DNA from: a virus
DNA: 63,495 nt
Reading direction: 5' to 3' (one strand)
Virus record (IMG/VR): IMGVR_UViG_3300049203_000046
Coordinates: 1 to 63,495 of that record
The notes beneath the pieces are model-generated. The model was given only the letters and a program-made list of their open reading frames with translations, did no database searches and was not told the DNA's origin. Positions 1-63,495 of this stretch are shown piece by piece. The position numbers and the translations under genes are program-made. The stretch's first letter is position 1. The number at the start of each line of letters is the position of its first letter.

Positions 1-131
1 TCGAAGGGATCGTGCCGGCAGGAGAAGTGAGCACGGTCATGACCCTCACCGGGACAAAAGACGACGGGAGCGGCGCGCTCAGGATCGTGTCGACGGTGGA
101 TCAGGACGCCTCGATACTGGCGTTTACGCTG
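1..131. repeat. terminal overlap, left copy
   Basis: Bases 1-131 repeat at 63365-63495 with one difference, C at 127 versus A at 63491. The difference lies five bases from the window end. The overlap lets one reading frame close from 63322 through the junction to 242. The simplest reading is a circular assembly with a read-end error, not a true terminal repeat. Confidence 0.9.
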
Positions 132-242
132 GCGCGTATGTCCTTCGGCGTCACGCCTGAGTCGTTCGCCAGATTGCACAAGGCGTTGTCGGAGGCGACG
201 TCGCTGAGGGTGCAGCACACGGAGCTGGTTGGCCATGGATAG
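3..242 (+). CDS. hypothetical protein, 3' part of junction-spanning gene
   Basis: This is the C-terminal part of a 94-residue protein whose ATG is at 63322, beyond the circular junction. The frame is open from base 3, and a GTG at 12 is internal. The full protein starts MDPNDIDAEAIFGALEG and contains an STVMTLTGTKDDGSGAL segment. I recognise no family. It is soluble, with no membrane segment or cysteine cluster. The stop overlaps the next gene by eight bases, so the two are probably translated together. Confidence 0.7.
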   Translation, partial: EGIVPAGEVSTVMTLTGTKDDGSGALRIVSTVDQDASILAFTLARMSFGVTPESFARLHKALSEATSLRVQHTELVGHG

Positions 243-735
243 GTACAATCTCCTGCCGGCAACCGATGCGAATGCGGTCGAGCGCGTCTTCGAGGCTATG
301 CTGGCAATGGGCACACGCTCAACGACAGTTGGATACCAGCATGCCAAGCGCATCCAGGCCGCGCTCGTCAATCGTCGTGACTGGATCGAGAAGGCGAACG
401 TCGAGATCACGAAGGTGGTCATGCTGGAGAATGAGAACGCCATCCTCAAGCACCAGCTCGGCGAGCTGGACAAGATCAACAAGGCCCGGATCATCCGGGC
501 TTTGGCCAATAAGCCTAGCGAGATGCGTGCCGTAACAGGGCAAAAGTATAGAGTAATGGAAGGTGATGCCGAACACTTCATGCCGAGGACCATTGGGCAT
601 CAAGTAGATATCTTGGCCGACTTCTTTATGGCTCACGGCATCAAAATGCCGGTACACTTCCCTGAAAGAGTTGAGGCCGTCAGAGCGGAGATGAGAAAGA
701 GAAATTGGAGGTTTCAGGCGTCGTCCATCACCTGA
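235..735 (+). CDS. hypothetical protein with central coiled coil
   Basis: A 166-residue protein of unknown function. I chose ATG 235 because GGAG at 221-224 is about ten bases upstream; TTG 229 is the alternative. Residues of about 45-90 are rich in E, K and L with heptad spacing (VVMLENENAILKHQL), suggesting a coiled coil. The tail is basic (EMRKRNWRFQ). The stop codon lies inside the repeated motif at 725-755. Base composition is slightly more AT-rich than in the neighbours. Confidence 0.7.
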   Translation: MDRYNLLPATDANAVERVFEAMLAMGTRSTTVGYQHAKRIQAALVNRRDWIEKANVEITKVVMLENENAILKHQLGELDKINKARIIRALANKPSEMRAVTGQKYRVMEGDAEHFMPRTIGHQVDILADFFMAHGIKMPVHFPERVEAVRAEMRKRNWRFQASSIT

Positions 736-755
736 ATTGCGCGAAGTAGTATTTG
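725..755 (+). promoter_or_regulatory. repeated intergenic motif, copy 1
   Basis: Bases 725-749 are identical to 2996-3020 (25 bp, core TGAATTGCGCGAAGTAG). Bases 741-755 (GCGAAGTAGTATTTG) are identical to 57202-57216. All three copies precede rightward genes by 30-90 bases. TAGTAT could be a -10 element, but no convincing -35 is seen, so a phage-specific promoter or activator site is inferred. Confidence 0.5.
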
Positions 756-788
756 TTTTGGCCAACCACACCACGAAAGGAACTGGCA

Positions 789-1565
789 ATGACTGAAGAA
801 ACAACTGCACATCTGGTGCCCGATGAAGAAGATATCGGCGTCGATGTTGGCGCTGGGCTTGGAGGGTTCGGCATTGCGGTGCCGAGGCCGGCTCCCGTGC
901 CGGCGACCGCACATGAGGAGGAGTTCGATCTTGATGAACTCGACGATGACGATGACGACGATGGCAGCGATGCCATGGTCGAGACGGTTGCTGCGGCGAT
1001 GGCGCCTGAGGCGGCCAAGCCGAAGCCGAGGGAGCTGACGGAGGAAGAGAAGGAAGAGCTGGCCGCTCGCAGGAAGGCGGCCATTGAGGAGCACGAGAAG
1101 ATCCAGGAGATCCGGGTGGCCACGCTGCATGATGCGGTGCGGCTGATCCGGGCCGGCATGATCCTCATTGCGGAGAGTGGCCAACGGGTCGTCGATAGCG
1201 GGCTGATCGGGAATTTGGATGCACCGCTCCAGATGTTCATCAAGAACTCGCTCGAAGTTGAGCGGGAATATCAGGCGATCCTGGCCGGCGAGCCCGTCGA
1301 TGACGAAGAAGGTGAGATCCCCTCGATCCTGTCCGACTTCCTCAAGCGCAGCGAACTCGAAGAGGCCGAGCGCAAGGCCGAGGAAGAGCGCGAGCGGGAG
1401 GAAGCGAGGAAGGCTGCGGCCGCTGCGGCAATGGCCACGCATCATCATCACGAAGATGAAGAGCGTGAGCCTGAGGACGTGGACAAATATGCGGCCGAGC
1501 GTGAGGCGGAGAGAGAGGCCGAGAAGAAAAAGATTGACGAGTTCTTCGGAGCTGACATCTTCTAG
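789..1565 (+). CDS. acidic, charged coiled-coil protein
   Basis: A 258-residue protein; ATG 789 follows the CACGAAAGGAA leader, and the upstream TTG 753 lacks a ribosome site. It has an acidic N-terminal third with a run of seven aspartates near residues 52-58. A Glu/Lys-rich helical middle follows (RELTEEEKEELAARR), then a compact segment at about 95-160 (RVATLHDAVRLIRAGMILI). The C-terminal third is an EREREEARKAA-type helix with a natural four-histidine run. I know no family. It may be a scaffold-like or nucleic-acid-mimicking protein, but nothing proves this. Confidence 0.75.
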   Translation: MTEETTAHLVPDEEDIGVDVGAGLGGFGIAVPRPAPVPATAHEEEFDLDELDDDDDDDGSDAMVETVAAAMAPEAAKPKPRELTEEEKEELAARRKAAIEEHEKIQEIRVATLHDAVRLIRAGMILIAESGQRVVDSGLIGNLDAPLQMFIKNSLEVEREYQAILAGEPVDDEEGEIPSILSDFLKRSELEEAERKAEEEREREEARKAAAAAAMATHHHHEDEEREPEDVDKYAAEREAEREAEKKKIDEFFGADIF

Positions 1566-1592
1566 TATCCATCGATAACGATGGAGGCAGAC

Positions 1593-1799
1593 ATGAGGGT
1601 GGTTGTAGCGTTACTTGCGGGATTGGTGGCTGGCTGTTCGAGCAGCCCGCCACCTAGCGGGTACTACCAGAGCAGCGCATCAGCAGAGGCCATGATGAGG
1701 GCCGGGCAGCAGATGCAAAGCCGACGACGCTACGATGATACTCCCGTGAACTGCCAATCGTTTAGGTATGGAGCGCATACCAACACGATCTGTAACTGA
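1593..1799 (+). CDS. small predicted lipoprotein
   Basis: A 68-residue protein. ATG 1593 is preferred over 1581 because GGAGG lies between them at the right spacing. The N-terminus (MRVVVALLAGLVAGC) is a lipoprotein signal with a lipobox ending at Cys15, so the mature protein should be lipid-anchored. The mature part is short and Ser/Pro/Tyr-rich and ends with two cysteines in NCQSFRYGAHTNTICN. It is not proline-rich enough to call an outer spanin, and no inner spanin lies beside it. It may alter the host envelope; that is inference. A terminator follows. Confidence 0.75.
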   Translation: MRVVVALLAGLVAGCSSSPPPSGYYQSSASAEAMMRAGQQMQSRRRYDDTPVNCQSFRYGAHTNTICN

Positions 1800-1824
1800 C
1801 CAACTAATCACGACAGGGTGAATG

Positions 1825-1856
1825 AAGGTCCGGCCAAAAGCCGGGCCTTTTTCTTT
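1825..1856 (+). terminator. rho-independent terminator
   Basis: The arms AAGGTCCGGC (1825-1834) and GCCGGGCCTT (1840-1849) form a ten-bp stem with a five-base loop, followed by a T-rich tail to 1856. It ends the unit before the operator at 1886. Confidence 0.9.
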
Positions 1857-1885
1857 GGCGATTGGCCAAATAGATGTAGACTTGT

Positions 1886-1917
1886 GGGTGATATTATGTC
1901 ACCCATGGGAACACCAC
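1886..1917 (+). promoter_or_regulatory. TGTCACC-type operator with promoter
   Basis: GGGTGA at 1886-1891 and TCACCC at 1899-1904 are perfect inverted repeats around a TATTAT that could be a -10 box. The same 19-bp palindrome, differing at one central base, occurs at 10687-10705. Rightward from 1897 it continues as TGTCACCCATGGGAACA, matching sites at 10698, 12799, 18626 and 58916. It lies about 25-50 bases upstream of the gene at 1940. Confidence 0.65.
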
Positions 1918-1939
1918 AACACGAGCACAGGAGCATACA

Positions 1940-2995
1940 ATGTCCGACTTCCTCAACAAATTGAAGGCTGCGGTGAAGAGAGAACCAGAGGCGGTGAATG
2001 TCGTGTCGAGCATACACGCTCAGGCACTTGCCGTTCAGGTCATCGGCGCAATCAAGAAGGGCGAGAAGATCGATGTGGCCATGTCACAGGCGCAGGCTTG
2101 CAGCTGCAATGGGCTAACGCTCCGGTTCGGCGGCACGTCGCACTTCATGCACCACCCCGAGGCGGCCGAGTTCTCGAAGGTCTTCCCGACCATGTTCGCC
2201 TGCCTGGGAAGTGACGAGTACACCGACGACCAGGGTATCGCCATCGCCAGAAAATACGCCAACGAGTTCAGCAAGGTGCAGATGATCAGTGGCGTGATCT
2301 CGAACCTGCTCACGTTCAACAGTATGCACGGCAGGACGAAGCTGGAGCCGGCGGCCGAACAGTTGGCCATCCTGAATGCGTGCGGCGCTTACTTCAATCG
2401 CATGCTGAAGGACGATGCCGACGGTGAAGACGCCAAGATCGAGAGGGATCTGGAGGCCAGGGCCTCGGCGGCGTACCTCGAATACCACGGCAAGCTGAAG
2501 CCGATCACCGATCTTGCCAGCGTGACCGATCAGCACATCGATACGATGAAGGATGCGCTGATCATGCTGGCCAACAGCGGCGGCAGCGGTCGCTGCCTGA
2601 TGATCGGCTTCGTCACCGAGGAAGGCAAGACGATCATGCTGGAGGATGGCAGCGACGATCACTTCGACAAGCATGTCGGTGTGGTGTTCATTGCCACGAA
2701 CCTCGACACTGGCGTGACTTCGCCGGTCGCCGTGTTCCACTATGGGGATGGCCTGACGGCGCTCGTCGAGAAGGCAGAGAAGGCGATTGTGGATGCGGAC
2801 AAGTTCGTCCCGTTCATGAATGGCCCGCTCAATACAATGCGGACGGTCGGTGCGAACATGACGACCAAGCCGCAGAGTGCCAGCGCGTGGCGCAAGGTCA
2901 TGGCCGAGGCGCTTAGCGACGTGATGCAGATGGTCACGCCGTCCGATATCGCCGAGCGTCAGGCTCAAGGCGTCAAGCCAAGCACTCTGCACTAA
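1940..2995 (+). CDS. hypothetical protein, early
   Basis: A 351-residue protein that I do not recognise. ATG 1940 is preceded by a CACAGGAGCATACA ribosome site, the CA-rich leader and the operator at 1886, so it is the first gene of its own unit. It looks globular and soluble. Notable stretches are a Cys-Ser-Cys-Asn segment near residue 54 and VGVVFIATNLDTGV near residue 250. The next unit starts after the repeat at 2996. Confidence 0.75.
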   Translation: MSDFLNKLKAAVKREPEAVNVVSSIHAQALAVQVIGAIKKGEKIDVAMSQAQACSCNGLTLRFGGTSHFMHHPEAAEFSKVFPTMFACLGSDEYTDDQGIAIARKYANEFSKVQMISGVISNLLTFNSMHGRTKLEPAAEQLAILNACGAYFNRMLKDDADGEDAKIERDLEARASAAYLEYHGKLKPITDLASVTDQHIDTMKDALIMLANSGGSGRCLMIGFVTEEGKTIMLEDGSDDHFDKHVGVVFIATNLDTGVTSPVAVFHYGDGLTALVEKAEKAIVDADKFVPFMNGPLNTMRTVGANMTTKPQSASAWRKVMAEALSDVMQMVTPSDIAERQAQGVKPSTLH

Positions 2996-3020
2996 CCATC
3001 ACCTGAATTGCGCGAAGTAG
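2996..3020 (+). promoter_or_regulatory. repeated intergenic motif, copy 2
   Basis: This 25-base stretch is identical to 725-749. It starts just after the stop of the upstream gene and lies 87 bases before ATG 3107. An inverted repeat (GGCCGGCTTTCCGGCC) follows at 3032-3047 in the same leader. Confidence 0.5.
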
Positions 3021-3106
3021 AATTGAAGGTTGGCCGGCTTTCCGGCCAGCCAGCGAAGCCCTGCGCAATGGGCCGAGCACACCACGAAGCACGAAAGGAA
3101 TTGGAT

Positions 3107-5146
3107 ATGACAGGCATTAAGATCGGCTCCGTCCTAGCGGATGGCACGCCGGTAGCGGAAGCGGTGGAGGTTGCGAAGGTTGCCTCCGCTGGAGCAGCGC
3201 CCTCCCCCACGGTGGTAGTGGCGAAAGGGGAAGTGAAGGTCACGATACACGGCGTGCCGGCATTCCTGACGGCAGACGACGTGCGAGCCATGCTCAACGA
3301 CGTCTACCACCTGACCGACGCCATGCACCATGTGAACGTCAAGCATGGGCTGCCGTCTCCGAAGCATGAGATCACGGTGCGAGCACTCGAAGGCGTGCTG
3401 CGTCACGGCGTGGCCACTGCGGTGGCCGCTTCGCAGGGCGGCACGAAGGAACGCAGGGATGCGCTGAGATTGCAGTCGTCCTATGCGCTGACGTCGAGGC
3501 CGACGCTGAATGGTGTCCCGCACTTCTTTGCCGGCACCGAGTTGGCTGATGCCAGTAAGGCTCCGAGCATTCGGAATATGGCCACGCAGGATCAGCTGCA
3601 CCTGCTGGCGCTCGGCATCCTGAACAGCGCAGCGGCCGAGGCGTGGTACGCCGCCGGCAGCGAGACGTTTAGGAACACCTTCGAGAAGTTCGGCGATCTG
3701 ATCACGCACGTCCAGACCCACACGCTCCCGAGCATTCGAGACAGCGTGGTCAAGGAGTTGCGCATGCGTGGCTTCTCTGACGAGCAGCTCATGAGCGGGT
3801 CCACACTTTCGCCCGTGGTGGCCACGGTCGACGACGCTGGCCGCATCACCGACCTCGATCTCTCCGCCCTTCTGCCGCCGGCTACGGCCGGCGCAGCGAC
3901 TACCAGCACGACAACCACCACAGCAAGCACAAAGGAAGCTGCAATGTCTGACGCCCTCGTCTCCATCCCGTCTGTCAACGAAGCCATCAAGAACAACAAG
4001 TTCAGCCTCGACCCCACGATGGCCGGCATGCTGGATGGCAGCCTCCGTCACCTTGGTCTGCCGTCGATTGAAGAGATCGGCGCAGCGTTCAGGGAACTGG
4101 CGGCCAAGGGTTCGGCTGCTGCTCCGAGCGGGCTTAGCCTGAGCATCGGCGATGCCATGGAATACAAGGCCACGGCAGGCGGCACGATCCCGAGCGGCAA
4201 GTGCGTGACCAAGAAGGCGGCTGCGGTGTTCGGCCTGACTGGTAAGGCGGCTGGCCCGTTCAACATGGACGTGCCGGTCTACGAGTGGGACGCTCCGCAC
4301 CCGCATGTGCCGGCCATTGATCCTGGCTACCAGTTCCAGCCGGTCCAGCTGCTCAGCATCCTCGTGGCCATCGTGACGAACCAGAGAGCGTGGCTCTATG
4401 GGGACACCGGCTGCGGCAAGACCACGCTCATCGAGCAGGTGGCAGCACGGCTGAACTATCCGGTCATCCGAGTGAACTTCGACAGCGAGATCACCCGCAT
4501 GGATCTGATCGGGGCCAAGGACATCATCGTCAGTGGTGGCCATCCGGTTACGACGTTCACGGAAGGCGTGCTGCCGTCGGCGATGCAGATGCCCTGCATC
4601 TTCCTCGCTGACGAGCTGGACTTCATCCGGGCCGACGTTGCGTATGTGTTCCAGCGTGCGCTTGAAGGTAATGGGTTGACGCTGCCGGAAGATGCCGGCC
4701 GCATTGTTAACCCGCATCCTGGTTTCAGGATCTTTGCGACGGCCAACACGCAGGGCCAGGGCGACGAGACTGGCCGGTATCAGGGCGCGAAGCCGCAGTC
4801 TGCTGCGTTCCTCGACCGCTTCACCATGTGGATCCAGTGCGGCTACATGAACGACAAGCAGGTCGAGCAGATGCTGGCCGAGAAGAACCCGTCGCTCCCG
4901 ACCAACATCAGGACCAGCCTGACCAAGTATGCGAGGGAGCATTGGACCGCGTTCATGAACGGTCAGGTGCTGACGGCGCTCTCGCCGCGCGGTCTGCTCA
5001 GCTGCGCGATGACGTACACCGTGTTGTCGTCGACCATCGACAGCAAGGCGGCGTTCGCTCAGGCCATGGAGCGCACGTTCGTGGATCGTGCGAGCCCGGC
5101 CGACGCGCAGACCATCAAGGGCCTGATCACTCGGGTCGTCTCCTAA
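3107..5146 (+). CDS. CobS/MoxR-like AAA+ ATPase with fused N-terminal protein
   Basis: A 679-residue protein. ATG 3107 follows the standard leader (CACGAAAGGAATTGGAT). The C-terminal half is an AAA+ ATPase of the CobS/dynein-related group, with Walker A GDTGCGKT at 432-439, Walker B IFLADE at 498-503 and sensor Asn547 in IFATANT. Residues 1-260 are an unrelated unknown domain. The Thr-rich linker at about 263-279 is encoded by DNA that looks like the phage leader, with AAAGGA at 3931-3936 and an in-frame ATG at 3944. A shorter 400-residue CobS-like product from 3944 is therefore plausible. It pairs with the CobT-like VWA gene at 5590. Known CobS/CobT pairs drive a chelatase; here the substrate is unknown and no CobN is present. 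Confidence 0.85.
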   Translation: MTGIKIGSVLADGTPVAEAVEVAKVASAGAAPSPTVVVAKGEVKVTIHGVPAFLTADDVRAMLNDVYHLTDAMHHVNVKHGLPSPKHEITVRALEGVLRHGVATAVAASQGGTKERRDALRLQSSYALTSRPTLNGVPHFFAGTELADASKAPSIRNMATQDQLHLLALGILNSAAAEAWYAAGSETFRNTFEKFGDLITHVQTHTLPSIRDSVVKELRMRGFSDEQLMSGSTLSPVVATVDDAGRITDLDLSALLPPATAGAATTSTTTTTASTKEAAMSDALVSIPSVNEAIKNNKFSLDPTMAGMLDGSLRHLGLPSIEEIGAAFRELAAKGSAAAPSGLSLSIGDAMEYKATAGGTIPSGKCVTKKAAAVFGLTGKAAGPFNMDVPVYEWDAPHPHVPAIDPGYQFQPVQLLSILVAIVTNQRAWLYGDTGCGKTTLIEQVAARLNYPVIRVNFDSEITRMDLIGAKDIIVSGGHPVTTFTEGVLPSAMQMPCIFLADELDFIRADVAYVFQRALEGNGLTLPEDAGRIVNPHPGFRIFATANTQGQGDETGRYQGAKPQSAAFLDRFTMWIQCGYMNDKQVEQMLAEKNPSLPTNIRTSLTKYAREHWTAFMNGQVLTALSPRGLLSCAMTYTVLSSTIDSKAAFAQAMERTFVDRASPADAQTIKGLITRVVS

Positions 5147-5164
5147 GTTTCGTGTGGTGGTGAA

Positions 5165-5186
5165 GGAGGGGCGCGAATGCCCCTCC
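5165..5186 (+). other. intergenic hairpin without U-tract
   Basis: GGAGGGGC (5165-5172) and GCCCCTCC (5179-5186) form a perfect eight-bp stem with loop GCGAAT. It lies between the CobS-like gene and the gene at 5205. With no T-run it is more likely an RNA stability or processing hairpin than a terminator. Confidence 0.6.
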
Positions 5187-5204
5187 GACACGAAGGAGGC
5201 GCGC

Positions 5205-5576
5205 ATGATGGACAAGAAGCTGGAGCGAAAGCTCGGCGTCAAGCATGTCGATGTGATCGTCGTGGCGTCCGTCGAGGACGAGGGCGAAACAATCGCCATG
5301 AACTCGTACCTCACCGATCCAGAGGCTGACGAGTGGGTCTCTGAACAGATGGCCAAAGGTCATCGCAGCTTTGCCAGGCTTAGGCTGGGCATCCTCGGGA
5401 ACAACCAGGCGATGGTTGCCAAAGAGCGGGCATGGGAAGCGTTCATCGCAAAGCAAAAGGCCGACCGCCGCAAGGCGTTCGTTGCGGAAAGCATCGACTC
5501 GCTCCTCACCGGAGCGTTCGCAGGCGCAGCGTTCTTCACGGTGCTGACGATCCTGCAATCAATCCCAACCAACTGA
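5205..5576 (+). CDS. hypothetical membrane protein between CobS- and CobT-like genes
   Basis: A 123-residue protein; ATG 5205 follows a strong AAGGAGG. The N-terminal 95 residues are soluble and charged (LERKLGVKHVDVIVVASVEDEGETIAMNSY is typical). The C-terminus holds one hydrophobic segment (LLTGAFAGAAFFTVLTIL), so it is probably a single-span, tail-anchored membrane protein. Its place between the ATPase and VWA genes suggests it may act with them, for example as a membrane anchor or target. That is inference from position only. Confidence 0.7.
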   Translation: MMDKKLERKLGVKHVDVIVVASVEDEGETIAMNSYLTDPEADEWVSEQMAKGHRSFARLRLGILGNNQAMVAKERAWEAFIAKQKADRRKAFVAESIDSLLTGAFAGAAFFTVLTILQSIPTN

Positions 5577-5589
5577 AAGGCACGACACC

Positions 5590-7452
5590 ATGAGTGAAGA
5601 TGACGCATACATCAACAAGCTCGCAGCCGAGATGGCCAGGGGTGTGGCCCCTGATCTGTTCGAGCACGAAATGTACACCAACTCGAAGGTCTTGGGTCGT
5701 GACGGCGGCGTGGTCGTCGTGATCGGCGGCGACAAGGCGCAGACCGATGGCAAGACGGTCGTGTTGCCGGCGCTCGATAAGCACAAGGTGGTGAGCAATG
5801 AAGCTGCGAACGTGGCACGCGGGTTTGTTAACCACGAGTCTGGCCACCTGCGCTTTACCAATGGCCTCACGGTGAAGCGGTTCGCTCGGCACGAGCAGCA
5901 CATGTCGTTCCTTAACGGCATGGAAGACGTTCGGATGGAGAAGAAGTTCGCCGACCAGTATCCGGGGTCGATGGAGCAGTTCTCCTATGCGGCCAACGCC
6001 ACGTTGAGACGGTTCATCAAGCAGGTCGAGACGGGCGAGATCAAGATCGGCGACAAGGCCAAGCTGGTGCCGATGGCCACGGCCTGGGCGGGCCGGCGCA
6101 AGATGGGGCAGGCGCTTGAGACGACGCTGATGGAGAAGCTGGAGAAGCTGACCGGCGTCGAGAACATGAAGGTCGCCGAGTATCTGGCGGACGAAAGCCT
6201 GAAGGCGACCGGCACGCTGGACATCGCACGGTTCCTGGAGAAGTGGCTGGGCAAGGTCGACCCTGAGACGGAGGCCGAGAAGAAGAAGCACGAAGATGAT
6301 GGCGGCATGGGTGCGCCGGGCGGCTCGCCGATGGGTGCTCCGCCGGAGCCGGGCTTTGCGCCGCCGGCTGGCGGGTATCATGAGCCGGACATGGCCGGCG
6401 CTGTTGGGGATATGCTGCCGACTGGCGGCGGCTCGACCGCCTACAAGTCGAACCTCGAAGAGGATAAGATTTGGGATCTCGACAAGTACATGGCCCCCGG
6501 TGGCGGGGCCAGCTCCGGTGAGAACCGCGTGCCAACAGTGACCGAGTACAAGAGGAACTACCTGTATGAGCAGTCGACGCACAAGCCGAGGCACGTCGAC
6601 GATCTGCGAAAGCTCGGGCTCCAGAACGTCGAGTTCATGAAGACGCACCTGGGTCCGAGTGTCAGGGCGGTGAAGATGGCGCTCGAACGTGGGCTGATCG
6701 TGGCCAAGCAGAGGAACTGGGATCCGGGTCAGTCGAGGGGCAACATCGATCCGAAGCGCTTGGCCACGGTGCTGACCGGGTCGAGGAACTTCTATCGCAG
6801 GCGCAGCGCGCTTGAGATGATCGACACGGCCGTGACGCTGCTGATCGATATGAGCGGCAGCATGTGCAACGAGAAGGCCGTCGAGGCCATGAAGGCGGCC
6901 TATGTCTTTGCCGAGAGCCTGACCAAGGTCGGCGTGCCGATTGAGGTGTTGGGGTTCGTGAGCGACCGGGCCGGGCTGAAGAAGCCCATGAGCCGCAGCG
7001 GCGTGATCGACATCATCGTCTACAAGAAGTTCGTCGACTCGATGCAGTCCGGCATGTGGAAGGTCGGGCTGGTTACGAACGCCACGATGTTGGCCGGTGG
7101 CCACCAGAATGCAGACGGCGACAGCCTGCTGCACGCTTGGCGGCGGCTGAGGACGAGGCCCGAGCCGAGGAAGGTACTGATCGTTTTCAGCGACGGCATG
7201 CCCTGCACGCACGGGACCGGCGACGAGAACTACCACCTGAAGCGGGTCGTGCACATGCTGATTGCGCAGGGCTGCGAGACGTTCGGCGTCGGGATCATGA
7301 CCGACTCGGTCAAGCGCTTCTATCCCGAGCACATCGTGATCTCGAAGGCGGAGGATCTGGCCACCAAGGCCGGCGAGTTCCTCAAGAACCTGCTGTTGCC
7401 GCAGCAGATGCGCCAGAAGCGGGCGCGCAAGGAGCTGAAGGCCGCTGCGTGA
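5590..7452 (+). CDS. CobT-like VWA-domain protein
   Basis: A 620-residue protein; ATG 5590 follows GAAAGGCACGACACC. The C-terminal part is a von Willebrand A domain with a complete-looking MIDAS start, DMSGS at 420-424, and a later VLIVFSDGMP strand, as in cobaltochelatase CobT-type proteins. Near the N-terminus, HESGH at 82-86 fits an HExxH metal-binding motif. A Pro/Gly-rich, acidic low-complexity linker spans about 235-310. It is encoded 443 bases after the CobS-like AAA+ gene, the usual AAA+/VWA partner arrangement. I infer a MoxR-VWA type remodelling machine acting on an unknown target. Vitamin B12 synthesis is unlikely because nothing else of that pathway is present. Confidence 0.85.
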   Translation: MSEDDAYINKLAAEMARGVAPDLFEHEMYTNSKVLGRDGGVVVVIGGDKAQTDGKTVVLPALDKHKVVSNEAANVARGFVNHESGHLRFTNGLTVKRFARHEQHMSFLNGMEDVRMEKKFADQYPGSMEQFSYAANATLRRFIKQVETGEIKIGDKAKLVPMATAWAGRRKMGQALETTLMEKLEKLTGVENMKVAEYLADESLKATGTLDIARFLEKWLGKVDPETEAEKKKHEDDGGMGAPGGSPMGAPPEPGFAPPAGGYHEPDMAGAVGDMLPTGGGSTAYKSNLEEDKIWDLDKYMAPGGGASSGENRVPTVTEYKRNYLYEQSTHKPRHVDDLRKLGLQNVEFMKTHLGPSVRAVKMALERGLIVAKQRNWDPGQSRGNIDPKRLATVLTGSRNFYRRRSALEMIDTAVTLLIDMSGSMCNEKAVEAMKAAYVFAESLTKVGVPIEVLGFVSDRAGLKKPMSRSGVIDIIVYKKFVDSMQSGMWKVGLVTNATMLAGGHQNADGDSLLHAWRRLRTRPEPRKVLIVFSDGMPCTHGTGDENYHLKRVVHMLIAQGCETFGVGIMTDSVKRFYPEHIVISKAEDLATKAGEFLKNLLLPQQMRQKRARKELKAAA

Positions 7453-7622
7453 TGGCCAAGCGCAAGCGCGTCAGGGTCGCTGGCCCCATGGACAGGCAAC
7501 TGAAAGCCATGGGGTTCAGCTACACCGAGAGGCTGAAAGCTTTCGATGAAGTCAGGACAAACAGGACGGTCGCAGCGCTCGCTGCGGTCGCCCACATCGC
7601 ACGCCACACACGAAGGAAATGA
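7452..7622 (+). CDS. small basic protein
   Basis: A 56-residue, strongly basic protein (MAKRKRVRVAGPMDRQLK) whose ATG overlaps the stop of the CobT-like gene in TGATG, so it is translationally coupled. The C-terminus is Ala/His/Arg-rich and helical. The charge suggests nucleic acid binding, but no motif is recognised. Confidence 0.6.
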   Translation: MAKRKRVRVAGPMDRQLKAMGFSYTERLKAFDEVRTNRTVAALAAVAHIARHTRRK

Positions 7623-7624
7623 CC

Positions 7625-8218
7625 ATGGAAGATCAGGATCAGAAGGCCATTGAGTCGATGGCCGATGCAATGCTCGGCACGTTCGAGAAGAAAGAGGAGA
7701 AGAAAGAGGAGCCGAAAGCCAAGGGCTACGTGGGGACGAGGTATTGGGAAGAGTCGGAGCTGATGAAGCGCGCGAAGGCTCGGCCGCTCGATGACGATCT
7801 GGATAGCCTGGATCTGAGTGGGGGGTTGGGGGGAGGCCGCACGACCAGCACACCCCCCGATACTTTGCACACCACGAGCAAAGAGGGACATAGCCCCTAC
7901 AAGCCGAGATATGGATCAGCCTTTGCCGGAAGTCAAGGGGGCGGCGCGCTGCCCACGAGCCCACTGCGGCATAGCCTGAAGAAGCTCACGCCTGCCGACG
8001 TGGACGGGTTGGACATGACGCGCATTCTCACGAAGGTGAAGGATGTTCTGCTCGACGAGTTCGAAAAACAGAATTGGCTGATCCTTGGCAACGCCGAGGC
8101 TCACATGTTCCGGGCTGCATGCGACAGCAACTTGAAGGCAGCGCTGCGGGCGGTCGCCATGAAGATCGCGACCAACGACATCATGCGCGACAAGACGAAA
8201 TCCAAGCCGGCGAAGTGA
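7625..8218 (+). CDS. hypothetical protein with two-part structure
   Basis: A 197-residue protein. I chose ATG 7625 over 7619 because AAGGA ends about seven bases before it. Residues 1-75 are acidic with a Lys/Glu stretch (KKEEKKEEPKAKG). A Gly/Ser/Thr-rich linker follows, then a helical C-terminal domain (LTPADVDGLDMTRILTKV). The linker DNA at about 7850-7890 (TGCACACCACGAGCAAAGAG) resembles the phage leader, so this may be another fusion through a translated leader. No known family. Confidence 0.7.
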   Translation: MEDQDQKAIESMADAMLGTFEKKEEKKEEPKAKGYVGTRYWEESELMKRAKARPLDDDLDSLDLSGGLGGGRTTSTPPDTLHTTSKEGHSPYKPRYGSAFAGSQGGGALPTSPLRHSLKKLTPADVDGLDMTRILTKVKDVLLDEFEKQNWLILGNAEAHMFRAACDSNLKAALRAVAMKIATNDIMRDKTKSKPAK

Positions 8219-8274
8219 CGCCGGCCACGACACGACGACCATCACGACAACACCACACACGAAAGGAAAGCATC

Positions 8275-8691
8275 ATGAAACTCGACGAGCCAATGACCAT
8301 CGAAGCCGTGGACCTGAGCAAGGTTGGCGTTGCGCGCCTCCTCCATCCGATGTTCGGCGCGAGTAAGGTCGGCAAGTTCGTGTCCGTCCGCAAGGCTGGT
8401 GAAGGCGAGAAGACCAAGCTTGGCCTGTATCTGGGCGACCTGCCCTACCAGCTTGGCGGGCGCATTGCGGACACCGAGGAAGGCAAGACGTTGGTCATCG
8501 AACCGTTTCCGATGGGGAACCCCTGCATCTACGTGTTCGATGACAAGCAGTTCGTCTACGGCTTCGAGAGCTGGTGGGGCGAGATCCGTGATCCCGATCA
8601 CCTGCGCGAGATCACGGACGGCGACATCGAGAACGTCTGGTACGTCCAGGCGCTCAAGCAGCTGAGCGAGAAGGAGGCGGCCAGCGAATAG
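8275..8691 (+). CDS. hypothetical protein
   Basis: A 138-residue soluble protein; ATG 8275 follows CACACGAAAGGAAAGCATC, a full version of the leader. It contains a beta-rich segment (LGLYLGDLPYQLGGRIADT), an aromatic core (FVYGFESWWGEI) and a helical tail. I know no family. Neighbours at 7625 and 8742 have the same type of leader and are likely expressed with it. Confidence 0.75.
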   Translation: MKLDEPMTIEAVDLSKVGVARLLHPMFGASKVGKFVSVRKAGEGEKTKLGLYLGDLPYQLGGRIADTEEGKTLVIEPFPMGNPCIYVFDDKQFVYGFESWWGEIRDPDHLREITDGDIENVWYVQALKQLSEKEAASE

Positions 8692-8741
8692 CTGGCCAAC
8701 TCCACCACACCACAACACACGACACGAGAAGGAATTTGGAA

Positions 8742-9467
8742 ATGACGGACAAGGTTGAAGCTCACCGCGAGTCGATCATGCAGCAGCAGGCCACATGGTT
8801 TGGCGAGCACTTCATGCCGGCGCTGACCGATGCTGCGACGAGGACGGACGGCGTCGACATCGATGACATTGTGGCCGACCCGGCGTTCGAGGATATCGGG
8901 AAGCTGGCCAAGACAGTCTGGTCCTATTGCCGGGACACGCTGCCGACGCAGGAGTCTGGCCAGTTCACGCCGATGATCCATGCGAACACGGATGCTGGCG
9001 ACGTGCTGATCGTCATGCCCGAGATGGCTGATGATAACGCGGACCTGAGGCGCTTCGCTCGTGAAGTCATGGCCCCGGCGGTCCTGAAGAAGATCGAGGC
9101 GAAGGCGGCGCTCGTGGCCACCGAGGTCTGGTACATCGAGCAGAAGATGCAGCCGGGCATGAAGCTGGAGGCGACGACGGCTGACGAGGCCAGGGCGGAG
9201 GTCTCCAAGACAATGTCGGTCCCCGTGCGAGAAGACGACCGGCGCAAGTCGGCGATCATGGCCATGGTCTTGACGCCGATGACAGAGCTGCTGATGACGT
9301 TCACGATCAACGAGGGAGACGGCCGCAAACTGAGCCCGGTGCCGACGATCATCGTGGCCAAGAACAAGGGCGCGATGCTGCCGCTCATGCGCTCACACTG
9401 GTATTCGGACGAGACGCCGGACCTGCCAGACTCAATGATGACAGGCGTCGGGGAGGCTGCGGAATAA
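8742..9467 (+). CDS. hypothetical protein
   Basis: A 241-residue protein; ATG 8742 lies after CACGAGAAGGAATTTGGAA. It is alpha/beta, acidic overall, with no cysteine cluster or membrane segment. A conserved-looking core reads GDVLIVMPEMADDNADLRRF, with a second near MLPLMRSHWYSDE. No family is recognised. The stop TAA shares its last base with the next ATG at 9467. Confidence 0.75.
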   Translation: MTDKVEAHRESIMQQQATWFGEHFMPALTDAATRTDGVDIDDIVADPAFEDIGKLAKTVWSYCRDTLPTQESGQFTPMIHANTDAGDVLIVMPEMADDNADLRRFAREVMAPAVLKKIEAKAALVATEVWYIEQKMQPGMKLEATTADEARAEVSKTMSVPVREDDRRKSAIMAMVLTPMTELLMTFTINEGDGRKLSPVPTIIVAKNKGAMLPLMRSHWYSDETPDLPDSMMTGVGEAAE

Positions 9468-9877
9468 TGGGTGAAACCGTAGCCAAGGCTCCGTGCGCGT
9501 CCTGCCCGTACAGGCGGGACGTTCCCTCGGGAGTGTGGCACAGGAGCGAGTACGAGAAGCTGCTGCGGTTTGATGGCGACATCGTCGAGCAAGCGGTACA
9601 GGGCGGCATCGCCCTGTTCGACTGCCACCAGCAGGATGGAAATCTTTGTGCGGGCTGGATCGCTGCGCATGGAGCGGAGAACCTGTTGGCTTGTCGGCTG
9701 CACGCTGACGATCTGGACCCGAAGGTGTGGGATTATAAGAGCCCCGTCCCCGTGTTCGGTAGTGGCCAAGAGGCGCATGACCATGGCGTTCGAGATATCG
9801 AAGAGCCTGGCGAAGAGGCGGAGCGGACGATCAGTCGGCTTCGCAGGAAGCAGGAGCGGCGAGCAAAGACCCGCTGA
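9467..9877 (+). CDS. DUF6283-like cysteine motif protein
   Basis: A 136-residue protein whose ATG overlaps the previous stop by one base. It carries the pattern CASCPYRRDVPSGVWH at residues 10-25, then FDCHQ and CAGWIAAHG, which I recognise as the DUF6283 type found in phages and actinobacteria. The cysteines and histidines probably bind a metal, but the function is unknown. The C-terminal 40 residues are charged. It is the last gene of the rightward unit, and a strong terminator follows. Confidence 0.75.
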   Translation: MGETVAKAPCASCPYRRDVPSGVWHRSEYEKLLRFDGDIVEQAVQGGIALFDCHQQDGNLCAGWIAAHGAENLLACRLHADDLDPKVWDYKSPVPVFGSGQEAHDHGVRDIEEPGEEAERTISRLRRKQERRAKTR

Positions 9878-9884
9878 AACGAAG

Positions 9885-9914
9885 AGCCCCGCGTGCGAGC
9901 GCGGGGCTTTTTTT
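9885..9914 (+). terminator. strong rho-independent terminator
   Basis: AGCCCCGCG (9885-9893) pairs perfectly with CGCGGGGCT (9900-9908) around a six-base loop, followed by seven T's. It ends the rightward unit and faces the leftward genes starting at 9940. Confidence 0.95.
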
Positions 9915-9939
9915 GTGCCTGCATATAACACAGATGTGA

Positions 9940-10185
9940 TTATGAGGGAGGCGTCGGCTTGTAGGTGGCGAAGCTGTCGTGCTCGACGATGGGCTCCGGT
10001 TCAGCGCCGAGGCTGGCGAAGATGCTGGGCAGGACTTCGGGGTTGATGTTGGCCAATACCGTGATGTCGGATTGGGTGTTGGGGTCGATGACGCCAATGA
10101 AGAAGAGCGCGTCCTTCGGGAGCGAGGCGCGCATGATCTGGGCTAGTTCCTTCTTCTGGTCTTCGGTCAGGGCTGGGTTAGGCAT
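9940..10185 (-). CDS. hypothetical protein
   Basis: An 81-residue acidic protein (MPNPALTEDQKKELAQIMRA). It overlaps the upstream zinc-finger gene by eight bases and is therefore coupled to it. It is mixed alpha/beta with a Pro-rich tail. No family is recognised. Confidence 0.65.
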   Translation of the reverse strand: MPNPALTEDQKKELAQIMRASLPKDALFFIGVIDPNTQSDITVLANINPEVLPSIFASLGAEPEPIVEHDSFATYKPTPPS

Positions 10186-10660
10186 TCTCGTCTTCCTTCA
10201 CTTGCTGGACGAATTTTTCGATGGATCGGTAGGTTTCCATGGACAGGAGCCGCCACGCTTCTCGGCATTGTTCGAGCGTGAAGTCGCCAACGTGGGCGGC
10301 TTCATCGAGCCCCATCGTGTAGGTCAGGAACCTGTAGACGGTGGAGCGGCCATCGCGCTTGTTCGGTGCTGCGGCCCACAAGGGATCGAGCATATCGTTG
10401 TGAAGCTTCATGCGGGCTTGGCGCGTCTCGCGATTGGCGGCGTAGCCTAGCGGGATATCCGTGCCGTCGTGGCAGCCGACATAGGTGTCCTCACATAGAG
10501 GGCAGGCGTGAAAAATTCTGGAACCGTATCGGTCGCGGGAAGTTTGGGAGCGGTAAATCTCGGCTCCGGTTTTTTTGACGCAGGTCGAGCCGCAATGGAG
10601 GCAGCTGGTCGTCTCCTTGCGTCGGCCGTAGGGGATCTTTCCTCGGGCTGAGGTGTGCAT
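10178..10660 (-). CDS. zinc-finger-containing protein (DUF3268 type)
   Basis: A 160-residue protein. An N-terminal zinc ribbon uses CLHCGSTC and, about 30 residues later, CPLCEDTYVGCHDGTDIPLG, followed by a helical part ending HVGDFTLEQCREAW. This is the pattern of the phage and prophage zinc-finger-containing domain formerly called DUF3268. The role is unknown. The ATG at 10660 is preceded by GCACGACACACCA, part of the phage leader, and by a TTGACA promoter overlapped by an operator. Confidence 0.75.
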   Translation of the reverse strand: MHTSARGKIPYGRRKETTSCLHCGSTCVKKTGAEIYRSQTSRDRYGSRIFHACPLCEDTYVGCHDGTDIPLGYAANRETRQARMKLHNDMLDPLWAAAPNKRDGRSTVYRFLTYTMGLDEAAHVGDFTLEQCREAWRLLSMETYRSIEKFVQQVKEDENA

Positions 10661-10686
10661 GGGAATGTCTCGCTGGTGTGTCGTGC

Positions 10687-10723
10687 GGGTGATATCATGT
10701 CACCCTGAGGAACACATTGTCAA
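10687..10723 (-). promoter_or_regulatory. promoter with TGTCACC-type operator
   Basis: On the minus strand, TTGACA (10718-10723) is followed after 18 bases by CATGAT. The spacer and -10 region are covered by the operator. Two overlapping readings exist: the palindrome GGGTGA/TCACCC at 10687-10705 and the 21-mer TGTCACC-N7-ACACATT at 10698-10718. A protein bound here would block the zinc-finger gene promoter. Confidence 0.7.
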
Positions 10724-10744
10724 GCGAGCACATTGGTGTGTGCT

Positions 10745-10782
10745 GAAATAGAAAGAGCCGGTCGGTTCCCCCCGCCGGCTCT
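10745..10782 (-). terminator. rho-independent terminator, leftward
   Basis: AGAGCCGG (10754-10761) pairs with CCGGCTCT (10775-10782). Read leftward, the stem is followed by TTTCTATTT at 10745-10753. It sits directly after the leftward gene ending at 10818. Confidence 0.75.
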
Positions 10783-10817
10783 CCCCCTGAAAAGGCTTCG
10801 TGTCGAATTTCGTGCAG

Positions 10818-11006
10818 TTACTGCGCGTTTTCGAACGCCTTTTTGACCCCTTCCAGGTACTTAATTGCGTCGCCGATTATAGCGTCGTGGATCTCTCCGA
10901 CCGCCGCGCGCTCACGGGCAAAAGCGATAATGTTATCAAGGGATTGCAAAGCAGAAGCGACGGTGTCCGGTGTCGTTGCGGAATGGGTGTTGCTGGTGTT
11001 GTGCAT
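10818..11006 (-). CDS. small hypothetical protein
   Basis: A 62-residue protein if ATG 11006 is used; AGGA lies nine bases upstream, and a longer frame from 11063 is less likely. The N-terminus (MHNTSNTHSATTPDTV) comes from CA-rich DNA resembling the leader. The rest is helical (LQSLDNIIAFARERAAVG). It sits next to the attP core, so an excisionase-like role is possible, but no HTH is evident. Confidence 0.55.
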   Translation of the reverse strand: MHNTSNTHSATTPDTVASALQSLDNIIAFARERAAVGEIHDAIIGDAIKYLEGVKKAFENAQ

Positions 11007-11129
11007 CGTTCGAAAATCCTGTGCAGGTTTTCGTGCAGAAAGCTGGTCGAGCAGCCAAAGCACGACTGGCCCTCAGGGCCATTGGTTGTGTACTTGGGAT
11101 ATCGAGACGGTGTTGTTGGTGTGAACCTG

Positions 11130-11177
11130 TGGTGCTGCGGAGTGGGATTGAACCACCGACCTCACCCTTACCAAGGG
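11130..11177 (-). other. attP core: 3' part of a tRNA-Thr(GGT) gene
   Basis: Read on the minus strand, 11177 to 11130 matches a tRNA 3' half. It has anticodon loop TTGGTAA (anticodon GGT, Thr), then GGGTGAGGTC, a T arm GGTGG-TTCAATC-CCACT, an acceptor strand CCGCAGC, A, and CCA. The sequence 5' of it does not form a D arm, so this is not a complete tRNA. It lies 100 bases from the integrase stop. Tyrosine integrases commonly use tRNA 3' ends, so I infer attP and a host tRNA-Thr gene as attB. Confidence 0.8.
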
Positions 11178-11277
11178 AATTTTTGCTCCTGTTATCAGGG
11201 GCTTAACTCCCTCTCGGTCCCCCCAACAACGCCGCCCCGAGCAGGCGACGTTGGTGGTTAGTCTATATACCTCCGGG

Positions 11278-12330
11278 TTATGCGATCTTCTCGACGGCTT
11301 GGCGACGTTTATCAGCTCCGACGATGGCGTAGGTGGCCAGCATCCGCTTGTCGACGTGTCCGAGCAGGTTGGTGATGATGATGTCTGGCACGTCCTTGTC
11401 AAGGAGGTTTGTGCCGAAGGTGCGGCGCGCGTCGTGCGGCGTCAGGTTGGGGAGGCCCGCCGCCTCCACAAGATCTGCGAACACTTTGTTGACGAGGCCG
11501 GGAGTATCGAGCGGCAAGCCGGTCCGAGAGAAGAACACACGGTGATGGTCTTTTGGTTTGCGCAGCGCGCGCATGGCCGTGAGGATCGGCTTGAGCGTTG
11601 AGTTGACCGGGATATGCCGTTCGATCACGGTGCCGCGTGCGCCTTTCTTTGAGCGAAGCACGACGACGTCCGGTTGGCCATCCTGATCGAGGAGGATGTC
11701 GCCCCAGGTCAGCATGCACATTTCGGAACGTCGTGCTCCCGTGGCGAACAGAAAGTTCAGGTGCGGCACGAACCATGGATGAAGATCCTCGCAGGCATCC
11801 ATCACCTTGGCCTTCTCGTCATCGTTAAACTTCGTATCCTTCGGAGGATTGTTCTGAGGCTTAGCGATGCGCAGCGGCTGAAGGTTCATGCCGATGCGGA
11901 GAAAGTTCAGAAAGCCTTGGATCGCATTGATCTCGCGCCGGATCGTGGACCCACCTAGACCGGGACGTTGGCAGAATTTTGTCACGTCGATTGGCATGAC
12001 GTCGACCACACAGAGGTCTGCGTGCTTGGCCACGAAGGCATCGACATAGCTGGCTGTTGTTGCCCCTACTTCCTTTGGCCGGCCGTAGTAGAGCTTCGCC
12101 CCATCTTTGACCGTGAGGCTGGAGGCGCGGTCACGCTCCTTGCGGCCGCCGGTTTTCTTTTCGACTGAGGTTTCGAGCAGCTCACGCTCGATATTCTTCA
12201 GCGCCTTCTTGGCCAAAGTCTTAGCCGATGGCCCGCACCCTGTTGAGCGATTTACGCGTACCCCGTTGACGCTTCCCACAGCGTAATAGCGTGCGCCGGT
12301 CGCTCCCTCGACAAGCTTCAGCTTCAACAT
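11278..12330 (-). CDS. int: tyrosine recombinase integrase
   Basis: A 350-residue site-specific recombinase that should integrate the phage at a host tRNA-Thr gene. Residues 1-70 are a basic N-terminal arm-binding region, and about 72-160 a core-binding SAM-like domain. The catalytic domain has Arg200 in TGARRSE, Lys228/229 in LRSKKG, His299 and Arg302 in PHDARRT, His325 in LLGH and the nucleophile Tyr334 in ATYAIV. All key residues are present and the length is normal. It starts two bases after the stop of the LuxR-type gene, so the pair is one operon. The attP core is immediately downstream. Confidence 0.95.
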   Translation of the reverse strand: MLKLKLVEGATGARYYAVGSVNGVRVNRSTGCGPSAKTLAKKALKNIERELLETSVEKKTGGRKERDRASSLTVKDGAKLYYGRPKEVGATTASYVDAFVAKHADLCVVDVMPIDVTKFCQRPGLGGSTIRREINAIQGFLNFLRIGMNLQPLRIAKPQNNPPKDTKFNDDEKAKVMDACEDLHPWFVPHLNFLFATGARRSEMCMLTWGDILLDQDGQPDVVVLRSKKGARGTVIERHIPVNSTLKPILTAMRALRKPKDHHRVFFSRTGLPLDTPGLVNKVFADLVEAAGLPNLTPHDARRTFGTNLLDKDVPDIIITNLLGHVDKRMLATYAIVGADKRRQAVEKIA

Positions 12331-12332
12331 GG

Positions 12333-12770
12333 TTAGTTACTCCTACTAGTTACAAGATCATTGACAGGGTCATCCTGTCGGTACTCGCTATCCCAGCTCT
12401 TCGGCAGACCGCCGGACGCTTCCAAGTAATCGTCGTCGGAAATGCGCGCCAGAACTGGTGCGTAGGAAGTTATAACCGCAGCCCTACGGGGTGCTGCAAG
12501 CTTCTTTCTAATTATGACTGTGTGCGTCTTGATCGTATCAGGCGCAACCTTTAGTCGCTTGGCAATCTCCTCATTCGATGCGTCTCGGCACAGCATTTGT
12601 AGGATGGCGTGCTGTTTTGTGGTGAACTGAGACATGTAAACGATATCGGACGAGAGCGATGAACCTTGGGCAGGCGAGAAATTGCCTGACGGTCGGGCGA
12701 GTATCATGTCTATCTTGGCTTCTATACGCGCCAAGGTAGAACGAAACTCTTGGTCGGTAGCTGTAGGCAT
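12333..12770 (-). CDS. LuxR-type HTH regulator upstream of integrase
   Basis: A 145-residue protein; GGGAG lies at the right distance before ATG 12770. Residues 1-45 are a short charged N-terminus. Residues of about 50-100 (FTTKQHAILQMLCRDASNEE through the recognition helix DTIKTHTVIIRKKL) are a GerE/LuxR helix-turn-helix. There is no receiver or autoinducer domain. It overlaps nothing but is two bases from int, so it probably controls integration or the lysogeny decision. A perfect TGTCACC palindrome sits 29 bases upstream, so the operon is itself likely repressed by the phage regulator. Confidence 0.8.
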   Translation of the reverse strand: MPTATDQEFRSTLARIEAKIDMILARPSGNFSPAQGSSLSSDIVYMSQFTTKQHAILQMLCRDASNEEIAKRLKVAPDTIKTHTVIIRKKLAAPRRAAVITSYAPVLARISDDDYLEASGGLPKSWDSEYRQDDPVNDLVTSRSN

Positions 12771-12798
12771 ACGCGGTAACTCCCTTCTTGGTCAAAAC

Positions 12799-12819
12799 TG
12801 TCACCAGTGGTGACACATT
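12799..12819. promoter_or_regulatory. TGTCACC-type operator, perfect palindrome
   Basis: TGTCACC-AGT-GGTGACA at 12799-12815 is a perfect inverted repeat. Extended to 12819 it has the form TGTCACC-N7-ACACATT, shared with 10698-10718 and 18626-18646. The flank AAAAC at 12794 is also shared with 18621. It lies upstream of the LuxR-int operon. Confidence 0.75.
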
Positions 12820-12916
12820 GGCCTATAACCGTCAAGAGGCTATCAGCTACTCCATTGGTGGAGAGGTAAGCCTCGCGTTGGCTTCAAGTTGTCAGCGCGA
12901 TTTGACACTAGTCATG

Positions 12917-12975
12917 GTACGATTTCGTACTCGGACGTCCGACCAAAAAAAGATGTCGCATGGTTAATGCGACAT
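12917..12975 (-). terminator. leftward terminator with adjoining palindromes
   Basis: Read leftward, ATGTCGCAT (12967-12975) pairs with ATGCGACAT (12953-12961), a perfect nine-bp stem, followed at once by CTTTTTTT. This should stop the leftward lysis-region transcript before the int operon. Beyond it lie a 12-bp palindrome TCGGACGTCCGA (12931-12942) and a small hairpin GTACG-ATTT-CGTAC (12917-12930). Confidence 0.85.
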
Positions 12976-13011
12976 TAGCAATTCCTAAAATCTTGGGAGT
13001 GAGGACTAGGA

Positions 13012-13035
13012 GAACGGTACGAAAGCGTACCGTTC
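13012..13035. other. perfect ten-bp hairpin
   Basis: GAACGGTACG (13012-13021) and CGTACCGTTC (13026-13035) pair perfectly around AAAG, just after the stop of the leftward gene at 13040. No T-run follows in either direction; it may protect the 3' end of the transcript or act with the terminator at 12944-12975. Confidence 0.6.
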
Positions 13036-13039
13036 GTTG

Positions 13040-13270
13040 TCAGTTTTTGGGACGGCCGATCTTTGTGCTTGCCTTGATCCGGCCATAGATCGCGCCGGCA
13101 TCGAACAGGAACGACACGAAAAGCGGCATCGCAGCCGAAAGATTGTCAATAGCCACCTTCACCTGCTCGTCCTCAACATCGATTGCGATGAAGAGCGACA
13201 AGAGCTTGAGCGCGATGTTGAAGAGGACCATCCAGAATGTGGTCGAGGCGAAGATCGATTTCGTTTCCAT
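13040..13270 (-). CDS. holin candidate
   Basis: A 76-residue membrane protein. I chose ATG 13270 over 13276 because AAGGAG is eight bases before it. It starts METKSIFASTTFWMVLFNIA, a form common in small phage holins. It has two hydrophobic segments, about residues 12-32 and 48-63, separated by a short charged loop. The tail is basic (YGRIKASTKIGRPKN). It lies downstream of the lysin gene in the same leftward unit, supporting a lysis role. The call rests on size, topology and context. Confidence 0.6.
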   Translation of the reverse strand: METKSIFASTTFWMVLFNIALKLLSLFIAIDVEDEQVKVAIDNLSAAMPLFVSFLFDAGAIYGRIKASTKIGRPKN

Positions 13271-13282
13271 GGCCATGGCTCC

Positions 13283-13705
13283 TTATACCGGCGACTCTAG
13301 GCGCGGCCCTTCACCCGGTCGTCCTGACATCGGCGCGGCGTCGAACATGTAGCCATGGGCTGGGTCGACCTTGATGGCCAAGATCGGGGAGGACGGCACC
13401 TCGTTGACCACCTCAGCACCGAGCAGGTCGACGAAGAATTGGTTGGCCCCAGGCTTCATACCAATGATGAGTTCGGACGGCTTGATGGGCATGGGCAGCG
13501 GGTTCATGTACCAGACGGGGATGTTGACGCCTTCACGCTGGAAGAGCGCGCGCATGAACTTGCCGAACTCGATATAGGCCGGGGCCAGCATCGAGATCAC
13601 TTCGTGCTTGCGCATGTCGGGGCGCGCTCCGAAGTCGTCGTAGACGACAGGCATGGCCAAGAGACGGTCTTGGATGAGGGCGGGGTCGTATAGGAGTTTT
13701 GTCAT
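13283..13705 (-). CDS. hypothetical protein of the lysis block
   Basis: A 140-residue soluble protein. Its ATG overlaps the lysin stop in ATGA, so the genes are coupled; the longer frame to 13813 has no support. It reads MTKLLYDPALIQDRLLAMPV and contains a Pro-rich segment (YMNPLPMPIKPSELIIGM). No family is recognised. Its place between lysin and holin candidate suggests a lysis-related or virion role, unproven. Confidence 0.65.
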   Translation of the reverse strand: MTKLLYDPALIQDRLLAMPVVYDDFGARPDMRKHEVISMLAPAYIEFGKFMRALFQREGVNIPVWYMNPLPMPIKPSELIIGMKPGANQFFVDLLGAEVVNEVPSSPILAIKVDPAHGYMFDAAPMSGRPGEGPRLESPV

Positions 13706-14991
13706 GAGGGGGTGAAACCACGACGGATTTGATCGGCGGACAAGCCGGGGCGGAAGCCACGCTGGACGAGAACGGCCATGACCTCGGGAGGTAGCTTGGT
13801 CCAGCCGCCCCAATTGGTATCGGGGTTGAAGGACTTCGGCACGGCGGAGCGCATGTCAGCGTGGATATGAGTGGGGTAGTAGCCGAAAGCGTTGAAGCCG
13901 TTGCCCGCCAGGGCATCGACCAGCTTGGCGATCTCTTCCTGCGACATGCCGGCGGTCGAGATGTCTGAGGCGTCGCCGTGGGTATGACGAGACTCCTTGG
14001 CCACAGTGATGCGGTTCGGATCGCCGCTGTTGCGGATACGATCCTGGTGCGCTTGCGAGCGGTAGCCAGATGAGATGGTGATGTCGCGGCCGAGCTGATT
14101 GGCTGCGAGGGTCAGTGCCTCACGGGCCTGCGGCTGGATGCCATCAATGTTGACGTGATCGCCGGCCGGCTTGATGCCGAACTGGAGCGTCGTCGAGGCG
14201 GCTTGCAGAGAAGTGTCCTTGCCAAGGGGAACGGCCTTGTCGGGCACGCTGGACGGGTCAGGGCGGAAGGAAGAGGACAGCTCTGTCTGAGTGGGCATGC
14301 TGACGTCCGTCGAGCCCCCGAGGGGGGCGTAGGCGGACTGATAGGAGAGAGGGCTTCTTTTCCGAGAGAGGATCTCACCTGCCCTGATCATGCCAAGGCC
14401 AGTGAAGCTCACGCCGGGGTCGTCGTACATCGTCTGAGCCTGGCGCATCTGCGCGACCTGCTGCTCGTCGAGGGACTGCGCTGGCTGTTGGCCAGGGGGA
14501 GGAGGTTGAATGGCGGCTGTGACGTTGGGCGTCTGGCCGTAGAGCTGGCCGGCATAGTCGAGGCGCTTGTCAATGTGATTGAGCTTCGGGTTCTTCGAGG
14601 CTCGTTCGTAGTGGGCCATGAAGTTCTGCGCGGCCGAGTGCGGATCGCGAGCGCCGAGGATGGCGTCGCGGTTCTTGGCCGCCTGCACGTCGGCATATTG
14701 GGAGTCTGGGTTCAGCTCTTCGAGAACGAAGTCCAGCTGCGCGTTGAGATCGGTCGGCGAGCGATTGGTCGACTTGGCGAACTCTTCGAAGTTGTCTTTG
14801 CGGCCATGGCGGAGCTGTTGCACATAGTGGGCTGAGCCTTTGTCGCCACGCTGGTCGCCGGAGATCACGCTCGGGCTGAAGTTGCCAGACTCGATGGCCA
14901 AGTTCGCGACGATGCCAGCGGCCACCTCGGGCGAGAGGCCCTTGCTCAGGTAATACTGGTATGCGTAAAGCGCGCGATCATTGACCTGCAT
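13702..14991 (-). CDS. two-domain muralytic enzyme: tail-lysozyme-like plus M15-like peptidase
   Basis: A 429-residue protein. Residues 1-155 resemble the phage tail lysozyme family: YYLSKGLSPEVAAGIVANL, then ESG at 34-36 with candidate catalytic Glu34. A Pro/Gln-rich linker spans about 160-190. The C-terminal domain (about 275-390) has the M15/VanY-type zinc site, His336 and Asp343 in SRHTHGDASD and His377 in THIHAD. It should cut both glycan and peptide bonds of peptidoglycan. It has no signal peptide, so release needs a holin. Virion association is also possible because of the tail-lysozyme domain. Confidence 0.8.
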   Translation of the reverse strand: MQVNDRALYAYQYYLSKGLSPEVAAGIVANLAIESGNFSPSVISGDQRGDKGSAHYVQQLRHGRKDNFEEFAKSTNRSPTDLNAQLDFVLEELNPDSQYADVQAAKNRDAILGARDPHSAAQNFMAHYERASKNPKLNHIDKRLDYAGQLYGQTPNVTAAIQPPPPGQQPAQSLDEQQVAQMRQAQTMYDDPGVSFTGLGMIRAGEILSRKRSPLSYQSAYAPLGGSTDVSMPTQTELSSSFRPDPSSVPDKAVPLGKDTSLQAASTTLQFGIKPAGDHVNIDGIQPQAREALTLAANQLGRDITISSGYRSQAHQDRIRNSGDPNRITVAKESRHTHGDASDISTAGMSQEEIAKLVDALAGNGFNAFGYYPTHIHADMRSAVPKSFNPDTNWGGWTKLPPEVMAVLVQRGFRPGLSADQIRRGFTPS

Positions 14992-15000
14992 GTTGACACC

Positions 15001-15210
15001 TTAGCCGTGAAACCACTTCCCGATGCTGACCCTGATCTGATCCCAGGCGACGAGCGCGCCGGCCACTGAGAGAAGGATCCACATCGCTATCCGACCGAGG
15101 ATCCCCATCACCTGCCAGACCTGATAGGCTCTGGCCATTTGGCGTAGAGCTTCGCGCTCCTCCTTGCTGAAGTTTGCGTTCTGCTCTGGCTCGATGCTCG
15201 GGTCTGGCAT
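15001..15210 (-). CDS. small membrane protein, second holin candidate
   Basis: A 69-residue protein; the leader CCACGACAGGAATACTTCGAA precedes ATG 15210. The N-terminal half is charged (SKEEREALRQMARAY). One or two closely spaced hydrophobic segments follow (WQVMGILGRIAMWILLSVAGALVAW), then a basic tail. It sits just upstream of the two-domain lysin, so it may be a holin, pinholin or antiholin. Confidence 0.6.
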   Translation of the reverse strand: MPDPSIEPEQNANFSKEEREALRQMARAYQVWQVMGILGRIAMWILLSVAGALVAWDQIRVSIGKWFHG

Positions 15211-15272
15211 TTCGAAGTATTCCTGTCGTGGTGGCGTGGGCCAAATCCATGTTGAATGGATAGGGCTCAGGA

Positions 15273-15668
15273 CTACTGACGGTCGTCCGCTTTGAAGCCG
15301 TGAAACCTCAGGAAGGCGTCGTAGATCTCAAGAAAGTCGTCGAACCGCATGGCCACGGTCGAGTGGCCAATGGACTGGCGAGACTGTCGATGGATCACCA
15401 CTGGCAGATTGTCGCCGGTCGCATTGCGGACGGCCTGCTCCATGAACTCGTTGAGGGTGAAGCGTTCGGTCCTCTTGGCTTCGATGGCCAACCGAGGTGC
15501 GCCGAAAATGTCCGAGGATCCTTTAGACTGGTCGAAGGCTTGAGCACCGGCAACGCCACGGGCGACCTCGATGCCGATCTTGTCTTTGAGGTGAGCGACG
15601 ATCTCGCGCTCGTAACGGAGGCCCTTCTCGCGGACGCCCTTAGGGGTGATGCGGCGCTTAGTAGTCAT
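15273..15668 (-). CDS. PD-(D/E)XK nuclease, Holliday-junction-resolvase-like
   Basis: A 131-residue protein from ATG 15668, overlapping the upstream gene by eleven bases; the frame extension to 15779 is out-of-frame sequence of that gene. The pattern KGLRYEREIVAHL, then SSDIFGA and AIEAKR about 15 residues on, fits a PD-(D/E)XK fold with Glu, Asp, Glu-x-Lys. The following FTLNEFMEQAV helix also occurs in small phage resolvase-like nucleases. It probably resolves branched DNA before packaging. Confidence 0.7.
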   Translation of the reverse strand: MTTKRRITPKGVREKGLRYEREIVAHLKDKIGIEVARGVAGAQAFDQSKGSSDIFGAPRLAIEAKRTERFTLNEFMEQAVRNATGDNLPVVIHRQSRQSIGHSTVAMRFDDFLEIYDAFLRFHGFKADDRQ

Positions 15669-15996
15669 AGACGAGCCGCCTGCACTTGTCGCACATGTAT
15701 TGGTTGACGGGCCTGGACTTGGTGTCCTTGCAGCGCATGCACGGGCGCTTCCAGCGCTTCGCCTGAATGGTCGGCACATACTTGGCCCCGACCGGCTCGA
15801 TCAATCCGAGCCTTGCTGCGCGCCGCCTGATCGAGTCCTCGCATAGGGTGACGCCAGCTTCTCGAAGCTTGGCGATGATGGGCTTGATGGAGTTCTTCGG
15901 ACGCCGTCGAGCTGACCCGATGTCGGGCGGCACCGTCTTGAAGAGATTGATCATCAGATCTTCTTGCTCATCTGTGAGCGCAAGCTTCTTCGGCAT
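15658..15996 (-). CDS. zinc-ribbon DNA-binding protein
   Basis: A 112-residue basic protein. The N-terminal part is helical with an HTH-like segment (VTLCEDSIRRRAARLGLI). The C-terminus has a four-cysteine ribbon, CMRCKDTKSRPVNQYMCDKC. It is probably a DNA-binding regulator or nuclease partner and is coupled to the nuclease gene at 15273. The promoter region carries two TCACC half-sites at 16012-16046. Confidence 0.65.
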   Translation of the reverse strand: MPKKLALTDEQEDLMINLFKTVPPDIGSARRRPKNSIKPIIAKLREAGVTLCEDSIRRRAARLGLIEPVGAKYVPTIQAKRWKRPCMRCKDTKSRPVNQYMCDKCRRLVYDY

Positions 15997-16011
15997 GGCC
16001 GTCCCCCGGTC

Positions 16012-16046
16012 AAATCACCCTGGGGAGTATTTGATATCACCTTTGT
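16012..16046. promoter_or_regulatory. TCACC-type operator region
   Basis: AATCACCCTGGGGAG at 16013-16027 and TATCACC at 16035-16041 are two copies of the TCACCC half-site in the upstream region of the leftward gene starting at 15996. The first resembles the copy at 18580. They lack the ACACATT extension, so I rank them below the main sites. Confidence 0.5.
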
Positions 16047-16271
16047 GGTTAATAACCATAGCCGTAGGGGTTGCATTTTGTGCAGAAATGTGGTACTCGC
16101 TCTTCGCGAGACGAGACGAAGTCGAGTTGAGACGAAGACGCGAAGCCGACGGCGTCGTCGCCTTTGGCTTCGCGGTAGCACGAAGTGACGAAGCGAAGTT
16201 TCGGCACTTTGGGATACGCGAGTACCAGCCCCGCCCGGTTGCAAAATCCCCAAATATTTCAGGCACGACCA
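16047..16271. other. gene-free region with CGAAG repeats
   Basis: About 225 bases between divergent genes. GACGAAG occurs at 16115, 16131 and 16187, with further GCGAAG and CACGAAG copies between 16115 and 16200. GCGAAGCC and GGCTTCGC form an inverted repeat at 16140-16174. The stretch lies next to the primase-helicase gene, so it could hold an origin or a regulator site. I see no RNA gene here. Confidence 0.4.
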
Positions 16272-16487
16272 ATGAAATACCTGACAGCAGAGCAAGCGCG
16301 CCTCGAACATGCGCGCGTCAACGAAGAGCGCGAACGAAATCGCCGCCTCTATCCAGAAGAGGCGGCGTTCGTCGACGAGGTCAGAAATCTATTCGGAAGC
16401 GGCGCGAAGGTGGTCTATTTCGGCGAGCCGCGAGAGACTAGCGTCGAGCATTACTCAGACGCCAAGCCACTCCCTGATGGTAAATAG
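16272..16487 (+). CDS. small hypothetical protein
   Basis: A 71-residue charged protein (MKYLTAEQARLEHARVNEER) on the strand opposite its neighbours. Its end overlaps the 3' end of the leftward primase-helicase gene by 33 bases. The start at 16272 has only a weak AGGC ribosome site; TTG or ATG starts further upstream are possible. The frame and composition look coding but no family is recognised. Confidence 0.5.
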   Translation: MKYLTAEQARLEHARVNEERERNRRLYPEEAAFVDEVRNLFGSGAKVVYFGEPRETSVEHYSDAKPLPDGK

Positions 16488-18383
16488 GCTGATGCCAAGC
16501 GTGCGGGCGATCTCCATGTCCGAGAGCCCGCTGGCATACATGCGGCGCGCACGCTGAACTGATGACGACGAACCGATCATTGCCTCCTCCCCCGTAATCA
16601 CATTCGAGCAGAGCGCCATCCACTGGACACTGTCGTGCCGGTCGGTCCAGTCGCGCACCTTGCCGTAGCGCATTTCGTAGATCGCGGTCGGCAGCCAGTC
16701 GATGCCAAGCTCAGCCCTCGCTTTCGCCTCCATCTTTGGCCACACGGGCTCCGAATAGGCGTCGGCGTCATAGATGCCGGCGGTCGCTTCGGCGCGCGCC
16801 TTGTCGCGGTAGACCTGCGTCACATAGAACTGCGTCTCGACGTTGTTGAGCTGCGCCGTCGAGCCGGCTTCACGGGAGAACCCGCCAGTGCCCTGCGGCT
16901 TGTTCTTGTGGTGCAGCACGATGGTGGCGATGTTGTAGGAGCGCAGCCGCACCATGATCCTGTTGATCGGAGCCCATGCGTCAGCGTCGTTCTCGTTGAT
17001 CCCTGGCCATGCCGAGCGGATCGTGTCGACCACGACGATGTCTGGCTTCTGCAAGCGGATATAGTCGCCGAGCTTCACGAGCGAACCGCGATCACTGAGC
17101 GGCATGTCGTCGCCTTCCAGCCATGGCGTCCAGACGCCAAGCCGATCACCGGCATCGCCATAGCTCTTGGTCATATTATCGAGGCGGCGCGCCAGCGTCA
17201 GCTTGCCGTTTTCGTAGTCGAGATAGAGGACGCGAAGCGGGCGCGGGAACTCGAACGGGCCAAGCCCAGGGATGCCAGCAGCGCCGGCCGCCATGAGATG
17301 CGACGTGACCATCGACTTGCCGTGGCCAGTGTAGCCAGAGATGTGGACGATGCCGCCGACCGGGAGGAATGGTTCGATGAGCATTGGCTGCGTGGCGCTG
17401 GCCACGGCCAAGGCAGAGGCATCCGACATGCGCAGGAGTGTAAGGGCCTTCGACGCTTCAGGCTCAGGCGCTGCCGGCCGCTCCGGTTCTGGTGGCGTGG
17501 CACGCTTCTCTGTCTCGAACTTCTCCACTCGCTCCGGGTGATTGCGGCGCTCTGCGGCCTCGATTGATCGAAGCGTCGCCTTCCATTCCTCGTCGTCGAG
17601 GCGGTCCATATAGAACTGGTCCATGAAGGCCAGGATCCGCCGTTCGAGATCAGCACCATATAGACCTTCGGCGACGCACTCGCCGGCATAACGGGCGACG
17701 CGCTCGTTGCGGCCATTGCTCGCGCCTGTCGGGATCTTCGAGCCAGGATAGTGCGTGGCGATATATTCGGACGTGCGCTCCCATTCGGTGTAGTTCGTGA
17801 GGATGCGAGAGCCTGACAAGTCCAGCTCTTCGAGGTTATGGACCGGCGTCTCCATTGGCCAGCCGTTCCATTCAGGCGCGTCGTCCAGCTCGTAGATCGA
17901 GAAGCCCTCGTCGCACTCGATGGAGTAGCCAGGCGCATTGAAGGCCACGACGTAGGAGCCGTCGCCACGGAAGTCGAGGCCGGGAAACTTTGGCCAGTCG
18001 AGGCCCGTCGATTGCGAGCCGACGCGCGGCCCGAAGCGGCGATCATCCCGAGGGTGGCGAAAGATCAGATGCCGACCGCGTCTCGTCTTGACCCTGATCG
18101 GGGACCATACACCGTTCTCTTTGCAGAAGGCGGCTGCGTCGTCGTTGTCGCAGTCGACCACGACAAAGCCAGAGCGCTCCCCTGTGATGACGCCGACCAA
18201 GGCGTCTGGAAATTTCTCTGCCCAAAACTCGATCTGGAGTTCTTGCGCAGGGTCGTTCTGATACTCCCGCCATTTGACGAGGGGCACCTTCTCTTTCTTG
18301 GTGCCTTGGCCGTTGTGCACGGGGATCAGGTTCCACCCGTACTCCAACATGACTCTGGCTTCGTCCCAGCAGGAACCGCTCAT
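16455..18383 (-). CDS. bifunctional prim-pol / RepA-like helicase
   Basis: A 642-residue replication protein. Residues 1-190 are a bifunctional primase/polymerase (prim-pol) domain with Asp77-Cys-Asp79 in VVDCDN, His105 in RRGRHLIF and Asp137 in LDFRGDGSYVV. Residues of about 320-560 are a RecA/RepA-type ATPase with Walker A GYTGHGKS at 350-357, Walker B IVVVDT and a LHHKNKP motif. The C-terminus (GLSDMEIARTLGISLFTIREWLG) is an HTH. It likely opens and primes the phage origin. Its start overlaps the stop of the Cro-like gene in ATGA, so the two are co-regulated. No replicative polymerase is seen, so host Pol III is probably recruited. Confidence 0.88.
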   Translation of the reverse strand: MSGSCWDEARVMLEYGWNLIPVHNGQGTKKEKVPLVKWREYQNDPAQELQIEFWAEKFPDALVGVITGERSGFVVVDCDNDDAAAFCKENGVWSPIRVKTRRGRHLIFRHPRDDRRFGPRVGSQSTGLDWPKFPGLDFRGDGSYVVAFNAPGYSIECDEGFSIYELDDAPEWNGWPMETPVHNLEELDLSGSRILTNYTEWERTSEYIATHYPGSKIPTGASNGRNERVARYAGECVAEGLYGADLERRILAFMDQFYMDRLDDEEWKATLRSIEAAERRNHPERVEKFETEKRATPPEPERPAAPEPEASKALTLLRMSDASALAVASATQPMLIEPFLPVGGIVHISGYTGHGKSMVTSHLMAAGAAGIPGLGPFEFPRPLRVLYLDYENGKLTLARRLDNMTKSYGDAGDRLGVWTPWLEGDDMPLSDRGSLVKLGDYIRLQKPDIVVVDTIRSAWPGINENDADAWAPINRIMVRLRSYNIATIVLHHKNKPQGTGGFSREAGSTAQLNNVETQFYVTQVYRDKARAEATAGIYDADAYSEPVWPKMEAKARAELGIDWLPTAIYEMRYGKVRDWTDRHDSVQWMALCSNVITGEEAMIGSSSSVQRARRMYASGLSDMEIARTLGISLFTIREWLGV

Positions 18384-18580
18384 TTCTCGACCACATAATC
18401 ACGCGCGTTGATCAGAGGGAACTCTGTGAGGATCGCGGCCAGCTGGTCGGTCGTCATCTTGCCCCGGCGGAAGATCGAATAGATCGCGGTCCTCTTTATG
18501 CCTGTGCGCAGGCGGACGAGGTTCGGCCCGCCGCAGTCGGCAATGAGCCGCTCGACGTCCATCGAAAGATTTTTGGACAT
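18380..18580 (-). CDS. Cro-like HTH regulator
   Basis: A 66-residue protein. ATG 18580 follows GAGGG; longer frames to 18826 run through the promoter and are rejected. The sequence GGPNLVRLRTGIKRTAIYS followed by IFRRGKMTTDQLAAIL has the spacing of Cro/CI-type helix-turn-helix proteins. It is the first gene of the primase-helicase operon and its start codon touches a TATCACCCTCAGGG site. I infer that it binds the TGTCACC operators and represses its own operon; that is not shown by sequence alone. No larger CI-type repressor is visible. Confidence 0.75.
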   Translation of the reverse strand: MSKNLSMDVERLIADCGGPNLVRLRTGIKRTAIYSIFRRGKMTTDQLAAILTEFPLINARDYVVEK

Positions 18581-18646
18581 ATCACCCTCAGGGCTATTGA
18601 CAATACACCCCAGGATTATAAAAACTGTCACCAATAGCAACACATT
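18580..18646. promoter_or_regulatory. divergent promoter region with two operators
   Basis: For the leftward unit there is a perfect minus-strand TATAAT (18615-18620). For the rightward unit TTGACA (18597-18602) and TATAAA (18617-18622) are near-perfect boxes but only 14 bases apart. Operators lie at 18580-18593 (TATCACCCTCAGGG, over the Cro-like ribosome site) and at 18626-18646 (TGTCACC-N7-ACACATT). The region is built as a switch between replication and recombination operons. Confidence 0.65.
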
Positions 18647-18683
18647 TTTGCGTCTACACCACCACGAAGCACGAGAGACCCCT

Positions 18684-19256
18684 ATGAGCGAAGACACTAA
18701 GCCGTCGCCTGACGACCCGTTCACGGAGTTCGCCAAGGCCATGGAGACGACGGGCGAAACCGTCGAGAAGATCAAGGCCGAGGCCCCGGCTATGCCTGGG
18801 CCTGCCAGCTCGGTCCAAGAGATCATCGACAGCTACGGCGAGTTCGCCGAGTACGTGAAGGTCAGATCGGCGGCCGAGCGCGCCTATGTGAAATCCCGCA
18901 AGGACTTCCTCGAAGCAGCCCTGAATGCCGAGCTGACCAAGCAGGGCTACGTGAAGAGCTTCAGCAGCAACGAGCCGTCCCCTTACATGGTCGGCACGAT
19001 CAGTGGTGAGAAGTTCGAGGCCAGCATCGACTACAGCGAGAAGGCCACCTTCAGCCAAGAAAAGCTGCGGGAGATCGACATGAACGTGACGGCCGGCGCG
19101 CCGGCCGTGTCCCTGCCCCCCGGTCTTTCCGTGAAGTATTCCGCCAACCCCGAGAAGGCCATCGCCGAAGACTTCAAGCACGACCTGATGGGCGCGATCA
19201 CCGGCTACGAATACGAGCGCAAGGTGAAGTTCGCGAAGATAGAGGAGGCCAAGTAA
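18684..19256 (+). CDS. hypothetical protein, first gene of recombination operon
   Basis: A 190-residue protein; ATG 18684 follows the CACCACGAAGCACGAGAG leader. It has an acidic N-terminus, a helical middle with a conserved-looking AAERAYVKSRKDFLEAAL, and a C-terminal DLMGAITGYEYERKV. It overlaps the Sak4-like gene by one base (TAATG), so it should serve the same recombination module. Position would fit a nuclease inhibitor or recombination mediator, but I see no diagnostic motif. Confidence 0.7.
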   Translation: MSEDTKPSPDDPFTEFAKAMETTGETVEKIKAEAPAMPGPASSVQEIIDSYGEFAEYVKVRSAAERAYVKSRKDFLEAALNAELTKQGYVKSFSSNEPSPYMVGTISGEKFEASIDYSEKATFSQEKLREIDMNVTAGAPAVSLPPGLSVKYSANPEKAIAEDFKHDLMGAITGYEYERKVKFAKIEEAK

Positions 19257-20089
19257 TGGCGTGGCGTCCGAAATCCACCATGGGCTCCGGCCTGCACGAG
19301 CCGAACAAGGTTCTCCTCTATGGCCATCACGGCTGGGGCAAGACTTGGCAGGTCCGCAATTTCCAGAAGCGCTACGGCAACGGCCTCCTGCTCTCTGGCG
19401 AGAAGGGTCTGAAGTCGCTGGCCGACGTCGACATTCCGCACATCGCATTCACGTCCTGGGACGGGCCGCACGACCCCGACAACGACGTCTATTCGTTCCG
19501 TGGCATGGCGCAGATGCTGACCCCGTCCTTCCTTCGGGACAACGATATCAACTGGCTGGCGCTCGACAGTATCACCGAGCTTTCGGAAATGCTGATGGCG
19601 TGGGCCAAGAAGGAAACCGAGGGCGAGAAGAACCGCTTCGCCGTGTGGGCGCTCTATAACGAGAAGATGATCGGCGCGATCAAATGGATCCGCGATCTTC
19701 CCGTCCACATCTATGTGACGTCGCTCGCCGCCGAAGGCGAGGATGACAGCGGCGGCTCGGACTTCTGGCCACACGTCCATGGCTCCAAGGTGGCCACGGC
19801 CATCCCCGCCAACTTCGACCATGTGTTCTGCGCCATCAAGCGCGACGTGGTCGAGGGCGACGACGTGAAGACGAAGCGCTTCATCGTCACCGAGCAAATG
19901 CGTGGATGGCACGGCAAGGCGCGCGACCCTTTCAATCGCTTGGCCGCCGTCGAGGAAGTCGACGACATCACTGAGCTGCTCGACCGCATGACGCGCTCGA
20001 AGGCTGATGACGAGAAGCGGGCCGAGACGCTGAAGGTGCTCGAAGCCAACAAGGCCAAGATCGAGGAAGCCGCGAAGGAGAAGGCGTGA
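19256..20089 (+). CDS. Sak4-like RecA-family ATPase (AAA_24 type)
   Basis: A 277-residue phage nucleotide-binding protein. Walker A GHHGWGKT lies at residues 23-30 and Walker B INWLALDSITE around 100. The later ADFxHVxxAxK-like stretch (PANFDHVFCAIKRD) and C-terminal acidic helices fit the Sak4 group of single-strand annealing recombinases. It neighbours an SSB-like protein and an exonuclease, as usual for this type of recombination cassette. It probably pairs strands for phage recombination and concatemer formation. Confidence 0.85.
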   Translation: MAWRPKSTMGSGLHEPNKVLLYGHHGWGKTWQVRNFQKRYGNGLLLSGEKGLKSLADVDIPHIAFTSWDGPHDPDNDVYSFRGMAQMLTPSFLRDNDINWLALDSITELSEMLMAWAKKETEGEKNRFAVWALYNEKMIGAIKWIRDLPVHIYVTSLAAEGEDDSGGSDFWPHVHGSKVATAIPANFDHVFCAIKRDVVEGDDVKTKRFIVTEQMRGWHGKARDPFNRLAAVEEVDDITELLDRMTRSKADDEKRAETLKVLEANKAKIEEAAKEKA

Positions 20090-20283
20090 TGAAAAGATGG
20101 CTGCTCAAATCCGCGCCGCCGAGGATCGCCTTGGTCGCGATGTATGGCTGGATGTTTGGCGACAGCGCCGGTCGAGTTTACCGACAGGGTGATTTCTGGA
20201 TGGTCGACTTGCTCTTCGCAGTTATCGGCCTCGCATTCCTCGCCTACCTGATGTGGATCAACCGGGACGTCTACGTCGAATAG
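20089..20283 (+). CDS. small membrane protein
   Basis: A 64-residue protein. ATG 20089 overlaps the stop of the Sak4-like gene (TGATG) and AAGGAG is eight bases upstream. Residues of about 40-58 form one strong hydrophobic helix (LLFAVIGLAFLAYLMWI); the N-terminus is basic. A membrane protein inside a recombination operon is unusual. No family is recognised. Confidence 0.65.
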   Translation: MKRWLLKSAPPRIALVAMYGWMFGDSAGRVYRQGDFWMVDLLFAVIGLAFLAYLMWINRDVYVE

Positions 20284-20341
20284 TGCCGGGGCGGACCCGC
20301 AGGGCACTCCTCCTCCCAGCCCTGTGTGTTGCCGGCGCTTA

Positions 20342-20380
20342 GCCCGACGCGACTTCCCCTCCTCCCAAGCCGCGTCGGGC
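20342..20380 (+). other. intergenic ten-bp hairpin
   Basis: GCCCGACGCG (20342-20351) and CGCGTCGGGC (20371-20380) pair perfectly around a pyrimidine-rich 19-base loop. There is no U-tract. It lies in the leader of the SSB-like gene, so it may adjust its expression. Confidence 0.6.
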
Positions 20381-20419
20381 ACCCTTTCACCACAAATACC
20401 ATGAGCAAGGAGCATGAAC

Positions 20420-20968
20420 ATGAGCGCATTTGGTGGTTCTGATTTCGGGGGTGTCGATCTCGACCTCACCGAGAACAGCGTGAGCGAAGGTTTGCCGGTA
20501 CTGAAGGCCGGCATCTACGACGTCATGAGCGGCGACGTGGAGCTGGTCAAGAACAAGGGTGGCCAGATGCTGAAGATCGTCCTGGCTGATCTCGCCGGCA
20601 GTGGCCAGATCACTCAGAACTTCAACATCATCCACTCGTCGTCCGAAGCGCAGCGCATCGGCCGCGACCAGCTCAAGACCTTCCTCACCCACGGCGGCCA
20701 TCCTGACCCCGACCATCCGTTCAAGCACGCAAAGGAAGCGATGCTTGGCCTGAAGGTCCGCATTTGGGTCGAGCACGACGGCAAGTATGTGAAGAACAAC
20801 AAGGAATACGACAGCTTCGCGGTGAAGCGGATCGGCAAGGTAGACCCGGATAATCCTGCACCCGGACCTTCCGCCGTTCAGCCGACGCGGCAGAGCGGGA
20901 CGTCGTCCTCCCCGTCATCGTCGTCGGCTTCGAGCCGCACGGCTATGTCGGACGACATTCCGTTCTGA
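20420..20968 (+). CDS. DUF669-like single-strand DNA-binding protein
   Basis: A 182-residue protein. ATG 20420 is seven bases after AAGGAG; ATG 20414 is too close to it. Residues 1-150 fit the phage DUF669 family (GLPVLKAGIYDVMSG, then MLGLKVRIWVEH and YDSFAVKRIGK), considered SSB-like. A Ser/Pro/Thr-rich linker follows, ending in the acidic tip DDIPF, the SSB-type tail that recruits other proteins. It should coat single strands for the Sak4-like ATPase and exonuclease beside it. Confidence 0.8.
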   Translation: MSAFGGSDFGGVDLDLTENSVSEGLPVLKAGIYDVMSGDVELVKNKGGQMLKIVLADLAGSGQITQNFNIIHSSSEAQRIGRDQLKTFLTHGGHPDPDHPFKHAKEAMLGLKVRIWVEHDGKYVKNNKEYDSFAVKRIGKVDPDNPAPGPSAVQPTRQSGTSSSPSSSSASSRTAMSDDIPF

Positions 20969-21019
20969 CGATCATAGTCAGAGCCGGTGCTACCGCCCGT
21001 CAGCACGGGCTTTGATGCG

Positions 21020-21050
21020 AGGGGCGAGCCAGGTCAAGGGGCTCGCCCTT
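21020..21050 (+). terminator. terminator-like hairpin
   Basis: GGGCGAGCC (21022-21030) pairs perfectly with GGCTCGCCC (21040-21048), extended by two weak pairs, and is followed by TTCTGGTTT. It could reduce read-through from the SSB-like gene into the exonuclease gene. Confidence 0.55.
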
Positions 21051-21078
21051 CTGGTTTACTGGAGCGAAATGGAAGCTA

Positions 21079-21924
21079 ATGGACAAGATCGACGACGAAA
21101 TGCTGGAAGTCCTGATGGCCATGAGCGCCGAGCCGGCGCGGCCACTCTTCTCTGGAGCGCGCACGATCTCAGCATCGATTGTCGGCAGCGAATGCGATGC
21201 CGCTTTGGCCTTCACGATCCGTGGCTTCAATGAGGAAGAGCCGACCGAGACACGGCGCAGGCTCTATGAGGTTGGCAATTTACTGGAACCCCGCGTGATC
21301 CAGCACATGCGCAGCATCGGGCTGGCCGTCGTGGACCGCGACCCAAAGACCGGCAGGCAGTTCATGCTGACCAGTCGAGAGGGCCACGTCAAAGCCTACC
21401 TCGATGGCTATATCGAATGGGATGATGCCGAGAGCGAGCCCGTCGAGATCAAGTCTATGAGCGACGACCGCTTCAAGAAGGTCGTGCGCGAAGTTGCCAA
21501 GCGAGGAAAGCAAGCTGGCGTGAAGCAGGCCGAGCCCAAGTATTACGATCAGATGCAGCTGATCATGGAGTTGGCCAACCGAGAGAGCTGCATCTTCTTG
21601 GTCTACAACAAGAGTGACTCCAAATATTTGGCCATCCGAGTGGCCAAGGATCTGGACCGAGTCAGTTTCATCTTCGAGAAGATCGACCGCGTGCTCGACG
21701 GCGGAGGCGCGAAGATCTCAAAGGATCCGCTCTCCGATCATCGGTGCTTCCTGTGTGGCCACAAGAATGGAGCATGCACGAAGGTGAAGGGGCAGGCCAA
21801 GATTGGGTGCCAGCGCTGCATCCACGCGACGCCAGACGTCGATAAGAAGTGGTACTGCTCAAAGCACAAAGTCCTCGCACCGTTGTTGTGCGGGGACTTC
21901 GAGTTCTGGCAACCTCCGCTTTAG
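21079..21924 (+). CDS. PD-(D/E)XK exonuclease (RecB/Cas4-like)
   Basis: A 281-residue nuclease. Key positions are Glu70 in GNLLEP, Asp109 in YLDGYIE, Glu123-Ile-Lys125 in PVEIKSM and the QMQLIME motif near 160, the order expected for a RecB-like PD-(D/E)XK exonuclease. The C-terminus adds a cysteine cluster (CFLCG, then CQRCIH and CSKHK) that may bind zinc or an Fe-S cluster, as in Cas4/AddB types. With Sak4-like and SSB-like proteins it forms a recombination cassette. Its stop overlaps the convergent stop of the giant late gene by four bases. Confidence 0.85.
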   Translation: MDKIDDEMLEVLMAMSAEPARPLFSGARTISASIVGSECDAALAFTIRGFNEEEPTETRRRLYEVGNLLEPRVIQHMRSIGLAVVDRDPKTGRQFMLTSREGHVKAYLDGYIEWDDAESEPVEIKSMSDDRFKKVVREVAKRGKQAGVKQAEPKYYDQMQLIMELANRESCIFLVYNKSDSKYLAIRVAKDLDRVSFIFEKIDRVLDGGGAKISKDPLSDHRCFLCGHKNGACTKVKGQAKIGCQRCIHATPDVDKKWYCSKHKVLAPLLCGDFEFWQPPL

Positions 21925-24900
21925 TCTTCCGAATAGAGCTTTGGAGCGTTCTTCGCCGTGGCATTGCTGCGGCGTTGGCTTTTCGGGATGGCCTCGTCGA
22001 TGATGCTCTCGACGATGGGGTTCTGCCCGCCGAGGACCGGGATGCGACGAAGAGCTTCGCGCATTGCCGTCCGTTCGGGATAGGTCGAGCGCTCGTTGCC
22101 ATCGAGAGCGCCCTGCATAACATGCCAGGCCGAGATCCCGGTGCCGGCGCTCGGGCCGAACACGGTCGAGATCATCCGCTCCGTACCGAACGCGCCGTTC
22201 TCTGCCTGAGTGGCAGCATCCGTGAACATGCCGGCAATGATGCCGAGGCCAGACGCCGAGAAGAAGCCGGCGATATACTGGCCAGCGAAGGCGTCGAGCG
22301 TCTCCCGATCCACGATCTGCTCCAGAGAGCCGAAGCGCTGCTGGTAGTTCTTGTCGTAGCCAGGGAAGGACCGCATGTACTTGCTGAGCGTGCGCTCCTG
22401 CTTCTCACGATCCTGGCCATCACCGCCACGGCCGCGCACCACATCCATGAGGGCGTTGGTGCCGTAGCCGACGAGCGGCATCAGCGACAGCAGATAGAGG
22501 GCGCGCTTGGTGTTGCCGGTCCCACGGATGTCGCTGACGTCGAACGGGCGGCCAAGCCTGTCATTGATGGCCAAGCGGATGTCATCGTAGAGGACTTCGC
22601 GCGCCATCCGGCCCATCATGGTCGGGAAGGTCTTCAGCTGGAACATGACCGCGCCCCACGGGGTCTGAGCCCACAGCGGAACGTCGTCAGGGTTCGGCGA
22701 GAAGACTGCGTCGTCGACGAACTTCATGAGCGCCACGCGAACCTGATCCGTCTCGACTGCCTCGGGCGCATCGATGGTCTTGCGGTTCGTCGCGAAGCTC
22801 TCCAGCCCATAGCGCTTCAGAAAGCGATAGTTCTGGCGGAAGGGCGTTGACTGCTGCTGGATCGGCAGGCTCGGGTTGAAGGCGTTGAGCGCCTTTTTCT
22901 GCGCGACCTTGAAGGCTTCAAGGCCAACGGCAGTGCCGACCGCGCGCATCTCATCAGTCCACGGCGTCAGGCCGGTGGCATTGAAGAAAGCGGAGGTCAG
23001 TCGATTGGCCGGCGTGCCCGTCATGTGGGTCATGCGGTTGTGCAGCAGGCTCTCGATGCTGGCCCCGACGTTCTTCATCGCGTCCCGGTAATCAGGGTCG
23101 GACATGTACTTGCCCCAGGCGCGGAACGATGTGCGAATGCGGCCAGAGCGAACGACCGGCAGCAGCGCGTCGCCGAGCGAAGCGATGGTCGTATAGGACA
23201 AGAGCGTCAGCGCGTTGAAGGCGCGCAGGTTCTTGGCCGCCTTGACCATGTAGGTCGTGTCGCTGATCAGCGGCCGGCGCGCAGCCACCTTCATCGAGTT
23301 GACGAGGAAGCGGCCGTCCTGCGACGTGATGTTCTGAGCGTCTCCGCCGAAGTCGCTGAGCGCATCGACGATGGCATCGACGCGGCGCTCGTACACAGCG
23401 GACGGGCCGTCCTTCCGGGTCGGGTCAGGAATAGCCAGGTCCATGAGGTACTTGCGCGCCTGCTGACGGCCGAGCTTGTTGTAGATCTCGATCACTTCGT
23501 CGGCCGCAGCCACGGCCATGTGAGGCCGATCCTCGAAGGGCATCGGATAGGTCTCGACGAAGGACACGTCGACCGGACCATCCTCGGGAGTGACGGCGAA
23601 GGTCGAGTGCTCCTGCGTCCGGCGGGACGAGAGGAGGTGCGCAATGCCGTCGCGGCCGCGCGTCACCACGCCCATGTAGTCGCCGAAGGCATGATTGCGG
23701 AAGCCGAACTTCTTGGCCAGCGAGAGGCGGTGGGCGACCTGGTCGAAGTAGCGGACCAGATAGCTTTCGAGATCCTGTTCGAGGAAGGGCTTCAGGTACT
23801 TCAGCGCTTCCGGGTACTGGTCGAGCGAGATCTTGCGGGCATAGTCGAGGTTTTCGGCGGCGCCAGTGGTCAGCGAGTGGGCGTCAGGATCCCACATCGA
23901 CTGGTCATCGACCTCTGCCAGCTTGGCCACGACCTTGGTGGCCTGATCGCGCAGGGTGGACTGCTCGACCGGGCGGCCCATTCTGATGGCCTCGATCTCG
24001 AAGTATTTGGCGAAGGCGTCGATGGCCTTGTCCGGCTCCTTGCGGATCGCGGTCTGCGACCAGATCTGCGGGAAGTAGTTCTTGCCGCGCGAGCCCATCA
24101 TGACGCCGGCATCGCGTAGATCGAAGAACGCCTTCGACAGAGAGTCGCGGATAGACTTGAGGGCTGCCCTCTCCTCGCCCGTAAGCTTGGCTTCGTGGCG
24201 CGGATTGGTCGGCTCCCACAGCGCGTTCAGCAGACGGGTGTGGCTCTCGGGTACGATGTTGCGGCCGGTCGAAGATGCGAGCCAGCGCTTCACCGCAGAC
24301 GGCGCGTCAGGCAGCGTGCGGATCGCGCGCAGCGGGCCGGGGGCCGACTTGGTACCGAGGATGCGGCGGGCAAATTCCTGCTGCACCCAGGGGAAGTGAT
24401 CCTCGAACCAGTTGCCAAGCGTGACCATTCCGGCCGAACGCATCCGCTCGGAGTTCATGCCGAGGAAGCGATGCTTCATGCGCAGCGGGGTCAGTGCGTC
24501 GGAGCGGCGCGGAACACGATTGCGAGAGAAGTTCAGCAGCCAATGCTTCAGGCCGTGCTCGTCAGCCTTGTTGGCCATGACGAAGCCGGGAGGAGGCGTG
24601 AAGTTCTTCAGCGTCGGCTCGGGCGCGAGCAGGCTCAGGTTCATGGCCCTACCGACCGGCGACTCCAGTGTGTCGTCGAACTGCATGCGAGGCGCGTAGA
24701 AGAGCTGGTCCATGAAGTCTCTGACCGGAGCGATCTGGCTGCGGTCGAAAACCTTGGAGACGCGACCATACTTGTCCAGCATGCTGTCGTGGCCAAGGGT
24801 CTGGATGAAGTCCGCCGACGAGAAGTCGCCGGTCAGAACCTTGTCCAGCTCGCCGACGAGCTGCTCGTTGGATTGGCCAAGCTTGAAGCTGGAGAGGACC

Positions 24901-27900
24901 GCATCGATCTTCTTGCCGACAGCTTCAGGGATCTCGCCCTCTTCGACGGCATCGACGACGCTGTCGCGCAGCTGCTTCACCATCTTGGGATTGTCGATCA
25001 CGGTCGCGAGCTTGAAGGGCGTCTTCGCCTTCATGGCCACGATGGAGAAGGTCGGCACCGAGACGCCGAGTTCAGCCAAGACATTGAGGTGATCGTCGAG
25101 CGAGCGCAGCAGGCCCTCGCGCTTGTCAGCCGGCGCGGCCATGATCGCGTCACGGACCTTGTCGGCCTTGTGCGCGGTGAGGACGGCGAGTGCCTTGCGC
25201 TCTTGTCCGCCGAATGCCGAGGCCGGCATGTTGGCGATGGAGGTGCGCTTGCGCGGCTTGCCGGACTTGGTTTTCTCGAAGCCGGCCACCGGCAGATCGA
25301 GGTAGGACGTGAAGCCATCGAACGGCGAACGGACCAGATCGAAATCGACCGGGATGCTGTCGTCGTCGAGGAACTGAGACCCGCGCACGATGCCGATCTC
25401 GTTGAAGCCTGCCCTGGCCAGGATCGATGGGTCGACGCCTACCTTGTCGATAGACAGATCGCCGAACTTCACCAGCTGGCCAGTCGTCAGCTCGCTGAGG
25501 CCGAGGTTGTCGGCCACGCGCTCGGTCGACAGCATGTCGCCGAAATAGGTCGCGCGATGCAGGGCGTTGCGCACGCTGCCGTTCTCGATCAGGCCGTTCA
25601 GCAGGTAGCCAAAGCGGTCGAAGAGTTCGGAGGCGATGCGGCGCTCGCCGGGCTCGATGCGGCGGTCGATCATGCCGAGCGTGCTCTGCATGAGTTCGAC
25701 TGCGTCAGCCACGCTGTAGTCGAGAGCATCAAGCTCAGCCTTGAGGGCCGGGCTGGTATCGTAGATCAGGGCCACAGTGCGGTCGACGAGGCGGTCCATG
25801 TCGCCGCCGGCAGTGTAGGCTTCAGCCAAACCCTTCACGCGGCCACGCAGCGCGCGCCATTCCTCGGAGTCCGGGGTGAGCGTGATCGCCTTGTCGTTGA
25901 CGCCGTTGTGCTCCATGCGCAGCGCCCGATAGGCGAGCGTGCGCGCGGCATACTTCACCCGGCGGGAGCGGTGCTCGATGTTCTGAAGCAGAGCCGTGAC
26001 GATGGGCGTGGCAGATGGAGGGACGCCGATGTCGGCGCTCTCGATAGATCCGCGGTTCTCAAGGATCTCGGCGCGGATGGCGTTGTTGACCGACTTCGAG
26101 CGCGGCGTCATCTGCACCTTGGTCGTAGCGGCCACAGCGGCAACGTCGCCATCGGTGGTGTCGTCGCCGTTCAGGATCTTCTCGCGCATCGACTTGACGC
26201 CTTCGAGGGCGTCGTCGATGTCGGTCGCCTTGATGCCCTCGGGGACGTGGGCCACGGCCAGCTCGCGACGGACAACCTCATCGGAGGCGTCTTCGGCCAG
26301 CTCGGTGTTGCTGGTTACGCGACGCAGCAGATCATCGGTGGCCAGCTCCTTGGAGGAAGCGGCCGCAGGGTTGGCCTCAATCGTTTGGCCAAGAGCTGCG
26401 ATACGCTCGTTGGCGCGGCGACGGGCTTCGTCGATGCGTGCGCGCTTCAGTGCGGCGCGGGCATTCTGAGCGGCGGCGACGCGACGCTTGCGCAGCTCCT
26501 CGACCTGCCGGCCATTGGAGCCGCCCTTGTAGCGGGTGAAGGCGTCGATCTCGTTGCCCTTGACCTGAAGGATCTGGCCGTTGAGGTCGCGGAAGGTGAC
26601 GACCTGGTCGGCACTGACATCCTCGACGGTCCACTGGTTGCCGCGAGTGTCGGAACGCTTGAAGACGTCGCCGATAGAGATGGCATTGAAGCGGCCAACG
26701 GAATACTGCCGGACCTCCTTGGGCAGGACGTCGCCATCATCGAGCTTGCCCTGCGGGATGATGCCGCTCTGCTCGTAAGCGGTGTTGAGCGCCTCGCGCA
26801 TGTCGGTGAGCATGCGTAGGAAGCCGGCCTTCTCCTTGCCGTCCTCGCCACGGAAGACGGAGAGCAGAGCCTTGGCTGCCTTGCTGTCGTCGTCGGTCGA
26901 GAGGCCAGCCTCAATGGCTTCGACGCCGGAGACGACGTCAGGCATATCGCCGAGGTTGACCAGATCGTTCTCGTCCATTGCCTGCACCTGACCGCGACGG
27001 GCCAGCGAGAGCATGCGCCGCATCTTCTTGGAGCGCGGCACGATGTCGAGGTAGCGATTGAACGGGCCGAAGGGCTCGTCGGATTGAGAGTAGAGGGGCT
27101 CGACCTGCGTCTTCTTGGAGCGCGCGACGTTGGCCAAGAGGCGGCGCTTCTCTTCGAGCGAGGTCGTCGAACCAATGAGCAGACGCATCGACGAGCGGTA
27201 GGCTTCAACGGCCGCCGCTGGATCGAGCGAGTCTTCTGCCTTCTGCCAAAGCTCCATGGCATCGTCGACCGCAGCAGAGACCTGCTTCAGCTTCTGGATG
27301 AACGGAGCGCGGGACTGGTCGCCCATGGCCAGCAGCTCGTCCATCGGGAGCGACATGTAGTTCGGGCGCGCAGCAATCGACGGATCGCTCGTGATCGGCT
27401 GCATCTCGGACGCTGACGGCGAGAGATCGGGGATGCTCTCCTCTGGCGTCAGATGGCCAGCCTGTAGCGCGTCGATGTTCTCTGCCACCTCGTCGGCCTG
27501 CCGATCCGGCATGACCTTGAGGAAGAGCTTTTCGAGGTCGCGGTCGACCATGTATTTGCGGCCCACGACCGTGTCGTAGATACCCTTGATGATGCGAGCG
27601 AAGCGCTGCCACATCTTCGGGTTCGACGCGCTATCGAGGCGAGCGGTAGCCCAGCGGGCGAAGCTCTCGGCGAAGAACTCAGCCGGGTTCGAGAAGTATT
27701 TGGTGAGATGGTCAGCGAGCTGCGCCTGGCTCGGGTCGATCTTGCCGGCCGGCGCGATGCCGAGCGACTTGCGAACCGATGCTTCGCTCGTGAGGTTGTT
27801 GGCCGCCCACTCCCAGAACTCGGCGCGGTCGCGGGCACTGAGCAGGTTCATGTGCGCCCAATGGCCAATCTCGTGGAAGAAGCTGAAGCTCTGCGGGACG

Positions 27901-30900
27901 GTGGCCTTCGACTTCTTGTTGACCAGAATGGTGCTGGTCTTCAGGTCGAGCGCCATATCGGGGATCGCTTCGGAGACCGCGATCTTCGGAGCCATGCCAT
28001 CGGCCAGGCGACCGAGCAGGTCGACCATGGGAGCCATCACGTCGTGCGGCACCTTGGCGAAGATGGTCTTCACGCTCTTGATGGCGGCGTCACGAAGCGG
28101 CTCGGCCCGGCGGAAGCCGTTCGGAGCGATGATGTCTTCGACGTCGGCGATGGCCTTCAGCAGGCTGACCGACTGCGCCGTTACGCCAGGGAGAGGCGTG
28201 CGGTGCACGAGATCGGAGAGAGCGATGACGTCCTTGCCGGTGAAGTTCTCGCGCAGCGTCATGAGGCCAAGCAGCGGATCGACGCCCGGCGCGGACGCCA
28301 TGGCCATGATCGCATCGTTTACGCGGTTGGCTGCCTCCTGAAGCTTCGGCACCAGAGACGGGGTGAAGCCTTCGGCGCTGAGTTCCTCGACCTTCGGCGG
28401 CTTGACCGTCACACGGCGCGCATTCTCGAACTTCTCGGCAAAGCCCGTGCGAGCACGCTCAAGCCCGACCTTGTTCTTCGGCGTGGACTTGTCGTGGTAT
28501 TCGACCGTCCAGTCGTCGGGGCTCGACTTGCCATAGATGTTCTTGGCTGTCTGGCCGGCTTCGATCTGCTTGTCGGTGGGGACGCGGACGTCGCCGGTCT
28601 TCTTGTTGATGAAGAAGGCGCGAAGGCCATCCTTCTCAAGCGCCGGCAGACCGGAGGTGCTGACGGGCAGTTCGGGCAGGATCGTCTTGGCTCCTGCGAT
28701 TTCGGCGAGCGACTGGAGGAAATCGATGTAGCCCATCGACTCCGCGTTCGTCGGCGCAGAGCGGCCAACCTTGATCGCATTGTCGACGCTGGCGGCGCGA
28801 GCCGGCGCGCGTTCCTTGCGGTTCGACATCGAGGCCCGCATGCTCGACATGACGTCGACCATGACGGACGGCATCTGGTCTCCGCTGAACGGCAGGTTCG
28901 CGTCCTTGGCCGCGTTGCGCCAATCGGAGAAGATCTTGCCGGAGCGGCCAGAGACGTAGACTACGTCGCCCTTGGTCGGCTTGTTCTTGGAGTCGCGGAC
29001 GCGCTCGAAGCCGTTGGCCACGAATGGCATGACGGATGAGCGAACAAAGGCGCGGCCCTCCTTCTTGGCCGTCTCGCGGATCTCGTTCCAGTTCCGCTGG
29101 AGATCGTCGGACCCGTCGCTGAGCTGGGCAAGATCCTTCTTCGAGAGCGAGCGCTCGGACATCAGCTCTTCCGGCGTCAGCTTGCGGCCAAGCTTCAGCT
29201 CGATCTGCGCGAGCTTCTCGTTCAGCTCGTAGGAGCGCGAGGCGAGCTGTCGCGCCTTATCGAACTTGAAGGTGGCCGCGTTCGGCGCAGCGCCTTGGAT
29301 CGAATAGGTCGAGCCGTCGTCGGCTGCCTTGTCCACAAACTCCTGGCCGGGACGAAGCATGGCCTGAAGCTTGATGATCGGGTTGCCCTCGGCGTCGAGC
29401 GGGATCGGCGACGCCTTCTGCATGCGAGGATCGAGAGAGGCCACGTCCTTCTTGGACTGCGCGGTGCGAGCGCGATAGACCTCGTAGCCGGCGGCACGGT
29501 GAGCGGCTTCTTCGCTGAAGCCCTGCTTCGTGAACTCGTCGACAAAGTCGAAATACTGCGCGCGCTCTGCCTTGTCGCGCGGCTTCATCTCGCCTGTGGC
29601 CTGAACCTCCGGCTTATTCTCGACTGACTTGATAGTCTTAACGTCGCCGCTGACCTTGATGCCGGGCCGATCCGTGCTCGGAGCCTTGAACGACTTGCCG
29701 TCACCGAGCTGCGAACGATACACGTCCATGAGAGCGGCAACGTCGGCGTCTGAATATGCGCCCTTGAGGACGTCGCGGTTGTAGCTCGCGATCATGTTGC
29801 GGACCACTTCCGGGTCGGCGAGCGCCGCCTGGATGCTATCCTTTGGCACCTTCATCTCGGCCATCTTGGTCTGAGCATCGCTCAGGACTTCGATGAGCTG
29901 ATTGACCGAATTGACGAAGGTGTCGGACGCGCCATTGTTGGTGACATGGGCGTCGATGTCGGACTGGATGATGAGGCCATCCGGGCGGGACGCCTTCACC
30001 TCGGCAAGGTCAACGCCGAGCTTGGCCGCGCGCTCCTTCGCGCCACGGGATGCCTTCACTGGCGTCGCCGCGATATCGGCTGTCGAAGCCGTGACGGGCA
30101 TCGGCTTGGCCACTGGCGTCTCTTCAGCAGCGACGCCAGGCTTCTCGGTCTTTACCTTCGATGCGTCGAGCTTGACGCCGGACGGCTTGGTGACTTGTTC
30201 GGTGACTTGTTCAGTAGCGGCCGCTTCGGTCTCAGCCTTGGCAGCAGCCTCCTTGGCCATGGCTTTCGCCTCGGCCTCCATGGCGGCCTGCTCTTCGAGG
30301 ATACGGTCTGCATCGGCAGAGCTGACCTGATCGTCGGTGAGGCGAGCCTGGTTCTTGGTCGCTGCGTCGGTGCGCGCTGCGAGCTGGCCGGTGTCCTTGG
30401 CGACAACGCCCTCTGCGGCAGCCATTGTGCTGGCGTCGTTGGCGACGATCTTGGCGCGCTGCTTGAGCGCGGCGCGGCGCGCAGCTTCATCGAGGGAGCC
30501 ATCTTCCTGAGCGAAGCGTCGACCTTCTTCGAGCAGCTGCTTGTTGGCCACGCGCTCCTGAATGAACGCGGAGATGTCCTCGGGGACATTGCTGGCCATC
30601 ACCTCCTCGAACCGGGCACGGTCCTCGGCGAGCTGGCGCACCATCTCCATGCCCTGCGCGCGCTTGGCCTGATCAGGGTCGATGAGAAGTTCTTCGACGA
30701 TCTTCTGCCGGCGCTCCAGAGAGGCCGGGAACTGGCGCGCCGCTTCGAGAGTGGCGATCTGGTCGAGGGTCTCGTTGATCTGGTCGTCGAGTTCGCCAAC
30801 GCCATCGACGCCGATCTCATTGTCGGCGCGCAGGTTGGTGAGCTTCTGGCGGAGTTCGGAGAGGTTGTCGTTGAGCGGCCCAAGGTGAGACGCGATGCGG

Positions 30901-31877
30901 ATCTCTCGCTTCTGGTCCTCAGCCTGCTTGGCTGCCTGGATCGGGTCGACCGGCGGGTTGAGCGCGTCTTGCTCAGCCTGCTTCATCGCCTCGATGCCCT
31001 GGCGATAGATGTCGGGCTCCATCTGCTGGAGACGCTGGAGACCTCCCTCCTCATCAAGGAGCGAACTGATCTCGGCCTCCGAGTAACCCTTGGCCTTCAG
31101 GCCCTCGACAACGCGCTGGCCACGGAAGCCGCCGATAGCGCCGCCGATGGTGCCGAAGATGCCGCCGAGGCCGGCAGAGAGCGCCGCGCTCGACGCTGCG
31201 CTTTCGAGCACACGGGTCGCGGATGTCTCATCTGATAGGCCAAGCTCTTGCTCGACGCTCTGTTGGCCAATATCGGAGATGGCTCCTGTGATCGCGCCTT
31301 CGGCAGCGCCAACCTTTGCGGCCTGCACGAGACCGCGACGAGCGCCGGCCGTGATGCCTGCGCGAGCGCCGGCCACGAATGGAGACGCCATACCGCCGGA
31401 GACAGCCTCGACGCCGCCGAGCACCCAATTGACCGGGTCGGTGACGATAGCGCCGGCAATGGACGGGAGGGCCTCGGAGACGGAACGGCCATCCTTATTG
31501 AAGATGGTCGGTGCGTTCTGCATCGCGATGTGGAGGCGGCTGGCGCGCAGCATGGCCTCGTCGGTCTTGGAGTTCCGAGCCAGATCCGACTGAGAGCCGT
31601 AGGTCAGGAAGAATGAGCCAAGCGTGTTGAGGTCACGATAGTTCGAGCTATCGTGCAGCATCGCATCGAGTTCTTCGTCGGTCTTGTCGTTGATGCCGCG
31701 CTCAGCGAAGAAGCCGCGCAGGTCGTTCAGATACTGAGCGTCGCGTAGGCGGTTCTTGTAATCGAAGCTTTCGTATTGGCCTTTGGCCATGACCCCCGTG
31801 TTTGCAGGGCGGTCGAGAGGCTGGCCAGGCTGCCAGCTCAGCAGGTAGTCGAGATCGTCGGCCAACGGAAGCTCCAT
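21921..31877 (-). CDS. giant 3318-residue virion/ejection protein with metallopeptidase motif
   Basis: A 3318-residue protein taking 16% of the genome. The N-terminus has Gly/Ala-rich amphipathic helices (VAGARAGITAGARRGLVQAA), followed by long coiled coils. An HExxH site, HEIGH at 1335-1339, has a downstream AEFFAESFARW at 1399-1409 that could give the third zinc ligand. C-terminal parts (about 2700-3200) contain further amphipathic helices. Such giant proteins in short-tailed phages are packed in the capsid and ejected with DNA, and resemble polyvalent injected proteins. It is the last late gene, and its stop overlaps the exonuclease stop. Ejection and protease activity are inferred. Confidence 0.75.
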   Translation of the reverse strand: MELPLADDLDYLLSWQPGQPLDRPANTGVMAKGQYESFDYKNRLRDAQYLNDLRGFFAERGINDKTDEELDAMLHDSSNYRDLNTLGSFFLTYGSQSDLARNSKTDEAMLRASRLHIAMQNAPTIFNKDGRSVSEALPSIAGAIVTDPVNWVLGGVEAVSGGMASPFVAGARAGITAGARRGLVQAAKVGAAEGAITGAISDIGQQSVEQELGLSDETSATRVLESAASSAALSAGLGGIFGTIGGAIGGFRGQRVVEGLKAKGYSEAEISSLLDEEGGLQRLQQMEPDIYRQGIEAMKQAEQDALNPPVDPIQAAKQAEDQKREIRIASHLGPLNDNLSELRQKLTNLRADNEIGVDGVGELDDQINETLDQIATLEAARQFPASLERRQKIVEELLIDPDQAKRAQGMEMVRQLAEDRARFEEVMASNVPEDISAFIQERVANKQLLEEGRRFAQEDGSLDEAARRAALKQRAKIVANDASTMAAAEGVVAKDTGQLAARTDAATKNQARLTDDQVSSADADRILEEQAAMEAEAKAMAKEAAAKAETEAAATEQVTEQVTKPSGVKLDASKVKTEKPGVAAEETPVAKPMPVTASTADIAATPVKASRGAKERAAKLGVDLAEVKASRPDGLIIQSDIDAHVTNNGASDTFVNSVNQLIEVLSDAQTKMAEMKVPKDSIQAALADPEVVRNMIASYNRDVLKGAYSDADVAALMDVYRSQLGDGKSFKAPSTDRPGIKVSGDVKTIKSVENKPEVQATGEMKPRDKAERAQYFDFVDEFTKQGFSEEAAHRAAGYEVYRARTAQSKKDVASLDPRMQKASPIPLDAEGNPIIKLQAMLRPGQEFVDKAADDGSTYSIQGAAPNAATFKFDKARQLASRSYELNEKLAQIELKLGRKLTPEELMSERSLSKKDLAQLSDGSDDLQRNWNEIRETAKKEGRAFVRSSVMPFVANGFERVRDSKNKPTKGDVVYVSGRSGKIFSDWRNAAKDANLPFSGDQMPSVMVDVMSSMRASMSNRKERAPARAASVDNAIKVGRSAPTNAESMGYIDFLQSLAEIAGAKTILPELPVSTSGLPALEKDGLRAFFINKKTGDVRVPTDKQIEAGQTAKNIYGKSSPDDWTVEYHDKSTPKNKVGLERARTGFAEKFENARRVTVKPPKVEELSAEGFTPSLVPKLQEAANRVNDAIMAMASAPGVDPLLGLMTLRENFTGKDVIALSDLVHRTPLPGVTAQSVSLLKAIADVEDIIAPNGFRRAEPLRDAAIKSVKTIFAKVPHDVMAPMVDLLGRLADGMAPKIAVSEAIPDMALDLKTSTILVNKKSKATVPQSFSFFHEIGHWAHMNLLSARDRAEFWEWAANNLTSEASVRKSLGIAPAGKIDPSQAQLADHLTKYFSNPAEFFAESFARWATARLDSASNPKMWQRFARIIKGIYDTVVGRKYMVDRDLEKLFLKVMPDRQADEVAENIDALQAGHLTPEESIPDLSPSASEMQPITSDPSIAARPNYMSLPMDELLAMGDQSRAPFIQKLKQVSAAVDDAMELWQKAEDSLDPAAAVEAYRSSMRLLIGSTTSLEEKRRLLANVARSKKTQVEPLYSQSDEPFGPFNRYLDIVPRSKKMRRMLSLARRGQVQAMDENDLVNLGDMPDVVSGVEAIEAGLSTDDDSKAAKALLSVFRGEDGKEKAGFLRMLTDMREALNTAYEQSGIIPQGKLDDGDVLPKEVRQYSVGRFNAISIGDVFKRSDTRGNQWTVEDVSADQVVTFRDLNGQILQVKGNEIDAFTRYKGGSNGRQVEELRKRRVAAAQNARAALKRARIDEARRRANERIAALGQTIEANPAAASSKELATDDLLRRVTSNTELAEDASDEVVRRELAVAHVPEGIKATDIDDALEGVKSMREKILNGDDTTDGDVAAVAATTKVQMTPRSKSVNNAIRAEILENRGSIESADIGVPPSATPIVTALLQNIEHRSRRVKYAARTLAYRALRMEHNGVNDKAITLTPDSEEWRALRGRVKGLAEAYTAGGDMDRLVDRTVALIYDTSPALKAELDALDYSVADAVELMQSTLGMIDRRIEPGERRIASELFDRFGYLLNGLIENGSVRNALHRATYFGDMLSTERVADNLGLSELTTGQLVKFGDLSIDKVGVDPSILARAGFNEIGIVRGSQFLDDDSIPVDFDLVRSPFDGFTSYLDLPVAGFEKTKSGKPRKRTSIANMPASAFGGQERKALAVLTAHKADKVRDAIMAAPADKREGLLRSLDDHLNVLAELGVSVPTFSIVAMKAKTPFKLATVIDNPKMVKQLRDSVVDAVEEGEIPEAVGKKIDAVLSSFKLGQSNEQLVGELDKVLTGDFSSADFIQTLGHDSMLDKYGRVSKVFDRSQIAPVRDFMDQLFYAPRMQFDDTLESPVGRAMNLSLLAPEPTLKNFTPPPGFVMANKADEHGLKHWLLNFSRNRVPRRSDALTPLRMKHRFLGMNSERMRSAGMVTLGNWFEDHFPWVQQEFARRILGTKSAPGPLRAIRTLPDAPSAVKRWLASSTGRNIVPESHTRLLNALWEPTNPRHEAKLTGEERAALKSIRDSLSKAFFDLRDAGVMMGSRGKNYFPQIWSQTAIRKEPDKAIDAFAKYFEIEAIRMGRPVEQSTLRDQATKVVAKLAEVDDQSMWDPDAHSLTTGAAENLDYARKISLDQYPEALKYLKPFLEQDLESYLVRYFDQVAHRLSLAKKFGFRNHAFGDYMGVVTRGRDGIAHLLSSRRTQEHSTFAVTPEDGPVDVSFVETYPMPFEDRPHMAVAAADEVIEIYNKLGRQQARKYLMDLAIPDPTRKDGPSAVYERRVDAIVDALSDFGGDAQNITSQDGRFLVNSMKVAARRPLISDTTYMVKAAKNLRAFNALTLLSYTTIASLGDALLPVVRSGRIRTSFRAWGKYMSDPDYRDAMKNVGASIESLLHNRMTHMTGTPANRLTSAFFNATGLTPWTDEMRAVGTAVGLEAFKVAQKKALNAFNPSLPIQQQSTPFRQNYRFLKRYGLESFATNRKTIDAPEAVETDQVRVALMKFVDDAVFSPNPDDVPLWAQTPWGAVMFQLKTFPTMMGRMAREVLYDDIRLAINDRLGRPFDVSDIRGTGNTKRALYLLSLMPLVGYGTNALMDVVRGRGGDGQDREKQERTLSKYMRSFPGYDKNYQQRFGSLEQIVDRETLDAFAGQYIAGFFSASGLGIIAGMFTDAATQAENGAFGTERMISTVFGPSAGTGISAWHVMQGALDGNERSTYPERTAMREALRRIPVLGGQNPIVESIIDEAIPKSQRRSNATAKNAPKLYSED

Positions 31878-31926
31878 CGTTTGCCAAGGCTATGATGCGC
31901 GACCATGCCTTGGCAGCCGATGGAGA

Positions 31927-31938
31927 TCGTCCGGTTAT
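31927..31938 (-). promoter_or_regulatory. late intergenic motif ATAACCGGACGA, copy 1
   Basis: On the minus strand the sequence ATAACCGGACGA precedes the giant gene start by 50 bases and overlaps the stop of the 825-residue gene. Identical or one-to-two-base variants occur at 43504, 46111 and 52526. Confidence 0.55.
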
Positions 31939-34412
31939 TGCTGGAACTGCTGGCGCAGATCGTTGTAGTCGATGCCGCCTTCCGGCGAGAGCGGCTCGTT
32001 CTCGTCGAGCGGGTGATCGTTCGTTGTCAGGTTCTTGATCAGCTTACCGACCGGCGACTTGCTGAACCGCTTGCCGACGTCTTCCATATGCTCTTCGGTG
32101 CTGCTCTGCTGGAGGCGCGGGCTCTGGCCAATCAGCTGGTCTTCCGGGCGCACACCGAGGTTCACGGTGATGTTGGTGCCGTTCTTCTGGACGGCCTCGA
32201 TGCGCGCGAGCGTAGCCTTCAGACGATCCGTCAGCTCGGTGCGGACCTTGGCCAGGTCTTCGCTCGTGATCTCGCCATCGGTCGACCAGTATTGCGACTT
32301 GGCGGCAGCGCCTTGGATCTGCTGGATCGTGGCTCCGGTGAGCTGCTTGGCGGCCAGCAAGAGATCGTTGATCTCATTGTTGAACGCCTGCGTCGCGGCC
32401 AGCGTGTCGGAGTTGTTGAACGACGCGGTCGGATGACGGGTCTGCTCGCGGCGGTACTGGCCCATGAAGGAGGTGAGCTTGGCATAGCTCTCCTGGATTT
32501 TCTGGTCGATCTGGTCGAGCTTGGCGATTGTCTGCCTTGGCGCGTCGGAGATGATCGGTTTCTTGCTGCCACGACGGTCGCCATAGGGGAAGCCAAGGCG
32601 AACTGCGCGCTCGGCCTCGGCCTGCGAAGAGACTTCGAGCTTGCCGCCGGTCTGGCGCATGATCTCGTTGTACATCTCGATGGGGTTGTTGTTGTGCTCT
32701 TCCGCAAAGTCGCGGGTCATGAACGGAGCGAGCACGGCCACGCCATCGGCGGTGAGCACGCGCGAGCTGTCCGGTCCATAGAGGACGGACTGCACGAGGA
32801 CGTTGAGCGCCGCTGCGCTCGGGTCTTCGACGCCCTCCGTGTCGCTGCGGACGTTGGCTGCGACGAGCGCGGCGAGCGCCTTCTTGTTGTTCTCGGTCGC
32901 CTCGCCAGACACCTTCTTGACCTGCTCCTTGAGCTGGGCGGACTGCTGGACGAGCTGAGCGGAGCGGACGCTGTCGACGCGCTGCGCCAGGCGGTCGATT
33001 GCCGTCTTGACGTCGGCCGGAGCTGGGTCGCGGCCAAGGCGGGAGCGCATCTCATCGGTGACGCGAGCCGTGATGTCGTTGGCTTTGATGTCGCCGTTCA
33101 CGACTTGGCCAACGAAGAGTTCATCCTTGAGCAGCGAGTCCACGGTCTGGAACGTGGCCGACGTGTCCTCCTTGCGGTTGGTCTCGCGGCGGCGCGTCGC
33201 CCACTGCTGGACGCTGCGTTCGTAGGCGTCCTTAGCCTGGGCCTGAAGCTCGGGATCGGCAAAGGTCGGCACCGACGGAAGCGCCGAGATCGGTGCGGTC
33301 GGATCTGCCAGGACTTGGCTGATGTCGCGCTTGTAGTCGCTGAGCTGCGCACGGTCGGCGGCAAGCTTCTTTTCGCGCAGGGCTTCCTTCGCTTTCGATA
33401 GCGTCGAGTTGGCCACGAAATTGATATAGTTGTCGTCGGGCTCCATGCCCCGAGTGCGCGCCGATTGACGCAGGAAGTCCTTGAAGGCCGCGACCTTATT
33501 GGGATCTTCGGCCATGGACTGTAGGTACATGGGGTCGTTGGCGTAGAGCGAGGCAGCCTCGGTCACGGCAGAGCGGGACTTCTCGGTCGCCGCATCTTTC
33601 TGAAGCTTCTTGCGCGCCTCGTAGTACGGCTTCACACGGCGCTCCGCCTCGGCCAGATCCTGGCCTTCGAGGGACGGCAGCGAGTATTCTCCAGTGGCGT
33701 CGATCTGCTTCTGCGCATCGGAGACGGCACTATCGAGCAGCTCGCGACGCTTCGTCTCGCGGCGCTCCTTGTCCTTCTCGCGTGCACCCTTCAGCATCTC
33801 GGTCATGATGTTGAGGCGCGGACCCTTCACGGTCGGGTCGAGGCCCGGCACGAGCGTGGCCAGCTCCTGATCGGTGAGGTTCGGGTTCGCTTCGATGAGC
33901 TTCTCGACCATCGGCAGGTTCTTCTGGAACAGCTCGTCGCGCTGCCGCTGGCGGATCGACTGGAAGCCGGACGGGTACTGACGTTTCACCTGATCGAGGA
34001 TGCCGGCGGTGTTCTGGTCCTTGGGGTCGTAGCCAAGGGCGGTCGCGATCTGCTCGGTCAGCTTGTTGTCGTCGTCGGTGTCGAGCGCGTAGGTATTGGC
34101 CAAGGCGTCAAGCTGGCCAGAGAGCTGGGCCTGAGCCTGAAGCAGCTGCATGTTGGACATCATGCGCTTCTGCATGTACTCGGCTTGACGGTCCTGAGCC
34201 AAGCGCTCCATGATCTGATCGGTCGGCAGGCCACCACGAAGGTAGCTGTTGCCCTCCGAGACCTCGAAGGCGTAGCGGCGATAGTCCTCGGCCGAGGCGT
34301 TCGGATACATCTCCATGAACTGCATGAACGCTTGACGCGCCTCAGCACGGCGGGCGCGCCAGCGCTCCTCCGCCTGTACCGCGCCAGTGTACATATCAGC
34401 TGGACCACCCAT
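31935..34412 (-). CDS. large coiled-coil internal virion protein
   Basis: An 825-residue protein, almost wholly helical, rich in Ala, Gln, Glu, Lys and Arg (e.g. MQKRMMSNMQLLQAQAQLSG). I see no membrane segment or catalytic motif. Its size, coiled-coil nature and place between the tail and giant ejection genes fit an inner-core or DNA-ejection protein of a short-tailed phage. No direct family match is claimed. Confidence 0.65.
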   Translation of the reverse strand: MGGPADMYTGAVQAEERWRARRAEARQAFMQFMEMYPNASAEDYRRYAFEVSEGNSYLRGGLPTDQIMERLAQDRQAEYMQKRMMSNMQLLQAQAQLSGQLDALANTYALDTDDDNKLTEQIATALGYDPKDQNTAGILDQVKRQYPSGFQSIRQRQRDELFQKNLPMVEKLIEANPNLTDQELATLVPGLDPTVKGPRLNIMTEMLKGAREKDKERRETKRRELLDSAVSDAQKQIDATGEYSLPSLEGQDLAEAERRVKPYYEARKKLQKDAATEKSRSAVTEAASLYANDPMYLQSMAEDPNKVAAFKDFLRQSARTRGMEPDDNYINFVANSTLSKAKEALREKKLAADRAQLSDYKRDISQVLADPTAPISALPSVPTFADPELQAQAKDAYERSVQQWATRRRETNRKEDTSATFQTVDSLLKDELFVGQVVNGDIKANDITARVTDEMRSRLGRDPAPADVKTAIDRLAQRVDSVRSAQLVQQSAQLKEQVKKVSGEATENNKKALAALVAANVRSDTEGVEDPSAAALNVLVQSVLYGPDSSRVLTADGVAVLAPFMTRDFAEEHNNNPIEMYNEIMRQTGGKLEVSSQAEAERAVRLGFPYGDRRGSKKPIISDAPRQTIAKLDQIDQKIQESYAKLTSFMGQYRREQTRHPTASFNNSDTLAATQAFNNEINDLLLAAKQLTGATIQQIQGAAAKSQYWSTDGEITSEDLAKVRTELTDRLKATLARIEAVQKNGTNITVNLGVRPEDQLIGQSPRLQQSSTEEHMEDVGKRFSKSPVGKLIKNLTTNDHPLDENEPLSPEGGIDYNDLRQQFQQ

Positions 34413-34416
34413 GTCT

Positions 34417-35928
34417 TTACCTCATCCAGGGGTTAAAGCCATTCCAGCCCGGCGTAGACTGGACGGCAGGCTGCGCGCCCATCGCGCCGTAGGGATTGGC
34501 TGCCGGCGGCCGGTAGGTGCTGCTGCGCGACAGATCGACCATGGCACCGCCAATGGCGCTGAAGCCAGCACCCATCTGGTCCATGCCCATCTGCATGTAG
34601 GTTGCCGGCGTGTACTGCTGGGCAATCGAGCCGATGAGCGAGGAGGCGTTCGACATGAAGGGTGCGGGACCAGTGAGGTTCCACATCTGCGGCTGGAACT
34701 GGTTGTAGTCGCCAGTGATGACGTAGGCGTCGGCCACGGACGGCATGTTGAGGGTCGCGCCCATGCGGGACGACATGCCGGTCGGCGCGAAGATCGACGA
34801 GCCGACGCCGATTGGCGCGGCGTACTGGTTGGCCGATTTCACGTCGCGGATCACGTTGCCGGTGCCGATGCCGACCGGGGCCTGATAGGCGTTGGCCGAT
34901 AGCGCGCCACGGTTCTGTGTGAGGCCCTGGATGATCGGCGCGTAGACCGAGCTGATCTCCTCGAAGGTCCGGCCGCGCGCCGCCACCTGACGCTGGAAAG
35001 CCTGATCCTTCAGGCCCTCCTTGCCAGTGATGTAAGCCATAGCCTGGTTGCGTGCAGCCAGCCTTGCATTGTCGTAATCCAGAGCCAGCTTTCGGGCCAC
35101 TTCAGCTCGGCGCATTTCGCCTGCTGTAGAGCGAGCCATACCGCTGTCGATGAGAGATGCTTCCGCCTGTGAAGCGACCCGGTCTGCGGCACGGTCGACG
35201 TTCGAAATCGCGTTGTTCTCGTAGCGAGAAACGGTGCTTGCGATCTCTTCTTCCGATGGGCCGGCAGGCGCATATAGGGCTCCCATTCCGCTGTAAGCTG
35301 TTTGAAGGGCTTCGCCCATCTCGCTGAGCTGGGCCATGATCCGGTCGCGGTAGTTCAGATCGTCGACCCGCTCTCCGGCGGCGATGGCCTGTGCGTTGCG
35401 CAGCTCGCCGATGGCGAAGTCGCGTTCCTGCTGAGCAGTCAACCGCTCCATGCGGAGCCGGATCAGATCTTCGTCGCGCTCGCCGCTTGCGACCTGACGT
35501 GCGCTGTCGAGGTAGGCCAGAGCGGTCTCCCGCTCCTCCTTGGCCAAATTGGTGTTGCGGAGATAGGCTTCGAGTTCGAGCGCATATTGCTCGGCCTGCG
35601 CCTTGTCGATCTGCACCTGACGGTCGACGACATACTGGCGCTCAGCCTGATAGGCGGCCAAGCGCTGCTTGCGCTGACCCTCTATCTTGGCGCGCTCGAT
35701 GGCCTGATTGAGTTCGTTCCGGCGGTTATATTCCTTGACGTACTCAGTCTGCTCTTTCTCCATGGCCAGCTGGTCGAGAGCCAGGCCATAGTTGAGCATG
35801 CCAAAATCGCGCTGCTGGTTCAGAGCCTCACGCTTGAGGGCGAGTTCCTGCATGCCAAGGGCGTACTGCTGTCCGCCCATGATGATGGAACCGATACCTC
35901 CGATAAGGCCGAGCGCCGCCGAAAACAT
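34417..35928 (-). CDS. internal virion protein with N-terminal hydrophobic helix
   Basis: A 503-residue protein. Residues 1-25 (MFSAALGLIGGIGSIIMGGQ) form a Gly-rich hydrophobic helix, typical of ejection proteins that insert into the host membrane. Residues 25-190 are a long charged coiled coil. About 200-320 is Ala-rich helical, and the C-terminal 150 residues are Gly/Ala/Pro/Tyr-rich and probably unstructured. Late-cluster position supports a virion core or tail-tip role. Confidence 0.65.
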   Translation of the reverse strand: MFSAALGLIGGIGSIIMGGQQYALGMQELALKREALNQQRDFGMLNYGLALDQLAMEKEQTEYVKEYNRRNELNQAIERAKIEGQRKQRLAAYQAERQYVVDRQVQIDKAQAEQYALELEAYLRNTNLAKEERETALAYLDSARQVASGERDEDLIRLRMERLTAQQERDFAIGELRNAQAIAAGERVDDLNYRDRIMAQLSEMGEALQTAYSGMGALYAPAGPSEEEIASTVSRYENNAISNVDRAADRVASQAEASLIDSGMARSTAGEMRRAEVARKLALDYDNARLAARNQAMAYITGKEGLKDQAFQRQVAARGRTFEEISSVYAPIIQGLTQNRGALSANAYQAPVGIGTGNVIRDVKSANQYAAPIGVGSSIFAPTGMSSRMGATLNMPSVADAYVITGDYNQFQPQMWNLTGPAPFMSNASSLIGSIAQQYTPATYMQMGMDQMGAGFSAIGGAMVDLSRSSTYRPPAANPYGAMGAQPAVQSTPGWNGFNPWMR

Positions 35929-35939
35929 TCGTCACCTCA

Positions 35940-37718
35940 TCACATGTACACGGCTTGCAGCTGCCGCGCGAAGGACGACGGCAGTTGGCCAGGGAAGTAG
36001 CGACCGCCGCCGATCATCCACGGAGCTTGGCCGGCGTAGTAGGAGCCATAGCCACGGCCGCCAGTCTGCGTCGCCTCCTGCGCTGCCTTCTGCTCTGCGG
36101 CGATACGCTCACGCTCGCTGGCAATCAGGGCCGCGATGGCGTCGATCTCGTCGAGGGCCTGATAGGCTCCGTAGGAAGTCTGGCGTCCGGTCAGCTCATT
36201 GAGTTGCTGGGCCAGAGCGTCAAGCTGGCTGCCCGATGTGTAGCCGGTGGTCTTGGCGCTGGTCAGCAGAGCGCGGGCGGCATTCTCGATGCCGCCGCGT
36301 TCGGCCACGAGCTGCTTCATCTTCGTGTCGCCGGCAGCCAGGGCGTTCTCGACCTGCGTGCGGACGTCGTTGATGTCGTTGCCAGTGAAGCGGCCGAGCT
36401 GCGCGAGCAGGGCCTGAGCGTCGGAGATGCCGCTGCTGATGCCGCTCTCGTTGGTCAGGTCGAGGCCGTTGATCCGTGACGTGAGGTCGCCTGCCTTGGT
36501 GACGTAGCCGGCCAAGGCCGCTTCGCGCTGTGCCATCAGCTGCTGGAGGCGGCCCTCTGCGGTGGACAGGTCGGCGTTGGCCGCGCCGAAGTCGAACGGC
36601 AGGACAGAGCTGAAGCCCGATAGATCCATCTGGCCTTCGTCGATGGCGCTCTGGATCTGGTTGAGCGTGCCGAGGTTGTAGATGTCGGCATTGCCAAGCA
36701 TCGACTGAATGCTACCGATGCCCATCCGGGCCTGCTCCTTGGCCTGCTCGATGCGCGAGAGTTCCTGTTCCCGCTTGGCCATGAGACCACCGAGCTTGCC
36801 CTCAAGGCTGTCGAGCGGGCTGAGTTCCTGACTGAGGTCGTAATCGAGAAGCGAGGAGAAGCGGCCGGCTTCGAGCTGGCGAGCGTCAATCTCGTCCTGA
36901 AGGGCTTTCATGCCAGCTTCGTCGGCGATGGTCAGCGCGCCGAAGCGCGAGCTGAAGCCGTCGTAAGCGGAGTTCAGGCCCATCTCGTAGTTGCGGATGC
37001 GGTCTTCTTCTGCCTTGCGCTGCTGCATCAGCTGGTCGAGCTTTGAGTTCGCGCCCGTGATGCGGCTTTCCCAAGTCTGAGCAAGGGTCGGCTTGTAGTC
37101 GCTGAGGATCGCGGACGAGAAGCCCTTCACCTGCGCCAGCATCTCTGACAGGGAGCGCCGGCTCGTGTTGATGCCATCGAGATCGGCGATGGTCAGGCCG
37201 CCGAGGCCGCTGTCTACGCCTGAGTAGTAGGACTCAAGCTGCGAATTATAGTCGTCGATCCGCTTCTCTTCGGCGGTGCGGCGAGAGCGAAGATCTTCGA
37301 GCGCCGTGCGCGCGCTGCCGATCCCGGACTCCAGCTGAAGAGCGAGATTGTCGTTGCGGCTGTAGAGCTTCGGGATGCCGACTTCGACCGAGCCGTATGG
37401 GCTGGAGACCACAGACGACCAGCTCGGCATGTCGAGCGAGCCGACGCGCGATGCCTGGAGGTTGTTGAAGCGGCCCTGAAGATCGTTGATCTTTGTGTCC
37501 CAGGAGCCGAACAGCTCATCGTCTGTGAGCTTGAGACCCTTGAGGCCGGTCGACAACGTACCACCCAGCGAGTTGAGGTTCGCCAGACGGCTATTGTAGT
37601 TCTGGATGGCCGTGTTGTACTTCGCGGCCTGTTGCTGGCGACGGGCATACTCGGACTGAGCATAGGCCGCGCGTTCCTTGGTGTAATCAGGCTCTTTGGG
37701 CGGCGTCTTCGACCCCAT
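35940..37718 (-). CDS. virion protein with tandem helical repeats
   Basis: A 592-residue protein. After a short basic N-terminus it has four to five imperfect repeats of about 85-95 residues. Each has a GLTIADxxG-like start, a helical stretch, a GFSSxLxxD-like core and a LxxLMxxR helix. Examples start near LGGLTIADLDGI, FGALTIADEAGM, YNLGTLNQIQSA and LDLTNESGISSG. The C-terminus is Gly/Tyr-rich. Its N-terminus precedes and its gene overlaps none of the ejection genes downstream. I do not recognise the repeat; a rod- or tube-like virion part is inferred. Confidence 0.65.
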   Translation of the reverse strand: MGSKTPPKEPDYTKERAAYAQSEYARRQQQAAKYNTAIQNYNSRLANLNSLGGTLSTGLKGLKLTDDELFGSWDTKINDLQGRFNNLQASRVGSLDMPSWSSVVSSPYGSVEVGIPKLYSRNDNLALQLESGIGSARTALEDLRSRRTAEEKRIDDYNSQLESYYSGVDSGLGGLTIADLDGINTSRRSLSEMLAQVKGFSSAILSDYKPTLAQTWESRITGANSKLDQLMQQRKAEEDRIRNYEMGLNSAYDGFSSRFGALTIADEAGMKALQDEIDARQLEAGRFSSLLDYDLSQELSPLDSLEGKLGGLMAKREQELSRIEQAKEQARMGIGSIQSMLGNADIYNLGTLNQIQSAIDEGQMDLSGFSSVLPFDFGAANADLSTAEGRLQQLMAQREAALAGYVTKAGDLTSRINGLDLTNESGISSGISDAQALLAQLGRFTGNDINDVRTQVENALAAGDTKMKQLVAERGGIENAARALLTSAKTTGYTSGSQLDALAQQLNELTGRQTSYGAYQALDEIDAIAALIASERERIAAEQKAAQEATQTGGRGYGSYYAGQAPWMIGGGRYFPGQLPSSFARQLQAVYM

Positions 37719-38220
37719 CGTCGGCCTCCATCGGTTCGGTGTTGGCGGGATTATCGGCGGAGGGGGTCGCCTCGTCGTCCTTTTGTGGCGTTAGCCACGG
37801 GCATTCTTCCTTCACCATCCCGAGGACCACGACGTCTTCGCGATCCGGCCCAGCCTGGCGCATCAAGCCTTCACGCTTGAAGCCAATCCGCTCCGTGATC
37901 TCGATGGACCGCTTGTTCGAGATGTTGATGAAAGAGTTCAGACGCTTCAGACCCATGCCGTATGGAGGGTCATTGAAGATCATGCTGGCCACAGCTTTGA
38001 TTGTGGCGCGCGTGAACCACCTCGGCGAGGTGGACGCGCCCATGATCGAGGCCATGCGGTTCTCTGGGCCGCCTCGGTCATCGTAGACGCGAACAGCGCC
38101 GACCATTTGGCCATGATCGAAGAAGATGAACCCGCCTTCGCGCGGGTCCATTTCGATGTCGAGGATGTCGGCCATGTAGTGGGTGGCCAAGCCGCTTTCG
38201 TCCCACACCGCCTCGGTCAT
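37687..38220 (-). CDS. GNAT-like acetyltransferase
   Basis: A 177-residue protein from ATG 38220, which overlaps the stop of the fiber gene (TAATG); the frame beyond 38220 is not used. The order of motifs fits a GNAT fold: a beta hairpin GGFIFFDHGQMVGAVRVYDD, a segment corresponding to the CoA-binding loop, and SNKRSIEITERIGFKREG, the typical GNAT C-terminal pattern. Similar proteins occur among podovirus tail genes. The target is unknown. The acidic Pro-rich tail overlaps the next gene by 32 bases. Confidence 0.7.
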   Translation of the reverse strand: MTEAVWDESGLATHYMADILDIEMDPREGGFIFFDHGQMVGAVRVYDDRGGPENRMASIMGASTSPRWFTRATIKAVASMIFNDPPYGMGLKRLNSFINISNKRSIEITERIGFKREGLMRQAGPDREDVVVLGMVKEECPWLTPQKDDEATPSADNPANTEPMEADDGVEDAAQRA

Positions 38221-39746
38221 TAGTTGAGCCTCTCGAAGGCCACGGTCAGCCACATGTCGGTGCCCGAGCTGTTGGAGGAGATGGTGACGTCGAGCGACTT
38301 GGAGGCGGCGAGTGCGTCGATGTCGATGACGGTGCCAAACTCCTGGTCGTTGGTGGAGCCGGACGCCGAGTAGACGGAGCCGACAGAGACGCCGTTGATG
38401 CCGAGCTGGATCGAGCAGGTGCCAGAGGTCAGGCGAACTGACAAGCCAGTGATGCGAATATGCTCCTTGAAGAGCCGGCGCATCACCTTGGTGCCGTCAG
38501 CCAGAGCGCCGCTGATCCTGTAGTCGAACGTGTCGTTGGTGCGGACCGTCGGGATCTGCGTCGGGTCGAGCTTGCCATCACCATCCAGCGTGGCCACACC
38601 GCCCGCGACGCCCTTTTCTGCGTCGAGGATGAGGGCCGAGAAGTCGATGGGCTGGTAGGAGTAGCCTGAGCCAGTCGAGTTGATGAAGACGGCATAGCCA
38701 GCATCAGTCGACTTGATGGTCGGCAGCGAGGTCTGCGGCTGCACAGAATACCATGCCGAGGCGTCGTAGACCTTGAGGTCTGCCGGCGTCTGCGAGGTGT
38801 CGAGCCAGAAGTCGCCTGAGACCGGGCCGCTCGGGGTGCTGCTGCCGACGGTGATCTTGGCCACCGTGGAAAGCTTTTCGACGAGGCCATCGATCTTGGC
38901 CTGAGGGATATCTTCGTCGCCGATGGCGACCTTGGCCACAGGGATGAGGCCCGTGGTCATGTCGGTGTAGACGCCTTCCAGCATCAGGCCGGGGACAACG
39001 GTCGCGCTGTTGACCGACATGAAGACGGTCGTGAAGACGTCGTTGGTGACGGCCGGGTCGAGCAGCGTGATCGACGAGGTGCCGGGGCTCAGGATGTAGT
39101 CAAGCGTCTCGGCCAGGAGGAGGCCGTTGAGGTAGACCTGAGCCTGATAGGTGCCGGCCGCCGGGAATGTGACGCCGAAGACCGACTGCGATGCTGCGGC
39201 CACGACTGTGTCCGTGCGCGCGAGCGTAATGCCGGCGTCGCCACGAACCTTGTAGATGATCAGCTTGTCGCTGAGCGAGGCCGGCGAGGTCAGAGTGACC
39301 GTGTCGGAAGTCGCGTTGTTCGTGTAGTCGGTGGTCGGCGTCAGCAGCAGACCTTCGTGTACGACGAAGAGTGTGTCGGTCGAGGAGTGGACGTAGTTGA
39401 AGACGGTCTGGCCAGCGGTTGCTGTATAGGTCTGCACGCCAGTGATGATCGGCAGCGGGACGTCGCCAACGTCACGGCCAGGAGAGCCGCGCAGGTCAGC
39501 AGCTGTGGCCAACACGTCCCAGGTTCCATCTTCGCCGACCTTCATCTGGAGGCCGTCGCCGTCGAACTTGAAGTCGACGCCGAGGTTCAGCTCGCCGTCG
39601 TCGTCGAAGAGATCCTGGAAAAGCTCTGCGTATGAGCGCCCGCCGCGCTCTGCCGCCACGATGTAGCGGATGATGCTCTCGAACTCCGAATTAATCGCAG
39701 CGACCGAGCCGTAATTGTTCGGGTTAAACTGGCGTAGGCGGCCCAT
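38220..39746 (-). CDS. tail fiber protein
   Basis: A 508-residue protein, beta-rich with many Thr, Ser, Val and Gly. Residues 1-75 (AAERGGRSYAELFQDLFDDDGELN region) match the N-terminus of the 607-residue fiber at 48389, so both probably share a virion-binding anchor. The middle contains repeated short beta motifs (QTVFNYVHSSTDTLFVVHEG). The C-terminal 130 residues form a separate beta domain. It likely contributes to receptor binding or the tail appendage. Confidence 0.75.
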   Translation of the reverse strand: MGRLRQFNPNNYGSVAAINSEFESIIRYIVAAERGGRSYAELFQDLFDDDGELNLGVDFKFDGDGLQMKVGEDGTWDVLATAADLRGSPGRDVGDVPLPIITGVQTYTATAGQTVFNYVHSSTDTLFVVHEGLLLTPTTDYTNNATSDTVTLTSPASLSDKLIIYKVRGDAGITLARTDTVVAAASQSVFGVTFPAAGTYQAQVYLNGLLLAETLDYILSPGTSSITLLDPAVTNDVFTTVFMSVNSATVVPGLMLEGVYTDMTTGLIPVAKVAIGDEDIPQAKIDGLVEKLSTVAKITVGSSTPSGPVSGDFWLDTSQTPADLKVYDASAWYSVQPQTSLPTIKSTDAGYAVFINSTGSGYSYQPIDFSALILDAEKGVAGGVATLDGDGKLDPTQIPTVRTNDTFDYRISGALADGTKVMRRLFKEHIRITGLSVRLTSGTCSIQLGINGVSVGSVYSASGSTNDQEFGTVIDIDALAASKSLDVTISSNSSGTDMWLTVAFERLN

Positions 39747-39748
39747 GG

Positions 39749-41263
39749 TCAGTTGCTCCTAACTAGCAGTGCGAAGGCAGCCACACGGAAATGGCCCTTG
39801 CCTTTCGCCCTAATGCGAACACGGCACGAGGTCGTCCGTATATTGAGGGGGAGGAAGCGCGCCTCGGTCAGGGGGAAGCCGAGCGGCCCGCTTGAGACCG
39901 AGTTGACGTCTGCCTCGTAATTCTTCTGGTAGAGGACGCGGTCGTCCTTGCCGTTGAGGATCTCGATGCTGACGACCGACTTGCCGGACGCCGAGATCAG
40001 CATGCCGGTGATATCCTTGTCGGTCGTGAACGAGCCGAGATACAGGATCGGCGTCTCGAAGATCAGCTCCGGGTTCACTTCGCGGCCATCTTCCTCGACG
40101 AGGCCAACCTGATAGAGACCATCGTTTGAGCCGAGGACGAGAGAGCCTTCAAAGAAGTCGCCGCACAGGTGGTTGAGGTTCTCTTCCGAGAGCGACCATT
40201 TCGGGCTGGGGTCCGTGATATCAGGGCTGTCCAGCGTCATGGTCAGGCGCGACGATAGGTCTTTCGTCTGCGGGAAGAAGATGTGGTACTGGTTGTTGTC
40301 CTGATCCCACACGGCGCTGATCTGGCGGACGTCGGGGACGGAACGCAGCAGGCGGCGGTAGAGCATGTTGATCGCGCCGCTGAGCCGGAACGAGGCGACG
40401 TTGCCGCCGGCCTCCGTCGAGCGGGCGACGCCATAGACGCCGTTGCGCGAGCAGTAGAGGATCGCCGGGCCAGCCTTCTGGATCGTCTTGTGCGAGATGC
40501 AGCCGTTGGTGATCGAGGTGCGATCTTCGATGGCCCAATTATCGATGTCCGTGGCCACGCGATACATGATGCCACGGGAGGCCGTGAAGATGATCAGCTT
40601 GTTGGTCTCGAACTCGGCAAGGCCAGTGAGGGTCTGCCGCTCACCGATGACCGACCAGATGTCGATCTTGCCGGCGCGATTGACGCTCTCTTCCTCGTCG
40701 TCCTCGTTCTCGCTGAATTTGGAGAGGTCGTTGACCCGGCTGACCTCGATGACGCCAGGCGCGATGGCCATGCCACCGATCACGAAGCGCGACTGCACGG
40801 TGCAGCCAAAGGCCGGTCGCAGCTCGTTGAGCGGGTGGTTCGGTTCGAGGAGCTGGAATGATGCGCCGGAGTACGTCCAGACCGGCTCATTCTGTGCCAT
40901 GAAGACGAGCGTGCCATTGAAGGACGCGATCACGGGGACCGAATAGACGTTCCAGCCAAGCTCCTGGGTGCGGCCCTTGCTCGACTTGGCGGTGTAGGTC
41001 GTGGCATTGCGCTCGACCCATGTCAGGTCGAAGAGATTGAGATGGCGGGCGAGGACGACGTTAGTGGCCGACTGAACGCGATCCATGCCGGGGTCGCGGA
41101 TGATTTGGCCAACCTCGTCGACGAAGCCGTTGGTCAGACGTGCCAGCGGTTGGCGGGAGCCAACATCCTGAGTGGAGCTGTCGCGAAGGGTCTCAAGGCC
41201 GATGAACTTTTCGTAGACCTTCGGGACTTCTTTGACTGCGCGCGGAGAATTGGTGGAGGACAT
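39749..41263 (-). CDS. beta-propeller tail nozzle-like protein
   Basis: A 504-residue protein rich in short beta strands, with repeated WSVIGERQT/LIIFTASRGIMY/AILYCSRNGVYG-like blades. This is the pattern of tail tubular protein B (nozzle) or stabilisation proteins of short-tailed phages. It begins MSSTNSPRAVKEVPKVYEKF, again typical of that class. It is encoded between the connector genes and the fiber, as in other podovirus genomes. It should form the distal tube of the tail. Confidence 0.75.
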   Translation of the reverse strand: MSSTNSPRAVKEVPKVYEKFIGLETLRDSSTQDVGSRQPLARLTNGFVDEVGQIIRDPGMDRVQSATNVVLARHLNLFDLTWVERNATTYTAKSSKGRTQELGWNVYSVPVIASFNGTLVFMAQNEPVWTYSGASFQLLEPNHPLNELRPAFGCTVQSRFVIGGMAIAPGVIEVSRVNDLSKFSENEDDEEESVNRAGKIDIWSVIGERQTLTGLAEFETNKLIIFTASRGIMYRVATDIDNWAIEDRTSITNGCISHKTIQKAGPAILYCSRNGVYGVARSTEAGGNVASFRLSGAINMLYRRLLRSVPDVRQISAVWDQDNNQYHIFFPQTKDLSSRLTMTLDSPDITDPSPKWSLSEENLNHLCGDFFEGSLVLGSNDGLYQVGLVEEDGREVNPELIFETPILYLGSFTTDKDITGMLISASGKSVVSIEILNGKDDRVLYQKNYEADVNSVSSGPLGFPLTEARFLPLNIRTTSCRVRIRAKGKGHFRVAAFALLVRSN

Positions 41264-41703
41264 TATTCCTCCACATCAGAGCCGTTGGTCGGATTGAACG
41301 GCCCGGTGTCGACCGGCCGGATCTGGATCTTGGTGTTGCCGTTCAGCTCGAACCAAAGCTGCTGGTTCATGGTCTTCAGATACATCGCGTTCAGCATGCC
41401 GGCCTTCTGGCTGACCTGCTGCGCGGCGTAGAGCGCGGCAATGCCCGCGATCATGATCATGTCGCTGATCTCGCGGACGTCTTCGGGGCTGGTGTAGAAT
41501 TTGATCGGGGTCTTGCCCGTGCGGTACGGGTGGCTGTTTACTTCCATGACCACGTTGTTGGCCATCATCAGCAGCATCATGGCCAGGCTACCGTCGGCCA
41601 TGTCGTAGTTGTTGTCGCCCATCAAAACGAGGGCCTTCGACATGCACTCGCTGAGCGGAGCATAGCCAGACCCCCGGTCGAGATGGGCGGAAACAGTCGT
41701 CAT
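41263..41703 (-). CDS. head-tail connector/adaptor candidate
   Basis: A 146-residue protein with long helices (GSLAMMLLMMANNVVMEVNS) and a short beta C-terminus. Its start and stop each overlap the neighbour by one base. Size, helical character and position between capsid and nozzle fit an adaptor of the gp11/gp4 type that joins portal and tail. No specific motif proves this. Confidence 0.6.
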   Translation of the reverse strand: MTTVSAHLDRGSGYAPLSECMSKALVLMGDNNYDMADGSLAMMLLMMANNVVMEVNSHPYRTGKTPIKFYTSPEDVREISDMIMIAGIAALYAAQQVSQKAGMLNAMYLKTMNQQLWFELNGNTKIQIRPVDTGPFNPTNGSDVEE

Positions 41704-42128
41704 TATGCCGGCACCTTGCGGATGCGGCCGGTGATCACATGGTGATGGCGGTCGGCGCGATCTTCGTCAGCTGCCGGAACATGCCATTCGTAGTGGCCGG
41801 GCTCGTTCGGGTTGCGCACAGGGCGGATGCCGATGAAGCGGAACGAAGAGAACTCCTCGCCGCGCGAGCGATAGACGACGACAGCGTCGACAGCCTTGGC
41901 TTCTTCCTTCTTGGCCTTCTGCTTCGGCTTGTCAGCCTTGGGCTTGTCGGCCTTTGCTTCGGGGACCACTGGCGCAGCAGGCTCGACGGGCGCAGCCGGC
42001 TGGTCGTCCTTGGCCGCTTCTTCGACCTTGGCTGCCAGATCCTCGACGACGTCCTGAACGTTCTCGACAATTTCGCTGACGGCCGCGAGATCCTTGGCCA
42101 CTTCAATCAATTCGCTATTGGGGTCCAT
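41703..42128 (-). CDS. hypothetical protein downstream of capsid
   Basis: A 141-residue protein from ATG 42128 (MDPNSELIEVAKDLAAVSEI); longer frames to 42257 enter the capsid gene. The N-terminal third is an acidic coiled coil. A Pro/Ala/Lys-rich linker follows (PKADKPKQKAKKEEAKAV), and the last 55 residues form a small beta domain. It could be a head decoration, head-completion or stabiliser protein. Confidence 0.6.
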   Translation of the reverse strand: MDPNSELIEVAKDLAAVSEIVENVQDVVEDLAAKVEEAAKDDQPAAPVEPAAPVVPEAKADKPKADKPKQKAKKEEAKAVDAVVVYRSRGEEFSSFRFIGIRPVRNPNEPGHYEWHVPAADEDRADRHHHVITGRIRKVPA

Positions 42129-42155
42129 TGAGGGCTTCCTCGCGTTGGAGATGGA

Positions 42156-42177
42156 GATGGGGGCCGAAGCCCCCATC
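42156..42177 (-). terminator. hairpin with UUCG-type loop after capsid gene
   Basis: Read leftward, GATGGGGGC and GCCCCCATC form a perfect nine-bp stem closed by TTCG, eleven bases past the capsid stop. There is no T-run, so it may be a weak terminator or protect the abundant capsid mRNA. Confidence 0.6.
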
Positions 42178-42187
42178 AGCTCGCCCA

Positions 42188-43363
42188 TTAGGCGGAGCGA
42201 GTGGTCCAACCCTTGATCAGGGTGTGGGTCTTGTCCTGGAGAAGCTCCAGACCGCACTCGGTGAGGAACTCGTGCAGACGACGGTCTTCGCCGTTGTTCT
42301 GACGGTCCTTCAGCAGCTGCGTGTCGCGGTTCTGCATGTACCGATACTTCAGATCCTTGGCGTCAAGGATGAGCATCGACTCCTTCATGCCCGGAACCTG
42401 ACGGAACATCGGGTGGAGGTAGACAAGCAGATCGCCGGCCGGCGTCTTGTAGCGGGAGAAGTTGATGCCGTAGGCGTCAGTCACCTGCTGAAGCTGCCAG
42501 CGGTCCTTGGCGAACCAGCTGAGGTGGTGCGCGACGGTCGTTCCGATGAACGCCATCTTTTCCTTGGAGCCCCAAGCGAAGATGTCGTTGATCAGGAAGG
42601 CGTCGAACTCTTCCTCGGTCATGCGGTTTGCGGTCGCGGTGTCGGTCGCGCAATCGATGACGTTGGAGATCGAGTTGATCAGACCACCAGTGTAGCGGGT
42701 CGGCGTTGCCGTCGAGCCGTTGACGATGTGGCGGCGGCCAAAGAACATGGCGCGCTCGATGTCGGCCATGTGCAGCTTGAGCGCCTTCACACGGGACTCG
42801 TCTTCCTTCGGGCCAGTGCGCAGATTGGTGTTCGCCAGGGTTCCCGTGACAGAGAACGACTTGCGGAAGATCTGCGTGTAGTTGTACGCGAGCGTCGCGT
42901 CGAAGGAGACGGGCGTCGGAGTGTCATCACCTTCCGATGCCGCATAGCCGGCGATAAAAAGCTCGGCATTGTCGGCAATCTGGAACGTGGTGCCGCCGAT
43001 GTTGCGGGTGACGGTGAGCGAGGTCGCCGTGCAGTCCGCAGTCGCGTGCATCACTTCGCCGGTCGTGGCGTTCACGAGGATGGTGCCGGCGACGATAAAC
43101 TGGTTGTCGTCGTTGGCGTCCAGCGTGATGGCACCAGTCGTGGTGTCAGCGATTGCGCCGTTGACCGTCACGACCTGATCGGGCAGCTCGTCACGGAAGT
43201 TGTTGAACTTCGGGTCGTCGGTAGCTTCCGACGCCATCATTGCCAGCAGGGCCTGAAGCGGCGCATCGCCGTTGGGCTCAAGCATGGTGTAAAGTTCGCG
43301 GTAATTGGTCGGGCGGAAGTCCGTGGAAAACGTGCCCGTGCCGCGAACGCCGAGAATAGCCAT
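42188..43363 (-). CDS. major capsid protein
   Basis: A 391-residue protein. ATG 43363 has a strong AGGAGG seven bases upstream; the frame upstream to 43423 is not used. The start (MAILGVRGTGTFSTDFRPTN), the ERAMFFGRRHI region and the order of motifs fit the SU10/DUF5309 group of HK97-fold capsids. It lies after the scaffold gene and is followed by a stabilising hairpin, both usual for a capsid gene. A late-type motif lies 140 bases upstream. Confidence 0.85.
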   Translation of the reverse strand: MAILGVRGTGTFSTDFRPTNYRELYTMLEPNGDAPLQALLAMMASEATDDPKFNNFRDELPDQVVTVNGAIADTTTGAITLDANDDNQFIVAGTILVNATTGEVMHATADCTATSLTVTRNIGGTTFQIADNAELFIAGYAASEGDDTPTPVSFDATLAYNYTQIFRKSFSVTGTLANTNLRTGPKEDESRVKALKLHMADIERAMFFGRRHIVNGSTATPTRYTGGLINSISNVIDCATDTATANRMTEEEFDAFLINDIFAWGSKEKMAFIGTTVAHHLSWFAKDRWQLQQVTDAYGINFSRYKTPAGDLLVYLHPMFRQVPGMKESMLILDAKDLKYRYMQNRDTQLLKDRQNNGEDRRLHEFLTECGLELLQDKTHTLIKGWTTRSA

Positions 43364-43503
43364 AGTGGCCTCCTGTTTGTTCAGTGACTGTTTGGCTCCG
43401 CTTCTCCACCCGTCTCGGATCAACCTTCGAGGTCAGGCAGCATTCGGAAATTCAGAGGGCCGTGGCGCTCATGGCGGCAAACTAATGTTTGTCGAAAACT
43501 TTT

Positions 43504-43515
43504 TCGTCCGGTAAT
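43504..43515 (-). promoter_or_regulatory. late intergenic motif, copy 2
   Basis: On the minus strand ATTACCGGACGA, one base different from the 31927 copy. It lies in the 186-base gap upstream of the capsid gene. The same gap also has AT-rich TATAAT-like stretches at 43520-43530 usable in either direction. Confidence 0.5.
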
Positions 43516-43549
43516 CTTCAGGATTATATTTTGTGCTCTCGGGGGACAC

Positions 43550-43780
43550 ATGCTCGTTCGTCAGGAAGGCATGCTTCGCATCGTCTGTGATGAGTGCGAG
43601 GCTGAGACATGGCCGTTCGAGGAGGCCGAATATGACGAGCTTATGCGGCACACAAAAGCCGCCGGCTTCTCGATGAAGGGGCGGCTCGAAAAGGGATCGC
43701 CAAACTGCGTTTGGGAAAATCTCTGCCCCGATTGCCAGGGCAGAGAGGATCGTTGGAGCGCCTTCCTGAAGAGGCGTTAG
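43550..43780 (+). CDS. moron-like four-cysteine protein
   Basis: A 76-residue protein on the rightward strand inside the leftward late block, between capsid and scaffold genes. It has CDEC near residue 13 and CPDC near residue 60, a likely zinc ribbon, and a charged C-terminus. GGGGGA lies just before ATG 43550. An AT-rich segment at about 43520-43535 may be its promoter. It ends four bases inside the scaffold stop. An isolated gene against late transcription is typical of morons expressed in the lysogen. Function unknown. Confidence 0.7.
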   Translation: MLVRQEGMLRIVCDECEAETWPFEEAEYDELMRHTKAAGFSMKGRLEKGSPNCVWENLCPDCQGREDRWSAFLKRR

Positions 43781-44757
43781 AGCTGCCGCTGACTGATCGT
43801 GCGGTCGGCGAACTCGGCGAAGTCCTTCTGCTCCGGCGACATCTGAGAGCCGCCGCCCATCGGGGCTTGGCCAGCCGTCGAGGTATAGGCGGTACGGCGC
43901 GAATGGATCTGCCGCATCCGCTCCATCTCTGGCGACTGCATGTTGTTGGCGAAGTCCTGCATGACCATGTAGGTCAGCTGCGGATCGACGAAGTCCTCGA
44001 AGCTGTAGCCGCGCTGCTGGGCGAACATCATGAAGTCGTTCGCGCTCTCGTCGGGCAGCTTGAGGGCGGCCTGCGCGCGGTCGAGATTGTTGCCGATGGT
44101 CGCCTGAATGCTCTGGCCCTGCTGCTGGCGGGACTGCTGCTGAGCGGTGCGGGCTGCGTCGACATGGCCGGCGCTCGCCCCCATGACCTGCTGCATCATG
44201 GCCATCATCTGGTGCATCCCCTCGGCCATCTGGCGCATATTGAGGTGCATGTCGCGATAGCCGGGCGGTAGCGTCGAGGCGTTCTCGGTCTCCCAACGGG
44301 AGAAGTCGTCGTCGCTCACGGGCGTGGCGCGCTCCTGTCGCTTGCCTGGCTTCGACGTGCCGTCGCCATCCGGGTCGTTGATGCCGCCCTTACCGAACTG
44401 CGTCTGACCGCCGCCGCCTGCTGCGAGCTGCTGGAGCGTCTGAGCCAGCTCGGCCGGCGACATGTTCGGGTTTGACTGCAGGAAGTTCTCGATCACGTCC
44501 GTGACCGGCTTCAGGGTGGCGTGCTTGTGGTTGAGCTTGGAGTAGCGTTCGGCCATGCCGAGGATCTGCTCCTTGCTCATGGCGCGCTTCTGGCCATTGG
44601 GCAGGTCGAACTCGAAAATTGGCGACGCGCTCATCTCCTTGGCTTCGGAGGATGGCGCGCCCTTCTCCTGAGCGTTACCTTCAGGAGTGGACTTTTCATT
44701 GGCCTGCGGGCCATCAATCGCGGCGATTGCGCGGCGGGCGGTTTCATCGAGAGGCAT
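43777..44757 (-). CDS. capsid scaffold protein
   Basis: A 326-residue acidic, helical protein rich in Gln, Met, Ala and Glu (e.g. MRQMAEGMHQMMAMMQQVMG). It has a disordered N-terminus and Gly-rich linkers, and stands directly before the capsid gene. This is typical of a scaffolding protein that guides prohead assembly and is later removed, possibly by the HslV-like peptidase at 52590. It overlaps the upstream gene by 14 bases. Confidence 0.75.
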   Translation of the reverse strand: MPLDETARRAIAAIDGPQANEKSTPEGNAQEKGAPSSEAKEMSASPIFEFDLPNGQKRAMSKEQILGMAERYSKLNHKHATLKPVTDVIENFLQSNPNMSPAELAQTLQQLAAGGGGQTQFGKGGINDPDGDGTSKPGKRQERATPVSDDDFSRWETENASTLPPGYRDMHLNMRQMAEGMHQMMAMMQQVMGASAGHVDAARTAQQQSRQQQGQSIQATIGNNLDRAQAALKLPDESANDFMMFAQQRGYSFEDFVDPQLTYMVMQDFANNMQSPEMERMRQIHSRRTAYTSTAGQAPMGGGSQMSPEQKDFAEFADRTISQRQL

Positions 44758-45064
44758 CGGTCTCTTCCTTCGCGGGTTTCATCGTGTCGGCGATCCTGAG
44801 CTGAAGCTCCAGGTCTTTCTTGATCATGCCCGGCAGCCCGGTCATGAGATCGATTGCGCGAAGAGTGGCGCGGTAGAAGTCCAGCTCTTCGCGGGTGGTG
44901 GTGGGGGATGATGTGAGGGCTCGGGTTGCGATCTCTCGCTCTTTGGCCATGGTCTCGGCGAGCACGGCCCAGCCACGACTCTCGCCGAGCTTGGCCAGCT
45001 CTTCGATGTCCCGCCGGATCTCGGTGGCGGGACGGACTCCCATCAGCTCAGAGAGCGCATCCAT
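44744..45064 (-). CDS. small helical protein
   Basis: A 106-residue, fully helical charged protein (MDALSELMGVRPATEIRRDI). It overlaps the lysin gene stop at 45064 by one base and the scaffold start by 14 bases, so all three are coupled. No family is recognised; a head-assembly role is inferred from position. Confidence 0.65.
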   Translation of the reverse strand: MDALSELMGVRPATEIRRDIEELAKLGESRGWAVLAETMAKEREIATRALTSSPTTTREELDFYRATLRAIDLMTGLPGMIKKDLELQLRIADTMKPAKEETDASR

Positions 45065-46053
45065 TACTTGATCCTGAAGATGAGCTTGAGGATGCGGATG
45101 AAGATGTTGGTGGCCGCGCCGACGGCTGCATCTTCAGCGGCGTCCTTCACTTCTTCGACGGCATCCTTGATCGGCCGGGTGACAGAATTTGTCACCTTCG
45201 GCAGCGGCACGTCGAGTGGCTGCCCCTTGGCCAACGGGTTGTCGCCGTCGACGAGGAAGTCGATGGCCTCGTCCATTGTGCCCTGGTTCTTCCCATTCCT
45301 CTTCATGATTTCCTCCGCGTCGTGCTGGACGAGGCGGCGGTGCAGCGTGTCACGCGTCACTTTGCCGATGAGCCCGTCGACTTCGATGTGGTTGTCGGTC
45401 TGGAAGTGCATGATGCCCTGCTTGGTGGCCTCATAGCTGAGGATGACGAGTGCGGCGCGGGATGTGGCTTCGAGGCGCTTGTCGTAGTGGGTCAGGCCAC
45501 CATTGATGATCCGGGTGATCATCTCGTCGTTGTTCTGCTGGGCATAATTGTTGAGGGTCTTGCCGGTGCGGTTGCCCTCGGACCAGAAGAAGACCGCCGA
45601 GAAGAAGGCCCACGGGAACTCGCAGAGCTTGGCCGGCTCCTTCACGAAGTCGGGGATCGGCGTTTTGACGATGCCGGATAGCGTCCGCTTGGCCCATTTG
45701 GTGAATGCGGCGTGGTTCGACTTGCCTGTCGTCTGGATGAGGCCATGGCCTTTGTAGAGCGGGCCGTCGCCGTCCTTGGCTGCGGTGTTGCCGAGATCCG
45801 TGCGGGACTCGTAGGCTTTGCCGCTGGCGTATTCCTGGGTGGTCTTGAAGTAGTCGCTCTCGACGGAGATCTGGCCAATGAAGCGGGCGAGGTTGACGCC
45901 CTGATCAAGGCCGAAGGTCGGGCCGAACGCATTGAGGTACTCGGCCGTGTTCTTCATGATCGAGTCCTGGCGCGCACGCATGGCGCTGCCGGGCTTCGTC
46001 ATGGCCGCAGGACCAACGATGGCGACGAGGTGAGCGGGGGTAATCTCAAACAT
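45064..46053 (-). CDS. GH19 chitinase-like endolysin
   Basis: A 329-residue protein. Residues 30-215 fit the glycoside hydrolase family 19 lysozyme-type endolysins: LARFIGQISVESDYFKTTQE with Glu65 and Glu74 as candidate catalytic residues, then PLYKGHGLIQTTG. The last 70 residues are charged, ending in a short hydrophobic helix (TNIFIRILKLIFRIK) that could tether it to a membrane. Its place between fiber and scaffold genes, far from the other lysin at 13702, is unusual and suggests a virion-borne enzyme or a second endolysin. A late-type motif lies 58 bases upstream. Confidence 0.85.
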   Translation of the reverse strand: MFEITPAHLVAIVGPAAMTKPGSAMRARQDSIMKNTAEYLNAFGPTFGLDQGVNLARFIGQISVESDYFKTTQEYASGKAYESRTDLGNTAAKDGDGPLYKGHGLIQTTGKSNHAAFTKWAKRTLSGIVKTPIPDFVKEPAKLCEFPWAFFSAVFFWSEGNRTGKTLNNYAQQNNDEMITRIINGGLTHYDKRLEATSRAALVILSYEATKQGIMHFQTDNHIEVDGLIGKVTRDTLHRRLVQHDAEEIMKRNGKNQGTMDEAIDFLVDGDNPLAKGQPLDVPLPKVTNSVTRPIKDAVEEVKDAAEDAAVGAATNIFIRILKLIFRIK

Positions 46054-46110
46054 TTCTGTTCCTCGGGATGACAGTTGACCGAGGGAACATGCGCCAGTGT
46101 CTGAAGCTGG

Positions 46111-46122
46111 TCGTCCGGTTAA
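46111..46122 (-). promoter_or_regulatory. late intergenic motif, copy 3
   Basis: On the minus strand TTAACCGGACGA lies in the 72-base gap before the GH19 gene. It differs from the 31927 copy at one base. Confidence 0.5.
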
Positions 46123-46125
46123 CGA

Positions 46126-46620
46126 TCAAAGAGACGATGCCCAAATCCACAAGGCGTCGATTTCTTCCGATGTCAGGCCGAGCACAACGGCGAGCGACTG
46201 CACCCATGGGTCGGTGCGGACAACCGTGCGCGCATATTCGAACTCGATGCCAGCCAGCGTGCGGTCTGGCTCTGGCAGCGCGTCGATGGCTGCGATCACA
46301 TCATCAAGCAGGCCGGCGCTCAGAAGGCCGAGGCGAAATTGCCGCATGGTCAGGTCAGGAAGCCCAGGCGACGGGTTTAGGGCGGCACTGAGCGCGTCGT
46401 AGGCTTCCTGGTTGAAGATTGCCCACTCCCCCTCAATGAGCGTCATCAGACCAGGGAGAAACGCTTGGCCCGGCCCGTCAGTCTCCACGACGGTGTGGGT
46501 GCTTGGCCTGATATCCGGGGCGCGAAACGGGCTCGTCATGCCGCTATCAGCCATAACCGGCTCGACATCGAGCAGGTGGTGAACAATGCCAGTAGAGCTT
46601 TCCACTACTGCAAACATCAT
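46126..46620 (-). CDS. hypothetical fiber-associated protein
   Basis: A 164-residue protein, coupled to the fiber gene by a four-base overlap at 46617-46620. The C-terminal half (MRQFRLGLLSAGLLDDVIAA and a later LTSEEIDALWIWASSL) is a helical domain seen after fiber genes in many alphaproteobacterial phages. Its role may be fiber assembly. The N-terminal half is beta-rich. Confidence 0.65.
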   Translation of the reverse strand: MMFAVVESSTGIVHHLLDVEPVMADSGMTSPFRAPDIRPSTHTVVETDGPGQAFLPGLMTLIEGEWAIFNQEAYDALSAALNPSPGLPDLTMRQFRLGLLSAGLLDDVIAAIDALPEPDRTLAGIEFEYARTVVRTDPWVQSLAVVLGLTSEEIDALWIWASSL

Positions 46621-48389
46621 GCGGCCTCCATCAAAAGGTCCGTCGCCGAGATCGCGTAGCCGGCTGGTCGGCCATTATCGTTGGCAATGAGAGTGCCGTC
46701 GCCCTTCAGGAAGTAGCGCGTCTTTGGCGTCAAACCAGATCGCTGTTTGTCCAGCCCGCCTCGCAGAGCCACTTCCACGCTTTCCCCGTCGACAATCGAC
46801 GCCTTCGCTACACCGATCCAATCGTCAGCGTTTGTCGTCTCGGTGGGGAAGATGAAATTGAAGGCCGTTAGCGTCGTTGCCGTGCCAGATGTCGGGTTCC
46901 AGTTGCCCAGATCGATGAGAGACCAGCCGGCTTGAAGCTGTTGCGCTCCATTGCCCGCGAGGGCGTTGTAGGTCGGGACAGCGCTGCGGACAAGCACGTC
47001 CTCTTTCGCCGTGAATGTGCTGCCGGAAATCAGCCCCGTTGCAACGTGGAACCGATTGTAATCGTTCGCGTCGACATATGTCATCGCAATATCGCCTGTG
47101 CTCGGGTGCGAATACAGCTCCATGAAGGAGGTGCCATTCGGGTTGACGCCTTCCGACAACCAAGGCGTTTGCGCCGTAAAGGAGATTGTCGTCCCAGATA
47201 CGGTTCCGAGCTGGACCACGTACCCGCCTGCTTCGGCGCTTGAGGCGCCTACTTGCGGCGAATAGACGACCGCGATCTTCCCTGAGCTGGAGTTGTGCAC
47301 GGCAACCGCTTTGGTGCCAGTCGGCATGCGCATAGCGCTCGCACTCACGGAGACGCTGGTATTGAACGTAGTGACGGTTCCAGAGAACGTCACCACGGTC
47401 GCCTGTAGAACAGCGATGGCGGTGGATGGCGTCGTAAAGACCACAACCTTCCCAGAACTCGGCTCGAAAGCGAGCGCCCATCTGACGCCCGATTTCGACT
47501 GCTCCACACCCACGGTGAATGTCGTTCCCGAAACGGTTCCGCAACGGGCTACCGTCGTGCTCGACCCATTGGTGCCAACGGCAATGAACCGGGCGTTCGC
47601 ACCATCGTAAAAGAAGTCGGTCTGAGCAAAGGTCGTTGAGGGTCCGATAATGACAGGGCTTCCGACGCTAAATGTCGTTCCCGAATAAGTGGCGGCAACA
47701 ACCCTACCGTTCGCAGGCTGGGTCTCCGCCAGGTACAGGATGACCCTGCTTCCATGCGTATCGTCATGGAAAATCTTGATGCCCGCCGGCGAAGTGAAAG
47801 TGGCGCTGGTTGCCGTCGCACCCAAGGTAATGGTTGTGCCCGAGATCGTCCCAACCTTGAGACTCACAACCGAAGACGCATTCGGCCATGTCACAATGAT
47901 ACTTGTTCCGGCCGCATTCCAGCACACGTCGCCGTGAGTCAGGGGGTTCGAGTTGCTATCGACGGTAACTGGAGTGCCAAAAGTGATCGTTCCGTTCGAT
48001 ACTGTGCCGACGACGACATAGAGCGTTCGCGGCACCACTTGATCGAGATAGATGATTGCGAGCTTGCCGGATGTAGCGTTGTAAGACGCACCGTAGACGC
48101 GGAAGTCTGTCGACACCGAAAGCTGAGTGTTGTCCGCTCCGAGGGCGGCAAGCGTCTCGGTGCCGGTGACGACCTCAACCTTGCCGTCAGAGCGCAACGC
48201 CACAAACTGGCCGGCGGTGATTGCGCCGGACGCCACGAAGGTCTTATGCAGCTCCGTTGCTTTGGGCAAGTCTGTGGCGATGGTCGCCGCGATAGCGGCG
48301 ACATCTGCGCTCTCGGCCTTCGACTCCAAGTCCTTCACATGTTCCGGCCCCATCAGACCGGCGAGGTTCCGCGTCGCTACGTCCAACAT
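46617..48389 (-). CDS. tail fiber/appendage protein with predicted beta-propeller
   Basis: A 590-residue protein. Residues of about 80-470 contain seven or more repeats of roughly 50 residues with a GTVSGTTITxG-type turn, suggesting a beta-propeller. The C-terminus (LTPKTRYFLKGDGTLIANDN) is found in several phage fibers and may attach a partner. The DNA is visibly less GC-rich and has fewer TGGCCA words than the head genes, as expected for an exchanged host-range gene. It overlaps the next fiber gene by one base. Confidence 0.7.
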   Translation of the reverse strand: MLDVATRNLAGLMGPEHVKDLESKAESADVAAIAATIATDLPKATELHKTFVASGAITAGQFVALRSDGKVEVVTGTETLAALGADNTQLSVSTDFRVYGASYNATSGKLAIIYLDQVVPRTLYVVVGTVSNGTITFGTPVTVDSNSNPLTHGDVCWNAAGTSIIVTWPNASSVVSLKVGTISGTTITLGATATSATFTSPAGIKIFHDDTHGSRVILYLAETQPANGRVVAATYSGTTFSVGSPVIIGPSTTFAQTDFFYDGANARFIAVGTNGSSTTVARCGTVSGTTFTVGVEQSKSGVRWALAFEPSSGKVVVFTTPSTAIAVLQATVVTFSGTVTTFNTSVSVSASAMRMPTGTKAVAVHNSSSGKIAVVYSPQVGASSAEAGGYVVQLGTVSGTTISFTAQTPWLSEGVNPNGTSFMELYSHPSTGDIAMTYVDANDYNRFHVATGLISGSTFTAKEDVLVRSAVPTYNALAGNGAQQLQAGWSLIDLGNWNPTSGTATTLTAFNFIFPTETTNADDWIGVAKASIVDGESVEVALRGGLDKQRSGLTPKTRYFLKGDGTLIANDNGRPAGYAISATDLLMEAA

Positions 48390-50212
48390 CAGGCGGTCAT
48401 CCTTTGCAGTTCAGTCGCGGACACGGCACGCGGCCAGTAAGTCAGACGAGAGATGCGGCCGTTCAACAAGTTGCCCAAATCCCAAGGATTACAGCCGATT
48501 GACAGACGGGAAGATGTCGGCAATGCGAAAGTCGTATCTTGCCCATAGTCAACGCCGTTAACTGCTAGACGCGCCGCCGATGAGGAATAGCTGATAGCAA
48601 CCTTTGTCCGGGTGCCGGTATTAGATATTCCCGCAACATTCATTCCAACGCCCGCGCCGGACGCAAGATTAACGGGAGTTGGCCCAAGTGTTAAATAGAT
48701 CGAGTTATTGAAAGTCGTGTCACCAAAACCAAAAACAACTTGAGCCACCGCTGTCGACACCGCGATGAACTCAGCATAGAAGGCACCTTCTTTTTGGTTG
48801 AAAAACTCAGTGAAATCAGACCCGCTGATAACCATGCCGTCCGCATTGCGGGCCACGGTGGCAGAAGTGGTCGGGACATAGGGGACCGGAAACGAGGTGG
48901 CCGTGAGCTGAGCACCCCAGACGTGCACATACTCTCCAGACACGTTGTCGGAACCCTGCCCTCGGACATATACTCGATTGACCAGCTGCGTGGCCGTGTC
49001 AGAGCTTATGGTCAGCGAAACCCTGACCCATCCATCCGCCAGTATATCAAGCGAACTGGCCAACAAGATCGCTCCGCCCACCACCATCGAAGGAGTTGCT
49101 CCCCAGGTGATGACTGCCGTTGCTTCAGCATAGGGAGCCACGCGGAAAAAGTTCACAAGACTGGTTGGCGATGTTCCTGCCTTGAGAAAAACTGAGAACG
49201 TGTAGACGGTTGCCGTGGAAACGTTAATCGTCTGGTTGATCAAGCATGTGTTGGGGGCACCACTTGCCGATGAAACCAAGCGGTCCGCCGTCGTTGTCCC
49301 ATCTGGCGCGGCAATCGCATTTGCCGTCACCGTCGCATTGAGCTTTCCCCAAGCTGCATTGTCGAACTCTTGAGATCTCAGCAGCAGGTTCGTATAGGCC
49401 CCATAGAACCCGGTGCCGAGCGCGGTGCCGGCCGAGAAATCAATCACCGGCTCATTGGCGACCGTGGGCACAAGAATGCCTTTGCCGTTCTGGCGATAGC
49501 CTCCTGCGGTCGCACGCGTGAGGTTGCCGGAAAACGGTGCGCCGTTGATGTTTCGAAAGTCGAAGCCCAGCGTCGGAGCAACCGTGGTGACATCGGTCGG
49601 GTCAAGGAAGACAACGCCAACTTTGCCATTAATCGAATATACCGGGCCGGCCGCGATGGACGCCGCCGACGCTGCTGCGGCAGCCGCAGAGAGAGCAGCG
49701 GCCGCAGCGGACGCAGCTGCGTTGGCCTCAGAGACGTCGGCCGCGTCGGCAGAGGCGTCGGCGGCCGAGGCAGAGGCAGCAGCCTCTCCTGCCTTTGTGG
49801 TCGAGATGCCGGCCTGTGTGCTGGCGATGCCCGCTTGCGTCGTGGCGATGCCAGCCTGCGTGGTCGCAGTCCCGGCCTGGGTCGTGGCCACGTCCGCATG
49901 GTCAGCAGCGATGGCCACCTGAATTTCGCAGGCGGTGATGAAGCTCTGGAAGCTTGTCGTGGTGATATCGGTCCAGCCGGCCTCGGGGTCGACGAAGTCG
50001 CCGATCCGAACCTGAAACACGCCTGGTTCGAGAGGGTCTTCACGGAACTGAAATACGTCTGTGCGGTATGCGCCAGTGCTGTCAAAGATGTCGGAAAGCA
50101 AGTCACCGATGGAGCGACCGCCCTTCTCCGCCGCCTCAAGATAGGCGTCGAGGATCGTTTCCCCGTTGGACGAGGATCGGAAGCGGACCTGATCGGTGCG
50201 CGGCTTCGTCAT
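48389..50212 (-). CDS. main tail fiber/receptor-binding protein
   Basis: A 607-residue protein. Residues 1-85 (EAAEKGGRSIGDLLSDIFDS region) match the N-terminal anchor of the fiber at 38220. Residues of about 105-195 are heptad-like TTQAGIA repeats followed by an Ala/Ser-rich coiled-coil shaft. The C-terminal 380 residues look like lectin/laminin-G-type beta domains (WLxRVSLTISSDTATQLVN pattern; concanavalin-like end SSRLSIGCNPWDLGNLLNG). This is the best candidate for the receptor-binding fiber. GC content falls clearly from about 49500 downward. Confidence 0.75.
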   Translation of the reverse strand: MTKPRTDQVRFRSSSNGETILDAYLEAAEKGGRSIGDLLSDIFDSTGAYRTDVFQFREDPLEPGVFQVRIGDFVDPEAGWTDITTTSFQSFITACEIQVAIAADHADVATTQAGTATTQAGIATTQAGIASTQAGISTTKAGEAAASASAADASADAADVSEANAAASAAAAALSAAAAAASAASIAAGPVYSINGKVGVVFLDPTDVTTVAPTLGFDFRNINGAPFSGNLTRATAGGYRQNGKGILVPTVANEPVIDFSAGTALGTGFYGAYTNLLLRSQEFDNAAWGKLNATVTANAIAAPDGTTTADRLVSSASGAPNTCLINQTINVSTATVYTFSVFLKAGTSPTSLVNFFRVAPYAEATAVITWGATPSMVVGGAILLASSLDILADGWVRVSLTISSDTATQLVNRVYVRGQGSDNVSGEYVHVWGAQLTATSFPVPYVPTTSATVARNADGMVISGSDFTEFFNQKEGAFYAEFIAVSTAVAQVVFGFGDTTFNNSIYLTLGPTPVNLASGAGVGMNVAGISNTGTRTKVAISYSSSAARLAVNGVDYGQDTTFALPTSSRLSIGCNPWDLGNLLNGRISRLTYWPRAVSATELQRMTA

Positions 50213-50553
50213 TCTTGGGCGGCCTCCACTTTTGCTTCATCGCGCATGATCCGCGCCACCTGAGCGCGGGTCAGGATTTCGATGGTCTTCTGCGAGATCA
50301 TCCGCTCGTTGTTGCGGACCTTGATCGAGAGGTCGTCGAGGCGTGCGCCGGTCGCATCGAAGGTCTCGGCGAGCGCGGTTGCGATCTGGACATTCTGCTC
50401 ACGCAGGAACTCGACGTCCTTGCGAAGCTCCTCGATCTCACGGCGCATCCGGTCGAACGGGGCTTCCTCGGTCGTGGCCAAGGCGCGCAGCTGGCGGGCT
50501 TCGCGTGCCGCTTCCTTGGCTGCTTCGCGGGTGGCTTCAGTGGGGTCGGTCAT
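50209..50553 (-). CDS. coiled-coil protein after portal
   Basis: A 114-residue protein from ATG 50553, overlapping the portal stop in ATGA. It is one long charged helix (EELRKDVEFLREQNVQIATA) with a basic C-terminus. It may be a head-tail or fiber attachment protein. The frame extension toward 51315 is a shadow of the portal gene. Confidence 0.65.
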   Translation of the reverse strand: MTDPTEATREAAKEAAREARQLRALATTEEAPFDRMRREIEELRKDVEFLREQNVQIATALAETFDATGARLDDLSIKVRNNERMISQKTIEILTRAQVARIMRDEAKVEAAQE

Positions 50554-52505
50554 GCTGCTGCCCTTCCTCGTCCTTGCAGGGTGGATTGAGAGACGAGGTT
50601 GCCGCGCTCGACCTGGCGAGCGAGCTGCTCCTGCGGCATGACCGTCGGATTGGAGCCGCGCATGCGCTCCATCATCGAGATCTGCTGCTGCGGAGAGAGG
50701 CCCTTGGCCTGACGTTCCTCGTCTGAAATTCGGAAGCGGTCCAGATCCGAGACCCCCATCGAACGAACCGCTTCCTCGGCCATCTGGCCGATATTGTACT
50801 CCATGTCCAACCCGGTCTGGTGGACCACCTGCATGACGTTGACCCACGTCTCTGGCGAGCGCGTGGGTTCGATGGGGAGGGTGCCGTCGATGACGAGGTA
50901 GTCGATGTTGCCCTGGAGTGCCTGAATGTCGACGTCGATGTACCCATCCTTGGCCATGGCCACGAGCTGGGAGGGCATCTGGTCGTTGACGCGAATGGAT
51001 GCGTCGAATGTGATTGCGTCCTGAATGTTGGAGACCATCATCTCCACCATCGGCCGGATCGTGAGCGCGGACGTGATGCGCGAGGCGACGCCGAGGCGCT
51101 GCGAGCCGAGCTGGGTCAGGCGCGCGATCTCGGTGGCCGAGCGGACGTCGGAAGTCGGGACGCCCTGCTGCGCGTCGGACGCGGCCGACATGCGCTGCTT
51201 GAGGTCCGACAGAGCCATGATGTCCTGCCAGTGGCCACGCGTGACGTCGGGGACGTTGGCGATGAAGACGCCGTCGCCCGGTTTGACGCCCGGCAGAGTG
51301 CGGACGATGCCCCACGGGTTCCGCTCGATCAGGTCGGGGATGTTGACCTGCGTCGGATCGGCGAAGATCAGGTTCGAGAGCGCGGCGCGGACGTTGTCGA
51401 TGCGCGACCGCAGCAGCCAGGTGGCCATGTCATGGAGCGGGAGCAGCAGATCGTACAGGCTCTGGCCATATGTCTTGTGGACGTCATGGTAGAGCGAGCC
51501 GTAGACCATCGGGAACTGCCGGCCGTAAGGCGAGAGCTGGAGCCGGATGATGTATTTCTCGTCGAGCACGGTGGCCACGACCCAGACGAGGCCATAGTTC
51601 GGCAGGCCAAGCTCGTAGCCGGACAGGATGAACCACGCTTCGTCGATGATGTGGCTGTCGCCGACCTTGAACGACGAGGTCGAGGTGCCGCTGAGGTTCT
51701 CGGTGGGGTCGACGGAGAGGCCGCGACCGGCCTGCCAGACGTTGGTGTGCGAGAACCACGAGAAGCGCCCTGCCCCGGTCGGGCATTCGTGGAGCTTCCG
51801 GTATTTGGCCAGCTTCGGGTAGAGGCCGGTGCGCAGCAGCTGAGAGATCGAGGCGGGCGATGACAGAACGACGAAGCTCATGTCGTTCCAGTTGCCCCAC
51901 GGCACGCGCGGGTCGGGGAAGGTCAGGCGCGGGTTGGCGTTGTGGATGATGTTTTGATTGCGTTGGCCATCCCAGGTGATCTTGGTCGGCGCGAAGCCGT
52001 AGCGAGCGGAGTCCAGAAGGAGCTGAGCGAGCCGCGCTTCGCCCCCGGTGCGGCGCATCTGCTGGTGCAGCACGCGCTCAAGGAGCATGGCCGGCTTGCG
52101 CGACTTTGCATTCAAGCCTTCGAGCTGGAACATCGGATTGCGGCCGGCGAGCGCGGCCATCTGGTAGGTGATGACGGTGTCGGTGATCGCGCGGGTGTCG
52201 CCGATCACGGCCTTTTCGCGGAAGTCGGTGCTCGTCGGGTCGACATAAACGTCGTGCGCCTGGTCGGCGGCCTTCCAGCTGTCGTAGCGCTGCGAGATCT
52301 TCGAGTGGGAGACGTCGGCCAGCGCCTTGATGTAGCTGACGAGCTTGGCCTCCTGCTCCTGGTCGAGAGCGTCGGAGATGTCCTCCATGTCGAGGAGAGC
52401 CTGAACAACCCTCGGAGTCTCCGAGAGGTCGAGGACCATCCGGCTCTTGTCGTAGGCGGTCTGTTCCGCAAGCTTGTAATCAGGCTGGGTCATGGTCGGC
52501 AACAT
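50550..52505 (-). CDS. portal protein
   Basis: A 651-residue protein of normal portal length for a short-tailed phage. The N-terminal helical part, the VIGDTRAITDTVITYQMAAL segment, a long beta/alpha core and a Gln/Arg-rich C-terminus match podovirus-type portals. The twelve-mer it should form is the DNA channel and head-tail joint. Two starts are possible, 52505 (MLPTM) and 52493 (MTQPD). A perfect 11-bp inverted repeat covers both, and no good ribosome site is seen. A late-type motif lies 21 bases upstream. Confidence 0.8.
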   Translation of the reverse strand: MLPTMTQPDYKLAEQTAYDKSRMVLDLSETPRVVQALLDMEDISDALDQEQEAKLVSYIKALADVSHSKISQRYDSWKAADQAHDVYVDPTSTDFREKAVIGDTRAITDTVITYQMAALAGRNPMFQLEGLNAKSRKPAMLLERVLHQQMRRTGGEARLAQLLLDSARYGFAPTKITWDGQRNQNIIHNANPRLTFPDPRVPWGNWNDMSFVVLSSPASISQLLRTGLYPKLAKYRKLHECPTGAGRFSWFSHTNVWQAGRGLSVDPTENLSGTSTSSFKVGDSHIIDEAWFILSGYELGLPNYGLVWVVATVLDEKYIIRLQLSPYGRQFPMVYGSLYHDVHKTYGQSLYDLLLPLHDMATWLLRSRIDNVRAALSNLIFADPTQVNIPDLIERNPWGIVRTLPGVKPGDGVFIANVPDVTRGHWQDIMALSDLKQRMSAASDAQQGVPTSDVRSATEIARLTQLGSQRLGVASRITSALTIRPMVEMMVSNIQDAITFDASIRVNDQMPSQLVAMAKDGYIDVDIQALQGNIDYLVIDGTLPIEPTRSPETWVNVMQVVHQTGLDMEYNIGQMAEEAVRSMGVSDLDRFRISDEERQAKGLSPQQQISMMERMRGSNPTVMPQEQLARQVERGNLVSQSTLQGRGRAAA

Positions 52506-52519
52506 GAATTGCCGACCAT
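52492..52519 (-). promoter_or_regulatory. hairpin over the portal start codons
   Basis: Read leftward, ATGGTCGGCAA (52509-52519) pairs perfectly with TTGCCGACCAT (52492-52502). The six-base loop carries ATG 52505, and the second ATG (52493) lies at the stem end. Folding would hide the portal start, so translation is probably controlled or coupled. Confidence 0.7.
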
Positions 52520-52525
52520 TGTGAG

Positions 52526-52537
52526 TCGTCCGGTTAT
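52526..52537 (-). promoter_or_regulatory. late intergenic motif, copy 4
   Basis: On the minus strand ATAACCGGACGA, identical to the 31927 copy, lies in the 84-base gap before the portal gene. Here the preceding bases form TATAAC, a possible -10 box. Confidence 0.55.
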
Positions 52538-52589
52538 AGGGGTTCTTCGCACAGCATCATCGAAACGTAAGCGCCAGTGACCGGCGGGT

Positions 52590-53132
52590 CTAGCTGGAGG
52601 CAGACGCCACGAAGGTTACATCGGGGTCATGCGGCGCGGTGGTAGGAGGATCGATGATGCCGGGAAGGAGCGGCTCGGTCGTCCGCACTTCGGGAGAGAG
52701 GTCGACGGTCATCACCATGGTCGGGCCGCCAGAGAAGACGTCGTGCTGCTTGGCCGCGTCGACCGCCTGGATCGCGGTAGCGCCCATGGCCATGGCCCCC
52801 ATGGCGTAGTCCTCGCCGGATCCGATTGCGAAATATTGGCCAGAGAGGGGGCCGGAGAACCGGCTGTGGCCGGCATAGTAAAAGACGTCGCCGCCCGGCA
52901 GGACGACTAGGGATTGGGCGTCGAGCTTTTCGGTGAAGACGTGGTCGATCCCGTTCTTGTCGATGAGCGAGAAGAGAAGCTCGGAGTTGCCGGGGTGGAT
53001 CGATGAACTGGCCATCATGCCGCCGTTGGCCAAGCGTTTTATCTTGGTTTTGAAGCCCATCGGCCGGCGGTCGCCAGAGTAAGCGCGGCTGTCGGCGGCC
53101 ATGATGCCGTCGCGGTAAGCGATTGTGGTCAT
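52590..53132 (-). CDS. HslV/proteasome-like peptidase, likely prohead protease
   Basis: A 180-residue protein. From ATG 53132 it reads MTTIAYRDGIMAADSR, the start of HslV-type peptidases. Removal of Met1 would expose Thr2 as the catalytic N-terminal nucleophile. Asp14, Lys30/Lys32 in KTKIKRL and the GSG motif at 104-106 (AIGSGEDYAMGAM) match HslV positions. The last 40 residues are Pro-rich and extra. No HslU ATPase gene is present. Its place between terminase and portal genes is where other phages encode the prohead protease, so capsid maturation is inferred. Confidence 0.85.
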   Translation of the reverse strand: MTTIAYRDGIMAADSRAYSGDRRPMGFKTKIKRLANGGMMASSSIHPGNSELLFSLIDKNGIDHVFTEKLDAQSLVVLPGGDVFYYAGHSRFSGPLSGQYFAIGSGEDYAMGAMAMGATAIQAVDAAKQHDVFSGGPTMVMTVDLSPEVRTTEPLLPGIIDPPTTAPHDPDVTFVASASS

Positions 53133-53251
53133 CCGCAGACCCCCGTGCACACAGGGATCACTACAGCGCTCTTGAAGAGCCAGCCGGCGAGCGCGCCGAA
53201 AGCGATGGCACCGATTGCTGCAAGGAATGCTTCGATGTGATTACGCATCAT
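53129..53251 (-). CDS. 40-residue membrane protein, overlapping both neighbours
   Basis: A short gene with starts ATGATG at 53251/53248, overlapping the TerL stop by four bases, and a stop TGA overlapping the HslV-like ATG by three bases. The product MMRNHIEAFLAAIGAIAFGA continues as one hydrophobic helix (LAGWLFKSAVVIPV) and ends CTGVCG. The precise overlaps on both sides argue that it is real. Pinholin, membrane anchor or leader functions are possible. Confidence 0.65.
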   Translation of the reverse strand: MMRNHIEAFLAAIGAIAFGALAGWLFKSAVVIPVCTGVCG

Positions 53252-54900
53252 TCACCCCATTGTTTGGCGGGCGTTAAGCCCAGCTGGCCTGCGATGGACT
53301 TGCCGTAGACGCCCTCGATCCCCTTGCCGGGGACGAGCGGCGTGAAGCGGTTGAATTGGTCGATGAGCATCTCGGGCGTGATGGAGGTACGCGCGAGTTC
53401 GTGGAGAAGGAGCGACAGGGCGTCGACCTGGTCGTCGAACGCGCCGGACGGGAACTGCTCGATCTCGGTCAGGAAGTCGCCGATCCACGAAACGTCGAGG
53501 TCGGGGTCGTCGCTGTCCTTGTGGGGCAGGAAAACACGGCCGCCTTCGATGAGCGGGAGCACGCTGGCGAGGTGGACGACCTTATCGCCTGGCCAATTGC
53601 GCGCGATGATCGAGAGGCCGGACTCGTTCCTGAGTTCCTGAACCAGGCTTTGGCCAGAAGCTTTGTCCTCGACGACGATGGCGCGCAGATTTCGCGGCCG
53701 CCAGAGGGCGTTGAGCGAGATGAGCTTGGCCTTCAGCTCCGGGAACGGCAGCCGGGCGCGGACCATGCCGAGGACATGGATGTCACCCTTGGCCGTGATG
53801 CCCCCGATGGCCAGAGCAGAGTAGTCATTGACCGTCCGCTCCTTGAAAGCCGTGTCGGCGGCGATCAGGATCGAGTGGTAATAGGTCTTGGAGACGCGGA
53901 AATCCTTGGGGAGCCACTGCCACCAGTGCGATTTGACCATGTTGCCGCCCTCGACGAGCGGCTGCTGCTGGTAAAGCGCGGCGAAATCGCGTTCGGAGCG
54001 GGACTTCTGGCGCAAAAGGTAGGAAACCGGGAAGCGCTCGGGCCAGAGAGCCTTGTATTGCTTGATGCCGGGGGTGTGCGGGTCCGGCGGAAGCTCCGTC
54101 AGGCCCTGATAATAGACGTGCATCCACTCGCCCTCGCCCCATTCCGGCAGCTTGGCCAAGCGCCCGGCCGGATCGTCGGGGTGCCAGCGGGTCAGCGTCA
54201 TGATCTGGATGGGCTGGAGGCCGTCTTCCTCGGGTTCGAGGCGCGACCAGAAGGCCGAGGTGATCTGGTCCCAGACGAATTTGCGCGTTGCGGCGCTGTC
54301 GGCTTCCGAGCGGTTCTTGATCGGGTCGTCGATGATGAGCGCGTTGGCCGGTCGGCCCGAGGTGGTGCCGTCGAGACCGATGGCGTAGTAGGCTCCGCGG
54401 TCGGTGGTCTTCCATTCGTCGGAGGCTTTCTTGTCGGCCGACATCTGGAACTTGGGGAAGATCTTGCGGAACTCGGGCGTGAGCGCGATGGCCTTCGTTT
54501 CGCCGCCGAAGTCCTGCGCCAGCGTGGCGTTATAGGCCGAGACCATCACCTTGCGCTTGGTGTTGCGGCCCATCAGGTAGGCGGCGAAGTTGATCGTGCC
54601 GTAGTGGGTCTTGGCGTGGCGCGGCGGGAAGTTGGTCAGGAGGTTGTAGACCGGCTTCTCGGTCACGGGGTGGATCAGGGTCCGCTTTTCGAGCTTGTCG
54701 AGGAGCCGGATGAAGTCGAGCTGGAACGGCGCGAAGGTCCGCTTGGGGTACATGAAGCGGATGAAGCCCTCGAACGATGACTCCGCCCAGCGGATCGCGC
54801 CGAGCTGCTTGGCCAACGGGTCTTTCGAGGACAGGAGGCGGTACAGCTCCGTGTCGAAATCGTCCGGCAGATCGGGCGGGAGGATGAGCGGGTATGTCAC
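53248..54900 (-). CDS. terL: terminase large subunit
   Basis: A 550-residue DNA-packaging motor and nuclease. The ATPase domain has a Walker A-like NFPPRHAKT at 90-98 and Walker B ALIIDD at 187-192, with a coupling TLTRWHPDD further on. The C-terminal RNase H-like nuclease has Asp in ILIAADTAFK, Glu/Asp in VVEDKASGQ and Asp in FDDQVDALS. All are present and the length is usual. It overlaps the upstream gene by four bases and the small membrane gene downstream. The PPRHAKT variant is common in short-tailed and headful phages, but the packaging type cannot be read off. Confidence 0.95.
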   Translation of the reverse strand: MTYPLILPPDLPDDFDTELYRLLSSKDPLAKQLGAIRWAESSFEGFIRFMYPKRTFAPFQLDFIRLLDKLEKRTLIHPVTEKPVYNLLTNFPPRHAKTHYGTINFAAYLMGRNTKRKVMVSAYNATLAQDFGGETKAIALTPEFRKIFPKFQMSADKKASDEWKTTDRGAYYAIGLDGTTSGRPANALIIDDPIKNRSEADSAATRKFVWDQITSAFWSRLEPEEDGLQPIQIMTLTRWHPDDPAGRLAKLPEWGEGEWMHVYYQGLTELPPDPHTPGIKQYKALWPERFPVSYLLRQKSRSERDFAALYQQQPLVEGGNMVKSHWWQWLPKDFRVSKTYYHSILIAADTAFKERTVNDYSALAIGGITAKGDIHVLGMVRARLPFPELKAKLISLNALWRPRNLRAIVVEDKASGQSLVQELRNESGLSIIARNWPGDKVVHLASVLPLIEGGRVFLPHKDSDDPDLDVSWIGDFLTEIEQFPSGAFDDQVDALSLLLHELARTSITPEMLIDQFNRFTPLVPGKGIEGVYGKSIAGQLGLTPAKQWGE

Positions 54901-55433
54901 TTGCCGCCTCGCAGGGCGTAGACCTCCGCGAGCGACTTGCCGGCGACGCTACGTGATTTCGGTGGGATGCCACCGAATGGGATAAGGCCGGTGAAGGGCG
55001 AGCCTCCGTGCCACGGCGGGGATGGCGGCGCGACGCCGATGGGCGAACCGACCATCATGTCTTCGAAGGGTGATGGGGCGACGACGGTCTTGGCCTTCAG
55101 CTCGTAGAGGTCGTTCATGGCGTTACGCAGCGCGGTCTTGAGGAACTCGTTTTCCTCGCGCAGCTCGTATTCCTTGGCCGATGGCTCGCTGGTGACGACG
55201 GGCGCAGCCGGCGCGTCGAGGTCGTCGGGCATGACCATGAAGGGCTGGACGTCTTCGTGGCGAGAGCCCTCCTCGCAATCGAACCAGTGGATCTGGCCCG
55301 TCGCAGAGAAGACGCCGTATTGGCATTGCGTGACGCCGAACGTGTCCGTGACATCCCGATAGATGTAGAGCTTGCTGCCTGCGCGGTAGATGCGGGGCAT
55401 GGAGAAGGTCGGGTATTCTCCAGCCGCGCTCAT
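54897..55433 (-). CDS. hypothetical protein upstream of terL
   Basis: A 178-residue protein. The N-terminal 75 residues form a small beta domain (SKLYIYRDVTDTFGVTQCQY). A short coiled coil follows (EYELREENEFLKTALRN), then a Pro/Gly-rich tail. It overlaps terL and the gene at 55430 by four bases each. A packaging helper role is inferred from position only. Confidence 0.65.
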   Translation of the reverse strand: MSAAGEYPTFSMPRIYRAGSKLYIYRDVTDTFGVTQCQYGVFSATGQIHWFDCEEGSRHEDVQPFMVMPDDLDAPAAPVVTSEPSAKEYELREENEFLKTALRNAMNDLYELKAKTVVAPSPFEDMMVGSPIGVAPPSPPWHGGSPFTGLIPFGGIPPKSRSVAGKSLAEVYALRGGK

Positions 55434-55687
55434 TGCAGGGCCGCCTTCTGAAGGATTGCCTGGAGGTAGGCGTCTGCGATCTCACCGCCGAGCTGCTTGT
55501 CGACGAGATGGCGGGACATCACGGCCAGCATGTGCGCGCGGATGGCGTAGCGGCGCTTTTCAGGGGGCACGGCCGACAGATCGAATTGGGCCATGGCCTG
55601 CGCGAAGTCGCGGAGCGAGATCGTGGTGGCGAGGGTCGAGCCGCCCTCGTCAATCGTCTTCTTGTTCCGTCTGTTCAGGACCGACAT
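55430..55687 (-). CDS. small helical protein, packaging region
   Basis: An 85-residue basic helical protein from ATG 55687, overlapping the upstream gene by 38 bases and the downstream gene by four. It reads MSVLNRRNKKTIDEGGSTLA and contains a helix pair LVDKQLGGEIADAYLQAILQ. Size and position would suit a small packaging or head protein, but there is no motif. Confidence 0.6.
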   Translation of the reverse strand: MSVLNRRNKKTIDEGGSTLATTISLRDFAQAMAQFDLSAVPPEKRRYAIRAHMLAVMSRHLVDKQLGGEIADAYLQAILQKAALQ

Positions 55688-56831
55688 CTTGCACCTCTTT
55701 GTGCTTGCCGTGATCCCTCGTGGTCGATGGGCCGATGAGACGAGCCCGTTGGGCTGCGGCCTCCAGCTCTTCCCGCGACATGTCCGAGGGGTCTTTCGGC
55801 TCGGGGGTTGCTGAGAGATTGATAGAGGCTGAGACGGAAGGGATCGTCCGGTTGAGAAGGCCAAGGAAGAGGGTCACTTGATCCTTCGACCAATGGGTCG
55901 CGCGGCGCGGCGTCTTGCGGCCCGGCGTGGGCACGGGCGTGGCGGACAGGAAGTCGTTGGCCGTTTCGAGATGAGAGAGCACGATCTCGGCCATCCTGCG
56001 GGTGACAGGGTTCTGGAGCGAGGCGATCTCGATGGGGCCGGGAGATGCTGGCACGGCTGGCACTGCGCTGGCTGGGGCGGCCGGGGCGGAGGTGGGTTCT
56101 GGGATGTGGGTGCTTTCTGTGGAAGCCGGCGGAGCCGAAGACGGCGTAGCCGGCGGCAGGAGGATATCGTCGTCGTCCGAGGGCATGGAGGTCTCCTTCA
56201 AATGGCGGCGTAGCGTGCGCCTGATGGCCAGGGGGTGGATGAGGAGTGATGAACCGAAGTTGAGCCCGTAGTCGTCCGCGAAATTGCCGGTCAGATACCA
56301 GGGCATGACGTCGTGGTAGTGGAGGTCGCGGGCACGCAGGAGGTCGGGCGGCAGGGCGTTGGGCGGGACCAGGCGCAGCATGGCGTAGAGGCGGAACGCG
56401 AAAGGGTTTCCGGGCTCGTAGGTTTTGCTGAAGGTTCGTTGGCGGGTGACGGCCAGGAGATCGTTCAGGAAGAGATGGATGGCCAGCTGGCAGATTGTTG
56501 AGCAGGGCGGCGGGGTCTCGGGGACGGACGAGATCGCGGGGCGGCCGCACACCGGGCAGGAGGTGGAGGCGTAGCCAACGCGGCGGCGGTAGGACGATGG
56601 CGATGGGTCGTAGATGGTTCGGCGGTTGGCCACGATGGCCACGTAGGGCGAGCGGGCGGGGAGGTGCCGGATGTCGCGGAGGATGTGGAGGGACTGGTTC
56701 GTTGAGGCGAGCTGGGACGAAAGGAGGAAGTAGAGGGAGGGCACGCGCTTGCCGGCAGGGATGACCTGCCACAGGCGTGAGGTGTGGTTGAGCAGGGGGG
56801 AGAGGGTGAGGCGGGGGTAGTTGTCGCGCAT
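55650..56831 (-). CDS. two-part protein, small terminase candidate in C-terminal part
   Basis: A 393-residue frame, first of the leftward late block. Residues 1-215 are basic with a CPVCG near 93 and a cysteine about 18 residues on, perhaps a zinc site. Residue 216 is a Met with AAGGAG six bases upstream (ATG 56186), so a separate 178-residue product (MPSDDDDILLPPATPSSAPP) is likely. That part has a Pro/Ala linker and a helical C-terminal domain (VTRRMAEIVLSHLETANDFL). Its place two genes before terL makes it the best small-terminase candidate, at low confidence. The whole may be a fused pair. Confidence 0.55.
   Translation of the reverse strand: MRDNYPRLTLSPLLNHTSRLWQVIPAGKRVPSLYFLLSSQLASTNQSLHILRDIRHLPARSPYVAIVANRRTIYDPSPSSYRRRVGYASTSCPVCGRPAISSVPETPPPCSTICQLAIHLFLNDLLAVTRQRTFSKTYEPGNPFAFRLYAMLRLVPPNALPPDLLRARDLHYHDVMPWYLTGNFADDYGLNFGSSLLIHPLAIRRTLRRHLKETSMPSDDDDILLPPATPSSAPPASTESTHIPEPTSAPAAPASAVPAVPASPGPIEIASLQNPVTRRMAEIVLSHLETANDFLSATPVPTPGRKTPRRATHWSKDQVTLFLGLLNRTIPSVSASINLSATPEPKDPSDMSREELEAAAQRARLIGPSTTRDHGKHKEVQDVGPEQTEQEDD
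56184..56198 (-). promoter_or_regulatory. internal ribosome site and start inside the 393-codon frame
   Basis: AAGGAG at 56193-56198 (minus strand) is six bases before ATG 56186, in frame with the surrounding gene. This could yield a second, shorter protein. Confidence 0.6.
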
Positions 56832-57052
56832 GTACGCATGAAGACAAAAGGGTGGGGGTGGGTCGTCCGCGAAAGGGCGCGCTGGGCGAGTTGTGGCGGC
56901 GAGCGGATTGTGCGGCTGCTCCTAGAGAGTCCCGGCTTCGCGCGATGGGAACCCAACGGCGAAGGTGCACCCCGCCCCCTCCCCTTACGCATGTGGGGCC
57001 TTTTTCGGAGAAAAAGGGGGTGGGGGTGGCACGAGATCCTGCACGAAGGTGG
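56832..57052. other. G-rich gene-free region upstream of packaging genes
   Basis: About 220 bases with no plausible gene, strongly purine-skewed with runs of G and C. It holds a perfect hairpin CCTTTTTC-GGA-GAAAAAGG (56999-57017) and two ACGCATG words (56834 and 56985 areas). It lies just upstream of the first late gene, where cos or pac sites often lie. That role is inferred. Confidence 0.45.
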
Positions 57053-57202
57053 CTAAGTCCCTGATAAATCAGGGCTTAGGACTCCCTTGCTAGGGGAGTT
57101 CGGCCTAATGTCCACCAAACCCATAGGGTTTGTTCCCGCTATCGGGACGACCGTAATATCCAATCGGATATACCGCCTTGGCCACTCACCCCACGCTACG
57201 TG
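57053..57202 (+). ncRNA. tandem hairpin array
   Basis: Six consecutive inverted repeats fill 150 bases: 57053-57079 (11 bp with one bulged T, loop TAAA), 57079-57101 (8-9 bp), 57116-57132 (CAAACCC-ATA-GGGTTTG, 7 bp), 57134-57147 (5 bp), 57156-57171 (ATATCC-AATC-GGATAT, 6 bp) and 57192-57202 (4 bp). The spacing is regular and no frame is conserved. It could be a structured RNA leader of the early unit, a small RNA, or an origin. The strand is assumed from the downstream gene. Confidence 0.5.
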
Positions 57203-57242
57203 CGAAGTAGTATTTGATGGCAGATCGTCGAACGGTTCGACG
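57202..57242 (+). promoter_or_regulatory. repeated motif copy 3 with palindrome
   Basis: GCGAAGTAGTATTTG at 57202-57216 is identical to 741-755. Directly downstream CGTCGAAC-G-GTTCGACG (57226-57242) is a perfect 17-bp palindrome, a probable regulator site. Both precede the first rightward early gene. Confidence 0.55.
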
Positions 57243-57275
57243 GTCGAGCAACCGCCAACACGAAAGGCGCACACC

Positions 57276-57869
57276 ATGCACGCACATTACGCCAACATCC
57301 GCTACCTCGGCCTCAACGGGCGCGTCAAGGGCACGAACCAAGCGCCCCTGCGCATCCTGGGCGACAGCCTCGCCGTCAAGGTCAAGGGCTTCATCATGCC
57401 CGTCATCGCCATCGAAGATGGCCACGCAATCGTGGACGCATCGGCCAAGGCCGAGACCGCCATCGCACAGACGCCGAAGACCCCAACGGGGTCTTGGGAC
57501 TATGCAGCGCTCGACGAGCTTGCGCCTGTGATCGCCGAGCCGTGGGACTTGCCCGAACTCAAGGGCCTGACCTTCGTGGGTACTCGCGCCGATGCCACCC
57601 GCTCACGTTCTGGCGAGCGTCACCCGAAGGCAAAGCCCGAAGGGCTTCGGCTCTCGGCCAAGCCGGCCGTGACCAAGACCGCCACGCCGAAGGCGCGCAC
57701 TGCTGCACCGGCTGAGCCGAAGGCTCACGTCGACGCCGACATGGCAATCGCCTACCTCGCCTCGCTCTCGGGCGAAGGCATGGCCGCGCTGATCGCCAAG
57801 CTCAACGCCGCCAAAGCCGAAGGCTCCAAGCGCACCAAGCGCACAAGCGTGAAGGTCGCCAAGCGGTAA
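57276..57869 (+). CDS. hypothetical protein, first early gene
   Basis: A 197-residue basic protein; ATG 57276 follows CACGAAAGGCGCACACC, and the longer frame from 57087 runs through the hairpin array. An N-terminal beta domain (GFIMPVIAIEDGHAIVDAS) is followed by an Ala/Pro/Lys-rich linker and a C-terminal helix (GEGMAALIAKLNAAKAEG). The lysine-rich end suggests nucleic acid binding. It has its own promoter region and terminator. No family is recognised. Confidence 0.75.
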   Translation: MHAHYANIRYLGLNGRVKGTNQAPLRILGDSLAVKVKGFIMPVIAIEDGHAIVDASAKAETAIAQTPKTPTGSWDYAALDELAPVIAEPWDLPELKGLTFVGTRADATRSRSGERHPKAKPEGLRLSAKPAVTKTATPKARTAAPAEPKAHVDADMAIAYLASLSGEGMAALIAKLNAAKAEGSKRTKRTSVKVAKR

Positions 57870-57895
57870 CACCCGCGACCAACCGAACGACCAAT

Positions 57896-57926
57896 GGCCT
57901 GCGCCCTCAGGGGCGTGGGCCTTTTT
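57896..57926 (+). terminator. rho-independent terminator
   Basis: GGCCTGCGCCC (57896-57906) pairs with GGGCGTGGGCC (57911-57921), 11 bp with two wobbles, then five T's. It closely resembles the terminator at 58410, including the flanking CGAACGACCAA. Confidence 0.9.
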
Positions 57927-57979
57927 GCGTTTGCAGCGCCTGCACCACGGCGCGCACACCACGAACGAAAGGCACGACA

Positions 57980-58186
57980 ATGCACAACACACACGACGAG
58001 CGTGATATCCAGCGCGATATCGCGGAGGCCAACGAGCGCCTGCGTCAACGACGCATCCGCATCGAGACGATGACCAAATCCATGCCGGCCAACAGGCCCA
58101 TGAGCACGCTGGATGCAGCGATTGCGAGCGTCATCTTCGTGACCATCATCCTCGGCATCGCCGCCATGATCGGAGGCAAGCTGTGA
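57980..58186 (+). CDS. small membrane protein
   Basis: A 68-residue protein; the leader CACCACGAACGAAAGGCACGACA precedes ATG 57980. The N-terminal 45 residues are highly charged and helical. Residues of about 46-64 form one hydrophobic helix (AIASVIFVTIILGIAAMIG). It is coupled to the next gene by TGATG. Confidence 0.7.
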   Translation: MHNTHDERDIQRDIAEANERLRQRRIRIETMTKSMPANRPMSTLDAAIASVIFVTIILGIAAMIGGKL

Positions 58187-58383
58187 TGGTCGCACACAAC
58201 GACAACTACGCCCGCGTGAGCCACGAGCTTGTGATCCGCGACCGCCACAACAGGATGCTCGGCTACACGACGCGGGTCATCGACAAAGACGACGCGGGAC
58301 GCCTGAGCGTGGTCGTTGCCGGCCGACGGCTCGACGTCAAGCGCGACGAGCAAGGCGAGCACAGCATCACGCTGGTGCTCTGA
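58186..58383 (+). CDS. small hypothetical protein
   Basis: A 65-residue, beta-rich basic protein (MVAHNDNYARVSHELVIRDR) whose ATG overlaps the previous stop. It contains GRLSVVVAGRRLDVKRD. A terminator follows 27 bases later. No family is recognised. Confidence 0.65.
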   Translation: MVAHNDNYARVSHELVIRDRHNRMLGYTTRVIDKDDAGRLSVVVAGRRLDVKRDEQGEHSITLVL

Positions 58384-58409
58384 GCCCACGACACGAACGA
58401 CGACCAACT

Positions 58410-58438
58410 GGCTCGGCCCTCACGGGGCTGGGCCTTTT
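58410..58438 (+). terminator. rho-independent terminator
   Basis: GGCTCGGCCC (58410-58419) pairs with GGGCTGGGCC (58425-58434) with wobbles, then four T's. It is a diverged copy of the terminator at 57896. Confidence 0.85.
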
Positions 58439-58472
58439 GCCGTTTGTCACAACACCACACGGAGCACGACAC

Positions 58473-58790
58473 ATGAGACAGTACACCAAGCGGAAGAAGA
58501 TCACAGTTCGTGACGTTGGCCACACGGCTACGCTGCACATCAAGCGCGTTGCCAGGCCCGCCGATGAGATCGACGAGCAGGCACGCAAGCTGATTGCGAG
58601 TGGCTGGACCAAGCCCACGAAGCGCGAGCCGGTCGACGAGCTGGAAGGCGCGATGACATACACGGTCTATCGGGGCGAGAAGCCGAAGAAGGCGAAGCCC
58701 GTTGATCGGGACATCGTCGTGGTCAAGCGCAAGAGGGGCGAGCGCGAGAGGCACGGCAAGATGTTCACCCATGGGAAATGGGTGGACTAA
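58473..58790 (+). CDS. basic hypothetical protein
   Basis: A 105-residue, very basic protein (MRQYTKRKKITVRDVGHTAT). ATG 58473 follows CACCACACGGAGCACGACAC. It is beta-rich at first and then lysine/arginine-rich (KKAKPVDRDIVVVKRKRGER). RNA or DNA binding is possible. It stands alone between two terminators. Confidence 0.7.
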   Translation: MRQYTKRKKITVRDVGHTATLHIKRVARPADEIDEQARKLIASGWTKPTKREPVDELEGAMTYTVYRGEKPKKAKPVDRDIVVVKRKRGERERHGKMFTHGKWVD

Positions 58791-58843
58791 CGCGACAACG
58801 GGCACGACGTGCACTTTGTGCACTTTGTGACATGGGATTTTGT

Positions 58844-58874
58844 GGGTCGGCACCTTCGGGTGTCGGCCCTTTTT
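58844..58874 (+). terminator. rho-independent terminator with TTCG loop
   Basis: GGGTCGGCACC (58844-58854) pairs with GGTGTCGGCCC (58859-58869), closed by TTCG, and is followed by five T's. Just upstream GCACTTTGT is repeated in tandem at 58811-58828. Confidence 0.9.
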
Positions 58875-58886
58875 GCATTTGTGGGT

Positions 58887-58936
58887 TTGGCACTATGGAC
58901 AACAGGTGCATATTGTGTCACCCATAGGAACAGCAC
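58887..58936 (+). promoter_or_regulatory. promoter with TGTCACC-type operator
   Basis: TTGGCA (58887-58892) and CATATT (58909-58914) are spaced 16 bases. The operator TGTCACCCATAGGAACAGC starts at 58916, closely matching 1897 (TGTCACCCATGGGAACACC). The downstream gene begins at 58959, the same distance as for the 1940 gene. Confidence 0.65.
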
Positions 58937-58958
58937 GACACACCACAGGAGCATAACG

Positions 58959-59366
58959 ATGTCGACCTACAACATGGTCAATGGCACGCATCCCTTTGCG
59001 GGAGCGGTGCTTACGATGCTGGACAAGGAAGCCGATTGGTTCCCTCGCTTCCGTGACGCCTACATTCTCAGGGATCCAGCGCGTCTCGTCGTGATGACGC
59101 GGACTGGCGAAGGCAGCTGGGCCGACGAGGACACGGTCGCCAAGAACAAGGACATCGAGGCGTTGCCCGGCTTCATCGAGGCCAAGAACGACAGCTTCGA
59201 CAAGACCTTCCGGCACTTCTACTTCGAGGTGCCGGAGGAATATCGCGAGCGCACGGCAAACGTCATCAAGATGGTCGTGGACGAGGAAGGCATCGACCAC
59301 GACAAGCTCTTCCGCAACCCCATGAACACGTTCGTCGAGCGTGTCGAAGCAATGGGGAGGAAGTGA
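58959..59366 (+). CDS. hypothetical protein
   Basis: A 135-residue acidic protein; AGGAGCATAACG precedes ATG 58959. It reads MSTYNMVNGTHPFAGAVLTM and is helical with many aromatic and acidic residues. It overlaps the next ATG by one base (TGATG). It is the first gene of an operator-controlled unit running toward 61879. No family is recognised. Confidence 0.7.
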   Translation: MSTYNMVNGTHPFAGAVLTMLDKEADWFPRFRDAYILRDPARLVVMTRTGEGSWADEDTVAKNKDIEALPGFIEAKNDSFDKTFRHFYFEVPEEYRERTANVIKMVVDEEGIDHDKLFRNPMNTFVERVEAMGRK

Positions 59367-60466
59367 TGGCGACCGTCCCGAACAATTCAATCCACCCGAA
59401 CCGCTTCAGGGCGGCCAAAATTGGGGCCGAGTGGTTCGCCAACTTCTACTATGCCGAAGGCGATAGCTATTACGGCATGGCCCACGACAATCGCGCGATG
59501 GCTCAGCGCATGGCGCGCTCGAATGTCGATCCGCACGTCGTCGCCTACCGCATTCGCATCATCAAGCGCGATCCGGCCACGTACCTGGATCGGCTGATTG
59601 CTGCGGCCGAATGGACGCTGAGGCAAGCGTATGAGAAGTGGCAGGACGGTGGCGGCGCACGAAGTGGCACGAACTTCGAGGCGTGGAGCGCCGCTCATGG
59701 TCGGCTCTTCGCGCTGCAACACCGCAGACGCTGCAAGAGCCTGCCGCCTCAGACCCCTGTTCTCAGTTACGACCTACCGGCCGACGTCGCCGAGCAGATC
59801 AAGCGCAAGCGAGCGGCCAAGTCTGAGCGCGATCCCAATTGGGTCGACAGAACCGAGGGCTTCACCGAGACGGCCAAGCCTTTTCGTTTGGCCGTCCCGC
59901 ATCGTGGCGACATGAGCTTCCTCATTGGCTCGGCGCACCTGGAAGGGTTGAGGTTGCCGCACACGACCGGGATCAAGGACGATCCCGACGTCATGCGCTT
60001 CGGCAGCTACGCAGAGGCGGTCAGGTGGGCTCGCGGCAACCTCGATAAGAGTGCCCTGCCAAGGCTTCTCGTTGTCTACGACAATGGCACATACGCGCCA
60101 GTCGACCTGAACAGCGAGGACTATCACGTTCGTGAAGCCATGAAGGCGCAGCACCCTGCCACGAGCGAGCGTGATTGGGATAACGAGATCACGCCAGAGA
60201 ATGGCTGGAAGTTCTCGCAGGGCTCGCGTCCTCGCGGGCTCAACGACAACGACGCGTTCGAGTTCGTCCGCATCTATAAGGGCAAGTGGGAAACCATCGG
60301 CACCTTGACCGCACGAGAGTTCAATTGGGAGCTTTGGTGCCACTACAGGCCGGTCGACAAACCTCTGCTCGCCTCCGCAGCTGACGTCGGCACGGCCAAG
60401 CCAGCTACACCCGCCGATTATGTCGGCAGCATCGCTGACGCCATGCTGAAGGGGGTGCTGCCATGA
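59366..60466 (+). CDS. hypothetical protein with shared C-terminal tail
   Basis: A 366-residue protein; GAGGAAG precedes ATG 59366. It contains an N-terminal segment YYAEGDSYYGMAHDNRAMAQ, a basic middle, and an alpha/beta C-terminal half. Its last residues, GSIADAMLKGVLP, closely match the end of the 143-residue protein at 60952 (AKIGDAMLKDYLP). No family is recognised. It overlaps the next gene by four bases. Confidence 0.7.
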   Translation: MATVPNNSIHPNRFRAAKIGAEWFANFYYAEGDSYYGMAHDNRAMAQRMARSNVDPHVVAYRIRIIKRDPATYLDRLIAAAEWTLRQAYEKWQDGGGARSGTNFEAWSAAHGRLFALQHRRRCKSLPPQTPVLSYDLPADVAEQIKRKRAAKSERDPNWVDRTEGFTETAKPFRLAVPHRGDMSFLIGSAHLEGLRLPHTTGIKDDPDVMRFGSYAEAVRWARGNLDKSALPRLLVVYDNGTYAPVDLNSEDYHVREAMKAQHPATSERDWDNEITPENGWKFSQGSRPRGLNDNDAFEFVRIYKGKWETIGTLTAREFNWELWCHYRPVDKPLLASAADVGTAKPATPADYVGSIADAMLKGVLP

Positions 60467-60654
60467 GGCAGGCTCTCGCGAGCATGGCCATGGGTTGGTT
60501 TCTGATCCTCTCTGGCTGGGAGAACTCGACGCCCATCATCGTCGACGAATACGCCAGCCAGGAAGATTGCCAGCAGGCGCGATACAGCGCCGGCATCAGC
60601 CACTTCAAGATGGCCTGCATCCCCTCGGCCGAAGCGGTCGAGGCTCAGAAGTAA
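60463..60654 (+). CDS. small exported or membrane protein
   Basis: A 63-residue protein coupled by an ATGA overlap. Residues 1-18 (MRQALASMAMGWFLILSG) look like a signal peptide or membrane anchor. The remaining part has two cysteines (EDCQQAR and MACIPS), which could form a disulfide outside the cytoplasm. Confidence 0.6.
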   Translation: MRQALASMAMGWFLILSGWENSTPIIVDEYASQEDCQQARYSAGISHFKMACIPSAEAVEAQK

Positions 60655-60675
60655 TCACCACCACGGAGCACGACA

Positions 60676-60924
60676 ATGCAGAACATCATACTCGGAGCAG
60701 CGTGCGCGCTGTTCGTCGCCTCGTTCGTCAACATGGTCATGGCCGGCAAGGGCTGGAGGAGCGACGCCACCGACCGGCTCAACGACAAGGGCAAGGTTGT
60801 TGAGCGCAGCGGGCTCATGGTCGTCACCGACCACGGGACCGGCGTCCAGTACGTCGTCCTGCCCATGGCCGGCATGACCGTGCGCGTCGACAAAGACGGC
60901 AAGCCAATGGTCGCCGGCAAGTAA
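60676..60924 (+). CDS. membrane-anchored DUF6440-like protein
   Basis: An 82-residue protein; GGAGCACGACA precedes ATG 60676. An N-terminal membrane helix (IILGAACALFVASFVNMVMA) is followed by a small beta domain with TDHGTGVQYVVLP and VDKDGKPMV. That pattern resembles DUF6440, found in small phage and bacterial proteins of unknown role. Confidence 0.65.
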   Translation: MQNIILGAACALFVASFVNMVMAGKGWRSDATDRLNDKGKVVERSGLMVVTDHGTGVQYVVLPMAGMTVRVDKDGKPMVAGK

Positions 60925-60951
60925 TCACCACACCACAACAGGAGCACGACA

Positions 60952-61383
60952 ATGGGATTTGTCATCGGAGTTATTTTGGGCGCTGCCCTCTGGCACTTTG
61001 GGAGGGACATCGCCATCGCAATGTGGAACGGCGCGCCACCACGGACGCCGCAGCCACCGAAAGAACCGGCCAAGCCAGAGGACAAGGCGCAGGAGCCCGT
61101 TGCCGGCGGCGTCTATGTGCGGTTCGTCGATGCGAAGAGCGGGCTGGTCTATCTGAGGGATCATCCGACGATCCCGTTCTCGGCGGGCATCGGCCACGCT
61201 TCACGCTTCAACACAATCGAGCGGGCGACCAAGGCGATGGCCCGTCAGTTCCCTAGCTACACTGGCTACTACGACGTGATCGACCAGCATGGGAACATCT
61301 GGTTCCAGCAGGGCGCAACGACGGCGGATGACAGCTTCTCCGCCAAGATCGGCGACGCCATGCTCAAGGACTACCTGCCATGA
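60952..61383 (+). CDS. membrane-anchored hypothetical protein
   Basis: A 143-residue protein; AGGAGCACGACA precedes ATG 60952. It has an N-terminal hydrophobic helix (MGFVIGVILGAALWHF), a Pro/Glu/Lys linker, and a soluble beta domain from about residue 50. The C-terminus AKIGDAMLKDYLP is shared with the protein at 59366. Four-base overlap with the next gene. Confidence 0.65.
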   Translation: MGFVIGVILGAALWHFGRDIAIAMWNGAPPRTPQPPKEPAKPEDKAQEPVAGGVYVRFVDAKSGLVYLRDHPTIPFSAGIGHASRFNTIERATKAMARQFPSYTGYYDVIDQHGNIWFQQGATTADDSFSAKIGDAMLKDYLP

Positions 61384-61685
61384 GCGGGACGATGGAGCAG
61401 CATCTGGAGAAGATGCGCCTGGAGAACGAGAAGCAGCGCCTCGGCATCATCGAAGGCACGCTCATGGGCCTGCTGATTATCGCCGGCATGGGCGTGGCCG
61501 CCACTCTCATTGGCTACCTGATCGTCAGTGGAATGGACACGGAACTGGTCGACGCTCTGGAAGAGTGCGGCCAGATCACGGTCAAGTGGGATCAGCGTGG
61601 CGAGTTCGACAAGAGCGTCGAGAACAAGTCGGTCGACGAGTGCCGGGCCAAGGTGTTCGAGCACTTCAAGGAGGCGACGCCATGA
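61380..61685 (+). CDS. small membrane protein
   Basis: A 101-residue protein. A charged N-terminal helix (MSGTMEQHLEKMRLENEKQR) leads to a strong membrane helix at about 28-52 (LMGLLIIAGMGVAATLIGYL). The C-terminal half is acidic with two cysteines. It is coupled to both neighbours by ATGA overlaps. Confidence 0.65.
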   Translation: MSGTMEQHLEKMRLENEKQRLGIIEGTLMGLLIIAGMGVAATLIGYLIVSGMDTELVDALEECGQITVKWDQRGEFDKSVENKSVDECRAKVFEHFKEATP

Positions 61686-61879
61686 AGCCTCCCTTCGACG
61701 AATGGTTCAAGGGCGAAGTCCGCACGATGGTCAATGATGCGAGCAGCAAGGGCTTGCTGCCAGCGTTCAAAGACGAGAACTCAATCGACGAGCTGGTCAC
61801 ACAGGAGATCAATCAGATGTCCAACGTGAGCATCATCGAAGCCCTCTCTGAATGGATGGCTCTGCCCGACGAAGCCTGA
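61682..61879 (+). CDS. small acidic protein
   Basis: A 65-residue acidic helical protein (MKPPFDEWFKGEVRTMVNDA) from ATG 61682, overlapping the previous stop by four bases. The longer frame from 61289 is a shadow. A pair of hairpins follows. No family is recognised. Confidence 0.6.
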   Translation: MKPPFDEWFKGEVRTMVNDASSKGLLPAFKDENSIDELVTQEINQMSNVSIIEALSEWMALPDEA

Positions 61880-61892
61880 CAACACGCTCTGC

Positions 61893-61931
61893 GAGGGGCG
61901 TGAGAGCGCCCTTCATAGAGCCGGTTGGCTC
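61893..61931 (+). other. two adjacent hairpins
   Basis: An eight-bp stem at 61893-61914 (loop TGAGAG) is followed by GAGCC-GGTT-GGCTC at 61918-61931. Neither has a U-tract. They separate the unit ending at 61879 from the gene at 61955. Confidence 0.55.
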
Positions 61932-61954
61932 ACCACCACGAAAAGGAAAGCACG

Positions 61955-62305
61955 ATGTTTAAGGAAGTGGAGAAGGGTGTCTTCAGCCCAAACCTTGAGA
62001 TCAAGGGGGTGCGGGTCAGCCGCGTCAACGGGTCGATCAGGATCGTCATCGATCGCGGCCTGTTCAAGCAACTCGGCGAACCGAAGTTCGTCAAGATGCT
62101 GAGGGGCGACGGCGAACACGAGGGGATGGTGGCCATGATGCCGATCAGGGCGAAGGTGGCCAACGCCTACACCATGAACAAAGCCAATCGCTCGATCAGC
62201 ATTAGCCCGAAGCGGTTCGGCGTCGAGTACCGTGGCAAGGCCAAGGTCGTGCCCCACGAAGTGACCGAGGACGGATTGGTTATTGATCTGAGGGGGCTGG
62301 TCTGA
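61955..62305 (+). CDS. hypothetical protein
   Basis: A 116-residue basic, beta-rich protein; CACGAAAAGGAAAGCACG precedes ATG 61955. It reads MFKEVEKGVFSPNLEIKGVR and has SRVNGSIRIVIDRG and SISPKRFGVEYRG strands. It overlaps the next ATG by one base. No family is recognised. Confidence 0.7.
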   Translation: MFKEVEKGVFSPNLEIKGVRVSRVNGSIRIVIDRGLFKQLGEPKFVKMLRGDGEHEGMVAMMPIRAKVANAYTMNKANRSISISPKRFGVEYRGKAKVVPHEVTEDGLVIDLRGLV

Positions 62306-62640
62306 TGCGGGACAAGATGACGGCGGAGCAGATCGCCGAACACACGGCCAAACGCAAGATCCTGCACGACCACGCCAGGAACGGCACGATCATCGAGAGC
62401 GGGTGGCAATCGCTGGTCGATCAGACGCTCAAGGGTGCCGGCGAGCGCCAGTTGCAGCTGATGCGGATGGCCTTCTTCTGCGGGGCCAAGCACTTGCAAG
62501 CGGTCTTGTTGGGCGGCGTCGCCCTCGACATGGAAGAAGATCAAGCCGACCTCGACATGATGGACAGCATCGACGGGGAACTGGACCGCTTCATCACCGA
62601 GTACATCGCAAGCATCACGCCCGGCGCTGGCCGGGCATGA
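62305..62640 (+). CDS. hypothetical protein
   Basis: A 111-residue helical protein coupled by TGATG. The N-terminal part is basic (AEHTAKRKILHDHARNG) and the C-terminal part acidic (MEEDQADLDMMDSIDGELDR). No family is recognised. Confidence 0.65.
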   Translation: MRDKMTAEQIAEHTAKRKILHDHARNGTIIESGWQSLVDQTLKGAGERQLQLMRMAFFCGAKHLQAVLLGGVALDMEEDQADLDMMDSIDGELDRFITEYIASITPGAGRA

Positions 62641-62669
62641 GCAACACCACGACACGAAAGGATACGACG

Positions 62670-63266
62670 ATGACGATCAGTGCTGAGCACGAAGGCATGA
62701 AGAATATGGTGGCCGACGTCACGAAGAGGTTGCTCGGGGAGTTCGACGACCTGGGCAAGGCTGACCCGATGCGGGCTACAGCCATGGCCATGACGGGGTT
62801 GGGCGCAGTGAATGCTGCGATCATCGCATCGCTGTTTAAGAGCACGGGCGACGACCTGATGGACGACGTGATCGTGAAGCTGGCCGAGCAGACGAGGCGC
62901 ATCATCAAGTCGTATGAGACGGGGATGCTTGAGCCGTCCAGCGAGAAGATCGGGGACATACCGAAGAGCATGGCCGCAGCCATGCTGCTGAAGGAGGCCG
63001 GCGGCGTCCCGTCTGCCGAGCCCGGCGTCGTTCAGTCAGCCATGAAAGTGCTGATGGAGGATGCTCAGGACGAGGACAACGTGAAGGTCACGGCCAAGAT
63101 GATCAAGAACTTCATCGCCCTGATCACCAGCTGGGTCATCCTCCAGACCAAGGACGAGGGGCGGCAGGTGATTTGGGAGGCCATCAAGATGGGTGCCGAT
63201 CTGATGTTGAAGGAAGCCCCGCCTCGGGAAGAGATCCTGAAGCAGGCGGAAGCGCTGAAGCACTGA
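62670..63266 (+). CDS. hypothetical helical protein
   Basis: A 198-residue protein. I chose ATG 62670, which has the full leader CACGACACGAAAGGATACGACG. ATG 62637 overlaps the previous stop but would translate that leader as SNTTTRKDTTM. The protein is nearly all helical (TAMAMTGLGAVNAAIIASLF), amphipathic, without cysteines. No family is recognised. Confidence 0.7.
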   Translation: MTISAEHEGMKNMVADVTKRLLGEFDDLGKADPMRATAMAMTGLGAVNAAIIASLFKSTGDDLMDDVIVKLAEQTRRIIKSYETGMLEPSSEKIGDIPKSMAAAMLLKEAGGVPSAEPGVVQSAMKVLMEDAQDEDNVKVTAKMIKNFIALITSWVILQTKDEGRQVIWEAIKMGADLMLKEAPPREEILKQAEALKH

Positions 63267-63273
63267 CACCAAC

Positions 63274-63293
63274 GAGGGCGGTTCGCCGCCCTC
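63274..63293 (+). other. hairpin with TTCG loop
   Basis: GAGGGCGG (63274-63281) and CCGCCCTC (63286-63293) pair perfectly around TTCG, eight bases after the stop at 63266. A C-rich tail replaces the usual T-run, so termination would be weak. Confidence 0.65.
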
Positions 63294-63321
63294 CCCTACA
63301 CCACATCACGAGGAAATCGAA

Positions 63322-63495
63322 ATGGATCCGAATGATATCGACGCCGAGGCAATCTTCGGCGCGCTCGAAGGGATCGTGCCGGCAGGAGAAGTGAGCACGG
63401 TCATGACCCTCACCGGGACAAAAGACGACGGGAGCGGCGCGCTCAGGATCGTGTCGACGGTGGATCAGGACGCCTCGATACTGGCGTTTAAGCTG
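63322..63495 (+). CDS. hypothetical protein, 5' part of junction-spanning gene
   Basis: ATG 63322 follows CACATCACGAGGAAATCGAA, the usual leader. Fifty-eight codons are present before the window ends; the frame continues at base 132 of the window to give 94 residues. Codon 57 reads Lys here and Thr in the left copy, because of the single mismatch of the overlap. Confidence 0.75.
   Translation, partial: MDPNDIDAEAIFGALEGIVPAGEVSTVMTLTGTKDDGSGALRIVSTVDQDASILAFKL
63365..63495. repeat. terminal overlap, right copy
   Basis: Identical to 1-131 except A at 63491 (C at 127). It marks the closure of the circular contig. Confidence 0.9.

Follow-up and report, generated by a model that had tools for sequence, protein, structure and literature searches.

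A row of short hairpins upstream of the first early gene of a CRP-810-type marine phage is a conserved, covarying element and probably a structured leader RNA

The gap between the late and the early genes of the window, by which is meant the whole 63,495-nucleotide stretch of viral DNA analysed here, is filled by a row of short hairpins that is a real, conserved and covarying structured element. This array is probably the structured leader RNA of the early transcripts. That it acts in cis, as a multi-hairpin early leader with a role in transcription elongation, is advanced as a tentative proposal. The more precise assignment of antitermination or attenuation, the likeliest of the roles considered, is drawn by analogy and is possible, if rather unlikely.

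Five perfect Watson-Crick hairpins lie between 57053 and 57171, with stems of 5 to 7 bp, loops of 3 to 7 and 30 bp paired in total, when non-overlapping perfect stems with a minimum of 5 bp and loops of 3 to 7 are counted. A first, sequence-only reading had described five to six hairpins over 57053-57202, at a density not to be expected by chance. The row is indeed there, five of its hairpins being perfect and the sixth weaker. Its density also stands out, since dinucleotide shuffles of 57048-57202 contain on average 0.68 hairpins and 3.7 bp, against 5 and 30 observed. Five hairpins were reached in 1 of 2000 shuffles and 30 bp in none of the 2000, and no other 155-nt segment of the 63.5 kb is richer in hairpins. 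The folding check suggested with that reading gave a concordant result: RNA of 57040-57280 folds at -92 kcal/mol compared with -72.7 for shuffled sequences (z of -4.0 on the + strand, and of -3.5 on the - strand). An artefact of chance or composition might be argued from plain folding energy, which is not extreme genome-wide (only about 2 sd below the regression on GC in 150-nt windows), but the shuffles, the conserved position and the covariation described below speak against it; its probability is negligible, and it was rejected for the block as a whole. The unusual feature is the row of short local hairpins, not plain folding energy.

Span-limited folding revealed further clusters elsewhere in the genome, the strongest at 12.8-13.0 kb. 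This second group of strong hairpins (12800-13020; for example ACGGTACGAAAGCGTACCGT and ATGTCGCATGGTTAATGCGACAT) precedes two - strand ORFs that occupy the position of the LuxR-like and integrase genes in phage CRP-810, and is possibly an attachment or control region.

The array reaches beyond 57202, as far as hairpin I (Table 1). As the sequence-only reading had it, it sits between the late and early units: the - strand late genes run leftward from 56831, and E1, the first of the early genes, begins on the + strand at the ATG at 57276; chance frames that cross the array were not counted as genes. A terminator scan found no intrinsic terminator (GC-rich stem directly followed by a T-run) within 57053-57202. 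In Rfam there was no match at or above the gathering score, and the weak matches fell far below thresholds; a tRNA or an Rfam RNA was considered, and none was found. The block may be transcribed from the promoter-like pair just to its left. Many relatives have TGRCAC-like and GCTAA-like words at a distance of 18 bp immediately before hairpin A. The pair of the window is a poor sigma-70 match, and a promoter scan gave no promoter at 57027-57057. A sigma-54 promoter was rejected, the spacing in the window being off by one and the -12 element being absent in relatives.

Table 1. Features of the early leader region and of the dispersed H-I copies in the window
Feature	Position	Strand	Remark
Promoter-like pair TGGCAC (57027-57032) / GCTAAG (57052-57057), spacing 19	57027-57057	+	Putative
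Hairpin A, CTAAGtCCCTGA-TAAA-TCAGGGCTTAG	57053-57079 (perfect stem-loop 57059-57074)	+	Homologous to hairpin A of relatives
Hairpin B, ACTCCC...GGGAGT	57080-57100 (perfect stem-loop 57081-57099)	+	Kept in most relatives
E-like hairpin, CAAACCC-ATA-GGGTTTG	57116-57132	+	3-base loop; homology by position and shape only
Hairpin TCCCG-CTAT-CGGGA	57134-57147	+	No clear counterpart in relatives
Hairpin ATATCC-AATC-GGATAT	57156-57171	+	No clear counterpart in relatives
H-like core, GCGAAGTAGTATT (relatives TCCGAAGGAACTTTTAGGG)	57202-57214	+	One of three genome copies
Hairpin I, GATCGTCGAAC-G-GTTCGACGGTC	57223-57245	+	Between H core and E1 ribosome-binding site
E1, first early gene, 197 aa, K/A/P-rich tail	57276-57869	+	Family conserved beside the block
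Strong intrinsic-terminator-like hairpin and T-run	57896-57921	+	27 nt after E1 stop
H-like core copy, GCGAAGTAGTATT, GTCGTCC upstream	741-753	+	About 48 nt before early-gene ATG 789
H-like core and hairpin I, GGTTGGCCGG-CTTT-CCGGCCAGCC	3012-3051	+	Before early-gene ATG 3107

By its sequence, the window is a CRP-810-type phage, marine and temperate. The portal is 61% identical to that of Roseobacter phage CRP-810 and the terminase 44%. Membership was judged by homologous portal and terminase in the same order and by the presence of CobT and Prim-Pol genes; the CobT, Prim-Pol and Sak4 genes agree with the assignment. The contig ends (1-131 and 63365-63495) share a 131-bp repeat of 99.2% identity, so that the genome is probably complete and circular. 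The CRP-810-type phages are a marine family, most of whose members carry an integrase; they occur widely in the ocean, their hosts being Roseobacter and other marine bacteria (Wu et al. 2024, PMC11288001). Nothing was found in the text of that article on hairpins, intergenic or noncoding elements, or promoters.

Relatives were gathered as about 140 loci through portal and terminase alignments, to which a Poseidonocella prophage (L086) was added; searches for related loci with the TerL of the window alone, or with E1 alone, returned no matches. In two relatives, L004 (6109-8751) and L005 (2090-4732), TerL is interrupted by an intein-like insert that starts with CFAAATLVLTPDGPRAISQL and ends with LAHN, an HNH-like motif being present in another frame. 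Of 76 non-redundant sequences, counting the window, 63 have a recognisable K/A/P-rich first early gene E1, and the multi-hairpin block upstream of it is kept in dozens of relatives with differing stem sequences. The order common to them is a C-run (CCCCCCGCCCCCC), GNCACA-like repeats, a GCTAA-like word, hairpins A, B, sometimes C, and E, then the word CAATCATTTCAACAGCTTA, GTCGTCC, hairpin H, CTTnTnGGG, hairpin I, a ribosome-binding site and E1. The window clearly shares A and B with its relatives, plus an E-like hairpin, the H-like core and hairpin I. Hairpin A of L004 (CCCTGATTTTTCAGGG) has the same CCCTGA..TCAGGG stem as the window. Hairpin B reads CTCCC-N-AGGGG in most relatives; in about half of them a T-run follows it on the + strand, and the window has none. 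A stretch of the form GGCGG-N-CCCCCCGCCCCCC is conserved upstream of hairpin A in most relatives (56958-56990 in the window, at the late-side start) and appears as G-runs when read on the late strand.

The sequence-only reading had looked to related phages for compensatory changes in the stems, and hairpins H and E do covary. For hairpin H, 20 sequences were compared: 78.8% of the cells are paired versus 68.2% in shuffled controls, 13 cells are changed on both sides versus 3.7, and the covariation score is 0.331 versus 0.123, with slid controls at or below 0.166. None of 500 shuffles reached the paired, double-change and covariation values. As the innermost bases were fixed in the pattern used to choose these sequences, the weight of the evidence rests on the third and fourth pairs, which vary as C-G, U-A, A-U and as U-A, C-G, G-C, respectively. 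In hairpin E, whose pairs were counted by script, a loop-adjacent stem of at least 5 bp occurs in 17 of 33 sequences versus 3.4% of shuffles, and the exchanges involve pairs such as TA, GC and CG. This hairpin stands at a near-fixed distance from a conserved TTTCA..TTA word. Hairpin E and others are absent from several lineages, so not every stem is needed. Hairpin I is too variable in length across relatives to be aligned; between CRP-810 and its close relative L165 it shows a compensatory pair (GAGATC/GATCTC versus GAGGTC/GACCTC).

Two observations favour an RNA transcribed in the direction of the early genes. All 33 occurrences of the H core with its CTT word are on the early strand, none (0) being on the other, and the mismatches of hairpin I are biased toward wobble pairs, with 17 G.T against 3 A.C (40:29 in controls, p 0.02), as counted on a hand-curated list whose stems had been found by Watson-Crick rules only. 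Over the whole block, the G.T to A.C counts of 27:12 (against 23:15 and 17:14 in control regions) and 25:12 (against 23:15) do not set it apart from control and hence are no evidence, so that only hairpin I was retained. Stems A, B and E show no wobble bias. This last point would suit a DNA-level element, that is, an origin, or operator or cruciform sites for phage proteins, whose hairpins would form in single-stranded or supercoiled DNA. The filling of the divergent late/early gap by the array, the direct GNCACA repeats about 11 bp apart with the conserved C-run upstream, and the Prim-Pol primase encoded by the genome are all consistent with such an element. Nevertheless, the wobble bias of hairpin I and the strict orientation of the dispersed H-I module with the early genes argue against it, and an origin in particular is at odds with the several copies per genome and with a GC skew that does not change sign at the site. 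We regard this explanation as doubtful; an origin or operator role in the DNA may hold for hairpins A, B and E. Among the roles that the sequence-only reading had listed, the one with most support is a structured early leader, since the array is upstream of E1, the module is found on the early strand only and G-U wobbles are in excess in hairpin I; a packaging element and a free small RNA, listed with it, are without evidence.

The H core and hairpin I recur before other early genes, with three copies in the genome of the window and three in CRP-810 (at 842, 1760 and 57602), and several in each of relative L098 and the Poseidonocella prophage. The copy at 741 of the window is followed by only a short stem. 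A strict form of the module, scanned for in 2.9 million viral contigs, was matched in 12: the six newly added all carry E1 and CobS of the CRP-810-type family, and the remainder were already family members. The H core and hairpin I are best read as a reusable module that heads several early units. Packaging (pac/cos) was considered given the proximity of the array to the terminase genes, but other copies of the module lie at early genes distant from the terminase; a free small RNA, for its part, would have to do without an independent terminator in the array. Either is improbable.

The module might also stabilise the 5' end of the mRNA or control translation: hairpin I and the hairpins next to it would shield the early mRNA from decay, or would be bound, as a translation operator, by a regulatory phage protein. 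Each copy of the H core in the window precedes its start codon by 47-94 nt, and the linker between H and I, about 9 nt long, is conserved. Since ribosome-binding sites follow the module closely, control of mRNA stability or translation is nearly as likely as a role in elongation, while being unlikely in itself. It leaves unexplained the hairpins situated 100-200 nt further upstream and, in the Poseidonocella prophage, the three copies of the module that are directly followed by an intrinsic terminator and only then by the gene. In CRP-810 and in the window there is no terminator between module and gene, and the modules may there be no more than the heads of separate units, a point against the elongation reading.

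E1 belongs to no Pfam or PHROG family. Structure prediction on a relative of E1 yielded a helical domain and a basic tail that is disordered, without a fold match. Within the E1 family, the N-terminal domains of the window, L004, L044 and L009 differ from the CRP-810 type; what the lineages share is the basic tail and the C-terminal helix. The strong terminator after E1 has counterparts in CRP-810 (419-450) and in the majority of the relatives inspected. No protein was recognised as an antitermination factor. A leader repeat, TATTRTGTCACCCATRGGAAC, occurs in exact copies at 1892-1912 and 58911-58931, after terminators and before early genes, with a third copy at 10693-10713 that has 3 mismatches; none is expected by chance.

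An elongation role for the leader is ranked first since a leader RNA, a small basic protein and a strong terminator together make up the layout of an antitermination operon; the likeness to antitermination-controlled operons is one of layout, by analogy. Under this proposal, rightward transcription would begin immediately to the left of hairpin A, and the nascent RNA would fold into A, B, the E-like hairpin and others, then into the H core and hairpin I, before E1 is translated. The leader RNA would be a cis signal for transcription elongation, acting on the RNA polymerase of the host either by itself or together with a factor of phage or host origin, and early transcripts would thereby pass the strong terminators beside E1 and other early genes.

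A different relation to transcription would hold if the hairpins were promoters for a virion RNA polymerase, as in phage N4. The triloop hairpins followed by CTTTTAGGG may resemble an N4 promoter, and a protein of virion size (3318 aa) is encoded. However, no RNA polymerase was recognised by sequence searches, which a remote polymerase could escape. The 3318-aa protein has no polymerase match in PDB, Pfam or PHROG and no RxxxKx7YG motif, and the motif is absent also from its counterparts in CRP-810, which are split proteins; a Pfam RNA_pol search of the genome was uninformative, as the controls failed too. N4-like hairpin promoters are very improbable and were rejected, no polymerase having been found. 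The 3318-aa protein (21921-31877) matches gp34, gp35 and gp36 of CRP-810, and is thus fused here or split there.

In phage lambda, the hairpin element that heads the early units is the nut site, whose boxA and boxB hairpin are bound by N and Nus factors; the first early gene is followed by a strong terminator, and the first early protein is small and basic. The window is similar in that its early units begin with a hairpin element, a strong terminator comes after E1 and the first early protein is again small and basic. However, hairpin H has a 3-base loop that is not of the boxB type, and E1 has no known relation to N. The put sites of phage HK022 (putL and putR) likewise provide hairpin RNA in the early leaders of a temperate phage, in more than one copy per genome and with terminators downstream. 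The put RNA is about 70 nt long and forms two stem-loops, putR lying about 270 nt from the start site (PMC9378689). The block of the window precedes E1 on the early strand, where it would be downstream of an early promoter. The put RNA consists of two long stem-loops side by side, whereas many short hairpins are spread here over about 200 nt. Hairpins H and I are two in number, like the put pair, but are short and about 9 nt apart. The conserved core differs from put, the comparison being made by description. The put RNA suppresses termination without a phage protein; for the present leader antitermination is a proposal. It resembles HK022 put or lambda nut in placement only. The canT antiterminator of Tn916 is a leader of several hundred nucleotides with several stem-loops (PMC11658703). 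It offers the likeness of a long multi-stem-loop leader preceding terminators in a mobile element; the element and its host are unrelated, and canT has a demonstrated function. That the array represents a new class of antiterminator RNA, in which a quickly evolving leader of many hairpins carries a reusable H-I module and is built unlike put or nut, is a speculative and unlikely reading.

We found no description of an early-gene control element in CRP-810-type phages. If the speculative reading were true, a new class of antiterminator RNA would be common to a globally distributed family of marine phages. With phage CRP-810 and its host Roseobacter FZCC0198 both in culture, the covarying leader offers direct access to early gene control in these phages, and is possibly a further case, outside the enterobacterial phages, of RNA that modifies host RNA polymerase.
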